A stretch of DNA of 64,000 bases, from the NCBI RefSeq assembly GCF_016654015.1, contig NZ_JAEPWM010000012.1, forward strand, positions 62,001-126,000. The letters are read 5' to 3'. Below the pieces are notes generated by a model, which was not told where the DNA came from, made no database searches, and saw only the letters and a list, made by a program, of their open reading frames with translations. Numbering within the stretch: the stretch's first letter is position 1; every line of letters begins with the position of its first letter. The stretch is from Ramlibacter ginsenosidimutans (GTDB lineage Bacteria; Pseudomonadota; Gammaproteobacteria; Burkholderiales; Burkholderiaceae_C). Below are positions 1 to 64,000 of this stretch, in pieces. The position numbers were made by a program, and so were the translations under genes.

Positions 1-135
1 GGCCTTTTGCTGCTGGCGTTCGGCCGAGCGCGACTTGCGATGCTCGCCCGCCTTGCGCTGCGCCGCCGGCACCACCAGCGGGTTGCGGGGCTTGAGCGCC
101 GTGAGGCGCAGCTTCATCCGGCGCGCGGAATTCAT
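1..135 (-). CDS. hypothetical small basic protein, N-terminal part (cut by window start)
   Basis: The frame opens with ATG at 135-133 and stays open for 45 codons to the window edge, so the 3' end is missing. It begins MNSARRMKLRLTALKP and is rich in Arg, Lys and Gln. I see no known domain and propose no function. The ATG overlaps the TGA of the upstream EamA permease gene as ATGA, which suggests translational coupling and supports reality. A second possible start is the Met at codon 7. It could be a short nucleic-acid-binding or simply uncharacterised protein; the composition alone does not decide. Confidence 0.5.
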   Translation of the reverse strand, partial: MNSARRMKLRLTALKPRNPLVVPAAQRKAGEHRKSRSAERQQQKA

Positions 136-1031
136 GCGGCAGGGCGCAGGCGCGGCATCTTGAGCAGGCCCGTGGACAGCGCCGTTCCGAGCACCACCAC
201 AGCGCCGCACGCCAGCATCCAGGGCGTGACCCGCTCGCCGAGGAACAGGGCGCCGTACAGGATTGCGAACACCGGGATCGCGAAGGTCACGGCCAAGGCA
301 CGCGACGGGCCGGCCTGTTCGATCAGCCGGAAATACAGGATGTACGCCACGCCCGTGCACAGCACGCCGAGCACCAGCAGGGCCAGCCATGCCTGCGCGC
401 CGGGCATGTGCACCGGCCGCAGCCAAAGCGCCGGGATGACCAGGGCCAGCGCGGCACCGATCTGGCTGCCGGTGGCCGTCATCAAAGGCGGCAGGCCGGT
501 GAGGAAGCGCTTGGTCGCACTGGCGGCGAACGCGTAGCAGACCGTAGCGGCCAGGCAGGCCAGCACGGCCCACGCCGGTGCGATGCCGGAGACCGCATCG
601 GGCTTGAAGCTGGCCTTGTCCCACGCCAGCGCCGCGACGCCGGCGAATCCCACCACGAGCCCCAGCACGCGCGAGCCCGCGGGCCGGTCGTTCAACCAGG
701 ACCACGCCACCAGCGCGCCGAACAGCGGCACCGTCGCATTGAGGATGGCCGAGAGCCCGGTGGTGATCGACAGCAGCGCGAACGCGAACAGCAGGAAGGG
801 CAGCCCCGAGTTCAGCAGCCCGACGAGGCACACCTTCCACCAGTGCTGGCGGAAGGCGGCGGCGTGGCCCTTGAACAGCATCAGCGGCAGCAGGAACAGG
901 CTGGCGATGGTCACACGCACCGCCGCCGTGCAGACGACGCCGAAGTCGCCCACGGCCAGGCGCATGAACAGGAAGGACGCGCCCCAGATGGCGGCGAGCG
1001 CGACGAAGTCGATGATGGAGGCGAGAGGCAT
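132..1031 (-). CDS. EamA/DMT-family transporter (10 TM)
   Basis: This is a 299-residue very hydrophobic protein with about ten membrane segments, the usual size and layout of the drug/metabolite transporter superfamily (two EamA repeats of five helices). The start MPLASIIDFVALAAIWG leads directly into helix 1 and carries the family-typical WGASF early motif (residues 16-20). It sits in the inner membrane and probably exports a small metabolite; the substrate cannot be read from sequence. Its stop overlaps the start of the small gene at 135. About 80 bases of non-coding DNA separate it from ogt, which runs in the same direction. Confidence 0.85.
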   Translation of the reverse strand: MPLASIIDFVALAAIWGASFLFMRLAVGDFGVVCTAAVRVTIASLFLLPLMLFKGHAAAFRQHWWKVCLVGLLNSGLPFLLFAFALLSITTGLSAILNATVPLFGALVAWSWLNDRPAGSRVLGLVVGFAGVAALAWDKASFKPDAVSGIAPAWAVLACLAATVCYAFAASATKRFLTGLPPLMTATGSQIGAALALVIPALWLRPVHMPGAQAWLALLVLGVLCTGVAYILYFRLIEQAGPSRALAVTFAIPVFAILYGALFLGERVTPWMLACGAVVVLGTALSTGLLKMPRLRPAA

Positions 1032-1110
1032 GGCGAACCGAGTTTCAGGGCAATTCCGCCCGGCCGCCGCCGGGCGCTGATGAATTTTCAGGCGCGCATC
1101 GATGCGCTGC

Positions 1111-1635
1111 TCACATCAATGCGCCTTCGAGCTGCAGCAGCGCCGTCTTGCGCTCCAGCCCGCCCGCATAGCCGGTGAGGCTGCCGCCCGTGCCCAGCAC
1201 GCGGTGGCAGGGCACCACGATGCTCACGGGATTGCGTCCGACCGCCGCGCCTATGGCCCGGGCTGCCTGCGGCTTGCCGACCTCGCGCGCGAGGGCCGCA
1301 TAGCTGGTCGTGCCGCCGCGCGGGATGCCGAGCAATGCACTCCACACGCTTTGCTGGAAGGGCGTGCCGCCCTGGAGGTCCAGGGGCAGGTCGAAGGACG
1401 TGCGCTCGCCCGCGAAGTACGCGCGCAACTGCGCCACGGTCTCCACCAGCACCGGATGCCCGGGATCCTCGCGCCAGGTCGTCGCGTCGGGCCCGTGGCG
1501 CTGTCCTTCGAACCACACCCCGCACAGGCCGCGGTCGCTGGCGGCCAGCAGCATAGGGCCCAGCGGGCTCTCATAGCGCGTGCACACGCGCGCAATCGGG
1601 TACCGCGCGCGCACGCGCGCAATCGTCTGGTCCAT
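1111..1635 (-). CDS. ogt: methylated-DNA--protein-cysteine S-methyltransferase
   Basis: This 174-residue protein is a suicide repair enzyme that moves the methyl group from O6-methylguanine or O4-methylthymine to its own cysteine. The active-site motif PCHRV is present at residues 142-146 (acceptor Cys143), preceded by the helix-turn-helix with FQQSVWSALLGIPRG (93-107) and the conserved GRNP (133-136). The size matches Ogt/AGT enzymes. ATG 1635 lies one base after the stop of the upstream alkA-type gene, and its ribosome site AAGGAG lies inside the end of that gene, so the two form a repair operon. Confidence 0.95.
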   Translation of the reverse strand: MDQTIARVRARYPIARVCTRYESPLGPMLLAASDRGLCGVWFEGQRHGPDATTWREDPGHPVLVETVAQLRAYFAGERTSFDLPLDLQGGTPFQQSVWSALLGIPRGGTTSYAALAREVGKPQAARAIGAAVGRNPVSIVVPCHRVLGTGGSLTGYAGGLERKTALLQLEGALM

Positions 1636-1636
1636 C

Positions 1637-3118
1637 TCAAGCTCCTTGCGAAAGCGCGCTCCATGCGCGCACCACGGCGTAACTGCGCCAGGGTTTCCAG
1701 GCCTTCGAAGCCGCCTCGGCCTCGCGCGCCGGCTGCCGCATCTGCTGCACGCCCAGCGCCTTGTGCAATGCGACGTCGCCGGCCGGGAAGGCGTCGGGCC
1801 AGCGCAGGGCCCGCATCGCGATGTATTGCGCCGTCCAGTCCCCGATGCCGGGCAATTCCTTCAGCGCCTCCGTCGTCGCGGTCACGTCCGAACCCGGGTG
1901 CAGGTGCAGCCGGCCTTCGGCGGTCGCGCGGGCGATGGCGACGATCGCCGCCTGCCTTTGCCGCACGATGCCCAGCTGGCCCAGCGCATCGCCTTCGGCA
2001 GCCGCCAGCACCTCGGGCGCGGGAAACAGCTGGGTGAGTCCCGGCACCGGCGTCGCGAGCGGCACGCCGAAGCGCTGCACGAGCCGCTGCGCCAGGGTGC
2101 GCGCCGCCGCAACCGTGATCTGCTGTCCCAGCACGGCGCGCACCGCGAGCTCATAGCCGCTGAGCGCACCCGGTACGCGCAGCCCGTCGCCGAGCGGAAA
2201 GCTGCCATGCAGCCGCGCATTGATCGCATGCGGGTCCGCGTCGAGGTCGAAGGCGGCGCGCACGCGCCGGATCACGAGCGGCAACACGCCCAGCAGCGAC
2301 TCGCTGACCTTCAGGCGCAGCTGGCACTCCGCCTCGTCGAACTCCACCGTGAGCCAGCCGTCCGCGCGTTGATCGCCAGACCCGACGGACAAGGTGCGCG
2401 CGAGCTGCCGCTCGCCGACGGTCTCGACGCCGGCAATGGCCCGCGTGCGGAAGAAGCCGAGCATCGCGTCCACGTCGTAGGGCGGCCGGTAGCCGAGCCG
2501 CACCTCGCACGCGCTGGAGCGGTCCAGGCCCTGGCGCCGCAGCGCGCTCGGGCTCAGGCCGTAGTGCGCGAGGAAGGCGGCATTGAACCGGCGCACGCTG
2601 CCGAAGCCGCTGGCCAGCGCGACCTGCGTGATCGGCAACGGGGTGTCGGCCAGCAGTTGCTTGGCATTGAGCAGACGGCGGGTCTGCAGGTACTGCACCG
2701 GCGAGACGCCCACGTGTTCCTCGAAGATGCGGCGCAGGTGCCGGTCGCTCACGCCGATCCGGCGCGCGAGGCCCTCGGCGGAAGGCGCTTCCTCCGCCCA
2801 GGCTTCGGGCTCGTCGAGCAGGCGCGCCGCCTGCTGGGCCAGCACGGCGCTCGCGTCCTGCAGCGACCAGCGCAAGCCCTGCGGCGCCAGTTCGGGTCGG
2901 CAGCGCAGGCACGGCCGGAAGCCCGCTCCCTCGGCCTGCGCGGCATGCGCGAAGAAGCGGCAGTTCTCCCGGCGCGGCGTGCGCACGCGGCAGACGGGCC
3001 GGCAGTAGATGCCGGTGCTCGTCACGCCCGTGAAGAAGCTGCCGTCGAAGCGCGCGTCGCGCGCCTTCAGCGCCAGGTAGCAGGCGTCGGGGTGCAGGGG
3101 CGGCTCGGTGGAACTCAT
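1637..3118 (-). CDS. alkA: Ada N-terminal domain / AraC HTH / AlkA DNA-3-methyladenine glycosylase fusion
   Basis: This 493-residue protein joins three modules. Residues 10-78 form an Ada-type zinc/methyl-acceptor domain with Cys39, Cys43, Cys70 and Cys73. Residues about 85-195 are an AraC-type DNA-binding domain. Residues about 200-490 are an AlkA glycosylase with a helix-hairpin-helix (LPGIGDWTAQY, 422-432) and a candidate catalytic Asp448 in FPAGD. It should both sense methyl-phosphotriester damage and remove 3-methylated purines. The Ada C-terminal methyltransferase module is absent and is supplied by the adjacent ogt. It is divergent from the phosphohexomutase gene. This fusion architecture is known in proteobacteria. 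Confidence 0.93.
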   Translation of the reverse strand: MSSTEPPLHPDACYLALKARDARFDGSFFTGVTSTGIYCRPVCRVRTPRRENCRFFAHAAQAEGAGFRPCLRCRPELAPQGLRWSLQDASAVLAQQAARLLDEPEAWAEEAPSAEGLARRIGVSDRHLRRIFEEHVGVSPVQYLQTRRLLNAKQLLADTPLPITQVALASGFGSVRRFNAAFLAHYGLSPSALRRQGLDRSSACEVRLGYRPPYDVDAMLGFFRTRAIAGVETVGERQLARTLSVGSGDQRADGWLTVEFDEAECQLRLKVSESLLGVLPLVIRRVRAAFDLDADPHAINARLHGSFPLGDGLRVPGALSGYELAVRAVLGQQITVAAARTLAQRLVQRFGVPLATPVPGLTQLFPAPEVLAAAEGDALGQLGIVRQRQAAIVAIARATAEGRLHLHPGSDVTATTEALKELPGIGDWTAQYIAMRALRWPDAFPAGDVALHKALGVQQMRQPAREAEAASKAWKPWRSYAVVRAWSALSQGA

Positions 3119-3231
3119 GCGGCCATGTTACGCGCGGGCCGCCGCAGGACTAGCCGTTTACGGACATGTCCCTGGCAGCGCGCCCCCTAGAATGGGTCCG
3201 ACCCTTCCCCGAATCCAGCCCCAACCCTCCA

Positions 3232-4614
3232 ATGCAGCTCAGCCCCAGCATCTTCAAGGCCTACGACGTTCGCGGCATCGTTCCTTCCACGCTCTCGGAG
3301 GAGGTCGCCGAGGCGCTCGGGCGGGCCTTCGGCACCCTGGCCCGCCGCGAAGGCGAACAGGCGGTGGCCGTCGGCCGCGACGGCCGCCTCAGCGGCCCCT
3401 CGCTCGCCGCGGCGCTCGTGCGCGGCCTCGTCGCCAGCGGCGTCGACGTGATCGACGTGGGCATGGTGACCACGCCCATGCTGTACTTCGCGGCGAGTAC
3501 GCTCGCCCACAGCGGGATCCAGGTCACCGGCAGCCACAACCCCAAGGACTACAACGGCTTCAAGATGGTGCTGGCCGGCCGCGCCATCTACGGCGAGGAA
3601 ATCCAGTCGCTGCGGCGGATGATGGAGTCCGCCGGCTGGGACCAGCCGCCTGCGCCCGGAAAGGTGCGCAACGTCAACATCTTCGCGCCCTACCGCGACC
3701 GCATCAAGGGCGACATCAAGCTCGCGCGACCCATGAAGGTGGTCGTCGACTGCGGCAACGGCGTCGCCGGCGCGTATGCCCCCGAGGTGTTCCGGGCGAT
3801 CGGCTGCGAGGTGATCGAGATGTTCACGGAGGTGGACGGCAATTTCCCCAACCATCACCCGGACCCCAGCAAGCCCGAGAACCTGCGCGACCTGATCGCC
3901 AAGCTGAAGGAGACCGACGCCGAACTGGGCCTCGCCTTCGACGGCGACGGCGACCGGCTGGGCATCATCACCAAGCAGGGCAACAACATCTACCCGGACC
4001 GCCAGATGATGCTGTTCGCCCGCGACGTGCTCACGCGCGTGCCGGGCGCGACCATCCTGTTCGACGTCAAGTGCACGCAACGCCTCGGCCCCACCATCGC
4101 CGAGGCCGGCGGCAAGCCGCTGATGTACAAGACCGGGCACTCGCTGATCAAGGCGAAGATGAAGGAGATCAACGCGCCGCTGGGCGGCGAGATGAGCGGC
4201 CACATCTTCTTCAAGGAGCGCTGGTACGGCTTCGACGACGGCACGTATGCCGGCTGCCGCCTGCTGGAGATCCTGTCGCGCTCGGCGGACCCGAGCAAGG
4301 TGCTGGATGCGCTGCCCACCAGCTTCTCGACGCCGGAGCTGAACGTCAAGTGCGAGGAGGGCGAGGCCCATCGCATCGTGGACCAGCTGGTGAAGAAGGC
4401 GAACTTCCCCGCCGCCCAGGTGTCGACGATCGACGGCCTGCGCGTGGACTGGAGCGACGGCTTCGGCCTGGTGCGCGCATCCAACACCACGCCCGTGCTC
4501 GTGCTGCGCTTCGAAGGCCATTCGCAGGAGGCCATGCACCGCATCGAAGGCGAGATGTTGTCGCTGCTGCGCACCGTGAAGCCGGACGCGAAGATCGCCG
4601 AAGCGGCGCACTGA
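3232..4614 (+). CDS. phosphomannomutase/phosphoglucomutase
   Basis: This 460-residue alpha-D-phosphohexomutase interconverts hexose 6-phosphate and 1-phosphate for nucleotide-sugar, LPS or polysaccharide synthesis. The phosphoserine loop TGSHNPKDYNG has Ser101. The metal loop DGDGD has Asp237, Asp239 and Asp241. The sugar-binding loop is GEMSGH (319-324), and the phosphate-binding RASNTTP is at 415-421. These are the motifs of AlgC/ManB-type dual enzymes. I chose the ATG at 3232 because MQLSPSIFKAYDVRGI is the normal N-terminus; an in-frame ATG at 3166 would add 22 atypical residues. The lipopolysaccharide genes waaC and waaA follow. Confidence 0.93.
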   Translation: MQLSPSIFKAYDVRGIVPSTLSEEVAEALGRAFGTLARREGEQAVAVGRDGRLSGPSLAAALVRGLVASGVDVIDVGMVTTPMLYFAASTLAHSGIQVTGSHNPKDYNGFKMVLAGRAIYGEEIQSLRRMMESAGWDQPPAPGKVRNVNIFAPYRDRIKGDIKLARPMKVVVDCGNGVAGAYAPEVFRAIGCEVIEMFTEVDGNFPNHHPDPSKPENLRDLIAKLKETDAELGLAFDGDGDRLGIITKQGNNIYPDRQMMLFARDVLTRVPGATILFDVKCTQRLGPTIAEAGGKPLMYKTGHSLIKAKMKEINAPLGGEMSGHIFFKERWYGFDDGTYAGCRLLEILSRSADPSKVLDALPTSFSTPELNVKCEEGEAHRIVDQLVKKANFPAAQVSTIDGLRVDWSDGFGLVRASNTTPVLVLRFEGHSQEAMHRIEGEMLSLLRTVKPDAKIAEAAH

Positions 4615-4688
4615 GCGCGGCTTGCGGCGCCGGCGGGAAGTCAGGCGCCATCGATTAGAGTGCCCGTGCGGGCGCCTCGAAGCGCCGG

Positions 4689-4708
4689 ATCCCCGCCTGC
4701 GCGGGGAT
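4689..4708. repeat. REP-like short palindrome upstream of waaC
   Basis: ATCCCCGC (4689-4696) and GCGGGGAT (4701-4708) form an eight-base-pair stem around a four-base loop. The flanks CGCCGG on the left and GACGGAGT on the right resemble the short CCCCGC/GCGGGG dispersed palindromes common in proteobacterial intergenic regions. It ends 11 bases before the TTG start of waaC, so the waaC ribosome site lies in its right flank. Confidence 0.6.
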
Positions 4709-4719
4709 GACGGAGTCCC

Positions 4720-5685
4720 TTGAACATCCTGATCGTCAAACTGTCCTCGCTCGGTGACGTCGTGCACACCCTGCCGGCCGTGCAGGACCTGCATGCCGCG
4801 CTTCCCGGCGTGCGCGTCCACTGGGTCGCGGAAACCGGCTTCGCCTCGCTGGTGCGGCGCTGCGAAGGCGTGGAGCGCGTGATCGCCAGCGACCTGCGCC
4901 GCTGGCGCAAGGCGCCGTTCGCGCACGACACGCGCCAGGAGTGGCGCGCATTCCGCGCCCAGCTGCATGCCGAGGCCTACGACGCGGTGCTGGACCTGCA
5001 AGGCCTCACCAAGTCGGCGCTGATCGCCCACATGGCCACGCTCGCGCCCGGCGGCAAGCGCTATGCGATGGCCAACCGCACGGCGGGATCCAGCTACGAG
5101 GCGCCGACGCGCTGGATCGCCGATGTGGCGATCCCGCTGGAGCCGCAGCTCGATGCGGTGCAGCGCGCGCGCGAAGTCTGCGCGCGGGCGCTCGGCTATG
5201 CGGTGCAGGGTGCGCCCCGCTACGGGCTGGCGCGGGCGACGGGGTCGCGTGACGACACGGTGGTCCTGATCCACGGCAGTTCGCGCGCGGACAAGCACTG
5301 GCCCGAAGCGCAGTGGATCGATCTGGGCCAGCGGCTGCTCGCCCAGGGCCATGCGCTCGCCCTCCCGCACGGCAGCGACGAGGAGGAGGCGCGCAGCGCG
5401 CGGATCGCGCAGGCGCTCGGGCCACGCGCGCAGGTGTGGCCGCGGCTTTCCCTCGACGCACTGACGGACCGCATGGCGCGCTGCGCCGGCGCGATCGGCG
5501 TCGACAGCGGCCTGAGCCACATCGCCGTCGCGCTGGACCTGCCGCACGTGCAGATCTACAACCACGACACCGCGTGGCGCACGGGCCCGCTGGACAGCCC
5601 GCGCCAGCGCGCCGTGTACGCCTCTCCCGCCCCTTCGGCGGACGCGGTGTGGGAGGCCTGGCAGGCCGTCACAATGCCGGAATGA
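4720..5685 (+). CDS. waaC: lipopolysaccharide heptosyltransferase I
   Basis: This 321-residue GT9 enzyme adds the first L-glycero-D-manno-heptose to Kdo2-lipid A at the cytoplasmic face of the inner membrane. The N-terminal MNILIVKLSSLGDVVHTLPA carries the GT9 Asp13, and the C-terminal donor-site motif GVDSGLSH is near residue 265. The start is TTG at 4720, because it begins the conserved MNILIVK segment and no ATG is available there. A weak GGAG at 4712-4715 precedes it, next to a REP-like hairpin. Its stop overlaps the waaA start (ATGA), so both are translated as a pair. Confidence 0.93.
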   Translation: MNILIVKLSSLGDVVHTLPAVQDLHAALPGVRVHWVAETGFASLVRRCEGVERVIASDLRRWRKAPFAHDTRQEWRAFRAQLHAEAYDAVLDLQGLTKSALIAHMATLAPGGKRYAMANRTAGSSYEAPTRWIADVAIPLEPQLDAVQRAREVCARALGYAVQGAPRYGLARATGSRDDTVVLIHGSSRADKHWPEAQWIDLGQRLLAQGHALALPHGSDEEEARSARIAQALGPRAQVWPRLSLDALTDRMARCAGAIGVDSGLSHIAVALDLPHVQIYNHDTAWRTGPLDSPRQRAVYASPAPSADAVWEAWQAVTMPE

Positions 5686-6926
5686 TCCGGCCGCTCTATT
5701 CCCTGCTGGTGATCGGGGCCCAGCCGTTGCTGCGGCGCAAGCTGCGCCGGCGCGGGGTCGCCGAGCCGGGCTACCTGGAGCACGTCGAGGAGCGCTTTGG
5801 CCGCTACCAGCACGCCGCGCAGTCGGGGCGCCTGTGGATCCACGCGGTCTCGCTGGGGGAGACGCGCGCCGCGGCGATCCTGCTGGAAGCGCTGCGCCGC
5901 GCCCAGCCGGACCTGCGCGTGCTGCTCACGCACGGCACGGCGACCGGCCGGGCCGAGGGCCGGCGGCTGCTGCGGGAAGGCGATGCGCAAGCGTGGCTGC
6001 CCTGGGACACGCCGCAAGCCGTGCAGCGCTTCCTCGCGCATTTCCGCCCCAGCTGCGGCGTGTTGATGGAAACCGAGGTGTGGCCCAACCTCGCCGCGGC
6101 CTGCCTGGCCCGCGGCGTGCCGCTGGTGCTCGCCAATGCGCGGCTGTCGCCCAAGTCGATGGCGCAGGCACGCCGGTTCTCGCGCCTGGCGCGTCCCGCG
6201 TACGGCGCGCTGCGCGCCGTGTGGGCGCAGACGGAGGACGACGCCCGCCGGCTGGCGTCCGTCGGCGCCTCGGTGCAGGGCGTGTTCGGCAACCTCAAGT
6301 TCGACGCGGCGCCGGACCCGCTGCTGCTGCAGATGGGGCGCGACTGGCGCTCCACCAGCACGCGCCCGGTCGTGATGTTTGCCAGCTCGCGCGAAGGCGA
6401 GGAGGTCGAATTCCTGCGCGCCATCGCGGGGGTGCAGGGGATCCAGTGGCTGCTGGTGCCGCGCCATCCGCAACGCTTCGACGAAGTGGCCGGGCTGGTG
6501 GCGCAGGCCGGCCGCTCCGTGTCTCGGCGCGGCGCCTGGGACGGCGTGCCCGAACCCGCCGACGTGTGGCTGGGCGACTCGCTCGGCGAGATGCCGCTGT
6601 ACTACGCGCTGGCGGACGCGGCGCTGCTGGGAGGCAGCTTCGCTCCGCTCGGTGGGCAGAACCTGATCGAAGCGGCGGCCTGCGGCTGTCCCGTGGTCAT
6701 GGGGCCGCACACCTTCAACTTCAGCGAGGCTGCCGAACTGGCGTTGCAGGCGGGCGCCGCGCGCCGCGCGGGCACGATGGGGGAGGGCGTGCGCACGGCC
6801 GTGGAACTGGTGCGCGACCCGCCTGCAAGGACAGCCGCGGCCCGGGCCGGTGAGCGTTTTGCCGCCGCGCATCGCGGTGCAGCGGCGAAGACCGCGCAAG
6901 CGGTGCTCGCGCTCATCGAGCGCTGA
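5682..6926 (+). CDS. waaA: 3-deoxy-D-manno-octulosonic acid (Kdo) transferase
   Basis: This 414-residue GT30 enzyme transfers Kdo from CMP-Kdo to lipid IVA. The N-terminal membrane-anchor segment MIRPLYSLLVIGAQPLL and the acceptor-domain motif HAVSLGE with Glu60 (the catalytic base position in characterised WaaA proteins) are present. The C-terminal donor domain has GGSFAPLGGQNLIEAA. ATG 5682 overlaps the waaC TGA. The frame remains open upstream, but those codons belong to the waaC region and read as non-family sequence. It converges on tolC across a 45-base gap. Confidence 0.95.
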   Translation: MIRPLYSLLVIGAQPLLRRKLRRRGVAEPGYLEHVEERFGRYQHAAQSGRLWIHAVSLGETRAAAILLEALRRAQPDLRVLLTHGTATGRAEGRRLLREGDAQAWLPWDTPQAVQRFLAHFRPSCGVLMETEVWPNLAAACLARGVPLVLANARLSPKSMAQARRFSRLARPAYGALRAVWAQTEDDARRLASVGASVQGVFGNLKFDAAPDPLLLQMGRDWRSTSTRPVVMFASSREGEEVEFLRAIAGVQGIQWLLVPRHPQRFDEVAGLVAQAGRSVSRRGAWDGVPEPADVWLGDSLGEMPLYYALADAALLGGSFAPLGGQNLIEAAACGCPVVMGPHTFNFSEAAELALQAGAARRAGTMGEGVRTAVELVRDPPARTAAARAGERFAAAHRGAAAKTAQAVLALIER

Positions 6927-6971
6927 CGATAAGGAAGGGGCGACGCGCTCCTGGGTCGGAGATGCGAACGC

Positions 6972-8300
6972 TCAGCGTTGCAGCAGCGTGTTCAGCCGGG
7001 TGAGGTCTTCCGCCTGCAGCGTGCCGTTCGCCTGGCGCAGCTTGAGGTGGCCCAGCAGCACGTTGTAGCGCGCCTGAGAGAGATCGCGCTTGGTCTGGAA
7101 CAGCTGCGTCTGCGCGTTCAGCACGTCGATGTTGATGCGCACGCCCACCTGGTAACCGAGGCGGTTGGCATCCAGCGAGCTCTGGCTGGAGGCTTCGGCC
7201 GCTTCCAGCGCACGCACCTGGCCTTGGCCCGAGACCACGCCGAAGTAGGCAGTGCGCACGGCCTGCGCGACCTGGCGCCGGGTGGCCTCGAGGTCGGTGC
7301 GGGCCTTTTCTTCCAGCGCGAGGGTCTCGCGGATCCTGTTCTGCACCGCGAAGCCGGAGAACAGCGGGACGTTGATCGCGATGCCGGCGGTGCCCTGGCG
7401 CGGCGCGTTATCGAGGAACGAAGTCGCGGTGCCGTTGATGTTGTGCGCCCAGCCGTAGCTGGCCGTGAGGTCCACCGTGGGCTTGTGGCCGGCGCGGGCC
7501 TTCTCGGTTTCGAGTTCGGCGATCTCCACGTTGGATTTCGCCTGCAGGATCGGCGGGCTCGCGCTCTCGGACGCAGCCACCCACGCTTCCGGGTCGGCGG
7601 GCTGCGGCGGCGGCACGCGGTCCAGGGTGCCGACCGGATCGGGCATCGCGCCCGGCTTGCCCACCAGCGTGTCGAGCGCGAGGCGCTTGATGCGCAGGTC
7701 GTTCTCGGCCTGGATCTCCTGGGCCAGCACGAGGTCGTAGCGTGCCTGCGCCTCGCGCGTGTCGGTGATGGTGGTGGTGCCCACCTCGAAATTGCGCTTG
7801 GCCGAGGCGAGCTGCTCCGCCGTCGCTTCCTTCTGCGCGCGCACGAAAGTCAGCGTGTCCTGCGCCGCCAGCACGTCGAAGTAGGCCTGGCTCACCCGGA
7901 TGATCAGGTCCTGGCTCGCGGCGGTGAGCTGGTACTCGGCCTGCTGCTTCTGCCGCTCCGCCTGCCGCCAGGTCGCCAGGTTGGCGGGCCGGTAGAGCGG
8001 CTGCGAGGCGCTGAGCGTGGCGCTCTCGGTGCCGTAGGAGTGGGACGAAGGCAGGGGCGGCGCGTTCACCTCGATCTTGCTGCGGCCGGCGTTCGCCGTC
8101 AGCCCGGCCTGCGGAAGGATGCCGGCCTTCGCCTGCTCCGCGCGGTACAGGTTGGCGTCGTACTGCGCCTTCGCGGATTGCCAGGTGGCGTCATACGCGC
8201 GGGCGTCCTCGTACATCTCGAGAAGGCCTTCCGCGTGCGCCGCTCCGGCCAGGGCGAGCCCGATTGCCGCCGCGAGGGGCGCAAGCCGCAACTTCTTCAT
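6972..8300 (-). CDS. tolC: TolC-family outer membrane efflux channel
   Basis: This 442-residue protein has a cleavable signal peptide (MKKLRLAPLAAAIGLALAGA, predicted cut after AHA at residue 23). Two repeats of the outer-membrane-efflux type follow, with long alpha-helical coiled regions rich in Gln and Ala. TolC trimers form the outer-membrane exit duct for RND and type I systems. It ends a minus-strand run starting with TetR and the RND pump and is separated from the rhodanese gene by 57 bases. Its likely job is to serve the pump encoded upstream, and perhaps other systems. Confidence 0.92.
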   Translation of the reverse strand: MKKLRLAPLAAAIGLALAGAAHAEGLLEMYEDARAYDATWQSAKAQYDANLYRAEQAKAGILPQAGLTANAGRSKIEVNAPPLPSSHSYGTESATLSASQPLYRPANLATWRQAERQKQQAEYQLTAASQDLIIRVSQAYFDVLAAQDTLTFVRAQKEATAEQLASAKRNFEVGTTTITDTREAQARYDLVLAQEIQAENDLRIKRLALDTLVGKPGAMPDPVGTLDRVPPPQPADPEAWVAASESASPPILQAKSNVEIAELETEKARAGHKPTVDLTASYGWAHNINGTATSFLDNAPRQGTAGIAINVPLFSGFAVQNRIRETLALEEKARTDLEATRRQVAQAVRTAYFGVVSGQGQVRALEAAEASSQSSLDANRLGYQVGVRINIDVLNAQTQLFQTKRDLSQARYNVLLGHLKLRQANGTLQAEDLTRLNTLLQR

Positions 8301-8357
8301 GGTCCGTCCTTCCGTCTTGCTTTTCTGATCGTTCTGCTTACGGCTTTGTACGCCGCG

Positions 8358-8693
8358 TCAGTACCGGGGCACTCCCGGGTCGTGCTCCCGCGACCACGCA
8401 TCGATGCCGCCCGCGATATTCGCCACATCGGTGTAGCCCTGCTGCGCCAGGAACATCGCCACCCGCTGGCTGCGCCCGCCGTGGTGGCACAGGCAGGCGA
8501 TGGGCCGGTCCTGCGGCAGCTCCGAGGTGCGCGCAGGAATCTCGTTCATCGGGATCGTGACCAGGTCGAAGTCGCCGGCCTGCACGTGCGCGGTCTGCAC
8601 TTCCCAGGGCTCGCGCACGTCCAGCAGCACGGGGCGCGCGGACTGGGCCTGCAGCCAGTCGTTCCAGTCGGCGGGGCGGACCTGGTGGATCAT
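8358..8693 (-). CDS. single-domain rhodanese-like sulfurtransferase
   Basis: This 111-residue single rhodanese domain has the CH2A-like LLDVREPWE near residues 23-31 and the active-site loop CHHGGRS at 69-75, with Cys69 as persulfide carrier. There is no signal peptide, so it is cytoplasmic. Such small rhodaneses move sulfane sulfur to unknown acceptors. It lies ten bases downstream of the PCM-like gene and upstream of tolC. A PCM / rhodanese / tolC order next to waaA recurs in Burkholderiales as far as I know, but the functional link is unclear. Confidence 0.9.
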   Translation of the reverse strand: MIHQVRPADWNDWLQAQSARPVLLDVREPWEVQTAHVQAGDFDLVTIPMNEIPARTSELPQDRPIACLCHHGGRSQRVAMFLAQQGYTDVANIAGGIDAWSREHDPGVPRY

Positions 8694-8703
8694 GGCAAGG
8701 ACC

Positions 8704-9390
8704 TCAGAAGCGGAACCGGGACGGTTCGGGGAAGTGCATCAGGCGCGGCGCCGCGCTGTCCCAGGGCTGGGTCGTCGTGTACGAGGCCTCGCCGGTGCGC
8801 GTGATGAAGGTCGCGCGCATCACCGGCTCGCCGGCGATGGCCGCCAGCCGGCCGCCCACCTTCAGCTGCGCCAGCAGGGCGTGCGGCACTTCGACCACGG
8901 ACCCGGACAGCAGGATGGCGTCGAACGGGCCTTCCGCGGACAGGCCCTTGGCGCCGTCGGCCTCGCGGACCTCCGCATTGCGGATGCCGGCGCGCTGCAG
9001 GTTCTCGCGGGCCATGCGGGCCAGCTCGGGGTGGATCTCCAGGCTGATGACGCGCTGCGCCCGGCTGGCGAGCAGGGCGGCCATGTAGCCCGAGCCGGCG
9101 CCGATCTCCAGCACCTTCTCGTGCGCGCGCGGCGCCAGGTCCTGCAGCAGGCGGGCTTCCTGCTTGGGCTCCAGCATGCACCAGCCGTTGCGCAGGGCCT
9201 CCTCGGGGTGGCCCACCAGCGGGATCATCAGGTCCATGAAGGCGAGCGCCTTGTGCGCGGCGGGGACGAAGTCTTCCCGCTTCACCTGCGACAGCAGGCC
9301 GAGCACGTCCAGGTCGAGCACGTCCCAGGTGCGGATCTGCTGCTCGATCATGTTGAAGCGGGCGCGTTCGATGTCGGTGGCGGGGGTCAT
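8704..9390 (-). CDS. protein-L-isoaspartate O-methyltransferase family protein
   Basis: This 228-residue class I SAM-dependent methyltransferase has the binding motif VLEIGAGSGY (93-102) and a PCM-like N-terminal helical region (MIEQQIRTWDVLD). Authentic Pcm carries a G-Q-T/S-I-S-Q-P segment before the SAM motif; here the same place reads GWCMLEPKQEARLL (69-82), so true isoaspartate repair is uncertain. It starts 16 bases after the RND pump stop and is followed at once by the rhodanese gene. I am confident of the fold and family, less so of the substrate. Confidence 0.82.
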   Translation of the reverse strand: MTPATDIERARFNMIEQQIRTWDVLDLDVLGLLSQVKREDFVPAAHKALAFMDLMIPLVGHPEEALRNGWCMLEPKQEARLLQDLAPRAHEKVLEIGAGSGYMAALLASRAQRVISLEIHPELARMARENLQRAGIRNAEVREADGAKGLSAEGPFDAILLSGSVVEVPHALLAQLKVGGRLAAIAGEPVMRATFITRTGEASYTTTQPWDSAAPRLMHFPEPSRFRF

Positions 9391-9406
9391 GGATTTCTCG
9401 TGGCGT

Positions 9407-12400
9407 TCAGGACAAACCGCCCATTCTAGAAGCCGGGACGGCTTCGGCCCCGGACCCGCCGGAGTCGGCGTGGCGCCCGCGCTTCAACCAGCGGGCCAGG
9501 TCGTCCAGGTAGCAGTAGACGACCGGCACCACCACCAGCGTGAGCAGCGAGGACGTGATGACCCCGCCGATCACGGCCTGCCCCATCGGCGCGCGCTGCT
9601 CCGAGCCCTCGGTGATGGCGAAGGCCAGCGGCACCATGCCGAAGACCATCGCCAGGGTGGTCATGAGGATGGGCCGCAGGCGCACGCGGGCCGCGTGCAG
9701 CAACGCCTGCGAGCGGTCCATGCCCTGCTCGCGCATGCGGATGGCGAAGTCCACCAGCAGGATGGCGTTCTTGGTGACCAGGCCCATGAGCATCACCACC
9801 CCGATCACCGAGAAGATCGACAGGGTCGAGTGGAACATCATCAGCGCCAGCACGACGCCGATCAGCGTGAGCGGCAGCGACGTCATGAGCGCCAGCGGCT
9901 GCAGGAAGCTCTTGAACTGGCTGGCCAGGATCATGTAGATGAAGATCACCGCCATCGCCAGCGCGGAGACCGCGTAGCCGAAGGACTCCTTCATGTTCTT
10001 CGTCGAGCCGCTGAACTGGTAGCGGTAACCCGGGGGAAACTGGATGGTGTCCAGCCGCGCGCGGATCTCGTTCGACACGTCGCCGGCCGCGCGGCCGTAC
10101 GCGTTGGTGCTGATCGCGACCTCGCGCGTCAGGTCGCGGCGGTTGATCTGGTTGGGACCGGTGGACTCGCGTACCGTCGCCACCTGGTTCAGGTGCACGA
10201 TGCGCGGCGTGCCGTCGGCGTTGCTGCCCAGCGCGAACGGCAGGTGCTCCAGGTCCTGCGGCGCATTGCGCGCTTCGGGCGCCAGCCGGACGTTCACGTC
10301 GTAGGTCTCGTCGTCGGGGGCGCGCCAGTTGCCAACGGTCTGGCCCGCTACCAGCGTGCGCAGGGAACCGGCGATCTGCGCGACCGAGAGCCCCAGGTCG
10401 GAGGCGACGTCGCGCCGCACGTGGATAGCCACCGTGGGGCTGTCCGGCTTGGTGCTGGAGTCCAGGTCCACCAGGCCGGGGATGTCGCGGATGCGGTCCA
10501 TCGCCAGCTTGGCCAGGCGCTCGAGCTCCTTCAGGTCGGGGCCTTGCAGCGACAACTCGATCTGCTTGTTGCCGCCCACGGCGTCCAGCAGCCCGGCATG
10601 CGTGACCGTGATGCCGGGCACCTGCTTCAGGCGCTCGCGCAGCACCGCCGCCATCTCGTCGACGCTGCGCTTGCGCGCCTTGCGATCGACCATGCGCACG
10701 TACACCGACGCGTACATCTTGCCGGCCTGCGCGGTGTTGATCGTCGACAGCGTGTAGCGCACCTCCGGGAACTCACGGATGATGGACTCCACCTGCCGCG
10801 CCTTCGCCTCGGTCAGTTCCAGCGAGGAGCCCACCGGCGTGTAGAAGTTCAGGTTGGTCTCGGAGAAGTCCGCCTTGGGCACGAACTCCGTCCCCAGCAG
10901 CGGCACCATGAAGATGGACGTGAGGAAGATGGCGACCGAGCCGAGCACCGTCGCGAGCTTGTGCGCCAGCGACCAGCGCAGGATGGACTGGTAGGCCTCG
11001 GCCAGCCGCTCGGTGCTGCGTTCGAACCAGCCCGTCACCCGCCCGATCGTGCGGTCGTAGGTCGTGAGCTTCGCCTTGGGCTTGCCGTGGCCTTCCGCTT
11101 CCGGGTCGTGCCAGACCGAGGACAGCATCGGGTCGAGCGTGAAGCTCACGAACATCGAGATCAGCACCGCCGCCACGATGGTCACGCCGAACTCGTGGAA
11201 GAACTTGCCGATGATGCCGCCCATGAAGCCGATCGGCAGGAACACGGCGACGATCGAGAAGGTGGTGGCCAGCACGGCCAGGCCGATTTCCTGCGTGCCG
11301 TCCATGGCGGCCTGGAAGGGCGGCTTGCCCATCTGCACGTGCCGCACGATGTTCTCGCGCACGACGATCGCGTCGTCGATCAGCAGGCCCACGCACAGCG
11401 ACAACGCCATCAGCGTCACCATGTTGATCGAGAAGCCGAACGCGTACATGAACAGGAAGGTGCCGATCAGCGCGATCGGCAGCGTGAGTCCGGTGATGAC
11501 CGTGGAGCGCCAGGAGTTCAGGAACAGGAAGACGATCAGCACGGTGAGCGCAGCGCCTTCCAGCAGCGTGCGGCGCACGTTTTCCACCGCCACGCGGATC
11601 GGCCGGGACGCGTCCGCGACCGGTTCGAGGCGCACGCCCGGCGGCAGTTGGCTGGTCATCTCGGCGAGGGTGGACTGCAGGCCGTCGATCACCTCGATGG
11701 TGTTCTCGTCCTGAGCCTTGAGCACCTGCAGCAGCAGCGTGCGCTGGCCGTTGTAGAGGGCCAGGCTTTCCACTTCCTGGCCGCCGTCGGACACGCGGGC
11801 GACCTGGTTCACGCGCACCGGTGCGCCGTTCTTCCGGGCCACGATGATGTCGCCGAAGTCTTCGGGCCGCTGCATGCGCGCGTCGATCTTCACCACGCGC
11901 TCCTGCGCCAGCGAACGGATCGCGCCCACGGGCAGGTCCTGGTTCTCGCTGCGGACAGCGCTCACCACCTGGTCGGCGGTGATGCCCAGCGCTTCCATCG
12001 CCGGCGGATTGAGGTAGATGTCGATCTCGCGCTTGGTGCCGCCCACCAGGGTGACCGAGCCGACGCCGCGCACGTTCTCCAGCCGCTTCTTGAGCACCTG
12101 GTCGGCCCAGTTGGTGAGCTCCACCGCCGACAGCGGGTGCGCGCCGCCGCGGTTGTCGGGCAGCACCGCGAGCGACCAGATCGGGCGGCTGGACGGATCG
12201 AAGCGCAGCACGCGCGGCTCCTTCACTTCCTCGCGGAAGGTGGAGCGCACCGACGCGACCTTCTCGCGCACGTCGTCGGCGGCCTTGCGGCCATCGACCT
12301 GCAACTGGAACTCGATGATGACGACCGACTGCCCCTGGTAGCTGCGCGAGGTGAGGGCGTTGATGGCGGCGATCGAGTTGACCGCTTCCTCGATGGGCTT

Positions 12401-12592
12401 GCTGACCTCGCTCTCGACGATTTCCGGCGAGGCGCCCGGGTACTCCGTTTGCACCACCACCACCGGGAACTCGATGTTGGGGAACTGGTCGATGTTGAGT
12501 CGCTGGTAGGAGAACAGCCCCAGCACCACGATGGCGAGCATCACCATCGTGGCGAACACGGGGTTCCTCAGGCTGACGCGGGTGAACCACAT
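9407..12592 (-). CDS. RND multidrug efflux pump, inner-membrane transporter (HAE1/AcrB type)
   Basis: This 1061-residue protein has the size and duplicated layout of AcrB/MdtB proteins: a short cytoplasmic start, TM1, a large periplasmic loop, TM2-6, TM7, a second loop and TM8-12. The proton-relay pair Asp406-Asp407 sits in GLLIDDAIVV. It exports hydrophobic compounds by proton antiport through a periplasmic adaptor and a TolC channel. It starts four bases after the membrane-fusion gene and is followed by the PCM-like gene. MdtB/MdtC-like proteins are the nearest I recognise, but substrate class cannot be assigned. Confidence 0.94.
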   Translation of the reverse strand: MWFTRVSLRNPVFATMVMLAIVVLGLFSYQRLNIDQFPNIEFPVVVVQTEYPGASPEIVESEVSKPIEEAVNSIAAINALTSRSYQGQSVVIIEFQLQVDGRKAADDVREKVASVRSTFREEVKEPRVLRFDPSSRPIWSLAVLPDNRGGAHPLSAVELTNWADQVLKKRLENVRGVGSVTLVGGTKREIDIYLNPPAMEALGITADQVVSAVRSENQDLPVGAIRSLAQERVVKIDARMQRPEDFGDIIVARKNGAPVRVNQVARVSDGGQEVESLALYNGQRTLLLQVLKAQDENTIEVIDGLQSTLAEMTSQLPPGVRLEPVADASRPIRVAVENVRRTLLEGAALTVLIVFLFLNSWRSTVITGLTLPIALIGTFLFMYAFGFSINMVTLMALSLCVGLLIDDAIVVRENIVRHVQMGKPPFQAAMDGTQEIGLAVLATTFSIVAVFLPIGFMGGIIGKFFHEFGVTIVAAVLISMFVSFTLDPMLSSVWHDPEAEGHGKPKAKLTTYDRTIGRVTGWFERSTERLAEAYQSILRWSLAHKLATVLGSVAIFLTSIFMVPLLGTEFVPKADFSETNLNFYTPVGSSLELTEAKARQVESIIREFPEVRYTLSTINTAQAGKMYASVYVRMVDRKARKRSVDEMAAVLRERLKQVPGITVTHAGLLDAVGGNKQIELSLQGPDLKELERLAKLAMDRIRDIPGLVDLDSSTKPDSPTVAIHVRRDVASDLGLSVAQIAGSLRTLVAGQTVGNWRAPDDETYDVNVRLAPEARNAPQDLEHLPFALGSNADGTPRIVHLNQVATVRESTGPNQINRRDLTREVAISTNAYGRAAGDVSNEIRARLDTIQFPPGYRYQFSGSTKNMKESFGYAVSALAMAVIFIYMILASQFKSFLQPLALMTSLPLTLIGVVLALMMFHSTLSIFSVIGVVMLMGLVTKNAILLVDFAIRMREQGMDRSQALLHAARVRLRPILMTTLAMVFGMVPLAFAITEGSEQRAPMGQAVIGGVITSSLLTLVVVPVVYCYLDDLARWLKRGRHADSGGSGAEAVPASRMGGLS

Positions 12593-12596
12593 GGGG

Positions 12597-13769
12597 CTAG
12601 GCGCCGGGGGATTTGCTGGCCGGCGCGCCGGGCGAGGGCTGGGGCGGCGGCCCTCCGGTGAACTTCACCAGCGTGCCTTCGCGCAGCGGGCCGACATGGC
12701 CCAGGATCACCTGGCTGCCGGCCGGCACGCCGCTGACGGCGACCCAGGTCTCCTTGTCCGTTTCCCCGCGCTGCGCCATCTGCACCGTGCGGTGCACCAC
12801 CTTGCCGCCTTCCACCAGCTGCACGTAAGGCGCCGGGCGATCGGTGCGCACCGCGGACAGCGGCACGGCCAGCGCGGAGCTGCTCCCCATGGTGACGCTG
12901 CCCTGCGCGAACAGGCCCTGGCGCAGCCCGGTGGTGTCGGCGATCTCGAGATAGGCCAGCACGCTGCGGCTGCCGGGCTGCGCGCTCGGATTGATGCGCG
13001 CCACGCGAGCTGCAACCGGCCGGGCGCTGCCTTCTACCTGCAGCGCCGCTTCCTGGCCCACGCGCAGGTCGACGGAGTCCGCCGCGGTGAGCATCGCTTC
13101 CAGCTCCAGGTGGGACAGGTCCACGATCTCCAGGATCTTGCTGTCCACCGCGACCCTCTCGCCGGGCTGCGCGAGCCGCTGCGAGATCACGCCGGAGATG
13201 GGTGCGCGCAGCACCGTGTCCTCGAGGGTCTTGCGGGCCAGGTCCACGGCGGCCAGCGCCGCCTTGTGCGTGGCCTGCGCGGCGGTGAGGTTGTTCAGCG
13301 AGGTGTCCAGCGCGCTCCTGGAAATGAAGCCCTGATCCACCAGCGCCTTGTTGTTGTTGAACTGGCGTTCGGCGATGTCGATCTGCGCCTTGGCGGCGTC
13401 GGCCTGTTCCTGCGCCTGGTTCAGTCGGGCCTGGCCCTCGACGCGCTCGATGCGCGCAAGCACCTGGCCGGCCTGCACGCTGTCGCCTTCGCGCACCTTG
13501 AGGTCCTGCAACTCGCCGGGCACGCGCGCCTTCACGAAGGCGGAGTTCACCGCCTTGATGGAGCCGGAGATCGGCAGCACGCGCCGCAATTCGTGCGTAT
13601 CGGCTCGCACGACGTCGGTCCGGGCGAGCTCGATGATCGGCTGCGCCCGCTGCGCGGCGAGTGCGGCCTGCGCTTCCTGCTGGGCGCGACGCGCGCCGAT
13701 CGCGCGGATGCCGCCCACAGCGACGAGGGCGACGACCGCCGCCACCACGCCCCAGTGCCAGCGCTTCAT
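12597..13769 (-). CDS. RND efflux periplasmic adaptor (membrane fusion protein)
   Basis: This 390-residue protein has one N-terminal membrane anchor (MKRWHWGVVAAVVALVAVGG). A biotinyl-lipoyl half (PGELQDLKVREGDSV) and an alpha-hairpin (about 110-180) follow, then the second lipoyl half (LRAPISGVISQRL) and beta-barrel domains. It bridges the pump and TolC. ATG 13769 overlaps the TetR stop as ATGA; the open frame extends upstream, but only as an antisense-like reading of tetR. The last 20 residues are Pro/Ser/Gly-rich. It forms an operon with tetR and the pump gene. Confidence 0.94.
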   Translation of the reverse strand: MKRWHWGVVAAVVALVAVGGIRAIGARRAQQEAQAALAAQRAQPIIELARTDVVRADTHELRRVLPISGSIKAVNSAFVKARVPGELQDLKVREGDSVQAGQVLARIERVEGQARLNQAQEQADAAKAQIDIAERQFNNNKALVDQGFISRSALDTSLNNLTAAQATHKAALAAVDLARKTLEDTVLRAPISGVISQRLAQPGERVAVDSKILEIVDLSHLELEAMLTAADSVDLRVGQEAALQVEGSARPVAARVARINPSAQPGSRSVLAYLEIADTTGLRQGLFAQGSVTMGSSSALAVPLSAVRTDRPAPYVQLVEGGKVVHRTVQMAQRGETDKETWVAVSGVPAGSQVILGHVGPLREGTLVKFTGGPPPQPSPGAPASKSPGA

Positions 13770-14449
13770 GCCCGGCCCCGCGGCGCCTCGGCGCGTGCGC
13801 ACAGCCCGTTGACCAGCAGGTCGGCCATGGTCTCGACGTAGCGCTGCGCATCGAGCGGATAGTCCTGCGGCGCACACGCGCCGAGCGAATGCTTCATCAT
13901 GATGAGGAAGATCATGGGTGCGACCAGGGCATAGACGCCGTACTCGACGTCGATGGGCGCGAACTCGCCGCGGTCGACGCCGCGCTGCAGGATGCGTCGC
14001 ATCAGGTCCGTTCCCGGACGGATCACTTCCTGCTGGTAGAAGGTCGCGAGTTCGGGGAAGTTGCGCGCTTCGCTGATCATCAGTTTGGTGATGCCCGAGG
14101 CGCGTGTTGCGCCGATGCGCTCCCACCAGACGCGCAGGCAGTAGCGGATCATCTCGGCGGTGGAGCCTTCGAACGCCGCGAACTCCTCTTCCCACTCCGC
14201 GAAGCGGCCGGACATGTTCTCGCGCACGACCGCCTTGAACAGTTCTTCCTTGCTCGGGAAATACAGGAACAGGGTGCCCTTGGACACGCCGGCGCGCGCG
14301 GCCACTTCCTCGGAGCGCGTGGCGGCGTAGCCCTTCTCGACGAAGAGGTCGAGCGCGGCGTCCAGCAGTTCGCCGGGTCGCGCTTCCTTGCGCCGCTCGC
14401 GCTTGGCCTGGGGGTCTTCGCCACGTTCGGCGAGCTTGCTAGAAGGCAT
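13766..14449 (-). CDS. TetR/AcrR-family transcriptional repressor
   Basis: This 227-residue protein has an N-terminal TetR helix-turn-helix (about residues 25-72, with EVAARAGVSKGTLFLYFPSK) and a C-terminal ligand domain. A charged tail MPSSKLAERGEDPQAKRERR precedes it. As first gene of the efflux operon it very likely represses its own transcript and the pump, being released by a pump substrate. A palindromic candidate operator lies 48 bases upstream of the start. Overlap with the adaptor gene (ATGA) implies that repressor and pump are co-expressed. Confidence 0.92.
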   Translation of the reverse strand: MPSSKLAERGEDPQAKRERRKEARPGELLDAALDLFVEKGYAATRSEEVAARAGVSKGTLFLYFPSKEELFKAVVRENMSGRFAEWEEEFAAFEGSTAEMIRYCLRVWWERIGATRASGITKLMISEARNFPELATFYQQEVIRPGTDLMRRILQRGVDRGEFAPIDVEYGVYALVAPMIFLIMMKHSLGACAPQDYPLDAQRYVETMADLLVNGLCARAEAPRGRA

Positions 14450-14496
14450 GGGAGGGACAGCGGCCGGGCATGCGAGGGCACGGCCCGCTGTTAATG

Positions 14497-14510
14497 ACTG
14501 ACTGGTTAGT
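14497..14510. promoter_or_regulatory. candidate TetR operator between tetR and msrA
   Basis: ACTGAC-TG-GTTAGT is an imperfect dyad (five of six pairs) in the only AT-rich stretch of the tetR/msrA divergent gap, with TTAAT on the left and AATAT on the right. TetR-family repressors typically bind such 14-20 bp dyads in front of their own gene. The site could also affect msrA on the other strand. Confidence 0.55.
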
Positions 14511-14612
14511 AATATAGCTGGGCTGCGCCGGCCGCGTCAAGGCGCCCTTCCAGGCCCGCAGGCGCCGGGGAATTCGGGCACGCGCTACAGTGGGGCGAAC
14601 ACGGAGAGCGAG

Positions 14613-15152
14613 ATGAGCGACCTGCAAACGATCGTGCTGGGCGGCGGCTGCTTCTGGTGCACCGAGGCGGTGTACAAGGAAGTGCGCGGCGTCACCGACG
14701 TGGAATCCGGCTACAGCAACGGCGACACCGAGCGCCCCAGCTACGACGAAGTGTGCACGGGCCGCACCGGGCATTCGGAGGTGGTCAAGCTCACCTACGA
14801 CCCGGCGCAGGTCAGCACGCGCCAGCTGCTCGAGATCTTCTTCGTCGTGCACGACCCCACGCAGATGAACCGGCAGGGCAACGATATGGGCACGCAGTAC
14901 CGCAGCGGCATCTACTACACGACGCCCGAGCAGAAGCAGGTCGCCGACGACATCATCTCCGAGCTGGGCAAGGACAAGGCGTTCGGCCGTCCCATCGTCA
15001 CGGAGGTGCTGCCGCTGCGCAATTACTGGCCGGCCGAGAGCTACCACCAGGACTTCTTCGAGAAGAACCCGACTCAGGGCTATTGCCTCGCGGTGGCCGC
15101 GCCCAAGGTGGCGAAGTTCCGCAAGACCTTCACCGAGCTGACGCGCAGCTAG
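14613..15152 (+). CDS. msrA: peptide-methionine (S)-S-oxide reductase
   Basis: This 179-residue enzyme reduces methionine-S-sulfoxide in oxidised proteins. The catalytic GCFWC motif is at residues 12-16 (catalytic Cys13), followed by VESGYSNG (30-37) and the conserved Y-x-x-Q-Y segment MGTQYRSGIYY. It is cytoplasmic, with no signal peptide, and no fused MsrB domain is present. A good ribosome site (GGAGAGCGAG) precedes the ATG. It is divergent from the efflux operon across a short gap that holds the candidate TetR operator. Confidence 0.96.
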   Translation: MSDLQTIVLGGGCFWCTEAVYKEVRGVTDVESGYSNGDTERPSYDEVCTGRTGHSEVVKLTYDPAQVSTRQLLEIFFVVHDPTQMNRQGNDMGTQYRSGIYYTTPEQKQVADDIISELGKDKAFGRPIVTEVLPLRNYWPAESYHQDFFEKNPTQGYCLAVAAPKVAKFRKTFTELTRS

Positions 15153-15179
15153 GCGAGGCGCGCCGGCGCGAGCGGCGCC

Positions 15180-15827
15180 TCAGGGCGCGAGCCGCTCGCG
15201 CAGCCAGTCGTTGCCGGCGCGGCGATAGCGCAGCCGGTCATGCAGGCGGCTCTTGCGCCCTTGCCAGAACTGCCACTCGTCCGGGACCAGCCGGTAACCA
15301 CCCCAGTGCGGCGGGCGCGGCGGGTTGAGCAGGAACTGCGCGCTGAATTTCGCCGCGTTCGCCACGAGCACGCTGCGCCCCGGGATGACCTGGCTTTGCG
15401 GACTGGCCCAGGCGCCGATGCGCGAGTCGAGCGGCCGGCTGGCAAAGTACGCATCGCTCTCCTGCGCGCTCGTCTTCTCCACGCGTCCTTCGATGCGCAC
15501 CACGCGTTCGAGCTCGACCCAGTGGAACTGCAGCGCGGCCCACGGATTGCCCGCCAGCTCCTCGCCCTTGCGACTCTCGTAGTTCGTGTACCAGACGATG
15601 CCGCGTGCGTCGTAGCCCTTCAACAGCACGATGCGCGTGCTCGGTCGCAGGTTGCTGGCGACGGTGGCGACCGTCATCGCATTCGGTTCGGGCACTGCGC
15701 AGGAGATCGCCTCCGTCAGCCATTGATCGAACTGCTTCAGCGGATCGGCGTGCGAAGCGTCTTCGCTCAGCTCGGCGCGTTCATAGCTCTTGCGCAAGTC
15801 GGCGATTCGGTCGGCGGTGCTGCTCAT
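15180..15827 (-). CDS. pdxH: pyridoxamine/pyridoxine 5'-phosphate oxidase
   Basis: This 215-residue FMN enzyme makes pyridoxal 5'-phosphate. The family pattern is clear: N-terminal [18 protein letters not shown], the FMN-binding [32 protein letters not shown], and the C-terminal [10 protein letters not shown] near the end. The length matches E. coli PdxH (218). ATG 15827 gives the normal N-terminus; the frame is open further upstream but that part overlaps the divergent neighbour and is not family-like. It converges with msrA across 27 bases and diverges from the MobA-like gene. Confidence 0.94.
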
Positions 15828-15945
15828 GCGGCGATTTTCGCATCGGCGGGCGCCTCCCGTTCCGGGAACATGATGCGCGGGCCGGGGTTCACCCCATGCA
15901 GAATGGATCCCGTGTCGACAACGCTTCGGCGCTCGCCAAATCTCC

Positions 15946-16500
15946 ATGGATGAACCAGCCTCCAACAGCCCCGTGGTCCTCGTCCTCGCCTCCGGGCGGG
16001 GCGAGCGCTTCGTCGCGTCCGGCGGCAGCGGCTCCAAGCTGAAGGCCCTGCTCGCGGGAAGGCCGGTGATCGAGCACACGCTCGCTGCCGTGCGTGCGAG
16101 CGGCCTGCCGTTCCACGTCGAAGGCAGCGGCCACCCGGGCATGGGCGATTCCATCGCCGCGGCGGTGCGTGCGACGCCGAACGCCGGCGGCTGGCTGGTG
16201 CTGCCCGCGGACTTGCCCCTGGTGTCGCCGGAGTCGCTGCGTGCCGTGGCCGCCGCGCTCGCCCATGCCTCCGTGGTGCTGCCGACGTACCGCGGCACGC
16301 GCGGTCATCCGGTCGGCTTCGCGCGCGAGCACGGGCCGGCTCTGCAGAGGCTGCAGGGAGCGGAGGGGGCGGCCGCCATCGTTCGCGCTGCGCAGCCGCT
16401 GAAGCTGGAACTCGAGGACGAAGGCATCGTCGCCGACATCGACACGCTGGCCGACCTCGCGCGTGCCGAGTCGCTGCTGGCCCGGCGCGGCCGCTCCTAG
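15946..16500 (+). CDS. MobA/MocA-like nucleotidyltransferase
   Basis: This 184-residue Rossmann-type NTP transferase has LASGRGERF (14-22, a variant of the LAAGxGxR signature), KLKALL (31-36), [10 protein letters not shown], the metal-binding PADLPLV (87-93) and RGHPVGF (119-125). The set matches molybdenum-cofactor cytidylyl/guanylyltransferases such as MocA. It would add a nucleotide to molybdopterin for a hydroxylase, but no molybdoenzyme lies nearby, so the exact substrate is open. Its TAG stop shares the bases CTAG (16497-16500) with the stop of convergent chaC. Confidence 0.8.
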
Positions 16501-17117
16501 CTCCGCGTCGCGTCTTCCTCGCGCTCGCGGATCAGGCGCAGCAGCTTCTCGAGGTTGCGGTCGTGGATGTCGTGCCGCTTCAATTCCTCGTGCGTGCGGT
16601 GCGCGTAGTCGAGCGTGGTGCCGTAGATGCCCGAGGCGCAGGCAAAGATCGTCCGGTACTCTTCCTCGCTGAGCTCGCCGGTGTGGCTGGGACTCTTGCG
16701 CGAGAGCGTGAAGGCCAGCGCGCGCACGCGCCCTTGCGGAGTGTCGGCCGGCAGCCAGCGCGGGTCGTAGACGGCCAGCTTCATCTCGCGCTGCCACAGC
16801 CGCGCCAGCGCGGCGCCGCCTTCCTCGCGCGCGATGCGGAACACCACGCCGCGGCAGGCACCGCCCGTGAGGAGGCCGAAGACCAGCCCCGGCCGCTCCG
16901 GCGTGCCGCGGTTGATGCGGCTCCACATCTTCAGCGCTCGGTGCCAGCCGTGCACGCGCGCCGGGCGCCGCTCCAGGAAGTCGAACTCGGGCCGCCAGAT
17001 GAGGGAGCCGTAGCCGAACACCCAGAGGTCCTCCTGCCCGCCCCATTCGGCGAGCGCCTGCTGCAGCAAGGCCTCGGGATCCCGCGCGGGACGAATCACT
17101 TCGCTCACGCTCTGCAC
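16497..17117 (-). CDS. chaC: glutathione-specific gamma-glutamylcyclotransferase
   Basis: This 206-residue ChaC protein cleaves glutathione into 5-oxoproline and Cys-Gly in the cytoplasm. The glycine-loop FGYGSLIWRP (34-43) is the family signature, followed by FLERRPARVHGWHRA and the central EMKLAVYDP segment that should hold the catalytic acid. The length fits bacterial ChaC (about 180-230). It runs against the MobA-like gene and overlaps it by four bases; it is divergent from edd by about 110 bases. Confidence 0.92.
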   Translation of the reverse strand: MQSVSEVIRPARDPEALLQQALAEWGGQEDLWVFGYGSLIWRPEFDFLERRPARVHGWHRALKMWSRINRGTPERPGLVFGLLTGGACRGVVFRIAREEGGAALARLWQREMKLAVYDPRWLPADTPQGRVRALAFTLSRKSPSHTGELSEEEYRTIFACASGIYGTTLDYAHRTHEELKRHDIHDRNLEKLLRLIREREEDATRS

Positions 17118-17227
17118 TCTAGCCGAGCACGGCGCCGGCTGGAAGTTGGTAACCGGTTCGTACCGGCATCCGCGCCACAGCAGCGGGTCCGGGGAGTAGG
17201 ATGCTCACAACACGTGATCCTCCCACC

Positions 17228-19051
17228 ATGAAACTGCACCCCGTCCTCGCGGCGGTGACGCAGCGCATCCGCGAACGCAGCGCGCCCACGCGCTCCGCCT
17301 ACCTCGACCGGATTGCCCAGGCCGCCGCCCGCGAGCGTGGCGCCGACCGCATGGGCTGCGCCAACGTCGCCCATGCCTTCGCCGGCATTCCGCCGAACGA
17401 CAAGTTCCGCGTCGTCGCCGAGCGCGCGCCCAACATCGCGATCGTCAACTCCTACAACGACATGCTGTCGGCGCACGCGCCTTATGGCAGCTATCCGCCG
17501 CTGATCAAGGAGGAGGCGCATCGCCTCGGCGCCAACGCGCAGGTCGCTGCCGGCGTGCCGGCCATGTGCGACGGCGTCACGCAGGGCACGGCCGGCATGG
17601 AGCTGAGCCTGTTCTCGCGCGACGTCATCGCGATGGCGACAGCGGTGGGCCTGAGCCATGACGTGTTCGACGGCGCGCTCCTGCTGGGCATCTGCGACAA
17701 GATCGTCCCCGGCCTGCTGATCGGGGCGCTGCAGTTCGGCCACCTGCCGATGGTGTTCGTCCCCGGTGGCCCGATGCCCAGCGGCCTGTCCAACACCGAG
17801 AAGTCCAAGGTGCGCGAACTGGCGGCGCAGGGCCTCGTGGGCCGCAAGGAGTTGCTCGATGCGGAAGAGAAGGCGTACCACACGCAGGGCACCTGCACCT
17901 TCTACGGCACCGCCAACAGCAACCAGATGCTGATGGAGGCGATGGGCCTGCACGTGCCGGGCGCGGCCTTCGTGCAGCCGCAGGACGACCTGCGCGGGGA
18001 GCTCACGCGCGAAGCGGTGCGCACCGTGCTCGCGAACCTGAAGTCGCGCCGCTACACGCCGATCGGACGGCTCGTCGACGAACGCAGCATCGTGAACGCG
18101 ATGGCCGCCCTGCTGGCCACGGGCGGATCCACCAACCACCTGATCCACTGGGTGGCGGTGGCGCGTGCCGCCGGCATGGTGATCGACTGGGACGATTTCG
18201 ACCGGCTCTCCTCGGTCGTGCCGCTGCTGGCCCGCGTGTACCCGAACGGCGTGGCGGACGTGAATGCGTTCCAGGACGCGGGCGGCCCTGGCTACGTGAT
18301 CCGGGAACTGCTCGATGCGGGCCTGATGCACGACGACGCCCTCACGGTGCGCGAGGGCGGACTGCGCGAGTACACGCGCATCCCGCACTGGGGCGAAGGG
18401 CGCAAGGGGCTTGCCTGGGCCGACGCCGGCGCGTCGGGGGACGACAGCATCCTGCGGCCGGCCGGGCAGCCCTTCAGCCGCACGGGCGGACTCAAGCTGC
18501 TCACCGGCAATCTCGGACGCAGCGTGATCAAGGTCTCCGCCGTGCCCGAGGACCGGCACGTGATCGAGGCACCGGCACGCATCTTCGACAGCCAGGACGA
18601 CTTGCTGGCTGCCTTCAAGGCGGGCGAACTGGAACGCGACGTGGTGTGCGTCGTGCGCTGGCAAGGACCGCGCGCCAACGGCATGCCGGAGCTGCACAAG
18701 CTCACGCCGCCGCTGGCGGTGCTGCAGGGCAAGGGGTTTCGCGTGGCGCTGGTGACCGACGGGCGCATGAGCGGCGCCTCGGGCAAGGTTCCCGCGGCGA
18801 TCCACGTCTCGCCCGAAGCGGAGGCGGGCGGGGCGCTCGCGCTCCTGCGCGATGGCGACATCGTGCGGCTCGATGCGCCGGCGGGGCGGCTGGAGGCACT
18901 GGTGGATGGAGAGGAATGGAGCCGGCGCGAGCCGGCGCGGATGACCGACGCGCAGCGCGAGCACAACGCGCATGGCGTCGGACGCGAGCTGTTCGGCGGC
19001 ATGCGCCGCAATGCGCTCGAGGCGGAAAGGGGCGCCTGCACATGGCTTTGA
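17228..19051 (+). CDS. edd: phosphogluconate dehydratase (Entner-Doudoroff)
   Basis: This 607-residue IlvD/Edd-family iron-sulfur dehydratase turns 6-phosphogluconate into 2-keto-3-deoxy-6-phosphogluconate. The N-terminus [18 protein letters not shown] aligns with known Edd proteins, and [23 protein letters not shown] and [27 protein letters not shown] segments are typical. I placed the start at ATG 17228 because it gives the family N-terminus; an ATG at 17201 would add nine residues. It overlaps eda by ten bases, so the two enzymes are coupled. Glucose-6-phosphate dehydrogenase is not in this window. Confidence 0.96.
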
Positions 19052-19695
19052 AAGACATCACGACGCGGCTGACGCCGCTGGAAATCATGCAGGATGCGCC
19101 GGTGATCCCGGTGATCGTGCTGCAGGACCGAACTCAGGCGGTGGCGATGGCGCGCGCGCTGGTAGCCGGCGGCATCCGCATGCTGGAGGTCACGCTGCGC
19201 ACGCCCGTGGCGCTGGCGTGCATCGAGGCGATCGCCAAGGAGGTGCCCGAGGCCGTGGTCGGCGCGGGCACCGTGCGCAGCGCGGCCGACGCGCAGGCCG
19301 CGGCGCTGGCCGGCGCCCGGTTCGCGGTGAGCCCCGGCTACACGCAGGAGGTGGGCAAGGCCTGCCACGACCTCGGGCTGCCGCTGCTGCCCGGGGTGGC
19401 CACGGGCAGCGAGATCATGCAGGCGCAGGAAGGCGGCTACACCGCGCTGAAGTTCTTCCCTGCGCTACCCGCCGGCGGCACGGCGATGCTCAAGGCCTGG
19501 CACGGCCCGTTCAACGACGTGAGGTTCTGCCCCACCGGCGGCATCACGGCCGGCAATGCGCGCGAATTCCTGGCGCTGCCCAATGTCGCATGCGTCGGCG
19601 GCTCCTGGCTCGTCCCGACCGACGCGCTCGCGTCGCAGGACTGGGCGCGCATCACGCGCCTCGCCAGCGAAGCCGCGGGCTTGCCGCGGGGTTGA
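19042..19695 (+). CDS. eda: KDPG / KHG aldolase (Entner-Doudoroff)
   Basis: This 217-residue class I aldolase splits KDPG into pyruvate and glyceraldehyde-3-phosphate. Catalytic Glu49 lies in MLEVTLRTP and the Schiff-base Lys137 in [21 protein letters not shown] binds phosphate. ATG 19042 overlaps the last codons of edd, and the GAAAGGGGC upstream could act as ribosome site. A paralogue (dgoA, Lys134) lies at 28919-29563, so this genome keeps separate aldolases for the gluconate and galactonate branches. A large imperfect palindrome follows the gene. Confidence 0.96.
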
Positions 19696-19718
19696 GGAAG
19701 GCGGGGCCGGGAGCGGGA

Positions 19719-19854
19719 GCGGACTACCGGACGCAGAGGGCGCAAAGGAGCGAAAGGACGCGGAAGGACTTCCATTCTTGAATGGATGTTCTTTTGCGTC
19801 CTCTGCGAAACCTTTGCGTCCTCTGCGTCCGGTTGTTGGTTGTCGGCTGTCCGC
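19719..19854. repeat. dispersed inverted repeat, GACGCAGAGGACGCAAAGG family, copy 1
   Basis: Arms at 19727-19748 and 19811-19832 match 21 of 22 bases as an inverted repeat, with outer GCGGAC/GTCCGC ends and a small central palindrome CCATTC-TT-GAATGG (19772-19785). The right arm holds the motif TTTGCGTCCTCTGCG-like twice, 19 bases apart. A second copy of the same design is at 60097-60218. It fills the eda-gloA gap and contains no gene; it may also terminate eda. Confidence 0.85.
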
Positions 19855-19885
19855 CTTCACCCCGCTCCGGCAGGTCCACTGCCGC

Positions 19886-20281
19886 CTATTCGGAGTCGCC
19901 GGTGCGCTGGATCAGTTCGATCTTGTAGCCGTCCGGGTCGGTCACGAAGGCGATCACGGTGTTGCCGCCCTTGACGGGGCCGGGTTCGCGCGTGATGTTG
20001 CCGCCCGCCGCACGGATGCGGTCGCAGGCGGCGTAGGCGTCGGGCACGCCCAGCGCGATGTGACCGTAGGCGCTGCCCAGCTCGTACGAGGACACGCCGT
20101 AGTTGTAGGTCAGCTCGATCTCGGCGTGCTCGGGGTTGCTGCCGTAGCCGACGAAGGCCAGCGAGTATTTCTGCTCCGGCCGGTCGGTGGTCCGCAGCAG
20201 CTTCATGCCCAGGACCTGGGTATAGAAATCGATCGACCGCTGGAGGTCGCCGACGCGCAGCATGGTGTGGAGGATCCGCAT
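19886..20281 (-). CDS. gloA: lactoylglutathione lyase (glyoxalase I)
   Basis: This 131-residue glyoxalase I converts the methylglyoxal-glutathione adduct into S-lactoylglutathione. The four metal ligands occur exactly where expected for the nickel-type bacterial enzyme: His5, Glu56, His74 and Glu122. The start [20 protein letters not shown] is canonical. It is cytoplasmic, single-domain and divergent from tamA across 56 bases. The gene follows the edd-eda pair on the opposite strand, and methylglyoxal arises from triose phosphates made by that pathway, though this proximity may be accidental. Confidence 0.97.
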
Positions 20282-20337
20282 GGGATCATCATAGCCATGG
20301 AAGCCCGCCCGCCCGCCCGTTCGCCGAAGGTGTCGGA

Positions 20338-22197
20338 ATGCGCCTACGCCCGCCGCTGCGCCGCGCCATGATCATTCGGGGCTCGATGATCCGCCAGCTT
20401 GTCGCCGCCGCGGCCGTCGGCGCTGCGACGCTGTTCGCCGCGCCCGCGCTTGCCCAATCCACCCCTGCCGCCCGCACCGCGGCCGCCCCGCCCGCCTTCG
20501 ACCTGGTGATCCGTGCGCCCGACCCGCTGCGCGCGCTGCTGGAGCAGAACCTCGAACTGCGCCGCTACCGCGAGGTGAGCGACCTCGACGACGCGGAGAT
20601 CGCGCGCCTCATCGTGCTGGGCGAGAAGGACGCGCGCGAACTGCTGGCCACCCAGGGCTACTTCGCGCCGCAGGTGCGGATCGCGCGCGAGCCCGGTCCC
20701 CGCACCACGCTTGTCGTGACCGTGGAACCCGGCGTTCGCACGCTGGTGAAGCAGGCCGGGGTGGAGTTCGAAGGCGACATCGCGACCAGCACCGACCCCG
20801 ACGCGATCGCGCAGCGCGAGGCGATCCGCTCGGGCTGGAGCCTGCCGCCCGGCCAGCCTTTCACGGGCACGGGCTGGGACCGCGCCAAGTCGGTGGCCAC
20901 GCGCGAGCTGCTGGCCAAGCGCTATCCCGCGGGCCGCATCAGCTACAGCCTGGCCGACGTCGACGCGGCGACGGCCTCGGCGCGCCTGGGGCTGCGCCTG
21001 GACTCCGGACCGGTGTACCACCTGGGCGCGATGGAGGTCACGGGCGTCGAGCGCTACGACCCCGTGCTGGTGCCCCGGCTCGCGCGCTTGCCGAAGGGCT
21101 CGGTGTACGACCAGGAACGCATCGTGCAGGCGCAGCTGCGCCTCTCGGGCAGCGGCTACTACGATTCGGCCTTCATCTTCGTGGATCCGGCCTCGGACCC
21201 GGAGAACGCCACCGTGCAGGTCACCGTGCGCGAGGCGCCGCTGCAGAAGCTGGTGCTGGGCGTCGGCTTCACCACCGACGGCGGCCCGCGTGCGACCGTG
21301 GAACACACGTACAACAAGGTGCCCGGCATCGGCTGGCGCGCCGTGACCAAGCTGCAGGCCGAGAAGAAGAATCCGTACGCGCAGAGCGAGTGGACCGACA
21401 TCCCCGATCCGGCCGGCTGGCGCTGGTCGGTGCTCGGGCGCCTCGAACGCCTGGACGACGACCGCCTCGTCACCTACAGCCAGCGGCTGCGCGTCGGCCG
21501 CTTCCGCAACGAGGACCGGATCGACCGCAACTACTACGTGCAATACGAGAGCGCGCACGTGAGCAACCCGCGCGGCGTGGAACTGACCGCAGCCGACACG
21601 GGCGACGGCAAGGCGCTCAGCGTGAACTACATCTGGACCGGCCGCTACTTCGACAACATCCAGTCGCCTACGCAGGGCCACGGCTACGGATTCGAGCTGG
21701 GCGCCGGCGTGACGCTGGATGACAGGCACGACCCCTTCCAGCGCACGGTGCTGCGCTACCTGGGCTACCGGCCCACCGGCAAGAGCCGGCTGCAGCTGCG
21801 CGCGGAAGCCGGTGCGCTGTTCGCGCCTTCCGGAGCGAACATTCCGGCCACCCAGCTGTTCCGCACCGGCGGCGACACCACGGTGCGCGGCTATCCCTAT
21901 CTCGACATCGGCGTGCCGCTGCCCGGCGGCGTGATCGGCTTCGGCCGTTATCTCACGGTGGGCAGCGTGGAATGGCAGCGGCCCATCACGCACAACGGCC
22001 AGCCGACCACCTTCGAGCACACGCTGTTCGTCGATGCGGGCGCAGTCGCCAACGAGCCGAGCGAACTGCGGGCGCGCGTCGGCGTGGGCACCGGGGTGCG
22101 TTGGCGCAGCCCGGTCGGCCCGGTGGAAGCCGCAGTCGCCTATGGCGTCGAGACGCACCAGTTCCGCATCCACTTCACCGCGGGCTTCGTGTTCTGA
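20338..22197 (+). CDS. tamA: translocation and assembly module outer-membrane protein TamA
   Basis: This 619-residue Omp85-family protein has an N-terminal signal (hydrophobic core about 20-36, cut after ALA at residue 39), POTRA domains (about 55-270) and a 16-strand barrel. The barrel has the lid-lock type motif VRGYPY in the [13 protein letters not shown] segment. It ends in phenylalanine (HFTAGFVF), as expected for Bam recognition. With TamB it helps place lipids or autotransporters in the outer membrane. In-frame starts at 20368 and 20386 give shorter signal peptides; 20338 has the better upstream purine run (AAGGTG). Confidence 0.93.
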
Positions 22198-25100
22198 TGC
22201 GCGCCCACGCGACCCGCGCTTTCCGCTGGACCGTCCGCCTGCTGGTCGGATGCGGGCTGCTGCTCGCGCTCGCCGCGGCTGTGGTGTGGTGGTGGGCCGG
22301 CCAGGAAGGCTCGCTGCAAACCGTGCTGGAGCGCATCGGCGGCCGCGTGCCGCTGCACAGCGAAGGCGTGCAAGGCTCGTTCCGCGGTCCCTGGCACATT
22401 GCCCGGATCACGTGGGAGCGCGATGGCATCCGCGTGGAAGCCGAGGACATCCGCCTCGAATGGCAGCCCCTGGCGCTGCTGGAGCAAACACTGCGGCTCG
22501 AGCAGCTTGCCGTCGCTCGCGTGCAGGTGACCGACACGCGCCCGGTCAAGGACACGCCGCTGCCGGAGCCCGCCAACCTGCTGCTGCCCTGGCAGGTCGA
22601 CGTCCAGCGGCTGCAAGTCGGCTCGCTGTCGTACCAGGGACGCGTGCAATTCGCCGGGTCGGGCCTGGATGCGCAGTACGCGTACGACGGGCGCCGGCAC
22701 CACGTCGAGCTCGCCGGCCTGCATCTGGCGGGCGGCGATTACCGTGGGCGCATGGTGGTGCAGGCCCGCGCGCCGCTCACGCTCGGTGCGAGCGTGGCGG
22801 GCCGCTTCGCCGCGCCGGTGCCGGGCGTGGCCGAGCCCGTGCCGCTGTCCTTCGACCTGCAGGCGCAGGGGCCCGCGCGTGCCATCGGCGTGCGGGCGCT
22901 GCTGCAGGTGCGGCGCGGCGCCCGCGCCCGTGGCGACTTGCCGGAGGCCACGGTGAAAGCGGAGATCCACCCGTTCGAGCGCATGCCGGTGCAACAGGCG
23001 CTGGCGGATTTCCGGCAGCTCGATGCGCACCTGTTCCGGCCCGATGCGCCGCACACGCTGCTCTCCGGGCACGTGCAATTGCAGCCCGAGACGAAGGCCA
23101 GGTTCGCGTTGCAGGCGGACGTGCGCAACGCCGCCGCGGGCCCCTGGGACGCGCAACGCCTGCCGGTCAGCGCCGTGCAACTCACCGGGGAATGGCGCGA
23201 CGGCCAGGCGCTGCTGCAATCGCTCGCCGCGGATGCCGCTGGAGGCCACGTCAGCGGCAGCGGGAAGTGGCGCGACCACGGCTGGACCTTCGAGGGACGC
23301 GTGGCCGACGTCGATCCGGCGAAGCTGCACACCCGCCTCGCGGCGCTGCCCCTGAGCGGCCCCATCCAGCTCGCGGGGGAGGGCCAGCGGGTGGACTTCG
23401 ACGTGGACCTGCGGGCGCGGGCCGCGCACGCCGCAGGTGCGCACGGGCTCGCGGCCGAGGCCGCGGCGCTGCAGCTGCGCGACCTGCTGGCGCAGGGACG
23501 CTGGAGCGGCACGGTGCTGTCGCTGTCGCAACTGCAACTGCACACCGACGATGCTTCTCTGGAAGGTGCGGGCGAATGGGAGTCTGCGGGCCGGGCGGGC
23601 AGCGGGCACCTGCAGTTGCACGCGCCCGGTGTCGACGCCAAGGCGCAGGGCCAGCTGGCGGCAACGAGCGGGCGCGGCTCGCTGGAGCTGTCGGCGCGCG
23701 ACCTGGCGCAGGTGCGCCACTGGCTCGCACGCTGGCCGGGCAGCGCGGCGTGGCTGCCGCCGCCGGCGCTGCGCGGCCAGGCCCGCGTGCAACTGTCCTG
23801 GCAGGGCGGCTGGCGCGACCCCACCGTGCAGGCGCTCGCCCATGGGCAGGCGCTCGCCTGGCAGCCGGCCGGCAACGCGCAGGCTGACGCGCCGCTGCCC
23901 TGGGTCGTGCGAGAGGCCAGCCTGCAAGTCAACGGACGCCTGCACGATGCGGCGCTGGATGTGCACCTGCAGGGCGACCAGGGGCAACGCAGGATCGACC
24001 TGCTGGCGGCCGGTCGCGTCGGCGCGGCGGACCTCGCGCACTGGCACGGGCAGGTCGCGTCGCTCGCGCTGCAGCTGCAGGACCCCGGGATCGCGCCGGG
24101 ACCGTGGCAGCTGCGTTTGCAGCAGGCGGTCGACTGGCGCGTGGCCGGCTCCGATCTGGAAGTCGGCGCCGGCTCGGCAGCCCTGCACGCGCCGTCGCTG
24201 CCGAGCGGAGGTGCCGCAACGGACGCGCGCGTCGCATGGTCGCCGCTGCGCCGCGACCACGGCGTCCTGTCGACCGCCGGAACGGTGTCGGGCCTGCCGC
24301 TCGCATGGCTGCAATTCGCGGGCGGGTCGCAACTGCAGGCCCTGGCGCTCTCCGGCGACCTGGTGTTCGACGGCCAGTGGAACGCGCAGCTCGGATCCAC
24401 CGTGCGCATCGACGCATCGCTGGCACGCGTGCGGGGCGACGTCAACGTGCTCGCCGAAACGGCCGATGGCAGCTCCGCGCGCGTGCCCGCAGGCGTGCGC
24501 GAGGCGCGCCTCAGCGTCAGCGCGCGCGGCGAGCAGGTGGAGGCGCACCTGCTGTGGGACAGCGAGCATGCCGGCCATGCCGACGGGCAGTTGCGCAGCC
24601 GCCTGGTGCGCGCGAGCGACGGGTCGTGGAGCTGGCCTGCGCAGGCGCCGCTGGCCGGGCGCGTGCAGGCCGAACTGCCCCGCATCGGCGTGTGGTCGGT
24701 GCTGGCCCCGCCCGGCTGGCGCTTGCGCGGTTCGGTGTCGGCCGACGTGCGCATCGCCGGCACGCGCGCGCAGCCCGAGCTCTCCGGGCCCGTGAACGCC
24801 GACGATCTCGCCGTGCGGTCGGTCGTGGACGGTGTCGGTCTGCGCAATGGCCGCTTGCGCGCACGGCTGGCGGGCCAGCGCGTCATCGTCGACGAGTTCC
24901 TGCTGCACGGCATCGGCGAAGCCGGCGGCGACGGCGGCACGCTGGTCGCGCACGGGGAAGGGCAGTGGACGCCGCAAGGGCCGGTGTTCTCCGCCGAAGC
25001 GGTGTTGTCGCAACTGCGGGCCAGCATCCGCAGCGACCGGCAGCTCACCGTGTCGGGAACCGTGCAGGCGCGCGTCGAGCAGGGCGCGAGCAGCGTCACC

Positions 25101-25961
25101 GGCGCGCTGAAGGTGGATCGCGCGCGCATCACCATCCCCGAAGAGTCCCCGCCCAAGCTGGCTGAAGATGTGGTCGTCCACAACGCGCCGGGGCTGCCCG
25201 AGAGCTATGCGGAGCGCCGGCAGTCCGGCTCCAGGACAGCGCAGCCCATGCACCTCACGCTGCGGATGCACTTCGATCTCGGCCCGGACTTCCGCCTGAG
25301 CGGCCGCGGCCTCGACGCGCGCCTGGCGGGCAGCGTGGAGATCACCAACAACCCGGACGGCACGCCGCAGATCGTCGGCGTGATCCACGCGGTGGATGGC
25401 ACCTTCTTCGCGTACGGGCAGCGCATGAAGATCGAGCGCGGCGAACTGCGGTTCACCGGAGCGCCGGACAATCCGGCGCTGGACGTCCTGGCGATCCGGC
25501 CCAACCTCACGGTGAAGGTGGGCGTGCAGGTCACGGGGCGCGCGCAGTCGCCGCATGTGGAGCTCTACTCAGACGCGGGCCTGTCCGATGCGGAGACGCT
25601 CTCCTACGTGGTGCTCGGGCGTTCCTCCTCCGGCGGCGGCGCCGAGACCGCGCTGCTGCAGCGCGCGGCCACGGCGCTGCTCGCCGGCAAGAGCGGCTCC
25701 GGCAAGGGCCTCGCCGGCAGCCTGGGGCTGGACGACCTCAGCGTCTCACCCGATGGCACCAGTGGCGCGGTGGTGCGCGTGGGCAAGCGTTTCGCCAAGG
25801 ACTTCTATGCCTCGTACGAGCGCAGCCTCTCCGGCGCGATGGGCACGCTGTTCCTCTTCTACGACGTCTCGCGCCGGGTCACGGTCCGCGCCGAGGCGGG
25901 CGAGCGCACCGGCCTGGACCTGATCCTGACCTTCTACTTCGGCGAGCCGAAGAAGAAGTAG
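22197..25961 (+). CDS. tamB: translocation and assembly module inner-membrane protein TamB
   Basis: This 1254-residue protein has one N-terminal membrane anchor (about residues 11-33) and a very long periplasmic AsmA-like beta-taco region. The C-terminal DUF490/TamB domain covers about the last 350 residues, ending in ...ILTFYFGEPKKK. It spans the periplasm and docks on TamA; the family is implicated in phospholipid transport to the outer membrane. ATG 22197 overlaps the tamA stop (TGATG), so expression is coupled. The gene is rich in CTG/GCG codons, which opens long spurious frames on the other strand. Confidence 0.94.
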   Translation: MRAHATRAFRWTVRLLVGCGLLLALAAAVVWWWAGQEGSLQTVLERIGGRVPLHSEGVQGSFRGPWHIARITWERDGIRVEAEDIRLEWQPLALLEQTLRLEQLAVARVQVTDTRPVKDTPLPEPANLLLPWQVDVQRLQVGSLSYQGRVQFAGSGLDAQYAYDGRRHHVELAGLHLAGGDYRGRMVVQARAPLTLGASVAGRFAAPVPGVAEPVPLSFDLQAQGPARAIGVRALLQVRRGARARGDLPEATVKAEIHPFERMPVQQALADFRQLDAHLFRPDAPHTLLSGHVQLQPETKARFALQADVRNAAAGPWDAQRLPVSAVQLTGEWRDGQALLQSLAADAAGGHVSGSGKWRDHGWTFEGRVADVDPAKLHTRLAALPLSGPIQLAGEGQRVDFDVDLRARAAHAAGAHGLAAEAAALQLRDLLAQGRWSGTVLSLSQLQLHTDDASLEGAGEWESAGRAGSGHLQLHAPGVDAKAQGQLAATSGRGSLELSARDLAQVRHWLARWPGSAAWLPPPALRGQARVQLSWQGGWRDPTVQALAHGQALAWQPAGNAQADAPLPWVVREASLQVNGRLHDAALDVHLQGDQGQRRIDLLAAGRVGAADLAHWHGQVASLALQLQDPGIAPGPWQLRLQQAVDWRVAGSDLEVGAGSAALHAPSLPSGGAATDARVAWSPLRRDHGVLSTAGTVSGLPLAWLQFAGGSQLQALALSGDLVFDGQWNAQLGSTVRIDASLARVRGDVNVLAETADGSSARVPAGVREARLSVSARGEQVEAHLLWDSEHAGHADGQLRSRLVRASDGSWSWPAQAPLAGRVQAELPRIGVWSVLAPPGWRLRGSVSADVRIAGTRAQPELSGPVNADDLAVRSVVDGVGLRNGRLRARLAGQRVIVDEFLLHGIGEAGGDGGTLVAHGEGQWTPQGPVFSAEAVLSQLRASIRSDRQLTVSGTVQARVEQGASSVTGALKVDRARITIPEESPPKLAEDVVVHNAPGLPESYAERRQSGSRTAQPMHLTLRMHFDLGPDFRLSGRGLDARLAGSVEITNNPDGTPQIVGVIHAVDGTFFAYGQRMKIERGELRFTGAPDNPALDVLAIRPNLTVKVGVQVTGRAQSPHVELYSDAGLSDAETLSYVVLGRSSSGGGAETALLQRAATALLAGKSGSGKGLAGSLGLDDLSVSPDGTSGAVVRVGKRFAKDFYASYERSLSGAMGTLFLFYDVSRRVTVRAEAGERTGLDLILTFYFGEPKKK

Positions 25962-26156
25962 GCAGCGCTGGCCGCCGTCGCGGCGTCTCGCCTGCACGAC
26001 AGATGCAGCACCTATCCAACGCCGCACCGGCGAATCCCGCTTTGCCTGTCGCGCGGGAAAGACTGGCACCTCGGCAGGGTTGCTGACGCGTGGTAGCGTT
26101 ACAAGGTGCTGCACGTGTGCCGGGCGTTCCGGCGCCACTTCCCGAAGGAGGACACG

Positions 26157-27383
26157 ATGACTGATGCGACGCGCCGGACCGCCTACGGGCTGGTGCTGCT
26201 GGCCGCTGCGGGCACTTTCGCCGTGACGATGGGCAGCCGCCAGAGCATGGGCCTGTTCCTGCCCGCCCTGAACACGTCCACCGGCCTGGGGCTGGGCAGC
26301 ATCAGCCTGGCCTTCGCGTTCGGTCAGTTGTGGTGGGGACTGACGCAGCCGTTCGCGGGTGCCATGGCCGACCGCTACGGAGCGGGCCGCGTGCTGGTCG
26401 TCGGCCTAGTGCTGATGGCGCTGGGCACCTTCATCACCCCGCTCATGAGCACCACCCTCGGCCTGATCTTCGCGATCGGCGTGCTGTCTGCCGGCGGCTC
26501 GGGCATGGCCGGCCCGGCGGTCCTGATGTCGGCGAGCATGCGCATGATCGCGCCGGCTCGCCGCGGCTTCGCCACCGGCATCGTGAATGCCGGCGGATCC
26601 TTCGGCCAGTTCGCGACGGCGCCCATCGCGGCGGCGCTGATCGTCGGTCTCGGTTGGGCCAGCGCCATGCAGGTGCTGGGGCTGATGGTGCTCGTGTGCC
26701 TGCCCGCCGCCTGGGTGCTCCGGGGTACGGGCGGACGCAGCGAGGCATCGGGGCAGAAGCCGGTGGGCACCGGCCAGGCGGTGCGCGAGGCGCTGCATCA
26801 TCCTGGCTACTTGCTGCTCGGTGCAGGCTTCTTCGTCTGCGGCTTCCACGTCGCCTTCCTCGCCGTGCACCTGCCCGGCGTGATCCAGGCCTGCGGTCTG
26901 CCGACCCAGTGGGGCGGCTGGGCGCTCGCGATCATCGGCCTCTTCAACATCGCCGGCAGCCTCGCCATCGGCTGGGCGACCGGCCGGTGGCGCTCGAAGT
27001 CGCTGCTGGCGCTGGTCTACGCGGTGCGCGGGCTCGCCGTGCTGGCCTTCCTGTTCGCGCCGAAGACCGGCACCGTGGTCCTGCTGTTCTCCGCCGTCAT
27101 GGGGCTCAGCTATCTCTCGACAGTGCCGCCGACCGCGAACCTGGTGGCGAAGTTCTTCGGTCCGACCCACATGGCCACGCTGTTCGGGCTGGTCATGCTC
27201 ACGCACCAGGTCGGCGCCTTCTTCGGCTCCTGGCTCGGCGGCAAGGTGTTCGAATGGACCGGCGCGTACGACTGGTTCTGGTACGCCGACATCGTGCTGG
27301 CGGCGGGTGCGGCGCTCATCAACCTGCCGATCCGCGAAGCACCGGTCGCGCCGCGCGAATCCGCCGCCTCCGCCGCAGCCTGA
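26157..27383 (+). CDS. MFS transporter
   Basis: This 408-residue major facilitator has about twelve membrane segments and a conserved loop 2-3 motif GAMADRYGAGRVL (about 64-76). It is closest in style to the oxalate/formate- or monocarboxylate-type MFS proteins of Burkholderiales, but the substrate is not determinable. ATG 26157 has an excellent ribosome site (GAAGGAGG at 26144-26151); the open frame extends 17 codons further with no signal. It stands alone, with 195 bases of non-coding DNA upstream in which I see no clear promoter, and a hairpin after it. Confidence 0.88.
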   Translation: MTDATRRTAYGLVLLAAAGTFAVTMGSRQSMGLFLPALNTSTGLGLGSISLAFAFGQLWWGLTQPFAGAMADRYGAGRVLVVGLVLMALGTFITPLMSTTLGLIFAIGVLSAGGSGMAGPAVLMSASMRMIAPARRGFATGIVNAGGSFGQFATAPIAAALIVGLGWASAMQVLGLMVLVCLPAAWVLRGTGGRSEASGQKPVGTGQAVREALHHPGYLLLGAGFFVCGFHVAFLAVHLPGVIQACGLPTQWGGWALAIIGLFNIAGSLAIGWATGRWRSKSLLALVYAVRGLAVLAFLFAPKTGTVVLLFSAVMGLSYLSTVPPTANLVAKFFGPTHMATLFGLVMLTHQVGAFFGSWLGGKVFEWTGAYDWFWYADIVLAAGAALINLPIREAPVAPRESAASAAA

Positions 27384-27389
27384 GCTGAG

Positions 27390-27408
27390 CCGTCCGGTTC
27401 CCGGACGG
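27390..27408 (+). terminator. stem-loop after the MFS gene
   Basis: CCGTCCGG (27390-27397) pairs with CCGGACGG (27401-27408) around TTC, seven bases after the MFS stop. No strong T run follows (GACGTTTCG), so it may be a weak or Rho-assisted terminator. The rest of the gap to 27616 holds no gene; it includes an AT-rich stretch near 27572-27596 that may contain the promoter of the next gene. Confidence 0.5.
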
Positions 27409-27616
27409 GACGTTTCGCCTCGCCACCGAGGGGCGGCCGGCCGCCCGCGGTGCGGCCCGCGCTGACTCATCGCGAATGCAGGACTACAAAACGTAGAGCC
27501 ACAGACCGGCGGGGCCCGGGCTTGCATTCCCGCAACGTCCGGCCAGCGGGAGTACTACCATCGGACTCACATGATAGATGCACCTTATTATCATGTCCGT
27601 AAAGCAGAACGATCGC

Positions 27617-27796
27617 ATGGAAGACAAACCCGCACGCCTCACCGTTCTCATCGACGCCGACAAGAAGAAGGCTTTCGACGAGCTCTGCGCCGCGCAGGAC
27701 ATCACGGCCTCGCAGGTGGTCCGGCAATTAATACGAGAGTACCTGCAGAAGCACGGCGTGCAATGGGTCCGGGCGTTGCAGCGCGATACGGACTGA
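27617..27796 (+). CDS. small ribbon-helix-helix protein, paralogue 1
   Basis: This is a 59-residue protein from ATG 27617. A beta strand ARLTVLID (6-13) is followed by two helices with DKKKAFDELCAAQDITASQV and VRQLIREYL, the layout of CopG/Arc-like ribbon-helix-helix DNA-binding proteins. It is about 65 percent identical by eye over its first 44 residues to the gene that follows, whose start context (cgcATGGA) is also shared; this is why I prefer this ATG to the in-frame ATGs at 27578 and 27593. It may be an antitoxin-like or global regulator; no toxin is adjacent. Confidence 0.65.
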   Translation: MEDKPARLTVLIDADKKKAFDELCAAQDITASQVVRQLIREYLQKHGVQWVRALQRDTD

Positions 27797-27854
27797 TCCG
27801 GGCCGCTTGCGACCGGAAAGCAATTACAATCCGATTAACATCGGAACCGTTCGC

Positions 27855-28079
27855 ATGGAGCTCAAGACTGCAAGGCTCACGATCCTGATCGACCCGGGGA
27901 AGAAAGAGGCGTTCGAGACGCTCTGCCGCACGCAGGACATGACGCCCTCCCAGGTGGTCCGGCGCCTCATCCGGGAATTCATGGACCAGGAGGCACCACA
28001 GGTGCCGGCTCGCCGTGCCGCCGCCAAGGCTGCGAAGGCCACGCCGCGCAAGGCGACGCCCGCGCGCAAGACGCGCTAG
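27855..28079 (+). CDS. small ribbon-helix-helix protein, paralogue 2 with Lys/Ala-rich tail
   Basis: This 74-residue protein has the same RHH core as its upstream paralogue (ARLTILID, then KKEAFETLCRTQDMTPSQV and VRRLIREFM). It also has a C-terminal tail of about 25 residues with repeated Ala-Lys-Ala/Thr-Pro units (AAAKAAKATPRKATPARK) that resembles histone-H1-like bacterial DNA-compacting tails. It starts 58 bases after paralogue 1; an AT-rich segment (AATTACAATCCGATTAACAT) in between may hold its own promoter. A tandem duplication with one tailed copy is the simplest reading. It converges with the SDR gene. Confidence 0.7.
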   Translation: MELKTARLTILIDPGKKEAFETLCRTQDMTPSQVVRRLIREFMDQEAPQVPARRAAAKAAKATPRKATPARKTR

Positions 28080-28089
28080 CACCAGCGCC

Positions 28090-28113
28090 GCGGCAGGCGC
28101 GTTGCGCTGCCGC
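28090..28113. terminator. stem-loop between convergent RHH and SDR genes
   Basis: GCGGCAG (28090-28096) pairs with CTGCCGC (28107-28113), and CGC/GCG continues the stem inside with a G bulge and a GTT loop. It lies between two convergent genes and can serve both directions, but has no T run. Intrinsic termination is therefore only possible, not certain. Confidence 0.5.
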
Positions 28114-28121
28114 GCCGTGCG

Positions 28122-28922
28122 CTACACCGGCACCGTGTAGTTCAGCGTCATGCGGCCGCCGTCGACCACGACGATCTCGCCCGTGACATAGCTGGCTGCG
28201 TCGCTCGCGAGGTACGCCACCACGTCGGCCACTTCCCAGGGCTCGCCCAGCCGCTTCATCGGCGTGCGCATCATGATGCGCGCCTTCGCTTCCTCGCTGG
28301 TGAGCACCGCCTTGGCCGCGAGTTCGGTGGCGATGGTGCCCGGCGCCACTGCATTCACGCGCACGCCCTTGTCGGCCAGCGACAGCGCCATGACGCGCGT
28401 GAGCTGGTTGATGCCGCCCTTGCTCATGTTGTAGGTCGCGATGGTGGGGATGGTGAGCACCGCGTTCACCGAGCTCATGTTGACGATCGCACCCCGTCCC
28501 GCCTTCACCATCTCGCGCGCCACGGCCTGGCCGGCCAGGAAGGAACCCTTGAGGTTCACCCGCAGCACGGCGTCGTAGTCGGCCTCCGTGATGTCGAGGA
28601 ACTCCGCGGCCTTGAAGATGCCCGCGTTGTTGACCAGCACGTCGATGCGTCCGTGGCTCAGGATGGTCTTGGCCACCAGCGTGTCCACCTGCGCCTTGTC
28701 GCCGACGTCGCAGTGCACGAACAGCCCCTGCAATTCCTGCGCGAGCGCCTGTCCGCGCGCGTCGTCGATGTCGGCGATGACCACCTTCGCGCCCTCCCGC
28801 GCGAACCGCCGCGCGCAGGCTTCGCCGATGCCTTGCGCGGCGCCGGTCACGATGCATACGCGGCCCTGCAGGCCGAAGTTGACGCCGGTGGCAGGAGCGG
28901 GAGAGGAGGGCGCGCTGTTCAT
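28122..28922 (-). CDS. SDR-family sugar dehydrogenase/oxidoreductase
   Basis: This 266-residue classical short-chain dehydrogenase has the nucleotide motif TGAAQGIG (26-33), NNAG (98-101), a catalytic Ser around 150-151, and Tyr164-x-x-x-Lys168. Asp51/Asp53 after strand 2 favours NAD(H). It is the last gene of the ilvD-like/dgoK/dgoA operon (ATGA overlap with dgoA), so oxidation of a sugar such as D-galactose or L-arabinose to the lactone is a good guess. It could also act on a different polyol. The active-site set is complete. Confidence 0.88.
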   Translation of the reverse strand: MNSAPSSPAPATGVNFGLQGRVCIVTGAAQGIGEACARRFAREGAKVVIADIDDARGQALAQELQGLFVHCDVGDKAQVDTLVAKTILSHGRIDVLVNNAGIFKAAEFLDITEADYDAVLRVNLKGSFLAGQAVAREMVKAGRGAIVNMSSVNAVLTIPTIATYNMSKGGINQLTRVMALSLADKGVRVNAVAPGTIATELAAKAVLTSEEAKARIMMRTPMKRLGEPWEVADVVAYLASDAASYVTGEIVVVDGGRMTLNYTVPV

Positions 28923-29563
28923 GCGCGGATGGTACCCGTCCAGGCGTCGGCGAACGCCTGGGCGGAAGCAGCGATGGCGTGCGGGTCGCGGCCGGGCTGG
29001 TAGAGCGCCGAACCGATGCCGAAGCCGTTCGCGCCGGCAGCGCGGTAGGCCGCCATGCTGCTGGGCGTGATGCCGCCCACGGGCAGCAGGAGGACCTGCG
29101 GCGGGAGCACGGCCCGAATGGCTTTCACGGCGGCCGGCGGAATCATTTCCGCGGGAAAGAGCTTCAGCCCGGTCGCGCCCGCTTCGAGTGCCGCGAACGC
29201 TTCGCTCGGCGTCGCGACGCCCGGCAGGCACACGAGGCCGAGGGCTGCGGCGGCTTGCACCACGCGCGCATCGAAGTTCGGCGACACGATGAGGCGACCG
29301 CCCGCCGCGTGCACCGCCTTCACCTCCTCGGCCGAGCGCACGGTGCCCGCGCCGACCAGTGCGTTGGGATGCCGGCGCGCCATGCTGGCGATGCTGGCAA
29401 GCGGGTCCGGCGAGTTGAGCGGCACCTCGAGCAGCGCGTAGCCGCTGCGCACCAGGACATCGCCGACGGCGTCGGCTTCGTGCGGCGCGATGCCGCGCAG
29501 GATGGCGACCAGGGGCAGCGTGGACATCGCGTGCTGCCAGGTTCTCGTTGTTTCAGGGTTCAT
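28919..29563 (-). CDS. dgoA: 2-dehydro-3-deoxy-6-phosphogalactonate aldolase
   Basis: This 214-residue KDPG-aldolase-family enzyme has Glu46 in LLEVPLNSP and Schiff-base Lys134 in TGLKLFPAE. VPLNSP instead of VTLRTP is typical of the galactonate-branch enzymes, and coupling to dgoK supports that call. It makes pyruvate and glyceraldehyde-3-phosphate. Its start overlaps the dgoK stop and its stop overlaps the SDR start, both as ATGA, so three genes are translated as a chain. An internal ATG at codon 13 (MSTLPLVAILRG) is an alternative start. Confidence 0.92.
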   Translation of the reverse strand: MNPETTRTWQHAMSTLPLVAILRGIAPHEADAVGDVLVRSGYALLEVPLNSPDPLASIASMARRHPNALVGAGTVRSAEEVKAVHAAGGRLIVSPNFDARVVQAAAALGLVCLPGVATPSEAFAALEAGATGLKLFPAEMIPPAAVKAIRAVLPPQVLLLPVGGITPSSMAAYRAAGANGFGIGSALYQPGRDPHAIAASAQAFADAWTGTIRA

Positions 29564-30447
29564 GCGTTCTCCAGGGTGCGGGCCAGTGCGTGCAGGCCGC
29601 GCCAGGTCGCTTCTGCGCCAAAGCTGCGGCTGCTGCATCCCAGCTCCTGCAGCGCGAGAGCATAGCGGCGCGTCAGCGCGGCGCTCCCCACCAGCACCAG
29701 CTCGCTCGCGCCAGGCGCCGCCGCCCGCAGCTCCTCGCCGATCACCAGGCCCGAAAGATAACTGGGCATCTCCTGCGCCGGCACGCGCTCGAACAGCGCC
29801 AGCGTGCGGGCGCTGAACGCTGCGTGCAGCAGGCTGCCGCTCTCCTGTGCGTGCCGCACGCCGCGGGTGAAGGCGTCCTCGTGCAGTTCGCCGTCCTCGG
29901 CCGGCAGCGTGCGCGCGAGGATGGAGTGCTGGCGCAGCAGCGCGTAGAACTCGCCCGACATGAAGGTGGCGAAGGACTGCACGCGTGCGTCGGCCACCTC
30001 GACCCACTTGCTGTGCGTCCCGGGCAGCACGATGCGGGCGGCGCGCGCCGGCAGCAATTCCAGCGCGCCGAAGACCTGCACTTCCTCTCCGCGCATGACG
30101 TCGGGCACGCCGCGCGCCTCGCAGCTCAGGCCCGGCACCACGGCGATGCGGTCCGGTTCGATCCAGCACAACGAGCGGGCAATTTCGCCGAAGCCCGCCG
30201 GACACGCGCAGTAGGGCGCTTCGCGCCAGCCTTGCCGGCTGCCGGCCATGCCGCTCACGAGGCACAGCGCCGCAGGATCGGCGAGCCAGTCGCCGCAGGT
30301 CTCCTGCAGCACGGAGGGAAAGCCGCCGGGCGGCACGCTCAGGATGCCCCGCGGGGCCGCGCGCTCCTCCAGCACCGCGCCGTCGGGCGCGATGCGGGCG
30401 GCCCGCAGCGAAGTCGTGCCCCAGTCGACTGCGACGAGTGATCTCAT
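29560..30447 (-). CDS. dgoK: 2-dehydro-3-deoxygalactonokinase
   Basis: This 295-residue ASKHA-fold kinase phosphorylates 2-keto-3-deoxygalactonate at C6. The N-terminal phosphate-1 motif VAVDWGTTSLRA (5-16), GMAGSRQGW (66-74), and VLPGTHSKWVEV (about 139-150) are those of DgoK. It is co-translated with dgoA. There is no visible Shine-Dalgarno before the ATG: the 37-base gap after the dehydratase gene is occupied by a perfect GC palindrome and a CTCTTTTC run. The start is fixed by the canonical N-terminus. Confidence 0.93.
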   Translation of the reverse strand: MRSLVAVDWGTTSLRAARIAPDGAVLEERAAPRGILSVPPGGFPSVLQETCGDWLADPAALCLVSGMAGSRQGWREAPYCACPAGFGEIARSLCWIEPDRIAVVPGLSCEARGVPDVMRGEEVQVFGALELLPARAARIVLPGTHSKWVEVADARVQSFATFMSGEFYALLRQHSILARTLPAEDGELHEDAFTRGVRHAQESGSLLHAAFSARTLALFERVPAQEMPSYLSGLVIGEELRAAAPGASELVLVGSAALTRRYALALQELGCSSRSFGAEATWRGLHALARTLENA

Positions 30448-30456
30448 GAAAAGAGG

Positions 30457-30476
30457 GCTCCCCGCGCGCGGGGAGC
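30457..30476 (-). terminator. perfect GC palindrome with T-tract before dgoK (attenuator-like)
   Basis: GCTCCCCGCG/CGCGGGGAGC is a perfect 20-base palindrome (30457-30476). Read on the minus strand it is followed by CCCTCTTTTC and then the dgoK ATG. The form is that of an intrinsic terminator placed inside the operon, so it may lower expression of dgoK-dgoA-SDR relative to the dehydratase, or stabilise a processed 3' end. Confidence 0.6.
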
Positions 30477-30484
30477 GTGGGTTG

Positions 30485-32218
30485 CTAGTGGTTGTCGCGC
30501 GGAACGAAGGCGCCGCGCTTGCCGACCAGGAAGTCGAGGTCGACGCCCTCGTCGGCCTGCAGCACGTGGTCCACGTAGAGCTTCCAGTAGCCGGAGCTGA
30601 GCCTCGGCTCGGGCGCCTTCCATGCGGCGCGGCGGCTTGCCAGCTCCTCGTCGCTCACTTCGAGGTGGAGGCGCCGCCTGGGCACGTCCAGCTCGATCAT
30701 GTCGCCATTGCGCACGAGCGCGAGCGGGCCACCGGCGGCGGCCTCGGGCGCGGTGTGCAGCACCACGGTGCCGTACGCCGTGCCGCTCATGCGCGCATCG
30801 CTGATGCGCACCATGTCGGTGATGCCCTTGCGCAGGATCTTGGGCGGCAGCGGCATGTTGCCGACTTCGGCCATGCCAGGGTAGCCCTTGGGCCCGCAGT
30901 TCTTCAGCACCAGCACGCAGCTCTCGTCGACGTCCAGGTTCTCGTCGTCGATGCGCGCGTGGAAGTCCTCGATGTCCTCGAACACCACGGCGCGGCCGCG
31001 ATGCACCATCAGCTTGGGCGTGGCGGCGCTGGGCTTGATGACGGCGCCACGGGGCGCCAGGTTGCCGCGCAGCACCGCAATGCCGGCCTTCTCCTTGAAG
31101 GGCGCTTCCAGCGGCAGGATGACTTCCTTGTTCCAGTTCTGCGCGTCGGCGATGTTGTCGCCGACGGTCTTGCCGCTGGCAGTGAGTGCGCCGAGGTGCA
31201 GGTGCTCGCGGATCTCCTTCATCACCACCGGCAGGCCGCCGGCGTAGCAGAAGTCTTCCATCAGGTGCTGCCCCGAAGGCTGCAGGTTCACGAGGCAGGG
31301 CAGCTCGCTGCCGAGACGGTCGAAGTCCTCCATCGCCAGCTCCACGCCGATGCGGCGGGCGATCGCGATCAGGTGGATCACCGCGTTGGTCGAACCACCG
31401 ATCGCGGCCAGCGTCTTGATCGCGTTCTCGAACGCCTCGCGCGTGAGGATCTGCGACAGCTTGGTGTCGCTGTGCACCATCTCCACGATGCGGCGCCCAG
31501 CGAAGCGCGCCAGCACGTTGCGGCGCCCGTCGACCGCGGGATACGCGGCATTGCCCGGCAGCCCGACACCCAGCGCTTCGACCATGCTCGCCATCGTCGA
31601 GGCGGTGCCCATGGTCATGCAGTGGCCGTGGCTGCGGTGCATGCAGCTCTCGGCCTCGAAGAAGTCCTGCAGCTTGAGCGTGCCGGCGCGCACCTGTTCG
31701 CTCATGCTCCAGACGCCCGTGCCGGAGCCCAGCTCCTGGCCGCGCCACTTGCCGGAGAGCATCGGGCCGCCGGACACGCCGATCGTCGGCAGGTCCACGC
31801 TGGACGCGCCCATCATCAGCGACGGCGTCGTCTTGTCGCAGCCCATCAGGAGCACGACGCCGTCGATTGGATTGCCACGAATGGATTCCTCGACGTCCAT
31901 GCTCGCGAGGTTGCGGTACAGCATGGCCGTGGGCCGCAGCATCGTCTCGCCCAGCGACATCACCGGGAACTCGAGCGGAAAGCCGCCGGCCTCGTACACG
32001 CCGATCTTCACCTGTTCGGCGAGCGTGCGGAAATGCGAGTTGCACGGCGTCAGCTCGCTGAAGGTATTGCAGATGCCGATGACGGGCCTGCCGTCGAACT
32101 GGTCGTGGGGAATGCCCTTGCCCTTCAGCCAGCTGCGGTAGGCGAATCCATCACGGTCCTGCCGCCCGAACCACTGCTGGGAGCGGAGGTCTTCGGGCTT
32201 CTTTTTTGGGGGTGTCAT
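30485..32218 (-). CDS. IlvD/Edd-family sugar-acid dehydratase (L-arabinonate/D-galactonate type)
   Basis: This 577-residue iron-sulfur dehydratase has cluster cysteines in likely positions (CNTFSELTPCN, MGCDKTTPS, SCMHRSHGHCMTMGT). It also has the C-terminal SDARMSGTAYGTVVLH, a pattern I associate with sugar-acid dehydratases of the arabinonate group rather than with IlvD. Known members act on L-arabinonate, D-fuconate and D-galactonate. Being first in the operon with dgoK and dgoA, D-galactonate (giving 2-keto-3-deoxygalactonate) is the best guess. It is divergent from the 2-hydroxyacid dehydrogenase operon and shares a 65-base control region. Confidence 0.88.
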   Translation of the reverse strand: MTPPKKKPEDLRSQQWFGRQDRDGFAYRSWLKGKGIPHDQFDGRPVIGICNTFSELTPCNSHFRTLAEQVKIGVYEAGGFPLEFPVMSLGETMLRPTAMLYRNLASMDVEESIRGNPIDGVVLLMGCDKTTPSLMMGASSVDLPTIGVSGGPMLSGKWRGQELGSGTGVWSMSEQVRAGTLKLQDFFEAESCMHRSHGHCMTMGTASTMASMVEALGVGLPGNAAYPAVDGRRNVLARFAGRRIVEMVHSDTKLSQILTREAFENAIKTLAAIGGSTNAVIHLIAIARRIGVELAMEDFDRLGSELPCLVNLQPSGQHLMEDFCYAGGLPVVMKEIREHLHLGALTASGKTVGDNIADAQNWNKEVILPLEAPFKEKAGIAVLRGNLAPRGAVIKPSAATPKLMVHRGRAVVFEDIEDFHARIDDENLDVDESCVLVLKNCGPKGYPGMAEVGNMPLPPKILRKGITDMVRISDARMSGTAYGTVVLHTAPEAAAGGPLALVRNGDMIELDVPRRRLHLEVSDEELASRRAAWKAPEPRLSSGYWKLYVDHVLQADEGVDLDFLVGKRGAFVPRDNH

Positions 32219-32248
32219 AGGGTTGGTCCTGATCGAGTCCGGATCTTA

Positions 32249-32259
32249 TGGTCATACGA
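32249..32259. promoter_or_regulatory. FadR/GntR-type operator in the divergent control region
   Basis: TGGTCATACGA matches the FadR-subfamily consensus TnGTnnnACnA at every fixed base. It sits between the dehydratase operon (minus) and the dehydrogenase/transporter operon (plus). The only FadR-subfamily regulator in the window is at 37664-38407, the last gene of the plus-strand operon, so it is the natural candidate to bind here. Confidence 0.65.
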
Positions 32260-32283
32260 TTGCGCTCCCCTTACGGATAAACC

Positions 32284-33243
32284 ATGAGCGACCCCTCGCG
32301 TCCCGATGTGCTGACAGTGGCGAAGCTGCCGCCCTTCTATTTGCAGCCCCTGCAGGCGGCATTCACGGTGCACGACCGCCTGCACGAAACCGATCCGCAG
32401 GCGTTCGCGAAGATCGCCCCCCGCATCCGCGCCATCACGGGCGGCGGCGAATCCGTCGTGTCGCGCGAGCTCATGCAGCAACTGCCCGCGCTGGAAATGA
32501 TTTCGATCATGGGAGTCGGCTACGACAAGGTGGACGTGCGCGCCGCCATCGAGCGCGGCATCCCGGTGACGCACACGCCCGAGGTGCTCAACGACGAGGT
32601 GGCCGACCTGGCGCTGGCGCTGATGCTGTCGGTCGCGCGGCGCGTGCCGCACGCGGACCGGCACGTGCGCGAGAACCGCTGGGCCGAGCAGGGCAACATG
32701 CCGCTCGCGACCCGGATGTCGGGCAAGCGCCTGGGCATCGTGGGCCTGGGCCGCATCGGCAAGGCGATCGCACGGCGCGCCGAAGGCTTCGGCATGTCGA
32801 TCGCGTACACGGGCCGCACGCAGCAGCCCGGCGTTTCCTATCCGTACTACCCCTCCGCGAAAGCGCTGGCGGCGAACGTGGATTTCCTGGTCGTGATCAC
32901 GCCGGGCGGCGAAGGCACGCGGCGGATGATCGACGCGGACGTGCTGCGGGCGCTCGGCCCGAAAGGCTTCCTCGTCAACGTCGCGCGCGGCAGCGTCGTC
33001 GACGAGCGCGCGCTGATCGAAGCCTTGCAGCAGGGCGTGATCGCCGGTGCCGGCCTCGACGTGTTCGAGGACGAGCCGCGCGTGCCCGAGGCGCTGCGCG
33101 CGCTCGACAACGTCGTCCTCACGCCCCACATGGCCAGCGCGACGCACGAGACGCGCCAGGCGATGGCGGACCTCGCGCTGGCGAACCTGCAGGCGCATTT
33201 CGCCGGGCAGCCGCTCTTGAGTCCCGTTCCCGAGTGCCGCTGA
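32284..33243 (+). CDS. D-isomer-specific 2-hydroxyacid dehydrogenase (hydroxypyruvate/glyoxylate reductase-like)
   Basis: This 319-residue protein has an N-terminal substrate domain and a Rossmann NAD(P)-binding insert with GLGRIG (154-159). The catalytic triad is Arg235 (NVARGS), Glu264 (EDEP) and His282 (TPHMAS). TGR (176-178) after strand 2 suggests NADP preference. It may reduce a keto acid formed in sugar-acid breakdown. It is first in a plus-strand operon with the CUT1 importer 51 bases downstream. The substrate is not fixed by sequence; glyoxylate/hydroxypyruvate or 2-ketogluconate are possible. Confidence 0.9.
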   Translation: MSDPSRPDVLTVAKLPPFYLQPLQAAFTVHDRLHETDPQAFAKIAPRIRAITGGGESVVSRELMQQLPALEMISIMGVGYDKVDVRAAIERGIPVTHTPEVLNDEVADLALALMLSVARRVPHADRHVRENRWAEQGNMPLATRMSGKRLGIVGLGRIGKAIARRAEGFGMSIAYTGRTQQPGVSYPYYPSAKALAANVDFLVVITPGGEGTRRMIDADVLRALGPKGFLVNVARGSVVDERALIEALQQGVIAGAGLDVFEDEPRVPEALRALDNVVLTPHMASATHETRQAMADLALANLQAHFAGQPLLSPVPECR

Positions 33244-33293
33244 AGGCGCCGGCTTTCCGATTCCATCCACCACGAAGACAGGAGACGACAGGC

Positions 33294-34679
33294 ATGAAAA
33301 CGAGAATGGTTGTGGCCGCGGCAGGCATTGCCTTTGGCATGCTCGCCGGTGCGCCGGCGATGGCGCAGGAGACGCTCACCGTCTGGTGGGTCAAGGGCTT
33401 CTATCCCGCGGAAGACGCCGCCCTGTTCAACGTCATCAAGAAGTTCGAGGCCAAGCACAAGGGCGTGAAGGTCGAGCTCTCGCAGTACCCGATCCAGGAC
33501 ATGATCCCGAAGACGGTGGCCGCGCTCGACTCGGGCAATCCGCCCGACGTGGCGTACGCCGACGTCTATGACTTCCAGGTCACCGGCAAGTGGGCCAATG
33601 ACGACAAGCTGGAGGACATCAGCAGCGTCATCAGCCCGATCAGCGCGCGCTTCGAGCCGACCGCGCTGTCCACGACCTTCCTGTACGACGCGAAGGCCCA
33701 GAAGCGCGCGTACTACGCCTTCCCGCTCAAGCAGCAGACCATGCACATCCAGTACTGGAAGGACATGCTGGCCGAAGCGGGCTTCAAGGAAAGCGACATC
33801 CCGAAGGACTGGAAGGGTTACTGGAACTTCTGGTGCGAGAAGGTGCAGCCGGCCGAGCGCAAGAAGACTGGCAAGCGCATCTTCGGCATCGGCATGCCCA
33901 TGGGCGTGGATTCGAGCGACTCGTTCTACTCGTTCCTGACCTTCGCCGACGCGTACAACGTGCACATGGTGAACGACTCGGGCAAGCTGCTGGTCGACGA
34001 CCCGGCGGTGCGCCAGGGCCTGATCGGCGCGCTGACCGACTACACCAAGCCCTATACGGAAGGCTGCACCCCGCCTTCGTCCACCAGCTGGAAGGATCCG
34101 GACAACAACGTCGCCTTCCACAACAAGACGACCGTGATGACGCACAACGCGACCATTTCGATCGCCGCCAAGTGGCTGGACGACATGAACAACCCGGCGC
34201 TGACGCAGGCGCAGCGTGACGAGGCGAAGAAGAACTACACCCAGGAGATCGCCACGGCCGGCTTCCCCAACAAGCCGGACGGCAGCAAGATGAAGTACCG
34301 CACCGCCGTGAAGACGGGCGTGATCTTCAAGGAAGCCAAGCACAAGGACCTGGCCAAGAAGTTCGTGGCCTTCCTGCTGCAGGACGAGAACCTGACGCCC
34401 TACGTGGAAGGTTCCCTGGGCCGCTGGTTCCCGGTCACCAAGCACGGCCAGGCCAGCCCGTTCTGGAAGAACGACCCGCACCGTCTCGACGTGTACAACC
34501 AGTACATGAGCGGCGTGACCACCTTCGAGTTCACGAAGAACTACAAGTTCACGATCCTGAACAACGAGAACGTCTGGGCCAAGGCGATGAACCGCGTGGT
34601 GAACGAGCACGTGCCGGTGGACAAGGCGGTCGACGAGATGATCGCCCGCATCAAGACGGTCGCGGGCAGCACCGACTGA
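33294..34679 (+). CDS. CUT1 sugar ABC importer, substrate-binding protein (system A)
   Basis: This 461-residue periplasmic binding protein has a Sec signal peptide (MKTRMVVAAAGIAFGMLAGA, cut after AMA-Q at about residue 25). The extracellular solute-binding family 1 fold follows, with TVWWVKGFYPAEDAA at the mature start and NPPDVAYADVYDFQVTG. The ribosome site AGGAG lies at 33280-33284. Two permeases and an ATPase follow in order, so this is a complete importer, possibly for a sugar or sugar acid broken down by the neighbouring dgo-type genes. Confidence 0.9.
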   Translation: MKTRMVVAAAGIAFGMLAGAPAMAQETLTVWWVKGFYPAEDAALFNVIKKFEAKHKGVKVELSQYPIQDMIPKTVAALDSGNPPDVAYADVYDFQVTGKWANDDKLEDISSVISPISARFEPTALSTTFLYDAKAQKRAYYAFPLKQQTMHIQYWKDMLAEAGFKESDIPKDWKGYWNFWCEKVQPAERKKTGKRIFGIGMPMGVDSSDSFYSFLTFADAYNVHMVNDSGKLLVDDPAVRQGLIGALTDYTKPYTEGCTPPSSTSWKDPDNNVAFHNKTTVMTHNATISIAAKWLDDMNNPALTQAQRDEAKKNYTQEIATAGFPNKPDGSKMKYRTAVKTGVIFKEAKHKDLAKKFVAFLLQDENLTPYVEGSLGRWFPVTKHGQASPFWKNDPHRLDVYNQYMSGVTTFEFTKNYKFTILNNENVWAKAMNRVVNEHVPVDKAVDEMIARIKTVAGSTD

Positions 34680-34698
34680 CCCTGGGAGGCCTGGCGAC

Positions 34699-35583
34699 AT
34701 GAGCTCGATCATCGCGACTCCGACCACGACGCACGAGCTGCCGGCCCCCGCGCCGGCAGCCCGCCGATCCGCCTCCTGGGACAACTGGGGACGGGTCATG
34801 GTGGTGCCCTACCTGCTGGTGTTCGCGGTGTTCGTGCTCTACCCGGTCGGCTACGGCCTGTGGCTTGCGCGGCACCCGCAAAGCTACGTGCGGCTGTTCG
34901 CCGACCCCATCTTCTTCCGCACCGTCATCAACACGCTGGTGTTCCTCGTCGTCGCCATCAACATCAAGATGATGGTCGCACTGCTGCTCTCGGGTTTCTT
35001 CGTGCAGACCCGCTGGTGGATCAAGGTGCTGTCGGCGTTGTTCATCCTGCCGTGGGCGGTGCCCTCCATTCCGACGATCCTCTCGGTCCGGTTCATGCTG
35101 AACCCCGAGTGGGGCGTCGTCAATACGCTGATCTTCCGGCTGACCGGCATGGACGGCCCGAACTGGCTGAACGACCCGACGCTCGCGCTGTCGTTCTCCA
35201 TGCTGATGCACATCTGGAAGTCGCTGCCGTTCTGGACGCTGATCCTGGTGGCCGGACGGCTGTCGATCCCGTCGGAGCAATACGAGGCGGCAGCGGTGGA
35301 CGGAGCCAGCACCTGGCAGAAGTTCCGCTTCATCACCTGGCCCTCCATGCGCACCCTGTACCTCACGTCGACCATCCTGTCGATGATCTGGACGCTGGGC
35401 GACTTCAACAGCGTGTACCTGCTGACCGGGGGCGGTCCGGCCGACCTCACGCACGTGCTCGCGACGCTGGGCATCCGCTACCTGCGCCTCGACCAGGTCG
35501 ACCTCGCGATGGCATCCATCGTCGTCGCCATGCCGCTCGTGCTGCCGCTGGTCTACTTCATGATGAAGAGGTTGAGCAAGTGA
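34699..35583 (+). CDS. CUT1 sugar ABC importer, permease 1 (MalF-like, system A)
   Basis: This 294-residue inner-membrane protein has about six membrane helices. The permease EAA loop EQYEAAAVDGASTWQKF near residues 194-210 contacts the ATPase. A cytoplasmic Pro/Ala-rich N-terminus of about 28 residues precedes TM1. It starts 19 bases after the binding-protein gene and is followed by permease 2 with a GTGA overlap. It forms the translocation pore with permease 2. Confidence 0.92.
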   Translation: MSSIIATPTTTHELPAPAPAARRSASWDNWGRVMVVPYLLVFAVFVLYPVGYGLWLARHPQSYVRLFADPIFFRTVINTLVFLVVAINIKMMVALLLSGFFVQTRWWIKVLSALFILPWAVPSIPTILSVRFMLNPEWGVVNTLIFRLTGMDGPNWLNDPTLALSFSMLMHIWKSLPFWTLILVAGRLSIPSEQYEAAAVDGASTWQKFRFITWPSMRTLYLTSTILSMIWTLGDFNSVYLLTGGGPADLTHVLATLGIRYLRLDQVDLAMASIVVAMPLVLPLVYFMMKRLSK

Positions 35584-36428
35584 AGATCAAATGGCGAACC
35601 GTCTCCACCGAGGCGAAGCTGCTGCTGATCGGGATCCCGGTGTTCCTGTGGACCATGATCCCGATCTACCACCTGTTCCTGTTCGCGATCTCGCCCAGGG
35701 ACTCTGCGACCTCCGGCCGGCTGTGGCCGGACCACCCGACGCTGCGCAACTTCAGCATCGTCCTGCACGAGGAGCACTTCTACCTGAACCACTTCTGGCT
35801 GCAGATGTGGAACTCGGTGCTGATCGCGGTCTCGGTGGGGGCCTTGACGCTGTTCGTGGCCACCTGCGCCGCCTTCGCGATCTCGCGACTGAAGGTGCCG
35901 GGCGGCCGCACGGTGATGAACCTGGCGCTGTTTACGTACTTCATTCCCGCGGCCTTCCTCGCGGTGCCGATGTACAAGGCCATGGGCGTCTACGGCTTGT
36001 TGAACAACCAGTGGGCGCTGATCCTCGCGATGGTGACGATCGCCTCGCCCTACTGCATCTGGGTGCTGAAGCAGGCCTCGGACAAGCTGCCCTGGGAGCT
36101 CGACGAAGCGGCGCGCATGGATGGCGCGACACCGCTGCAACTGTTCCGGCTGGTGTACCTGCCGCTGATGGTGCCCTCGCTGGTGGCCGTCGGCACCTAC
36201 GCGCTGCTGCTGGCCTGGAACGAGTACCTGTATGCCTTCCTGCTGCTGTCCGACGACAAGAGCACGACGCTCGGCGTGGCGCTGGGCAGCTTCCTGTCGG
36301 CCGACGATTCGCCGTGGGAACTGCTGATGGCGACGGGCGTGCTGTATGCGTTGCCGCCCGCGGCGATCTACTACGCGTTCAAGCGCTACATGGTGGGCGG
36401 CCTCACGGCCGGTGCAGTGAAGTCATGA
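35580..36428 (+). CDS. CUT1 sugar ABC importer, permease 2 (MalG-like, system A)
   Basis: This 282-residue permease has about six helices, a late EAA motif (ELDEAARMDGATPLQLFR) and the typical MalG ending MVGGLTAGAVKS. The start is GTG 35580, which overlaps the TGA of permease 1 (GTGA). An ATG at 35591 is in another frame and gives no family sequence. Between it and the ATPase gene lie 147 bases with a short hairpin and a possible 48-codon reading frame. Confidence 0.92.
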   Translation: MKIKWRTVSTEAKLLLIGIPVFLWTMIPIYHLFLFAISPRDSATSGRLWPDHPTLRNFSIVLHEEHFYLNHFWLQMWNSVLIAVSVGALTLFVATCAAFAISRLKVPGGRTVMNLALFTYFIPAAFLAVPMYKAMGVYGLLNNQWALILAMVTIASPYCIWVLKQASDKLPWELDEAARMDGATPLQLFRLVYLPLMVPSLVAVGTYALLLAWNEYLYAFLLLSDDKSTTLGVALGSFLSADDSPWELLMATGVLYALPPAAIYYAFKRYMVGGLTAGAVKS

Positions 36429-36571
36429 CGCAGCTGCGCAACGCCTTCGGCGTTTTCCCCTCGAGGGCTCGCCCCCAGCGGCCCGGCCGGACCGGTTCCG
36501 CGGCGCCCCTCGACTCCCTTTCGCGGCACGCGGCCACTGCGTGCACGGCTTCCTCCCAGAACAAGGTCTGA
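36425..36571 (+). CDS. possible 48-residue small protein between permease 2 and ATPase
   Basis: ATG 36425 overlaps the permease stop as ATGA, and the frame runs 48 codons to TGA, four bases before the ATPase start. The product begins MTQLRNAFGVFPSRARPQ, is rich in Arg, Ser and Ala, and has no recognisable domain. Placement favours translation, but composition is like read-through of intergenic DNA, and a hairpin AACGCC-TTC-GGCGTT followed by TT lies at 36440-36456 within it. Treat it as unproven. Confidence 0.25.
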   Translation: MTQLRNAFGVFPSRARPQRPGRTGSAAPLDSLSRHAATACTASSQNKV

Positions 36572-36575
36572 CGCA

Positions 36576-37663
<1,088 letters not shown>

Positions 37664-37667
<4 letters not shown>

Positions 37668-38407
37668 CCAAGAACGTCCACGGCCAGGCCCTGGACTACC
37701 TGGGTGTGGCCATCGTGTCCGGGCGCTATCCGCCCGGGACGGCCATGCCTCCCGAGCCCCTGCTGGGCGAGGAGCTCGGGGTGAGCCGGACGGTCGTGCG
37801 CGAAGCCGTGAAGTCGCTCGTGGCGAAGGGGCTCGTGTCCACCGGCCCGAAGGTCGGCACGCGCGTGCTCCCGCCGCAGCAGTGGAACTGGTTCGACCCC
37901 GACGTGATCGTGTGGCAGTCGCAGGCCGGACTCACGCGCGAGTTCCTGCGGGACCTGCAGGAGCTGCGGCGTGTGGTCGAACCGGCTGCGGTGCGGATCG
38001 CGGCGCAGCGCGCCACCTTGGAGGACATCGCCGGGGTCGAGGACGCCTATGCCGGCATGAAGCGCGCCGTGGAGCACGGCGGCGACTACGTGTCGCACGA
38101 CCTGCACTTCCACCAGCGCCTGATCCGCGCCTGCCACAACCGGATGCTGGTGCAGATGAGCAATGCCCTCTCGGCGCTGCTGCGCACCAGCTTCGAAATC
38201 TCCACCACGCGCAAGGACGGCCCCCGCAATTCGCTGCCGTTGCATCGCGAGGTGCTGGATGCGGTGATCGCGCGCGAGCCCGAGCGCGCCGAGCGTGCCG
38301 TCCTGGTCCTGATCGACGGCGCCCGCGAAGACATCGATGCGGTGCTGGCCAGCCGCAGGCCGCTGCCGCGGCTGGACAGCCCGGCCCGGCGCCTGCGCGC
38401 CGCCTAG
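37664..38407 (+). CDS. GntR-family (FadR subfamily) transcriptional regulator
   Basis: This 247-residue protein has an N-terminal winged helix (about 1-75, with LGEELGVSRTVVREAVKSL) and a C-terminal all-helical FCD ligand domain (about 90-235) with the metal-site-like HDLHFHQRLIRACHN. Regulators of this type in sugar-acid operons bind the pathway acid or its keto derivative and act as repressors. A matching operator lies at 32249-32259. It is co-translated with the ATPase gene and converges, ten bases apart, on the second transporter operon. Confidence 0.92.
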
Positions 38408-38417
38408 GCCGGATCCA

Positions 38418-39293
38418 TCATTCCTTTACCGCGCCGGTCAGGCCCGAGACGTAGTACTCGACGAAGAACGAGTACACGACCGCCACCGGCAGCGAGCCGA
38501 GCAGGGCGCCGGCCATGAGCGGCCCCCAGTGGTAGATGTCGCCCTCCACGAGTTCGGTTACCACGGCCACCGACACGGTCTTCACTTCCGACGAGGACAC
38601 GAAGGTCAGCGCATAGATGAATTCGTTCCAGGACAGCGTGAAGGCGAAGATGCCCGCCGAGATCAGCCCCGGGACGGCCAGCGGCAGGATGATCTTGCGC
38701 AGGATCTGCAGGCGCGTGGCGCCGTCGATCAGCGCGCATTCCTCCAGCTCGTACGGGATCGTGCGGAAATAGCCCATGAGCAGCCAGGTGCAGAACGGGA
38801 TCAGGAAGGTCGGATAGGTGAGGATCAGGGCCATGCGCGAGTCGAACAGGCCCAGCTCGAACACGAGCGCCGCCAGCGGGATGAAGAGGATCGAGGGCGG
38901 CACCAGGTAGGCGAGGAAGATCGCGAGGCCGACCTGGCGCGCTCCGCGGAAGCGCAGCCGCTCGATCGCGTACGCCGCCAGCACCGCCGCGGCGAGCGAC
39001 ACGAAGGTCGACACGACCGAGACCAGCACCGTGTTCCACAGCCAGGCCGGATAGTCCGTCTCGAACAGCAGCTTCTTGAAGTGCGCCAGCGTCGGGCCGA
39101 CCACCAGGAAGGGGTTGCCCTCGCGCGAGATCAGCTCGGCGTCCGGCTTGATGGAGGTGATCGCCATCCAGTAGAACGGGAACAGCAGCACGAACACGAA
39201 GATGCCGAGCGGCAGCCAGACCGTCACCACGCGGCGCGGCACGGACTGCAGGAAATCCATGCCTTCGCGGTCGCTGCCTTGCTTGCTGCGCAT
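38418..39293 (-). CDS. CUT1 sugar ABC importer, permease 2 (MalG-like, system B)
   Basis: This 291-residue permease has about six helices and the EAA motif ELEECALIDGATRLQILRK. It is the last gene of a minus-strand importer operon. I chose ATG 39293; a GTG at 39302 overlaps the permease 1 stop (GTGA), has a closer ribosome site (GAGG four bases away) and would add three residues, so it is a real alternative. It ends in GLTGAVKE, as MalG relatives often do. Confidence 0.9.
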   Translation of the reverse strand: MRSKQGSDREGMDFLQSVPRRVVTVWLPLGIFVFVLLFPFYWMAITSIKPDAELISREGNPFLVVGPTLAHFKKLLFETDYPAWLWNTVLVSVVSTFVSLAAAVLAAYAIERLRFRGARQVGLAIFLAYLVPPSILFIPLAALVFELGLFDSRMALILTYPTFLIPFCTWLLMGYFRTIPYELEECALIDGATRLQILRKIILPLAVPGLISAGIFAFTLSWNEFIYALTFVSSSEVKTVSVAVVTELVEGDIYHWGPLMAGALLGSLPVAVVYSFFVEYYVSGLTGAVKE

Positions 39294-39298
39294 CGTGG

Positions 39299-40273
39299 TC
39301 ACTTGTCCTCGCCGCCCTGCTGCCAGGCGCGGCGCTGCAGGCCGAAGTAGCTGAAGAGGATGGACGCCAGCAGGAACGGGATCATGGCGATGGCGATCGC
39401 CGCACCCTCGCCGAGCGAGCCGCCGGGGATCGCGCGCTGGAACGACAGCGTCGCCATCAGGTGCGTGGCGTTCAGCGGGCCGCCGCGCGTGAGCACGTAG
39501 ATCAGCTGGAAGTCGGTGAACGTGAAGAGCACCGAGAAGGTCATCACCACCGCGATGATCGGCGTGAGCAGCGGCAGCGTGATGCGGCGAAACCGCTGCC
39601 AGCCGGTGGCGCCGTCGATGGCGGCCGCTTCGTACAGCGAAGGCGAGATCGTCTGCAGCCCGGCCAGCAGGGTGATCGCCACGAAGGGCACGCCGCGCCA
39701 GACGTTCGCCGCGATGGTGGACAGCCGCGCGTTCCAGGGGTTGCCCAGGAAATCGATGTACGTATGGATCCAGCCCAGGCGCATCAGCACCCAGCTGATC
39801 ACCGAGAACTGCGCGTCGTAGATCCACCAGAAGGCGATGGCGGACAGCGCGGTCGGCACGATGTACGGCAGCAGGATCACCGTGCGGAAGAAGGTCTTGA
39901 ACGGCAGCTTCTCGTTCAGCAGCAGTGCCAGCCAGAGTCCCAGTGCGAACTTGAGCACGCTGGCCACGAAGGTGTAGAACAGCGTGTTGAACAGCACCGT
40001 GCGCGTGACGTCGTCCTGCAGCAGGAACCGGTAGTTGTCCAGCCCGATCCACACGCCCTTGCGCCCGATCTTCGCGTCGGTGAACCCGAGCCACACGCCC
40101 AGCACCAGCGGGTACGTGAGGAACACGAGCAGCAGCGCCCCCGCCGGCAGCATGAACAGCATGCCGAGTGCATTGCGGCTGTTCTGCAGGCGATGCAGCA
40201 GCCCGGCGAGCCGGCCCTCGCGGGCGGGTTCGCCGGCTGGCAGCGGGGTGGCGCGGGCGCCGGGCTGGGTCAC
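39299..40273 (-). CDS. CUT1 sugar ABC importer, permease 1 (MalF-like, system B)
   Basis: This 324-residue permease has an N-terminal cytoplasmic tail of about 35 residues, six membrane helices, and the EAA motif LYEAAAIDGATGWQRFRR. The start is GTG 40273, which overlaps the stop of the binding-protein gene (GTGA), the same device used in system A. It partners permease 2. Confidence 0.92.
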   Translation of the reverse strand: MTQPGARATPLPAGEPAREGRLAGLLHRLQNSRNALGMLFMLPAGALLLVFLTYPLVLGVWLGFTDAKIGRKGVWIGLDNYRFLLQDDVTRTVLFNTLFYTFVASVLKFALGLWLALLLNEKLPFKTFFRTVILLPYIVPTALSAIAFWWIYDAQFSVISWVLMRLGWIHTYIDFLGNPWNARLSTIAANVWRGVPFVAITLLAGLQTISPSLYEAAAIDGATGWQRFRRITLPLLTPIIAVVMTFSVLFTFTDFQLIYVLTRGGPLNATHLMATLSFQRAIPGGSLGEGAAIAIAMIPFLLASILFSYFGLQRRAWQQGGEDK

Positions 40274-41580
40274 ACCTTGTAGTAGCGCTCGGCGCGCTTC
40301 TGTGCGCGCTCGGCCGCTTCCTTGGGGGGACGGGCGCCGCTGGCGGCTTCGGCCACCATGTCGAGGATGATGAAGTCCGAGATGGAGGCCGCCGACGCGT
40401 AGCCCAGCTTGCCGGCGTAGCCGATCGGGCGCATGACCTTCATCGCGTCACGGTACGGGGTGTGCTTGGGGTCGCTCGTCCAGATCGGATTGCTCTCGTA
40501 CGCCTTGAGCGGGTGGCACGTGTAGCCGATGCTCGCCTGCATCCACGGTCCGTACTGCTCCTGTTCCATCATGAAGCGCAGGAACTCCTTGGCGGCCTTC
40601 GGGTACTTGGTGTACTTGAAGATCATCTGGTTGAAGAACAGGTTGAATTCCGTCGGCACGCCCACCGGGCCAATGGGGAAGTTCGCATGCTGGATGTCCT
40701 TCGCCATCTCCTGCAGTTTCGGATCCTGCGAGGTCTTCGCCGCGTAGTAGATCGAGATCCCGTTGGCGGTCACGCTGATCTGGTTGTCGAGGAACGCCTT
40801 GTTGTTGTTCGGGTCCAGCCACGAGAGGGTGCCGGGCACGAAGGTGGGATACAGCTCCTTCGCGAACTCCAGCGCCTTCACCGTCTCGGGCCGGTCGATC
40901 ATCACGTTGTTCTTCTCGTCCACCAGCTTGCCGCCGAAGGCCCAGAACAGCCAGTGCGCCCAGGCCTGGTCGCCGGTCGCGTGGCCGAGCGCGAAGCCGC
41001 CCGGCGTGCCCTTGTCCTTCAGCGCCTTCATGAGGCGGAGGAAGCCGTCCATGTCCTTCGGAAAGCTGTCGAAGCCCGCGGCCTTGACCTGGCTCTCGCG
41101 GTAGACGATCGCATTGCCGGCGCAGCCTAGCGGCACGCCGATCCAGTTCTTCCCGTTGGGCCGCAGGTACTGCTCGCAGACCGGGTACCAGCCGCCGTAC
41201 TTCTTGCCGAGATACGTGCACACGTCGGTGACGTCGACGAGCTTTTCCGGATAGAGGTTCGCGTCGTCGTTGGTGGACAGGATGATGTCCGGGCCGGCGC
41301 CCGCGTTGGCCGCGACCGCCGCCTTGGGCCGCACGTCCTCCCAGCTCTCGTTGTCCACGCGCACCTCGATGCCGGTCGCCTGCGTGAACTTGCGGACGTT
41401 GGCCATGTACTGCTCCTCGTCGCCGGCGACGAAGCGCTTCCAGCGCAGCACGCGCAGCTTCGCGCCCTTTTCCGGCTGGTTGCTCCACTGCGCCTGCGCA
41501 CTCGCCGGCCACAGCAGCGGCAGCGACACCGCGGCCGCGCCGGCCGAGGCCTTCTTCAGGAACTTGCGACGATCGGTCAT
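40270..41580 (-). CDS. CUT1 ABC importer substrate-binding protein with Tat-like signal (system B)
   Basis: This 436-residue solute-binding protein begins MTDRRKFLKKASAGAAAVSL. The twin arginines followed by x-F-L-K indicate export by the Tat route, with cleavage after AQA around residue 30. The mature part has the family 1 fold (VLRWKRFVAGDEEQYMANV; GPDIILSTNDDANLYPEKL). The different export route and low similarity by eye to system A suggest a different substrate. It is second in a minus-strand operon after the ATPase gene. Confidence 0.9.
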   Translation of the reverse strand: MTDRRKFLKKASAGAAAVSLPLLWPASAQAQWSNQPEKGAKLRVLRWKRFVAGDEEQYMANVRKFTQATGIEVRVDNESWEDVRPKAAVAANAGAGPDIILSTNDDANLYPEKLVDVTDVCTYLGKKYGGWYPVCEQYLRPNGKNWIGVPLGCAGNAIVYRESQVKAAGFDSFPKDMDGFLRLMKALKDKGTPGGFALGHATGDQAWAHWLFWAFGGKLVDEKNNVMIDRPETVKALEFAKELYPTFVPGTLSWLDPNNNKAFLDNQISVTANGISIYYAAKTSQDPKLQEMAKDIQHANFPIGPVGVPTEFNLFFNQMIFKYTKYPKAAKEFLRFMMEQEQYGPWMQASIGYTCHPLKAYESNPIWTSDPKHTPYRDAMKVMRPIGYAGKLGYASAASISDFIILDMVAEAASGARPPKEAAERAQKRAERYYKV

Positions 41581-41627
41581 GTTGTCTCCTGGTCTTTGGT
41601 GGTGAACGAAGGCTGCGCAGCGGCGTC

Positions 41628-42707
<1,080 letters not shown>

Positions 42708-43007
42708 GGTCCCCCATGTGAAAGTACGAGGCGACGGACCTTGTAACATGGAAAAAATGGGGCGTCATCAGCATCGAACCCCTTCCTCGCGCTGCGCGCA
42801 CCGCATACGCGCACGGTTCGCGGTCCCTGCGCCGCAGCATGCCGGAGGTGCTGTCCCGGGCCGGCGCGCGGGTGCCGGCCGGCGCCGGTGCATCCTCCCA
42901 GCAACGCTTACGCGACTCCCTTAAAGGCCGCGGCCCGGTTCGTTCTACACTTTGAAACATTCGGGGCCGCAGTCGCGGGCCGGACAACGCACAAAGAGGG
43001 ACGCAAA
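42708..43007. other. 300-base divergent gap between system B importer and transglutaminase-fold gene
   Basis: I see no gene here. The left end (42721-42760) contains an AT-rich stretch with GTAACATGGAAAAAATGG that may be the system B promoter region. The middle is very GC-rich with CCGGCCGGCGCCGG palindromes. The right end has CTTAAAGG and TACACTTTGAAAC, which could belong to the plus-strand promoter, then AAAGAGGG as ribosome site. No hexamer pair is convincing. Confidence 0.4.
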
Positions 43008-43778
43008 GTGGCATCGCCCACCCCATGGTCGACGGACGAGGCGCTGGACGAGCCGCAGCGGTGGCTGGCTGCGTCGCCCCTGCTGGACCTCCAGGACCCG
43101 AAGCTGCGCCTGCGCGTGCAGTCGCTGGTCCAGTTGTGCACGACCGACCGGCAGAAAGCCCTGGCCCTCTATGGCTACGTGAAGCGCCTGCCGCTGGCGC
43201 GGCGCATGAAGCTGCGCCCGCGCACCGCGCGCGAGGTGTACGACGCCGGCCGCGGCGATGCGAGCGACAAGGCGACGCTGCTCGTCGCCATGCTGCGCAT
43301 CGCCAAGCTGCCTTCGCGCATCCGTGCCGTCACGCTCTCCGGCGAGATCCTGCGCGGCATGGCGCCAGGCTCGCGCGGTGCGTACCGGCCCATCGTGGAG
43401 GTCTGGTTGCAGGAACGCTGGATCGGCACCGACACCTACATCTTCGATGCGGCCTGCATGGCCGCCGCGCGCCAGCGGCTGCGCGACCTCGGCTGGGAAT
43501 GGGGCTACGGAATCCACGTGAACGGCCACATGCTGTGGGACGGCCATGAGGATGCCTTCCTCGGCGGCGTGCCCACGGAATGCGACCTGATGGTGACGGG
43601 CGAGCTCGGCGTCTTCAACGACGCCGGCCACCTGCACGCATCGCGCGCCTACCGGCGCCAGTTCTCGCTGCTGGAGACCCTGCGCTGGACGCTGGTCGCG
43701 CCGCTGGTGGATTGGGGATTGCGCAACCTGCGCAGCGAGGCGGTGCGCCCGATCGTGCACACGAGCCGCTTCAACTGA
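43008..43778 (+). CDS. transglutaminase-like-fold protein lacking catalytic residues
   Basis: This 256-residue protein starts at GTG 43008 with AAAGAGGG as ribosome site. The core EVYDAGRGDASDKATLLVAM (77-96) and IVEVWLQERWIGTDTYIFD (129-147) matches the transglutaminase/arylamine-type core G-D-C-x-D-K-A ... H-x-x-V-E-V ... W-x-x-x-D. Here the Cys position is Ala85, and no His precedes VEV (it reads YRPIVEV). Only the Asp-like position is kept. It is likely a non-enzymatic relative, for example a binding or scaffold protein. No signal peptide is seen. It converges with the oxidoreductase gene. Confidence 0.7.
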   Translation: MASPTPWSTDEALDEPQRWLAASPLLDLQDPKLRLRVQSLVQLCTTDRQKALALYGYVKRLPLARRMKLRPRTAREVYDAGRGDASDKATLLVAMLRIAKLPSRIRAVTLSGEILRGMAPGSRGAYRPIVEVWLQERWIGTDTYIFDAACMAAARQRLRDLGWEWGYGIHVNGHMLWDGHEDAFLGGVPTECDLMVTGELGVFNDAGHLHASRAYRRQFSLLETLRWTLVAPLVDWGLRNLRSEAVRPIVHTSRFN

Positions 43779-43806
43779 ACCTGCGGGCGGGCGCCGACGC
43801 GAGGCG

Positions 43807-44469
43807 CTACGCCTGCATCGCCCCGGACAGCACGATTTCCTTGCCGCGTGCCACCGGCACCCGGCGCAGCAGCGCGCGCGCCACGTCGCTGGCCTGCACC
43901 GAGCGGTAGTTCGCCGGGATCAGCGGCCGCAGCAGGCGCGTCACGCGCAGTGCGAGCTGCTCGCCACCGCGCTCGGGCTGGCCGAGCGCGCCGCGGTCGC
44001 CCGCGAGCATCGACGGCCGCGCGATGACCAGGCCTTCGTAGCCGAGCGCGTCCAGGTCCTGTTCGAGCTCGCCCTTCACCCGGCTGTAGAAGAGCGACGA
44101 GCGCGTATCCGCTCCCATCGCGCTCACCAGTCCCAGCCGCTTCGCGCCCGCTGCCAGCGCGGCTCGCGCGACGGCCAGGTTGGCGTCGTGGTCGACCGCG
44201 CGGAATGCGGCCTGGCTGCCGGCGACCTTGATGGTGGTGCCCAGCGCGAGGTACACCTCGTCGACCGGGGGCAGCGCCGGAAGCGCCGCGAAGTCGACGA
44301 GATGCAGGTGCAGCTTGGGGTGGGAAACGCCTGGCGCGCGACGCGCGAGGACGTGGACTGCCGCGACCGACGCATCGGCGAGCAGTCCCTCGAGAATGGC
44401 CCGGCCGACGAGCCCCGTGGCTCCCGCCAGCAGGGCGCTACGGTCCGGGGCAGGAGCAGGTCGGTCCAT
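43807..44469 (-). CDS. NAD(P)-binding Rossmann oxidoreductase (atypical SDR, HTATIP2/YbjT-like)
   Basis: This 220-residue protein begins with a Rossmann motif LLAGATGLVG (13-22). VYLALGTTIKVAGS and a later FYSRVKGELEQDL (127-139) carry the YxxxK-type pair, as in atypical short-chain dehydrogenases of the HTATIP2 group. The substrate is unknown; relatives act as NADPH sensors or nucleoside-diphosphate-sugar epimerase-like proteins. It lies downstream of rhlE on the same strand but is separated from it by the 276-base twin palindromic element, so independent expression is likely. Confidence 0.82.
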   Translation of the reverse strand: MDRPAPAPDRSALLAGATGLVGRAILEGLLADASVAAVHVLARRAPGVSHPKLHLHLVDFAALPALPPVDEVYLALGTTIKVAGSQAAFRAVDHDANLAVARAALAAGAKRLGLVSAMGADTRSSLFYSRVKGELEQDLDALGYEGLVIARPSMLAGDRGALGQPERGGEQLALRVTRLLRPLIPANYRSVQASDVARALLRRVPVARGKEIVLSGAMQA

Positions 44470-44496
44470 GCCGGCATGGTACGCCGGCCGGACCGC

Positions 44497-44772
44497 CTAG
44501 GAGCCTGGGCGGCAGAGAGACGGGCCTGCGTTGGACCGAGAAGGGGGTGGAGGCTAGGCGCGGAAACGGGTCCAGCCTGGCCGGCTGGACCCGTTTCCGC
44601 AACGACGCATACGCCCCCTTCTCGGTCCAACCCTGCGGGCCGGGGCTTGGAAGCGCGCCATGCGTCGTTGCAGCCTCCTTGTGTAGATGAACTACACGGC
44701 GTCGGCTGCGCCTAGCCTGACACGCTTCCAAGCCCCGGCGCAGGCCCGTCTCTCTGCCGCCCAGGCTCCTAG
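44497..44772. repeat. twin inverted structured element (two ~134-nt units) between rhlE and the oxidoreductase gene
   Basis: Unit 1 is 44497-44630 on the plus strand and unit 2 is 44772-44640 on the minus strand, meeting at a nine-base centre. Both read: a 34-nt block (identical, beginning CTAGGAGCCTGGGCGG); a 20-nt helix strand P1; AGGCTAGGCGC; a hairpin P2; GCAACGACGCAT; the 20-nt P1 partner. The three blocks are identical in both units. P1 differs in sequence (44531-44550 with 44611-44630, versus 44738-44719 with 44659-44640) yet pairs over 17-20 positions in each. P2 differs likewise (18-bp stem 44560-44577/44583-44600, versus GTGTAG/CTACAC at 44681-44697). The ends are CTAG; the right end is one base from the rhlE stop. 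Confidence 0.9.
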
Positions 44773-44773
44773 C

Positions 44774-46555
44774 TCAGCGGCCGTAGTTGCGCGTCGGGTT
44801 GCCGCCGCGACGGTTACCGCCGCCGCCACCACCGCCACCGCCGCCATGGCGACGGCCGGTGGCGCCCATGCTGTCGATGCTGGTGCGCGTCGGATCCGGC
44901 TGGCCGTTGGCATTGACCCGCTTCACGCCGGTCATGTCACGCCGCCCCGGCATGTTGGTGCGCAGCGGATCCACGTTGCGCGGCATCCGGTCGTCGCCGT
45001 CGTCGTCGAAGGCACGTTCGCGTCCGTCGTCGCGCGGCTGCTGCGGCGCGCGCGCCACCTGCGCCGGCTGGGCCGGCCGGTTGCTGCGCGGCGGCCGGCC
45101 GCCGCCATTGCCGTTGCGGGGCTGCTGGCCGTTGCCGTTGCCGTTGCGCGGCTGCTGCCCGTTGCCGTTGCGGACCTGCTGGCCACCGCCATTGCCGTTG
45201 CGCGCCTGCTGGCCGTTGCCGCTGCGGGCTTCGCCTTCGGGCTTGCGCTTGCCGGAGCCGCCGGACTTGTCCTTGTTCTCGCGGATGCGCTGCATCATCT
45301 CGCTGCGCGCCGCCTTGGCCGCGGCGTTCATCACCTCGCGCGACGGCGGGCGGCCCTTGCCGCCCCACAGGACCTGGCGGCCCATGGCGATGGGCTGGGC
45401 CTCTTCGCCGGGTTCGGGACCGAAGCCCTCGACCACGACGGTCGGGATGTCCTGCTTCGTGAAGCGCTCGATCTCCTGCATGAAGCCTTCCTCGTCCAGG
45501 CAGACCAGCGACACGGCCTGGCCTTCCTTGCCCGCGCGGCCGGTGCGGCCGATGCGGTGGACGTAGTCTTCCGGCACGTTGGGAATCTCGTAGTTCACCA
45601 CGTGCGGCAGGTCGTCGATGTCGATGCCGCGGGCGGCGATGTCGGTGGCGACCAGCGCGCGGATGTCGCCGCTCTTGAAGCCGGCCAGCGCCTGCGTGCG
45701 GGCGGTCTGGCTCTTGTTGCCGTGCAGGGCCATCGCGGTGATGCCCTTCTTCTGAAGGTACTCGGCGACGCTGTTGGCGCCGAACTTGGTCCGCGTGAAC
45801 ACCAGGACCTGCGACCACTCGTGTTCCTGGATCACGTGGGCCAGCAGTTCCTTCTTGCGGCCGCGGCCGGCGGGATGCACGACTTGCGTGATGCGCTGCA
45901 CGGTGGTGTTGCGCGGGGTGACCTGGATGCTCTGCGGATTCTTCAGCAGGGTATGGGCCAGGTCGCGGATCTCGTCGCTGAAGGTGGCCGAGAACAGCAG
46001 GCTCTGCTTCTCGCGCGGCACCAGCGCCAGGATCTTCTTCACGTCGGGCAGGAAGCCCATGTCCAGCATGCGATCCGCTTCGTCCAGCACGAGGATCTCG
46101 ACGGTGGACAGGTCGACGTGGCCCTGCTGCTGCAGGTCCAGCAGGCGACCGGGCGTGGCGACGAGGATGTCGACACCGCGCTTCATGCGGTCGATCTGCG
46201 GGTTCATGCCCACGCCGCCGAAGATCACGGCGGAGGTGAGCGGCAGGTACTTGCCGTAGGTGCGGATGGACTCTTCCACCTGCGCGGCGAGTTCACGCGT
46301 GGGCGTGAGCACCAGGGCGGCGATGCCGTCCTTGCCGAACTTGTTGGTCTTGCTCTGGCCGTGGGTCAGCTTATGCAGCATGGGCAGCGTGAACGCCGCC
46401 GTCTTGCCGGTGCCGGTCTGGGCGCCGGCGAGGAGGTCATGGCCCTCGAGAACGGCCGGGATGGCCTGGGCCTGGATGGGGGTGGGAGTCTCGTAGCCTT
46501 GCTCGTGGACCGCCTTGAGGATGGCGGGGGCGAGTTTCAGTTCGTCAAAAGTCAT
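44774..46555 (-). CDS. rhlE: DEAD-box ATP-dependent RNA helicase RhlE
   Basis: This 593-residue helicase has AQTGTGKT (45-52), PTRELA (85-90), DEAD (158-161), SAT (189-191) and HRIGRTGR (333-340), the full DEAD-box set. The C-terminal 190 residues are a disordered basic tail: repeated RNGNGQQ-like units at 446-488, then RGG/NR segments and a run of ten Gly (571-580). RhlE helps ribosome maturation and RNA decay. The tail probably binds RNA and may promote condensates. The gene is divergent from the first DUF1631 gene and is followed at once by the twin structured element. Confidence 0.93.
45092..45220 (-). repeat. in-frame low-complexity tandem repeat in rhlE (NGNGQQ-type units)
   Basis: The DNA encoding residues 446-488 of RhlE consists of imperfect repeats coding (A/V/P)-R-N-G-N-G-(G)-Q-Q, built on CGCAACGGCAACGG units. 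Unit number may vary between strains by slippage. The reading frame is intact here. A separate GGC/GGT run codes ten Gly at 44816-44845. Confidence 0.75.
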
Positions 46556-46880
46556 GGATTGCTATTGGCGCCTACCGGGCGCTGGGGCATCGGCCGTTCC
46601 GGGCCACGCAGGCCGGATCCAGTCAAGGGCAGATGAGTTTCAGGAGGTTGGGAGCCGGCAGGCAGCGAGGCCCGCTTCGTCCCCAGCGAAACGCTGAGCT
46701 CGCAGGCAACTGGAGGCCGCGAGAGAAGCCATTGTCGCATGTTTGTCCGGATGCTGCCGGGCAAACCGCCTGTGTTGCACGGGCGCACCGGCTGTCGTGC
46801 GCAAAGTGTCACCTGTCCTGTCAAAAATGACCGGCCCGGGCCCGGCACCCATAATGGGCCGCAGTAGTTCATCCATATCC
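46556..46880. other. 325-base divergent gap between rhlE and DUF1631 gene 1
   Basis: No gene is seen. The gap holds the leader of rhlE on one side and a reasonable promoter for the DUF1631 gene on the other (46827-46855). The spacer of that promoter contains a GGCCCGGGCC palindrome. I see no clear promoter for rhlE; TTGACT at 46626-46621 on the minus strand lacks a matching -10. Confidence 0.5.
46827..46855 (+). promoter_or_regulatory. candidate sigma-70 promoter of DUF1631 gene 1
   Basis: ATGACC (46827-46832, four of six matches to TTGACA) and CATAAT (46850-46855, five of six to TATAAT) are separated by 17 bases. Transcription would start near 46862, about 20 bases before the ATG at 46881. 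Confidence 0.5.
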
Positions 46881-49133
46881 ATGGCCAAGACGATGAAGCT
46901 GCGCCTGGGCGTTGCCGACGACCCCACGCAGCTGCAACCCTCCCTCAGCGACTGCCTTGCTGCCATCCTGCAGCAGGCGAACGGACTCATGGCCGAGGTG
47001 CTGCACGGCCTGGACACGGGCGCAGCGGGCACCGGCTCGCGGCGCATTGCCGCGTTCCAGCAGCCTGCCGTGCGCGGCACCATCCTCGCGCTGCGCGCCG
47101 GTCCGGCTGCCATCCAGGCCACGTTCGTGCAGGAACTCACCCGCCTGGTGTACGAAGGCGGCGGCAAGGACCAGACGGCGGCCGAAGTGCTGCGCTTCGA
47201 CGACCTGCAGCTGTTCGCCGACGAACAGCTGGACCAGAGCATCGAGCTCGCGCGCGCGCAACAGGAAGTGGCGCTGGCCGTGGACGACTCGCTGCCGGCA
47301 GTGGATGCTCTGATCAGCACGATGCTGGGTTGGCGCACCATCCAGCCGGGCCTCAACCCGATCCGTCCGGACGTGTTCGTGCGCGCACTGCAGTTCGCAC
47401 TGCAGGAGCACGTGCGCGACGCGCACGTGCGCGAAGCCCTCATCACGCCGGCGGCCGGGCTGCTGGGCGTGAACCTGCGCCGGCTCTATCGCGAAGTGAC
47501 GGATTGGCTGCGCTCCACCGGCATCGAACCCGCGGTGCCCCTGGGCGGCCGCGTGGACAAGACCACAGGCGCCAGCGGCAAACCCGTGAGCGACGCGGCA
47601 GCCAAGACCTTGCTGACGCTGGACCGGCTGCGCAAGCTGCTCACCGGCGACTTCGACACGCCGCGCAAGGCCGAATTCCTGCACACCGTGCCGGCCTCGA
47701 TGGCGATGCTGCAGTACCTGAAGAAGACCGACGAACTGGTCAAGCGCCTGGAGCAGCGGCCCAGGGTGGAGACCGTGGCCGCGCCCGCGCAGCCGGTGGA
47801 CATGCTGGCCGACGTGGGCCAGCCCGCCCCGGCGCCGGCGCGCATCGGCGAGCAGCTCGGCCAGGAAGTGGTGCAGATGATGTTCGAGCACCTGCTCGAA
47901 GACCGGCGGCTGCTGCCGGCGCTCAAGCGCGAGCTCAAGACCATGGAGCCGGCGGTGCACCGGCTGGCCAAGGCGGATTCGCGCTTCTTCAGCGACCGTA
48001 CGCACCCCGGGCGCCAGGTGCTCGATCGCATCACCCAACGCAGCCTGGCGTTCACGTCCGAAGAGGATCCGGGCTGGCCCCGCTTCATCGCGACCGTGCA
48101 GGAAGCGAGCCGGTGGCTGGAAAGCAAGGTCATCGATGCGGACACGTTCGCGGAACTGCAGCACAGCCTGCAGGAGCAGTGGAAGGAGCAGGACCAGGGC
48201 GGCAAGCACAAGCGCGAGGAGGCCGCCAAGGCGCTGCTGCACGCGGAACAGCGCAACCTGCTGGCGCAGAAGCTGGCCGCCGAGTTCGTGCAACTCGTGG
48301 AGGACATCGACGTCGCCGACTTCGTGCGCGATTTCCTGCGCAATGCGTGGGCGCAGGTGGTGGCCGACGCCCAACTCAGTTGCGAAGACGGCTCCTCGGA
48401 CCCGTTCGGCTATCGCGCGCTGGTGGACGACCTGATCTGGAGCGTGCAGAAGACCTCGGCCCAGCGCGGACGCGCGCGGCGCCTGGTGCAGATGATCCCG
48501 GGCCTGCTGCAGCGCATGCGCGAAGGCCTGCAGCGCATCGGCTATCCGTCCGAACTGACGCAGCGCTTCTTCGACCACCTGATCACCCTGCACAAGGCGG
48601 CGGTGCAGGAAGGGCGCGACCCCGAGGTCCAGAAGGCGGCCGACGCGGCCTGGAACGAAGAGTCCGGTTTCAGCGACAGCGCCGTGGAGATGTGGCTGGA
48701 CGGCGTCGAGGTGCAGGAGTCCGGCTACGTGGACTTCCAGGGCCTGGAGACCGACACCGAGCACGTCGCCTCCGTCGAGGCCGCGCAGCAGGAGGCGCAG
48801 GCACGGCAGCAGGAGGAAGCCCAGCGCAGCAGCGAAGAGGATGCGCCGGGCGAGATCACGCTGGGCGCGGGCCGGCCCGAAGACCTGCGCGTGGGCACCT
48901 GGGTGGAGATCCGCATCAAGGCGGAATGGGTGCGCGCGCAGCTCACCTGGTGCAGCCCGCATGCGACGCTGTTCATGTTCACCTCCGCCGGCGGCACGGC
49001 GCACTCGATGTCGCGCCGCACGCTGGACCGCCTGCGCAGCACGGACCACCTGCGCGTGGTCGCCGACCGCCCGGTGGTCGAAGAGGCCCTGGACCAGGTC
49101 GCGCAGGCGGCGCTGAAGAACAGTTTGAAGTAG
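46881..49133 (+). CDS. DUF1631 domain protein, paralogue 1
   Basis: This 750-residue soluble protein has no signal peptide or membrane segment and belongs to DUF1631, of unknown function (sometimes mislabelled thymidine phosphorylase). It is mostly alpha-helical. Landmarks shared with the second paralogue are DSRFFSDRTHPGRQVLDRIT (near 370), HAEQRNLLA, and a C-terminal beta domain (about 667-735) with VGTWVEIRIKAEWVRAQLTW and LFMFTSAGG that looks PilZ-like. ATG 46881 fits the start MAKTMKLRLG; the open frame extends 46 codons further upstream through the promoter. An acidic Gln/Glu-rich linker precedes the last domain. Confidence 0.85.
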   Translation: MAKTMKLRLGVADDPTQLQPSLSDCLAAILQQANGLMAEVLHGLDTGAAGTGSRRIAAFQQPAVRGTILALRAGPAAIQATFVQELTRLVYEGGGKDQTAAEVLRFDDLQLFADEQLDQSIELARAQQEVALAVDDSLPAVDALISTMLGWRTIQPGLNPIRPDVFVRALQFALQEHVRDAHVREALITPAAGLLGVNLRRLYREVTDWLRSTGIEPAVPLGGRVDKTTGASGKPVSDAAAKTLLTLDRLRKLLTGDFDTPRKAEFLHTVPASMAMLQYLKKTDELVKRLEQRPRVETVAAPAQPVDMLADVGQPAPAPARIGEQLGQEVVQMMFEHLLEDRRLLPALKRELKTMEPAVHRLAKADSRFFSDRTHPGRQVLDRITQRSLAFTSEEDPGWPRFIATVQEASRWLESKVIDADTFAELQHSLQEQWKEQDQGGKHKREEAAKALLHAEQRNLLAQKLAAEFVQLVEDIDVADFVRDFLRNAWAQVVADAQLSCEDGSSDPFGYRALVDDLIWSVQKTSAQRGRARRLVQMIPGLLQRMREGLQRIGYPSELTQRFFDHLITLHKAAVQEGRDPEVQKAADAAWNEESGFSDSAVEMWLDGVEVQESGYVDFQGLETDTEHVASVEAAQQEAQARQQEEAQRSSEEDAPGEITLGAGRPEDLRVGTWVEIRIKAEWVRAQLTWCSPHATLFMFTSAGGTAHSMSRRTLDRLRSTDHLRVVADRPVVEEALDQVAQAALKNSLK

Positions 49134-49215
49134 AGGGGCCAGGGGCTGGGGGCCAGGGGCCAGGTTCGCTGTCTTCGACGCTCCCTAACCCCTAGACCCT
49201 GGCTCCTGGCCCCTA
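49134..49215. repeat. imperfect inverted repeat (GGGGCCAGG family) between DUF1631 gene 1 and ettA
   Basis: The left arm, starting AGGGGCCAGGGGCTGGGGGC, and the right arm, ending CCTGGCTCCTGGCCCCT, pair over about 30 positions. By eye all mismatches but one are transitions compatible with G-U pairing. Such GGGGCCAGG/CCTGGCCCC runs look like a dispersed repeat and may end DUF1631 transcription. A weak GATAAT (49221-49226) right after it may belong to the ettA promoter. Confidence 0.65.
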
Positions 49216-49250
49216 ACTGGGATAATGCTCGGTTTCCCCGGCAGGACACC

Positions 49251-50918
<1,668 letters not shown>

Positions 50919-50947
50919 GCGAGCTCACAGAGGAGGGGCCTGCCGCG

Positions 50948-53035
50948 ATGGCTGGTGCCACGCAACAACCCCGGTACCACGCGCTCTATCGCGCCTGCAT
51001 CAAGGACGCCGCCCTCGCTGGGGGCGAGTTGATGCGGGCCGCGCTTGCGCGGGCGCTTCAGGAGCTGCCGGACCGGGCGGCGGCCATGCCGGACGTCGTG
51101 GACCGCAACCTGCTGCTCGAGGCGGTGAATGTGTTGCGCGAACAACAGGCTGCCCTAGGCGCCGGTTTTCCGCAGGCCCTGCTCACCGAGTTCGCGCAGG
51201 CGATCGCGGGCGATCGCGTCGCCTCCCTCAGCTTCGACACGCTGCCGCTGCTCGGCGACGAGCAGGTGCAGGAGAACGCGGACCTGGTGCACGCCGGGCA
51301 GGAGCTCGAACAGGCGGTGCGTCCGCAACTGGCCGAACTCGAACGCGTGCTGCTGGCGGCGCAGCTCACGCCCGAGGGCGGCCAGCAGCGCCATCCCTTG
51401 CGGCCGGAGGTGTATGCGCGCGCCATGCATCGCCTCGCGCGCGTGAGCCCGGTCTCGCCGGCCGTGCGACGCCGCTGGCTGCGCTACCTGCCGCCCCTGA
51501 TGGCGCCCGAACTGGCGCAGGCGCTGCATGGCACGGCGCAGCGGCTGCAGGCCGAACTGGCCGACCACATCGAGCTGCCTGCGGTGCACCCGCAGGACGA
51601 GATGGACGAGGCCACCCAGCTCACCATCCGCGCGCTGCGCAAGCTGCTCTCCGGCGCGCCCGGCGATGCCGCGGACGAAGGCGTGATCGTCTTCTCGGAC
51701 ACCGGCGACAGCGACTTCTCGCACACGGTGCCGGCTGCGCTGGAGATGGTGCAGGACATGCGCAAGGTCGACCAGCTGCTGCTGCAGCTGCGCCAGCGCC
51801 AGGCCGCGATGCCGGGCCGCGAACGCGACAGCCTCGCCGCATTCCGCCGGGCGCTGCGCCACGAGGCGCGGCGGCCGGCGCAGGCGCTGGGGCTCGAAGT
51901 CGTGCACCTGATGATCGACAACCTCGCCGAGGAGCCGCGGCTGCTGCCGGCGGTGCGCAACGTCGTGCGCGACCTGGAGCCGCCGCTGCTGCGCCTGGCG
52001 CTGGTCGATCCCCGCTTCTTCAGCGACCGCTCGCATCCGGCGCGCCGGCTGCTGGAGCAAATCACGCAGCGCAGCCTCGCGTGGTCCTCGCCGCAGGAGC
52101 CGGGCTTCTCCACCTTCATGGACGGCCTGCAGCAGGCGACCGAAGCCCTGCTCGACGCAGGCGGCACCGGGCCCGAGACCTTCGAGATCGCGTTGTCGGC
52201 GCTACAGGAGGCCTGGGACGAGGCCCAGCCGCGCGGCCGCCGCAACCGCGAGCGCGCCGTGCGCGCGTTGATGCGCGCAGAGCAGCGCAACCTGCTCGCC
52301 GGCCGCATCGCGCAGCAGATCCTGGAGCGTCCCGACGCGGCGCAGGCTCCGCGCGAGGCGCTGGCCTTCCTCACCGGGCCGTGGACGCAGGTGATGGCGC
52401 AGGCGCGCCTGGCCGACATGGCGGGCGAAGAGGACCCGGGGGGCGGCTGGTGGGTGGTGCAGAGCGTGCTGTGGAGTGTGCAGCCTGCGCTGGCCGCGCG
52501 CGTCGCGGGCCAGCATCGCACCCTCGTGGCACGCATCGACGCGGGCTTGCAGAGCATCGACCACCTGCCGGCGGATACCGACCGCTGGCAGAACCTGCTG
52601 TCGGCCTTGCGCGACCTGGCCCTCGCCTCGGGCGCCGGCACGCCGGCGCGCAGCCGCGAGGCGGAGACTGCGCCGGAGACGACCAACACCTGGCTGGCTC
52701 CGCTCGAGATGCACGAGTCGGGCTTCATCCCGGATTCCGCGATGACGCCGGAAACGAGTGCGCCGGAGGCCGATGCGCTGGGCTCGCAGGAGCTGGAGGT
52801 CGGCGCGTTCGTGGACCTGATGGCGGATGGCTGGGAACGCTGGCAGCTCACGTGGGCCAGCCCGCACGGCCTGCTGTTCATGTTCACGCATGCCAGCGGT
52901 GCGGCGCGCTCGATGACGCGGCGCAAGTTGAACAGCATGCTCGCGCAGGGCACGCTGCGCCTGGTGTCGGCGCATCCCGTGGTCGACGGCGCACTCGATG
53001 CGGTGGCGCGCGCGGCCTGGCGCAACACCGCCTAG
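50948..53035 (+). CDS. DUF1631 domain protein, paralogue 2
   Basis: This 695-residue soluble protein is a diverged sister of the gene at 46881. It shares VDPRFFSDRSHPARRLLEQI (near 357), RAEQRNLLA, and a C-terminal VGAFVDLMADGWERWQLTWA / LLFMFTHASGAARSMTRRKL domain that resembles a PilZ beta-barrel. The central Gln-rich linker of paralogue 1 is shorter here. A strong AGGAGG at 50930-50935 precedes ATG 50948. Its TAG stop shares CTAG (53032-53035) with the stop of the convergent GIY-YIG-like gene. Function unknown. Confidence 0.85.
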   Translation: MAGATQQPRYHALYRACIKDAALAGGELMRAALARALQELPDRAAAMPDVVDRNLLLEAVNVLREQQAALGAGFPQALLTEFAQAIAGDRVASLSFDTLPLLGDEQVQENADLVHAGQELEQAVRPQLAELERVLLAAQLTPEGGQQRHPLRPEVYARAMHRLARVSPVSPAVRRRWLRYLPPLMAPELAQALHGTAQRLQAELADHIELPAVHPQDEMDEATQLTIRALRKLLSGAPGDAADEGVIVFSDTGDSDFSHTVPAALEMVQDMRKVDQLLLQLRQRQAAMPGRERDSLAAFRRALRHEARRPAQALGLEVVHLMIDNLAEEPRLLPAVRNVVRDLEPPLLRLALVDPRFFSDRSHPARRLLEQITQRSLAWSSPQEPGFSTFMDGLQQATEALLDAGGTGPETFEIALSALQEAWDEAQPRGRRNRERAVRALMRAEQRNLLAGRIAQQILERPDAAQAPREALAFLTGPWTQVMAQARLADMAGEEDPGGGWWVVQSVLWSVQPALAARVAGQHRTLVARIDAGLQSIDHLPADTDRWQNLLSALRDLALASGAGTPARSREAETAPETTNTWLAPLEMHESGFIPDSAMTPETSAPEADALGSQELEVGAFVDLMADGWERWQLTWASPHGLLFMFTHASGAARSMTRRKLNSMLAQGTLRLVSAHPVVDGALDAVARAAWRNTA

Positions 53036-53364
53036 GCCTGCCACACGCCGTAGCCCCGCTCGCGCAGGGCGATGCCCAGTTCCACTTCCATGTCGCAGGC
53101 GGCGCGGTACGGCATCGGGTTGTAGACGGCGTACAGGTCGGGCCGCAGGCGCACGCCGTAATCGTGCACGTAGTTGTTGGACTGGATGCCGGCCTTGTGG
53201 CGGTCGAAGCGCACGTCCGGGTCGAGGCCCGTCATGCCGACGTACACGAAGGGCATGCCGAGGCGGTAGTCGGGATTGCAGCGGCGAAAGCGCGCGTTGT
53301 TCCACACGCGGTCGTCGAGTTCGACGACATACACGTGGTAGTGGTGGCGCGGTGCGCGCGGCAT
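53032..53364 (-). CDS. small GIY-YIG-like domain protein
   Basis: This 110-residue protein has HVYVVEL (10-16) in place of GIY, YVGMTG (41-46) in place of YIG, then Arg52 and His56, which matches the order of the GIY-YIG nuclease fold (UvrC/YhbQ-like). About 25 residues separate the two motifs, longer than usual, and the C-terminal metal-ligand Glu may be Glu95-97 (CDMEVELG). A nuclease role is inferred only. ATG 53364 lies two bases after the OsmC-like stop, so both are co-transcribed. Confidence 0.65.
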   Translation of the reverse strand: MPRAPRHHYHVYVVELDDRVWNNARFRRCNPDYRLGMPFVYVGMTGLDPDVRFDRHKAGIQSNNYVHDYGVRLRPDLYAVYNPMPYRAACDMEVELGIALRERGYGVWQA

Positions 53365-53366
53365 TC

Positions 53367-53876
53367 TCAGGCGCGGCGCCAGGCGCCTTCGATGCGCACC
53401 TCGCCGCGCAGCGAATGGGCGATCGCGCAGTGCGCGTGCGCTTCGTGGTGCAGCGAGGCGATCGTCGCATCGTCCACGGCCGCCGTGCCTGACACGCGCA
53501 CGTCGGGCCGCAGGATCACTTCCGTGATGCCCTCGAGCCCGTCGGGGAAGCGGCCCATGCGCGCCTGCGCCGCATCGCGGTAGCTGTCGACCACGATGCC
53601 GCGCTGCGCCGCGAGCGAGAGGAACCACAGCATGTGGCAGCTCGAAGTGGCGGCCACCAGCGCTTCCTCGGGGTCCACTGCGGTGGGATCGGACAGGGGC
53701 ACGCGCACCGACAGCGGCGAGCTCGAGCCGGGCACGACCGCGCCGCCATCGAAGAGCCACTGGTGCGCGCGCGCGTACTGGTTGTCGGTGAACGGCGCGT
53801 CGCCGCGGGTCCATTCCACGGTACAGCCATAGGTGTGCGGGGACTTCGCGGTACGCGCAATGGAAGAGGCAGTCAT
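53367..53876 (-). CDS. OsmC/Ohr-family peroxiredoxin-like protein
   Basis: This 169-residue protein has the two redox cysteines of the OsmC family, Cys80 in ATSSCHMLWF and Cys150 in AHAHCAIAHSL, and the conserved DPEEALVAA (68-76). OsmC-type proteins reduce organic hydroperoxides in the cytoplasm. The promoter places the transcription start at or next to the A of the ATG, so the mRNA may be leaderless. It is followed directly by the GIY-YIG-like gene. Confidence 0.9.
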   Translation of the reverse strand: MTASSIARTAKSPHTYGCTVEWTRGDAPFTDNQYARAHQWLFDGGAVVPGSSSPLSVRVPLSDPTAVDPEEALVAATSSCHMLWFLSLAAQRGIVVDSYRDAAQARMGRFPDGLEGITEVILRPDVRVSGTAAVDDATIASLHHEAHAHCAIAHSLRGEVRIEGAWRRA

Positions 53877-53882
53877 GCCGAA

Positions 53883-53911
53883 TTTATACGTGGATACAAG
53901 TCGAGGTACAA
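53883..53911 (-). promoter_or_regulatory. sigma-70-like promoter of the OsmC-like gene (predicted leaderless)
   Basis: On the minus strand TTGTAC (53911-53906, four of six) and TATAAA (53888-53883, five of six) are 17 bases apart. Only six bases separate the -10 from the ATG at 53876, so transcription should begin at the start codon itself. This is the best-scoring promoter I see in the window. Confidence 0.7.
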
Positions 53912-54104
53912 GGCAATGGCGTGCTGCGGAGGTGGCTGCGGGAGCCCCTGTGCAAATTCACGCGCAGAGCTACTTTCGGCGGTGAAGCGCATGAGTTTTT
54001 CACGTCTGACAAGCTCGTAGGACAGAACGCTGTAACAGCCCGAACTTTCACCGACACAGGCCGTCAGTCACCACTTGTTCGCAACTCTGGCAGGGACTTC
54101 AGGA

Positions 54105-54971
54105 ATGAAAGAGCGCGTGGCCTCGCAACACACCTCCGTTCACTACGTCGTGATGCTGGCCGGCCTCGTGGCCGTGGGCCTGACTGGTTCCATGGGCACC
54201 GCCCCCGCGCCCGTGTCGGACACGCTGGCTCAGCGTGCGCCCGCGCCGTCGCCGGTGGTTGCGCCCGCGCCCCAGCCCGCTGTCATCGCGCTGGCGCCGG
54301 CGCCCGCGGCGGCCGCCGTGTCCCCCTTCAAGATGGCCACGAACGGCTATTACGACCAGCTGCGCAGCAAGCTGCACTGGATGCCCGTGCGCCTGGGCGA
54401 CAGCATCCTCGAGACGCCCGATCCCAAGTCGCGGCTGCTGCTGGTCGAGTCGGCCGCGCAGCGTGCGGGGCTGGCGCAGGTCGGCCTGAGCTATCGCGAC
54501 GTGTACGGCATCATCAATGCCGAGACCTCGTGGATTCCGCGCATGGGCGCGAGCAAGGATGGCACGCCCAACCTCGGCATCGCGCAGTTCGAGCCCGCGA
54601 CCGCGCGCGCCGTGGGCCTCACCGACCCGACCGATCCCGTGCAGGCCGTGCACGCGCTCGCGCTGCACCTGAAGGACGCGGCGATCTGGAGCGCCAAGCG
54701 CATCGAGAACCTCAAGCTCACGCCGGAAGAGCGTGCGCGCAAGCTGCGCGAGGGCGTGTCCATCTACTACAACCTCTCCAGCAAGGGCCGCAGCGTCTGG
54801 AACGGCCTCAACACCGCCAAGCTGCCGATCGAGACGCAACGGCACATCGCGAACGCGCGCATCGGTGCGCGGGAGGCTGCGGAGCTCGAGGAGCAACTGC
54901 AGGCCGTGCGTGCGCGCGTCGGCGCCCCCGGCATGCTGACCGCGTCCTTCCAGAAGAACAACGGCGGTTAA
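54105..54971 (+). CDS. membrane-anchored lytic transglycosylase (SLT domain)
   Basis: This 288-residue protein has an N-terminal hydrophobic segment (about 13-33), a Pro/Ala-rich linker (about 34-73) and a C-terminal SLT-like domain. Glu140 in IINAETSWIPRMG is the probable catalytic acid and NLGIAQFEP (156-164) is the conserved G-x-x-Q block. It would cut peptidoglycan glycan strands in the periplasm, forming anhydro-muropeptides. ATG 54105 is preferred to a TTG at 54075. The 228-base upstream gap holds no gene apart from the divergent OsmC promoter. Confidence 0.82.
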   Translation: MKERVASQHTSVHYVVMLAGLVAVGLTGSMGTAPAPVSDTLAQRAPAPSPVVAPAPQPAVIALAPAPAAAAVSPFKMATNGYYDQLRSKLHWMPVRLGDSILETPDPKSRLLLVESAAQRAGLAQVGLSYRDVYGIINAETSWIPRMGASKDGTPNLGIAQFEPATARAVGLTDPTDPVQAVHALALHLKDAAIWSAKRIENLKLTPEERARKLREGVSIYYNLSSKGRSVWNGLNTAKLPIETQRHIANARIGAREAAELEEQLQAVRARVGAPGMLTASFQKNNGG

Positions 54972-54993
54972 AGCGCGCGCCGTTCACCGATGA

Positions 54994-55024
54994 CGCCGGC
55001 CGGCCTGCGCCCGCCGGCGCTTTT
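54994..55024 (+). terminator. intrinsic terminator after the lytic transglycosylase
   Basis: CGCCGGC (54994-55000) pairs with GCCGGCG (55013-55019), the inner GGC/GCC extends the stem after one mismatch, and C-TTTT follows. It ends at the stop codon of the convergent TAXI-type gene. Confidence 0.7.
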
Positions 55025-56376
55025 CATGGCGACGGAAAGACCGCAGCGGTTGCGCCCGCGGCCTTGCGTCGCACCGCATCGATGTTGTTGCGCAGCGCGT
55101 AGAGCTCGTCGGCGTACGAGAGCGGCACGCTGATGCGGCCCACGCGCTCGTCGAGCACCTCGAGCTCGCGCGCGATTTCCCTGCCTTCCTCCGGCCGGGC
55201 GCCCAGCCGGTTCTCGAGGTCGCGCAACTGCCCGTACCAGCGGAACACGCGCGAGCGGATGCGGAACTGGTACAGCGGCGGCACGATGCGCGACAGCGGC
55301 AGCAGCACGGCCAGGATGATGCCCAGCACGAGCCACATGCGTTCCACGAGGTTGGCGAGCCAGAACGGCAGCCAGCGTTGCAGGAAGGGCTGGCCCGCGC
55401 GGATGGTCCGCTCCGCTTCCCGCGAGACCGGGTACTCGCTGTGTTCGATGTTCGGAAAGCTGCCGGCGCGGTTGAACCAGCCGGCGGGGCTGTGCAGGTC
55501 GTGCGCAGCCTGCGTGAACAGCTGCAGCAGCGCGGGATGCGTGCCCTCGCGCGCGAGCAGGCCGGTGGTGGTGGCGACGAGGTGCACATCCTGCGGCGGC
55601 AGGTCGCGCGCGAGGTCCACGATGCCGCGCGGCAGCAGCACGGGCGTGAGGAAGGGCAGGCGCCGCGAGTACGCCTCGCTCTGGCTGAAGTCCATCAGCC
55701 GCACGCCGGGCGTCTGCAGCAGCATCTGCACCATCAGCGATTCGGGCGCCGACGCGAACACCAGCACGTCGAGGTCGCCATTGAGGAAGGCCACCGTCGC
55801 GGCGGTCTGGTCCTGCCGCGAGATCTTCAGCTTCGCGAGGTCCAGGCTGTTCGCCTCCAGCAGGCGGCGCATGATGCCCGGCGAACCGCTGCCCCGCGCG
55901 CCGATGTCCACGCGCAGGTCCTGCAGTTGCGTGAGGGAGGTGAGCGTGCCGTTCGGCAAGTCCCTGGCCGCAGCCTCGCGGTAGAAGATCCACACCGGCT
56001 CCACGAACAGGCTGCCCAGCGACACGATGCCGCTGCTTTCGTTCGCGGCAGGGTCGCCGCTGCCGCCCTGCACGAAGGCGACGTCCGCCTTGCCTTCCTT
56101 CAGCAGGCGCAGGTTGGCGCGCGAGCCCTCGCTGGGCACCAGCACCACCTGGATGCCGTAGCGCTTCAATGCCTGCTGGTAGCGCTTGCCGAATTCGTCG
56201 TAGGCGCTCTGCGCCGGACCCGTGGCCAGCGTGACCTTCTTCGGCGGGTTCGGGTCCAGCCACCAGTACGCCGCCGCGAGCAGCACGAGGGCGAGCAGGG
56301 CGATGGGGCCGGCGGAGATGAGCAGGTCGCGCAGCGACAGCAAGGTGTGGTGCAGGACCTTCACGGGCTTCTTCAT
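55024..56376 (-). CDS. TAXI-family TRAP solute-binding-like protein with two membrane segments
   Basis: This 450-residue protein has a membrane segment at about 23-46 (not a clean cleavable signal) and a TAXI/NMT1-like binding domain at about 55-330 (VTLATGPAQSAYDEFGKRYQ; ADVAFVQGGSGD). A second membrane helix follows at about 345-365, then a charged C-terminal helical tail. TAXI proteins normally deliver ligands to TRAP permeases, but none is encoded nearby and the protein is anchored at both ends, so a sensor or scaffold role is possible. ATG 56376 overlaps the peptidase stop (ATGA). Confidence 0.82.
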   Translation of the reverse strand: MKKPVKVLHHTLLSLRDLLISAGPIALLALVLLAAAYWWLDPNPPKKVTLATGPAQSAYDEFGKRYQQALKRYGIQVVLVPSEGSRANLRLLKEGKADVAFVQGGSGDPAANESSGIVSLGSLFVEPVWIFYREAAARDLPNGTLTSLTQLQDLRVDIGARGSGSPGIMRRLLEANSLDLAKLKISRQDQTAATVAFLNGDLDVLVFASAPESLMVQMLLQTPGVRLMDFSQSEAYSRRLPFLTPVLLPRGIVDLARDLPPQDVHLVATTTGLLAREGTHPALLQLFTQAAHDLHSPAGWFNRAGSFPNIEHSEYPVSREAERTIRAGQPFLQRWLPFWLANLVERMWLVLGIILAVLLPLSRIVPPLYQFRIRSRVFRWYGQLRDLENRLGARPEEGREIARELEVLDERVGRISVPLSYADELYALRNNIDAVRRKAAGATAAVFPSP

Positions 56377-57350
56377 GGAATGTCGGCCGCTGCGGGCAGG
56401 AACTGCTCGCCCACGCGCACGGTTCGCGCGGCACGCACGGCGCGCAGCACGGCTTGCGTGCACGCCTCGGCCGCCATCGCGCCGAGCGTCATCATGCCGA
56501 GGCTGCGGCGGCTCGCGCCGGTGGCCAGCGCGAACAAGGCGTCCCCGTCGGAGAGCGTGTGCAGCGGCCGGATGCAGCGCGCGAGCCCGTCGTGCCCCTG
56601 CGTCGCGAGCCGGCCCGCCTGCACTTTCGACAGCTGCGCGTCGGTAGCGATCACGCCGATGGTGGTGTTGCTGCCCGCGAGGATGGGCCGCGGTTCGTCG
56701 CCGCGCAGCAAGGCCTCCTGCGCATCGAGCAGCGCCAGCCCGTCGGCGCTGCGCGCGCCCGCCAGCACGCGCCCGGTGGCCGGGTCGAACACATCGCCGA
56801 GCGCATTGCATGCGACGATCGCACCGACGGTCACCCCGTCGACCGTCACGGACGCCGACCCGATGCCGCCCTTCATTCCTCGCGCATATCCGAAGATCTT
56901 GCCGACCGCAGCCCCCGCGCCCGCGCCCACGTTGCCCTCGGCGGGCGCGTGGGCCGTTGCTGCCTCGCACGCGGCATAGCCCGCCTGCGCGTCGGGCCGG
57001 ATGCGCGCGTCGCCCAGGGGCAGGTCGAACAGCACGGCGGCCGGCACGATGGGGACGGTCGCCGGGCCGACGGCCAGGCCGATGCCGCGCTCATCGAGCC
57101 AGCGCATCACGCCGCCGGCCGCGTCCAGCCCGAAGGCGCTGCCCCCGGACAGCAGCACGGCGTGCACGCAGTCCACCACGTTGTGCGGCGCCAGCAGGTC
57201 CGTCTCGCGCGTGCCCGGCGCGGCGCCGCGCACGTCCACGGCGCCCACCGCGCCGGCGCGCGCCAGCACCACGGTGCAGCCGGTCGGCCGGCGGCCATCG
57301 GTGCAGTGGCCCACCTCGATGCCGGCCACGTCGCAGATGGATGAGGTCAT
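56373..57350 (-). CDS. P1-family (DmpA/NylC-type) Ntn peptidase
   Basis: This 325-residue N-terminal-nucleophile hydrolase of the DmpA/NylC group has the autocleavage site [13 protein letters not shown], with probable cut between Asn228 and Thr229 giving an alpha chain of about 24 kDa and a beta chain of about 10 kDa. Early motifs GIEVGHCTD and [16 protein letters not shown] fit. Relatives are aminopeptidases or amide-oligomer hydrolases; the substrate is unknown. There is no signal peptide. It is first in a two-gene unit with the TAXI-like gene and divergent from the phosphorylase gene. Confidence 0.9.
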
Positions 57351-57397
57351 GCGGGGATTATGTGCGCCGCTGCCTCATGCACACTATGCTTTGGGCC

Positions 57398-59086
57398 ATG
57401 GAGACGCCCAACCTGTCACGTCCGCGCATCGCCTACTTCTCGATGGAGATCGCGCTGGAAGACGGCATCCCGACGTACAGCGGTGGCCTCGGCGTGCTGG
57501 CCGGCGACCTGCTGCGCAGCGCCTCCGACCTGGGCGTTCCCATGGTGGGCGTGACGCTGGCGAGCCGGCAAGGCTACTTCCGGCAGGAGATCGACGGCGG
57601 CGAGCAGGTCGAACGGCCGCAGCCCTGGGACCCGGCCGCGAAGGCCCGTCGGCTTCCCTGCAAGGTCTCCATCCGCATCGCGGGCCGCGAGGTGTGGGTC
57701 GGCGCGTGGCAGTACGACGTGCAGACGCTGTGCCGGCAGTTCCAGCCCGTGCCGGTGATCCTGCTGGATACCGACCTGCCGGAGAACGGTCCGGCGGACC
57801 GCCGGCTCACCGACTGGCTGTACGGCGGCGACGACAGCTATCGGCTGGAGCAGGAGATCGTGCTGGGCATCGGCGGCTTGCGCATGCTCGATGCGCTCGG
57901 GATGCACATCGTGAAGTTCCACCTCAACGAAGGCCACTCCGCCTTCCTCACGCTGGACCTGCTGCGCGAGCAGGCCGCCGCGGCCGGCGTGTCCGGCCTG
58001 CACGAAGCGATCGCGGCGGTGCGCCGGCGCTGCGTGTTCACCACGCACACGCCGGTGGAGGCCGGCCACGACCAGTTCCCGCATGCGGTGGTCGAGGAGA
58101 TGACCTCCGGGATGGTCGACCAGGAGGTGTTGCGCACGGTGTGCCCGGATGCGCGCTTCAACATGACGCGGCTGGCGCTGTCGCTCTCGGGCTGGGTCAA
58201 CGGCGTCGCCGACCGGCACGCGCAGACTTCGCGCTCGCTCTTTCCCGGCTACGAGGTGCATGCCATCACCAACGGCGTGCATGCGCTGACGTGGACCGCG
58301 CCGGCGATGCAGGCGGTGTTCGACCGCCACATTCCCCAGTGGTGCCACGAGCCCGAGTTGCTGGTGCGCGCCCTGCGCATCCCGGACGCGGAAGTGACCG
58401 CAGCGCATGCGCGCGCCAAGCAGGACCTGATGCTGTCGCTCGCGGGCGTCGAGGGCGCGCAGCGCCTCGACCCCCAGCGCTTCACGATCGGCTTCGCGCG
58501 CCGGATGACCGACTACAAGCGGCCCGGCCTGCTGTTCACCGATCTCGCGAGGCTGCGCGCGATCGCGGACCGCTTTCCCTTCCAGGTCATCGTCGGCGGC
58601 AAGGCGCATCCGCGCGACGAGGACGGCAAGCGCCACATCGCGAGCCTCCACGCGTGGGCCCGCGAACTGGCGGGGCAGGTCACCGTGGTGTTCGTGCCGG
58701 ACTACGCCATGGCCGCGGCGCGCCGCATGGTCGCCGGGGTCGACCTCTGGCTCAACACGCCGCTGCCGCCGATGGAGGCCTCCGGCACCAGCGGCATGAA
58801 GGCCGCCCTCAACGGCGTTCCCAGCCTGAGCGTGCTGGATGGCTGGTGGATCGAAGGCTGCGACGAGGGCGTGACGGGCTGGGCCATCGGCGAGGACGGC
58901 GAGCGCGAGGCGCCGCACCACGCGGAGGCGCTCTACGACAAGCTGGAACGGGTGGTGCTGCCCAAGTTCAGGCAGGACCACGGCGCCTGGGCCGCCATCA
59001 TGAAGTCCGCCATCGCGCGCAACGGCTCGTACTTCAACAGCCACCGCATGCTGCGGCGCTACGTCTCCGAGGCTTACTGGAACTGA
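57398..59086 (+). CDS. glgP: alpha-glucan phosphorylase (GT35, short form)
   Basis: This 562-residue phosphorylase lacks the N-terminal DUF3417 extension of many bacterial glucan phosphorylases. [22 protein letters not shown] is at the start (11-32), [10 protein letters not shown] at 174-183, [11 protein letters not shown] at 215-225, and the pyridoxal-phosphate site [14 protein letters not shown] places the Schiff-base Lys at 468. It releases glucose-1-phosphate from glycogen-like polymers. ATG 57398 is preferred; in-frame ATGs at 57377 and 57386 would add seven or four residues. No other glycogen gene is in the window. Confidence 0.9.
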
Positions 59087-59093
59087 GCGCCGG

Positions 59094-59432
59094 TCACTGC
59101 GCCAGGGGGCGGCAGGCCTCGGCGCAGCGCCTGCACGCCTCCGCGCACTGCTGGCAGTGGTCCATGTCGTGCTTGCCGCACTCCTCGGCGCAAGCCTGGC
59201 AGATCTCCGCGCAGGTGCGGCACACGGAAGGCACGAAGTCGCTGCCGCCGGCCATGAAGGAGATGGCCAGCTGGCAGACCTGCGCGCAGTCGGTGTCGAG
59301 CGCGATGCAGCGGACCATGTCCTGCACGTGCGGCTCCTGCAGGCACGAGGCCGCGCAGTGGTTGCACGCCACCACGCACGCGTGGCAGGCCGCGATGCAC
59401 TCCTTGAAGTCCTCGTATTTCTCGCGTGACAT
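59094..59432 (-). CDS. four-helix-bundle copper-binding (Csp-like) protein
   Basis: This 112-residue protein contains 19 cysteines in CxxxC and CxxC spacing (for example [16 protein letters not shown] and [16 protein letters not shown]), the pattern of the cysteine-lined four-helix copper storage proteins (DUF326). There is no signal peptide, so it is likely cytosolic, like Csp3. I chose the second ATG (MSREKYEDF) because GGAGGA precedes it; an ATG at 59444 adds four residues. It is convergent with the phosphorylase gene, seven bases away. Confidence 0.9.
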
Positions 59433-59717
59433 GCATTCCTCCATGGGTGTGGCCCAGTCTAGGCAGGGGCGCTCCCGGCCGAGCGCGGCCGTGCAAACCC
59501 TTACAGGCCCGGGGTAGCGGGGGCATGGCGTGCACCGTGCTCCGGTCGGCGTACGATGCCCCCCGACCAGGCACCAGCAGTCCGGCGCCGGGCGCCCGAA
59601 GGACCCGTCCTACGCGGCGGCTCCCGTTCTTCCGACAGCAGCCCATCGCTGGGCTTCCTACAGTGCAAGCTTCCGCCGGCCCGGTCCGGCTTCCCACGAT
59701 CGCGAGAGAGGAACAGC

Positions 59718-60008
59718 ATGAACGCCGAGACGTCGACCCAGAACCCCTTCCCCACCAGCGCCGAGAGCTCCGGGACCAATGGCAGCGCCGCCCTCAATGG
59801 CGATGCCACGCGCGTGCGCAAGATCGCCCAGACGCTGCACGAGGCGGTCGATACGCTCGAGCAGAAGATCGGCTCCAGCAGCGAGCGCGTGATGGGCATG
59901 CAGGAGGAATACGGCAACATGGCGCGCGACCAGGTGCGCGCCAATCCGCTCGCCGCGCTGGGCGTCGCCTTCGCCGCGGGCTTCATCATCGCGCGCATCC
60001 TGCGCTGA
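59718..60008 (+). CDS. DUF883 (ElaB/YqjD-like) membrane-anchored protein
   Basis: This 96-residue protein has a Ser/Asn-rich start, a long amphipathic helix (KIAQTLHEAVDTLEQKIG) and a C-terminal glycine-containing membrane segment NPLAALGVAFAAGFIIARIL. In E. coli, such proteins tie inactive ribosomes to the inner membrane in stationary phase; the same role here is inferred. GAGAGAGGAAC precedes ATG 59718. The 273 bases before it hold no gene. A strong terminator and a dispersed palindrome follow. Confidence 0.87.
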   Translation: MNAETSTQNPFPTSAESSGTNGSAALNGDATRVRKIAQTLHEAVDTLEQKIGSSSERVMGMQEEYGNMARDQVRANPLAALGVAFAAGFIIARILR

Positions 60009-60041
60009 TCCGAGGCGTGGGCCGCAGCCGCGGCCCGATCG

Positions 60042-60067
60042 AGCGGCCGCCTTTGGGCGGCCGCTTT
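60042..60067 (+). terminator. intrinsic terminator after DUF883 gene
   Basis: AGCGGCCGCC (60042-60051) pairs perfectly with GGCGGCCGCT (60056-60065) around TTTG, and TTT follows. Ten GC-rich base pairs make it the strongest terminator-like hairpin in the window. Confidence 0.75.
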
Positions 60068-60096
60068 CCGTGGCGCGCGAAGTCCGGACTTCCAAG

Positions 60097-60218
60097 GCGG
60101 ACAACCGGACGCAGAGGACGCAAAAGAACAGCCAAGGACGCAAAAGGAATTCCTTTTCGAGGGAAGTCTTTTTGCGTCCTCTGCGTAACCTTTGCGTCCT
60201 CTGCGTTCCCTTGTCCGC
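60097..60218. repeat. dispersed inverted repeat, GACGCAGAGGACGCAAAGG family, copy 2
   Basis: The ends GCGGACAA (60097-60104) and TTGTCCGC (60211-60218) are complementary. The inner arms CGGACGCAGAGGACGCAAAAG and CTTTGCGTCCTCTGCG-type (twice, 20 bases apart) pair as in copy 1 at 19719-19854. The centre is a perfect AAAAGGAATTCCTTTT palindrome (60142-60157), different from copy 1. Confidence 0.85.
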
Positions 60219-60351
60219 TTTCCGCTTCCGCCTTCCAGGGGGCCAACGCGGGTGACGGCCGCGTCGCCTGGGTGACGCCCGTGGGGGCTTCCCCGCATGG
60301 GATACAGCGACGGCATCGCGTATGTTGCGGCGTTGCCCGATCGCTCATCCC

Positions 60352-62046
60352 ATGGACCGTCCGCACTACAAGTTCTGGCCCAAGCGCCTGCCCCATGCCC
60401 TGACCCCGCCTGCCACGTCGCTGTGGGACAACCTGGAGATCAGCGCGCGCCGCTATCCGCACAAGCCGGCGATCGTCTTCTTCGGGCGTACCACCTCGTA
60501 TGCCGAACTGCAGGAGCAGGCCGAGCGGCTGGCGGCGCGCCTGTTCGCGCTGGGCGTGCGCAAGGGCGATCGCGTGCTGCTGGACATGCAGAACTGTCCG
60601 CAGCTCGTGATCGCGCACTTCGCGATCCTGCGCGCCAACGCGGTGGTCGTGCCGGTGAACCCGATGAACCGGGCCGAGGAGCTGAAGCACTACATCACCG
60701 ACCCCGACGCGAAGGTCGCGATCACGACCGGTGACCTCGCCGGCGAGATCGCGAAAGCCGATGCGCAGCTCGCGCCGGCCGATCGCCTCGCGCACCTGAT
60801 CGTCACCCAGTTCACCGACGCCTTCGACCCCGACGCACCCGACACCGGGCCCATCCCTGCCGCGTGGCGCGACTGGCTGCTGCCGCGGCATGCGCTGCCG
60901 CCGCTAGCCTCCGGCGAAACGATGGCGTGGGCCGTGGCGATCGACAACGCCTTGCCGCTGCCGCCGCTGGAAGTCGGGCCCGAGGACCTGGCGGCGCTGC
61001 CTTACACGAGCGGCACCACGGGGCTGCCCAAGGGCTGCATGCACCCGCACCGTTCGCTGATGCACAACGCCGTGGCCGGCAACGTGTGGGGCAACGGCAC
61101 GCCGGAGACCGTGACGCTCGCGGTCGTGCCCATGTTCCACATCACCGGCATGGTGAGCATGATGCATTCCAGCATCTACACCGCCGCTACGCTGGTCATG
61201 ATGCCCCGCTGGGACCGCGACGTGGCCGGCTGGCTGATCTCGAACTGGAAGGTGACTTCGTGGACCAACATTCCCACGATGGTGATCGACCTGCTGGCGA
61301 GTCCCAGCTTCGCGAGCTTCGACCTCTCCAGTCTCGTGCACATCGGCGGCGGCGGGGCCGCCATGCCGCAGGCGGTCGCGCAGCGCCTGTACGAGCACTA
61401 CGGCCTGAACTACATCGAGGGCTACGGCCTCACCGAGACGGCCGCGCCTTCGCACAGCAACCCGCCGGACGCACCCAAGCAGCAGTGCCTGGGCATTCCC
61501 TTCATGAGTTGCGATGCGCGCGTGATCGACCCCGACACGCTGCTGGAAGTGCCCTCCGGCCAGCAGGGCGAGATCATCGTGCACGGGCCGATGGTGTTCA
61601 ACGGCTACTGGAAGCGACCCGAGGCGACGGCGGCGGCCTTCATCGAGTTCGAGGGCCGGCGCTTCTTCCGCACCGGCGACCTGGGCCGCACGGACGAGGA
61701 CGGGTACTTCTTCATTACCGATCGCCTGAAGCGGATGATCAACGCGTCGGGCTTCAAGGTGTGGCCGGCGGAGGTGGAGGCGCTGATGTTCCGGCATCCC
61801 GCCATCCAGGAGGCCTGCGTGATCGCGGCGCACGACGCGTACCGGGGCGAGACGGTGAAGGCAGTGGTGGTGCTGCGCCCGCAGTTCAGGGGCCAGGTGC
61901 GCGAGGAGGACATCATCGCCTGGTGCCGCGAGAACATGGCGGTGTACAAGGTCCCGCGCATCGTGCAGTTCGCCGAGGCGCTCCCCAAGAGCGGCAGCGG
62001 CAAGGTGATGTGGCGGACCCTGCAGGAGGCCGAACCCCGCGCGTGA
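60352..62046 (+). CDS. long-chain acyl-CoA synthetase-like AMP-binding protein
   Basis: This 564-residue ANL-superfamily enzyme has YTSGTTGLPKG (218-228), GYGLTETAAP, TGDLGRTDEDGY, and a C-terminal GSGKVMWRTLQ with the adenylation Lys. It activates a carboxylic acid, probably a medium or long-chain fatty acid, to its CoA thioester. ATG 60352 (MDRPHYKFWPKRLPHAL) fits the family; the open frame extends ten codons upstream. No ribosome site is visible. The gene stands alone, so the acid cannot be inferred from neighbours. Confidence 0.9.
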   Translation: MDRPHYKFWPKRLPHALTPPATSLWDNLEISARRYPHKPAIVFFGRTTSYAELQEQAERLAARLFALGVRKGDRVLLDMQNCPQLVIAHFAILRANAVVVPVNPMNRAEELKHYITDPDAKVAITTGDLAGEIAKADAQLAPADRLAHLIVTQFTDAFDPDAPDTGPIPAAWRDWLLPRHALPPLASGETMAWAVAIDNALPLPPLEVGPEDLAALPYTSGTTGLPKGCMHPHRSLMHNAVAGNVWGNGTPETVTLAVVPMFHITGMVSMMHSSIYTAATLVMMPRWDRDVAGWLISNWKVTSWTNIPTMVIDLLASPSFASFDLSSLVHIGGGGAAMPQAVAQRLYEHYGLNYIEGYGLTETAAPSHSNPPDAPKQQCLGIPFMSCDARVIDPDTLLEVPSGQQGEIIVHGPMVFNGYWKRPEATAAAFIEFEGRRFFRTGDLGRTDEDGYFFITDRLKRMINASGFKVWPAEVEALMFRHPAIQEACVIAAHDAYRGETVKAVVVLRPQFRGQVREEDIIAWCRENMAVYKVPRIVQFAEALPKSGSGKVMWRTLQEAEPRA

Positions 62047-62152
62047 AACCAGCGTGCGTCGGACCAGGATGTCGGACGACGCCTACACGGATGCTGTCGC
62101 GTAGCGCGTAGTATTGCGCGGCTTCGCTGCCTCGCGGCGTGGTCGCACCTGC

Positions 62153-63667
62153 ATGCAACGTACTACCTCCACAGCAAAGATTCCTGAACAGGCGCGCGCT
62201 TCCACGGGCATCGCCGGCCTCGACGTCATCCTGGGCGGTGGCCTGCCCGCCCAGCACGTCTACCTGATCGAAGGCGATCCGGGTTCGGGCAAGACCACGC
62301 TCGGCCTGCAGTTCCTGCGCCAGGGCGTGAAGGAGAACGAGCGCGGCCTCTACGTCACCTTGTCGGAAACGGCGGCGGAATTGCGCACGGTGGCGTCGTC
62401 GCACGGCTGGACGCTGGATGGCATCGAGCTGTTCGAGCTGGTGAGCAGCGAGGGCCTGAGTCCCGAGCTCGAACAGTCGATCCTGCATCCGTCGCAGGTC
62501 GAACTCGGCGAAACCGTGCGCGGCGTGATTTCCGCAGTGGAACGGCTGCGCCCGCAGCGCGTCGTCTTCGACAGCCTCTCGGAAATGCGCCTGCTCGCGC
62601 AGGATCCGCTGCGCTATCGCCGCCAGGTGCTGGCGCTGAAGAAGTTCTTCGCCGACCAGGGCTGCACCGTCCTGCTGCTGGACGACCGCTCCAGCCGCGA
62701 CACCGACCAGCAGTTGCACAGCATCGCGCACGGGGTGATCAGCCTCGAGCAGGCGGTGGACCAGTACGGCCCGGAGCGCCGGCGCCTGCGGGTGTTCAAG
62801 ATGCGCGGCATCAAGTTTCGCGGTGGCGAGCACGACTTCGTGCTGGACACGGGCGGACTCTCCGTCTTCCCCCGCCTGGTGGCGGCGGAACACCGCATCA
62901 CGGCCGATCACAAGATCGTGAGCAGCGGCGTGACCATGCTGGATGCGCTCATGGGCGGCGGCCTGCCTTGCGGCAGCAACACCCTGTTCAGCGGACCTTC
63001 GGGCGTCGGCAAGACCACGACCGCGATGGCCTGCGCGCTCGCCGCATTGAAGCGCGGCTCCCGCGCGGTCTACTACCTGTTCGACGAGGGGCTGGCCACC
63101 TTGTTGATCCGCGGCAAGGCGCTCGGCATGGACCTCGAGCCCTACCTGGTGAGCGGCCAGCTGCGCGTCGTGCCGCTCGACCCGGCCGAAGTCTCGGCGG
63201 GCGAGTTCGCGCACATGGTGCGCCATGCGGTGGAGGACGACGGTGCGGGCCTGGTGGTGATCGACAGCCTCAATGCCTACCTGCAGGCGATGCCTGGCAG
63301 CAAGTACCTGATGCTGCAGATGCACGAGCTGCTCACCTACCTCAATCATCGCAACATCGTGACGATCCTGATCCTCGGCCAGCACGGGGTGCTGGGCGAG
63401 ATCGAGTCCGACGTGGACATGAGCTACCTGGCCGACGCCATCCTGCTGTTCCGCTACTTCGAAGCGCGCGGCCGCCTGCTGAAGGCCGTGTCGATGGTGA
63501 AGAGCCGCACCAACCGGCACGAACAGACCATCCGCGAGTTCCGGATGGGCCCCGGCGGGCTGGAAGTCGGGCAGGAGCTGACCGACTTCGAAGGCGTGAT
63601 CGCCGGCGTGACTGCGTACCGCGGGGACCTGCCCTTGCTGGGCGACCGCCAGGCGGGCCGGACATGA
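62153..63667 (+). CDS. KaiC-like double RecA-domain ATPase
   Basis: This 504-residue protein has two KaiC/RecA domains: the first with GDPGSGKTT (41-49) and VTLSETAAEL, the second with GPSGVGKTT (281-289) and YLFDEGLATLL. VKSRTNRHEQTIREFRMG near the end occupies the place of the substrate-phosphorylation loop of cyanobacterial KaiC. No KaiA or KaiB is nearby. It overlaps by ATGA the start of a probable sensor kinase, so it likely works in a signalling pair, as in other proteobacterial KaiC-kinase loci. ATG 62153 is chosen over TTG 62114. Confidence 0.88.
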   Translation: MQRTTSTAKIPEQARASTGIAGLDVILGGGLPAQHVYLIEGDPGSGKTTLGLQFLRQGVKENERGLYVTLSETAAELRTVASSHGWTLDGIELFELVSSEGLSPELEQSILHPSQVELGETVRGVISAVERLRPQRVVFDSLSEMRLLAQDPLRYRRQVLALKKFFADQGCTVLLLDDRSSRDTDQQLHSIAHGVISLEQAVDQYGPERRRLRVFKMRGIKFRGGEHDFVLDTGGLSVFPRLVAAEHRITADHKIVSSGVTMLDALMGGGLPCGSNTLFSGPSGVGKTTTAMACALAALKRGSRAVYYLFDEGLATLLIRGKALGMDLEPYLVSGQLRVVPLDPAEVSAGEFAHMVRHAVEDDGAGLVVIDSLNAYLQAMPGSKYLMLQMHELLTYLNHRNIVTILILGQHGVLGEIESDVDMSYLADAILLFRYFEARGRLLKAVSMVKSRTNRHEQTIREFRMGPGGLEVGQELTDFEGVIAGVTAYRGDLPLLGDRQAGRT

Positions 63668-64000
63668 ACGAACAGCGGGTGCTGGTGCACGCACCCCGCG
63701 GCCGCGACGCATCCGTCGTGGAGACCGTGCTGGCACGCCAGGGCATCGTGACCAAGGTCTGCGCCAGCGAGGACGATCTCATCGCGTCGCTGGCCGAAGG
63801 CGCGGCGGCCGTGATCCTCACCGAGGAGGCGTTGCCGCAACTGCTGGCCGACCAGCGCCTCGCGACCTGGCTGACCAGCCAGCCGCCCTGGTCCGACTTT
63901 CCCTTCGTGGTGCTCGCGACCAAGCGCGAGGGCCGGCGCGCCGAGAACGATTTCCGCTCGCTGCACAGCCTGGGCAACCTGGTGCTGCTGGAGCGGCCGC
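63664..64000 (+). CDS. probable sensor histidine kinase, N-terminal receiver-like domain (cut by window end)
   Basis: ATG 63664 overlaps the KaiC-like stop and the frame is open for 112 codons to the window edge. The product MNEQRVLVHAPRGRDASVVE... shows a flavodoxin-like alternation of strands and helices (RVLVHAP, AAVILTEE, DFPFVVLAT, NLVLLERP), like a degenerate receiver domain without the phosphoacceptor Asp in the usual place. In related betaproteobacteria such an N-terminus precedes PAS and histidine-kinase domains, but that part lies outside this window, so the kinase assignment is inference. Confidence 0.6.
   Translation, partial: MNEQRVLVHAPRGRDASVVETVLARQGIVTKVCASEDDLIASLAEGAAAVILTEEALPQLLADQRLATWLTSQPPWSDFPFVVLATKREGRRAENDFRSLHSLGNLVLLERP

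Follow-up and report, generated by a model that had tools for sequence, protein, structure and literature searches.

Small palindromic repeats of the ERIC, Correia/NEMIS and RUP type are described, in the accessible portion of the source, as gene-free elements of 100-300 bp with TA ends and terminal inverted repeats, highly base-paired, lying mostly near gene ends and present in many copies per genome (PMC2229807). The CIR repeats of Caulobacter and Brucella consist of two long inverted-repeat arms and a linker (PMC2229807, same portion); REP sequences and GTAG- or CGTC-tagged palindromes are extragenic, often inverted dimers near gene ends (PMC3733652, as far as the available text extends); and MITEPsy1 of Pseudomonas syringae is small and non-autonomous and has CTAG or YTAA as its insertion site (PMC3189936, likewise). 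An element resembling each of these lies in the window, by which we mean the whole 64,000-nucleotide stretch of Ramlibacter ginsenosidimutans DNA analysed here. We regard it as probably a non-autonomous, MITE-like mobile palindrome, the two-unit form of a TA-bounded superfamily that extends across Pseudomonadota.

The element, at 44497-44772, is made of two inverted units that carry identical blocks and different, self-complementary stems. Each unit runs from an end motif through a 20-nt P1 arm, block A, the P2 hairpin and block B to the other P1 arm. The features of the element and of its flanks are as follows.

44497-44772, no strand: the whole two-unit palindromic element, 276 bp, terminal CTAG on each side counted in
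44497-44530, + strand: terminal inverted repeat/end motif, left copy; starts CTAG-GAGCCTG and is identical to 44739-44772 on the - strand
44531-44550, + strand: unit 1 P1 5' arm; 18 Watson-Crick pairs, 1 wobble and 1 mismatch with 44611-44630
44551-44561, + strand: unit 1 block A, AGGCTAGGCGC, the 5' strand of the internal loop
44562-44598, + strand: unit 1 P2 hairpin, 37 nt
44599-44610, + strand: unit 1 block B, GCAACGACGCAT, the 3' strand of the internal loop
44611-44630, + strand: unit 1 P1 3' arm, partner of 44531-44550
44631-44639, no strand: centre, CCCTGCGGG, 9 nt joining the units; a mini-hairpin is possible between the arms
44640-44659, - strand: unit 2 P1 3' arm; 18 Watson-Crick pairs and 2 wobbles with 44719-44738
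44660-44671, - strand: unit 2 block B, the same block as in unit 1
44672-44707, - strand: unit 2 P2 hairpin, 36 nt
44708-44718, - strand: unit 2 block A, the same block as in unit 1
44719-44738, - strand: unit 2 P1 5' arm, partner of 44640-44659
44739-44772, - strand: terminal inverted repeat/end motif, right copy, 34 nt, an inverted copy of the left one
43807-44469, - strand: next gene, NAD(P)H-binding, 220 aa, on the same strand as the helicase gene; its start codon ATG is 27 nt away from the element
44774-46555, - strand: flanking DEAD-box helicase gene; best NCBIfam match RhlE at 623 bits, below the model cut-off of 743

Both letters and coordinates bear out the earlier note, which had described identical blocks in two inverted units. 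Its statement that the stems differ completely yet remain self-complementary holds for the pairing; 'completely' is slightly strong, since the P1 5' arms of units 1 and 2 agree at 7/20 positions. The pairing between units that it had proposed extends over 65 nt at 80% complementarity, and the GC/GC pair that it placed at the closure of the internal loop is present, with relatives showing a change from G-C to G-U to A-U. The exact 12-mer of block B occurs only twice in the window, both times within the element; with up to one mismatch there are three matches in the window, a number reached by 1 of 100 shuffles. As RNA the 276 nt are predicted to fold at -232.6 kcal/mol (z -20.2) and as DNA at -135 (z -20.4), energies as low being found in 0 of 200 shuffles in either case; the predicted whole fold comprises an outer stem, two arms and the mini-hairpin. 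Open reading frames across the element are mechanical only, and it encodes no protein of its own.

The element lies directly behind the helicase gene: its end at 44772 is followed by a single C (44773) and then by the helicase stop codon TGA (44774-44776, - strand), confirming the one-base distance from the rhlE stop reported before. The same note had offered three readings, namely a structured RNA, a mobile palindromic element or a 3' regulator of rhlE. A conserved rhlE 3' regulator was rejected, because in 8/8 relatives inspected the orthologous rhlE 3' site holds a short spacer instead of the element. The absence at this site indicates that the window copy is a lineage-specific insertion; in the genus, a match to the full query was listed solely for the window's own genome. 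The surroundings of the element showed no promoter or terminator pattern. A role as riboswitch or ribozyme, suggested by the layout of the internal loop, is putative and read from the sequence; the loop itself is real and conserved.

Further copies, for which the earlier note had proposed a search, proved to be numerous. In the genome of the window the element is the one two-unit copy; it is accompanied by a partial copy (C22) and by isolated end motifs of weaker match, and the covariance model found four further single units there with other ends and stems. These four (G000 C25:147574, C12:689821, C1:656366 and C9:51035; L224-L227) belong to a second family with GCCTCAGGGCGC stems, AGAAGCTGTGAATGAATTGATCGCGCCC ends and one extra base per block (AGGCGTAGGCGC / GCAACGCCCGCAT). 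Of 60 genomes in the genus, 26 contain matches at E<=1e-5, several of them in large numbers. When up to one mismatch is allowed, 11 of 12 genus genomes contain the end motif, at 79 sites in total (0 for the reversed-pattern control), and facing pairs of it in the 12 genomes lie ~170 or ~275 bp apart, apart from one pair at 54 bp. Copies at two different sites of one genome (G008) are identical at 274/276 positions. The first or last bases of contigs carry many matches (G018, G039, G113 and others), as assemblies break at the elements; copy numbers are underestimates for this reason.

Beyond the genus, we scanned for both exact blocks 25-55 nt apart, the spacing within a unit. This pattern recovered at least 119 further loci holding 120 units. 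Their record titles point mostly to Beta- and Gammaproteobacteria; two contigs bear the label Verrucomicrobia. A covariance model (R1) matched 76/200 genomes of the order at E<=1e-3, and, at E<=1e-5, 51/276 of the class and 27/199 of the phylum; the counts, taken after stricter filtering, all contain the genome of the window itself, from which the model was partly built. By these counts the majority of sampled genomes have no match. Phage carriage was discarded, the exact-pattern scan of viral contigs giving 0 matches. Among 72,556 plasmid records the Pseudomonas type was found in 4 and the window and Cupriavidus types in none, and a 38-nt end query matched 5 plasmid records, none annotated as transposase.

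Comparison of the copies revealed stems that change while their pairing is kept. In the 116 units whose flanks are complete, pairing at P1 positions 5-9 is kept in 91-97% of cases, compared with 39-47% when partners are swapped, and the same units contain 96 distinct P1 12-mers and 103 distinct P2 sequences. Two alignments were examined. Alignment A1 has 52 rows, consisting of 50 of the 66 listed non-redundant units and the two window units; 50 of the 52 rows were selected for exact blocks, so that the blocks are invariant there by selection. In A1, 50/52 rows have at least 6 of 8 P2-stem pairs in the best register, 91.1% of cells are paired (64.5% when shuffled, 31-42% in slid controls) and covariation is 0.645 against 0.156 in shuffles. 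Alignment A2 comprises 64 other matches from BLAST or the model; it gives 94.5% pairing and a covariation of 0.882 against 0.208, values that lean towards structure because the alignment was fitted to the model. The stems of other copies are thus complementary, as a check proposed in the earlier note had asked, and its description of a selection-like pattern on structure now extends to many further copies with changed stems and kept pairing.

The internal loop is nearly invariant. In A2, all 64 rows keep the AAC of block B, and each column of the AGG in block A is kept in 62-64 of them. At block pair 3-10, 51 rows have GC, 5 AU, 3 UA and 2 CG; at block pair 10-2, 45 have GC, 14 GU, 2 AU and 1 CG. 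Position 5 of block A and position 7 of block B also covary, with T/A in 39 rows, A/C in 15 and T/C in 4; the rarer combinations are G/A (3), A/A (1), C/A (1) and C/C (1). P2 is likewise predicted to contain an internal loop or bulge, in 100 of its 102 distinct sequences, the commonest larger loops being 3x2 and purine-rich: C[GGA]A/T[GA]G (20), C[GCA]G/C[GA]G (17) and C[GGA]G/C[GA]G (10).

Evidence for which strand carries the signal is mixed. Of 102 units, 79 have their better fold on the strand running from block A to block B, and the remaining 23 do not. Wobble pairs in P1 favour that strand (81 G-T against 11 A-C), while the P2 terminal stem has no strand preference (15 against 17); the wobble signal is thus borne out by P1 only and is partly due to a recurrent GGC after block B. 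By eye, 14 of 18 single units in one genome (G065) are oriented one way relative to replication, a count that assumes a mid-contig terminus, is uncorrected for gene direction and is not drawn on as evidence. Strand-specific recognition of the A-to-B fold is likely but unproven.

The architecture of the copies supports the option of a mobile palindromic element, as do their dispersal and their presence or absence at given sites. TA-flanked terminal inverted repeats (at least 10/12) surround 45 of 106 units, compared with a mean of 1.55 and a maximum of 4 in 20 shuffled controls; the other 61 units failed this test, of which the TA flank was a precondition, so that it is no measure of TA use. 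By size, 23 of the 45 fall at 158-165 bp and 15 at 267-276 bp, with 7 other. Terminal repeats vary, and include GTGTCCTG, GGGTCTGT, GTCCGTTC, GGAGCCTG and others. The model was run on 77 loci, with L196, L211 and the 15 G198 loci left out; loci of one genome are non-independent. It found a second unit in 20 of the 77, in all 20 with a + unit followed by a - unit and starts 103-109 nt apart, as in the window. TA, often as CTAG, stands at both ends; empty sites are too diverged for the exact junction to be read. In a pair of homologous plasmid regions, the one with the element has a 303-nt spacer and the one without it an 88-nt spacer.

These observations are consistent with an element that exists as one unit (~162 bp) or as two inverted units (~270 bp) and that would insert at TA through a transposase acting in trans. 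Its internal loop, formed by blocks A and B, would probably be recognised in the folded single strand running from block A to block B; we infer this because the stems are free to change and the loop is not. Copies would survive mostly at gene ends, where they may do little harm. A bolder version holds that the element is defined phylum-wide by its structure, an enzyme or RNA-binding factor reading the fixed loop and the recurrent 3x2 purine loop of P2 in one folded strand, with stems and terminal repeats exchangeable and mobility kept; this we put forward tentatively, as a possibility rather less probable than its negation.

It is also conceivable, though unlikely in our judgement, that the units are cis-acting structured RNAs, 3' or intercistronic, which act in mRNA stability, processing or coupling and were dispersed only secondarily. 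In favour of such a role, 23/25 units with a long P2 have a predicted gene stop 18-33 nt away, always on the same side, several of these units lie within operons, and related groES-groEL copies have, by eye, paired changes in their stems. ERIC, a comparable element, alters mRNA stability in an orientation-dependent manner according to the part of the source available (PMC2229807). Against this, the long-P2 units are antisense to the neighbouring gene in 23/25 cases, which places the better-folding strand opposite the message and argues against a simple mRNA role of the A-to-B strand. Short-P2 single units have no side preference either, with a stop on the right in 15, on the left in 12, on both sides in 3 and on neither in 40 (n=70), and the orthologous rhlE site is, as described above, empty in the relatives. 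Among 95 short-P2 units, 22 have a predicted stop codon 47-53 nt from a block, according to heuristic gene calls; these stops roughly coincide with the end of a one-unit element, whose terminal TAG or TAA may therefore itself serve as stop codon.

Operon sites read from protein ends are groES-groEL, iscA-hscB and fadB-fadA, and for short-P2 units rpsG-fusA and atpD-atpC (predicted names throughout). Elements inside conserved operons of some lineages could be mistaken for operon-specific regulators, which is a warning for annotation. When the groES-groEL spacer was compared across 30 genera of the window's family, a unit was present in only 1/30 (L236, seen by eye and by the model and missed by the exact block pattern), a result that again speaks against a cis-acting RNA and on which an ancestral groES-groEL element was rejected. 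Three of these spacers (L239, L247 and L254) contain a different palindrome (ATAGCTGCT...AGCG...) and two (L245 and L259) share yet another (GGGACAGACC...); unrelated palindromes seem to accumulate in this spacer.

Arm complementarity could instead arise by template switching. Under this explanation there is no selection on pairing: the arms are homogenised and constraint falls on the mismatched blocks alone, for example as double-stranded binding sites. Perfect arms in fast-changing stems would follow without any RNA function. Block mismatches persist, however, where template switching would remove them, and the block positions change together, T5 with A7 in 39 rows and A5 with C7 in 15 of the 16 rows that have A5; we consider this explanation slightly more unlikely still than a cis-acting RNA. 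Less probable again is that the element is of the REP/RAYT or TIRYT type and is mobilised by a Y1 (HUH) transposase working on folded single-stranded DNA. Folding of a single strand would explain the loop, Y1_Tnp genes are present in all 16 genomes tested, each of them copy-bearing, and REP dimers and palindromic terminal inverted repeats of Y1 genes are described in the available part of PMC3733652. A model match at E<=0.01 lies within 1.5 kb of only 2/30 Y1 loci, however (3 more are weak, up to E 10), and all five Y1 loci inspected have inverted repeats of their own, GGGGTCAGA... in four and AGGGTCAGAG... in one; a Y1/RAYT transposase acting in cis was rejected on these grounds. At L270-L274 the Y1 genes stand between inverted repeats of their own (TAATTGGGGTCAGATTCCAATTA in the genus), comparable to the TIR-flanked Y1 genes in the part of PMC3733652 that was available.

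For the mobile palindrome that we favour, no transposase partner with matching ends was found in a search covering end motifs, Y1_Tnp and DDE_3, and facing end motifs at transposon-like spacing were absent from the 12 genus genomes; orphan MITEs need no such partner. An IS630 partner was rejected, as DDE_3 (IS630-type) is present in only 3/12 copy-rich genomes. One element, on a plasmid of Azotobacter chroococcum, is directly adjoined by an annotated IS630-family transposase (L228:823-1990), with CTAG at the junction. As for the idea that a transposase takes the place of P2, the loci collected contain six block-A sites with only a distant block B, and the block B of one (L291) is that of an ordinary unit.

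In the window, no match to an Rfam family attains the gathering score, a check that the earlier note had proposed, and the 3 matches at that score in 18 loci do not overlap a unit; the 19 sub-threshold matches at E<=5 are mostly to microRNA models, the best being MIR1437 at 46.4 bits against a cut-off of 168. A literature search that included the block and end strings found no description of the element, most subscription journals being beyond its reach. Integron attC sites have variable hairpins and conserved mismatched boxes (RYYYAAC/GTTRRRY) and lie adjacent to stop codons. The present units resemble them in their variable hairpins, their conserved mismatched boxes and their position beside stop codons, but blocks A and B are without the attC boxes.

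Set beside the described repeats, in the portions of PMC2229807 and PMC3733652 available, the element has the features of the MITE class and represents a variant for which no earlier description was found. Unlike in ERIC, Correia/NEMIS and RUP, as far as the available text describes these, the stems are exchanged almost wholesale between copies, and an asymmetric internal loop is fixed across the phylum and across differing terminal repeats. RUP has an IS630 partner according to the same text (PMC2229807), and none was found for the family of the window element. CIR repeats, compared with the element by description only, carry a GANTC motif (PMC2229807, same portion). REPs are 20-40 bp long with a 4-nt unpaired tag in the part of PMC3733652 available, whereas the units here are ~134 nt with internal conserved loops; by this length, and with a model match near only 2/30 Y1 loci, they fall outside REP/RAYT elements. 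MITEPsy1 is 100 bp with an IS5-type (ISPsy2) terminal repeat, and the ends printed in the available part of PMC3189936 have no blocks in common with the element. The loop offers a direct handle for finding its reader and for testing movement or action as folded single strands. Small palindromic repeats are common, most of their families having a sequence-based definition and a range of one genus; the loop described here is common to elements with unrelated stems and different ends across Pseudomonadota.
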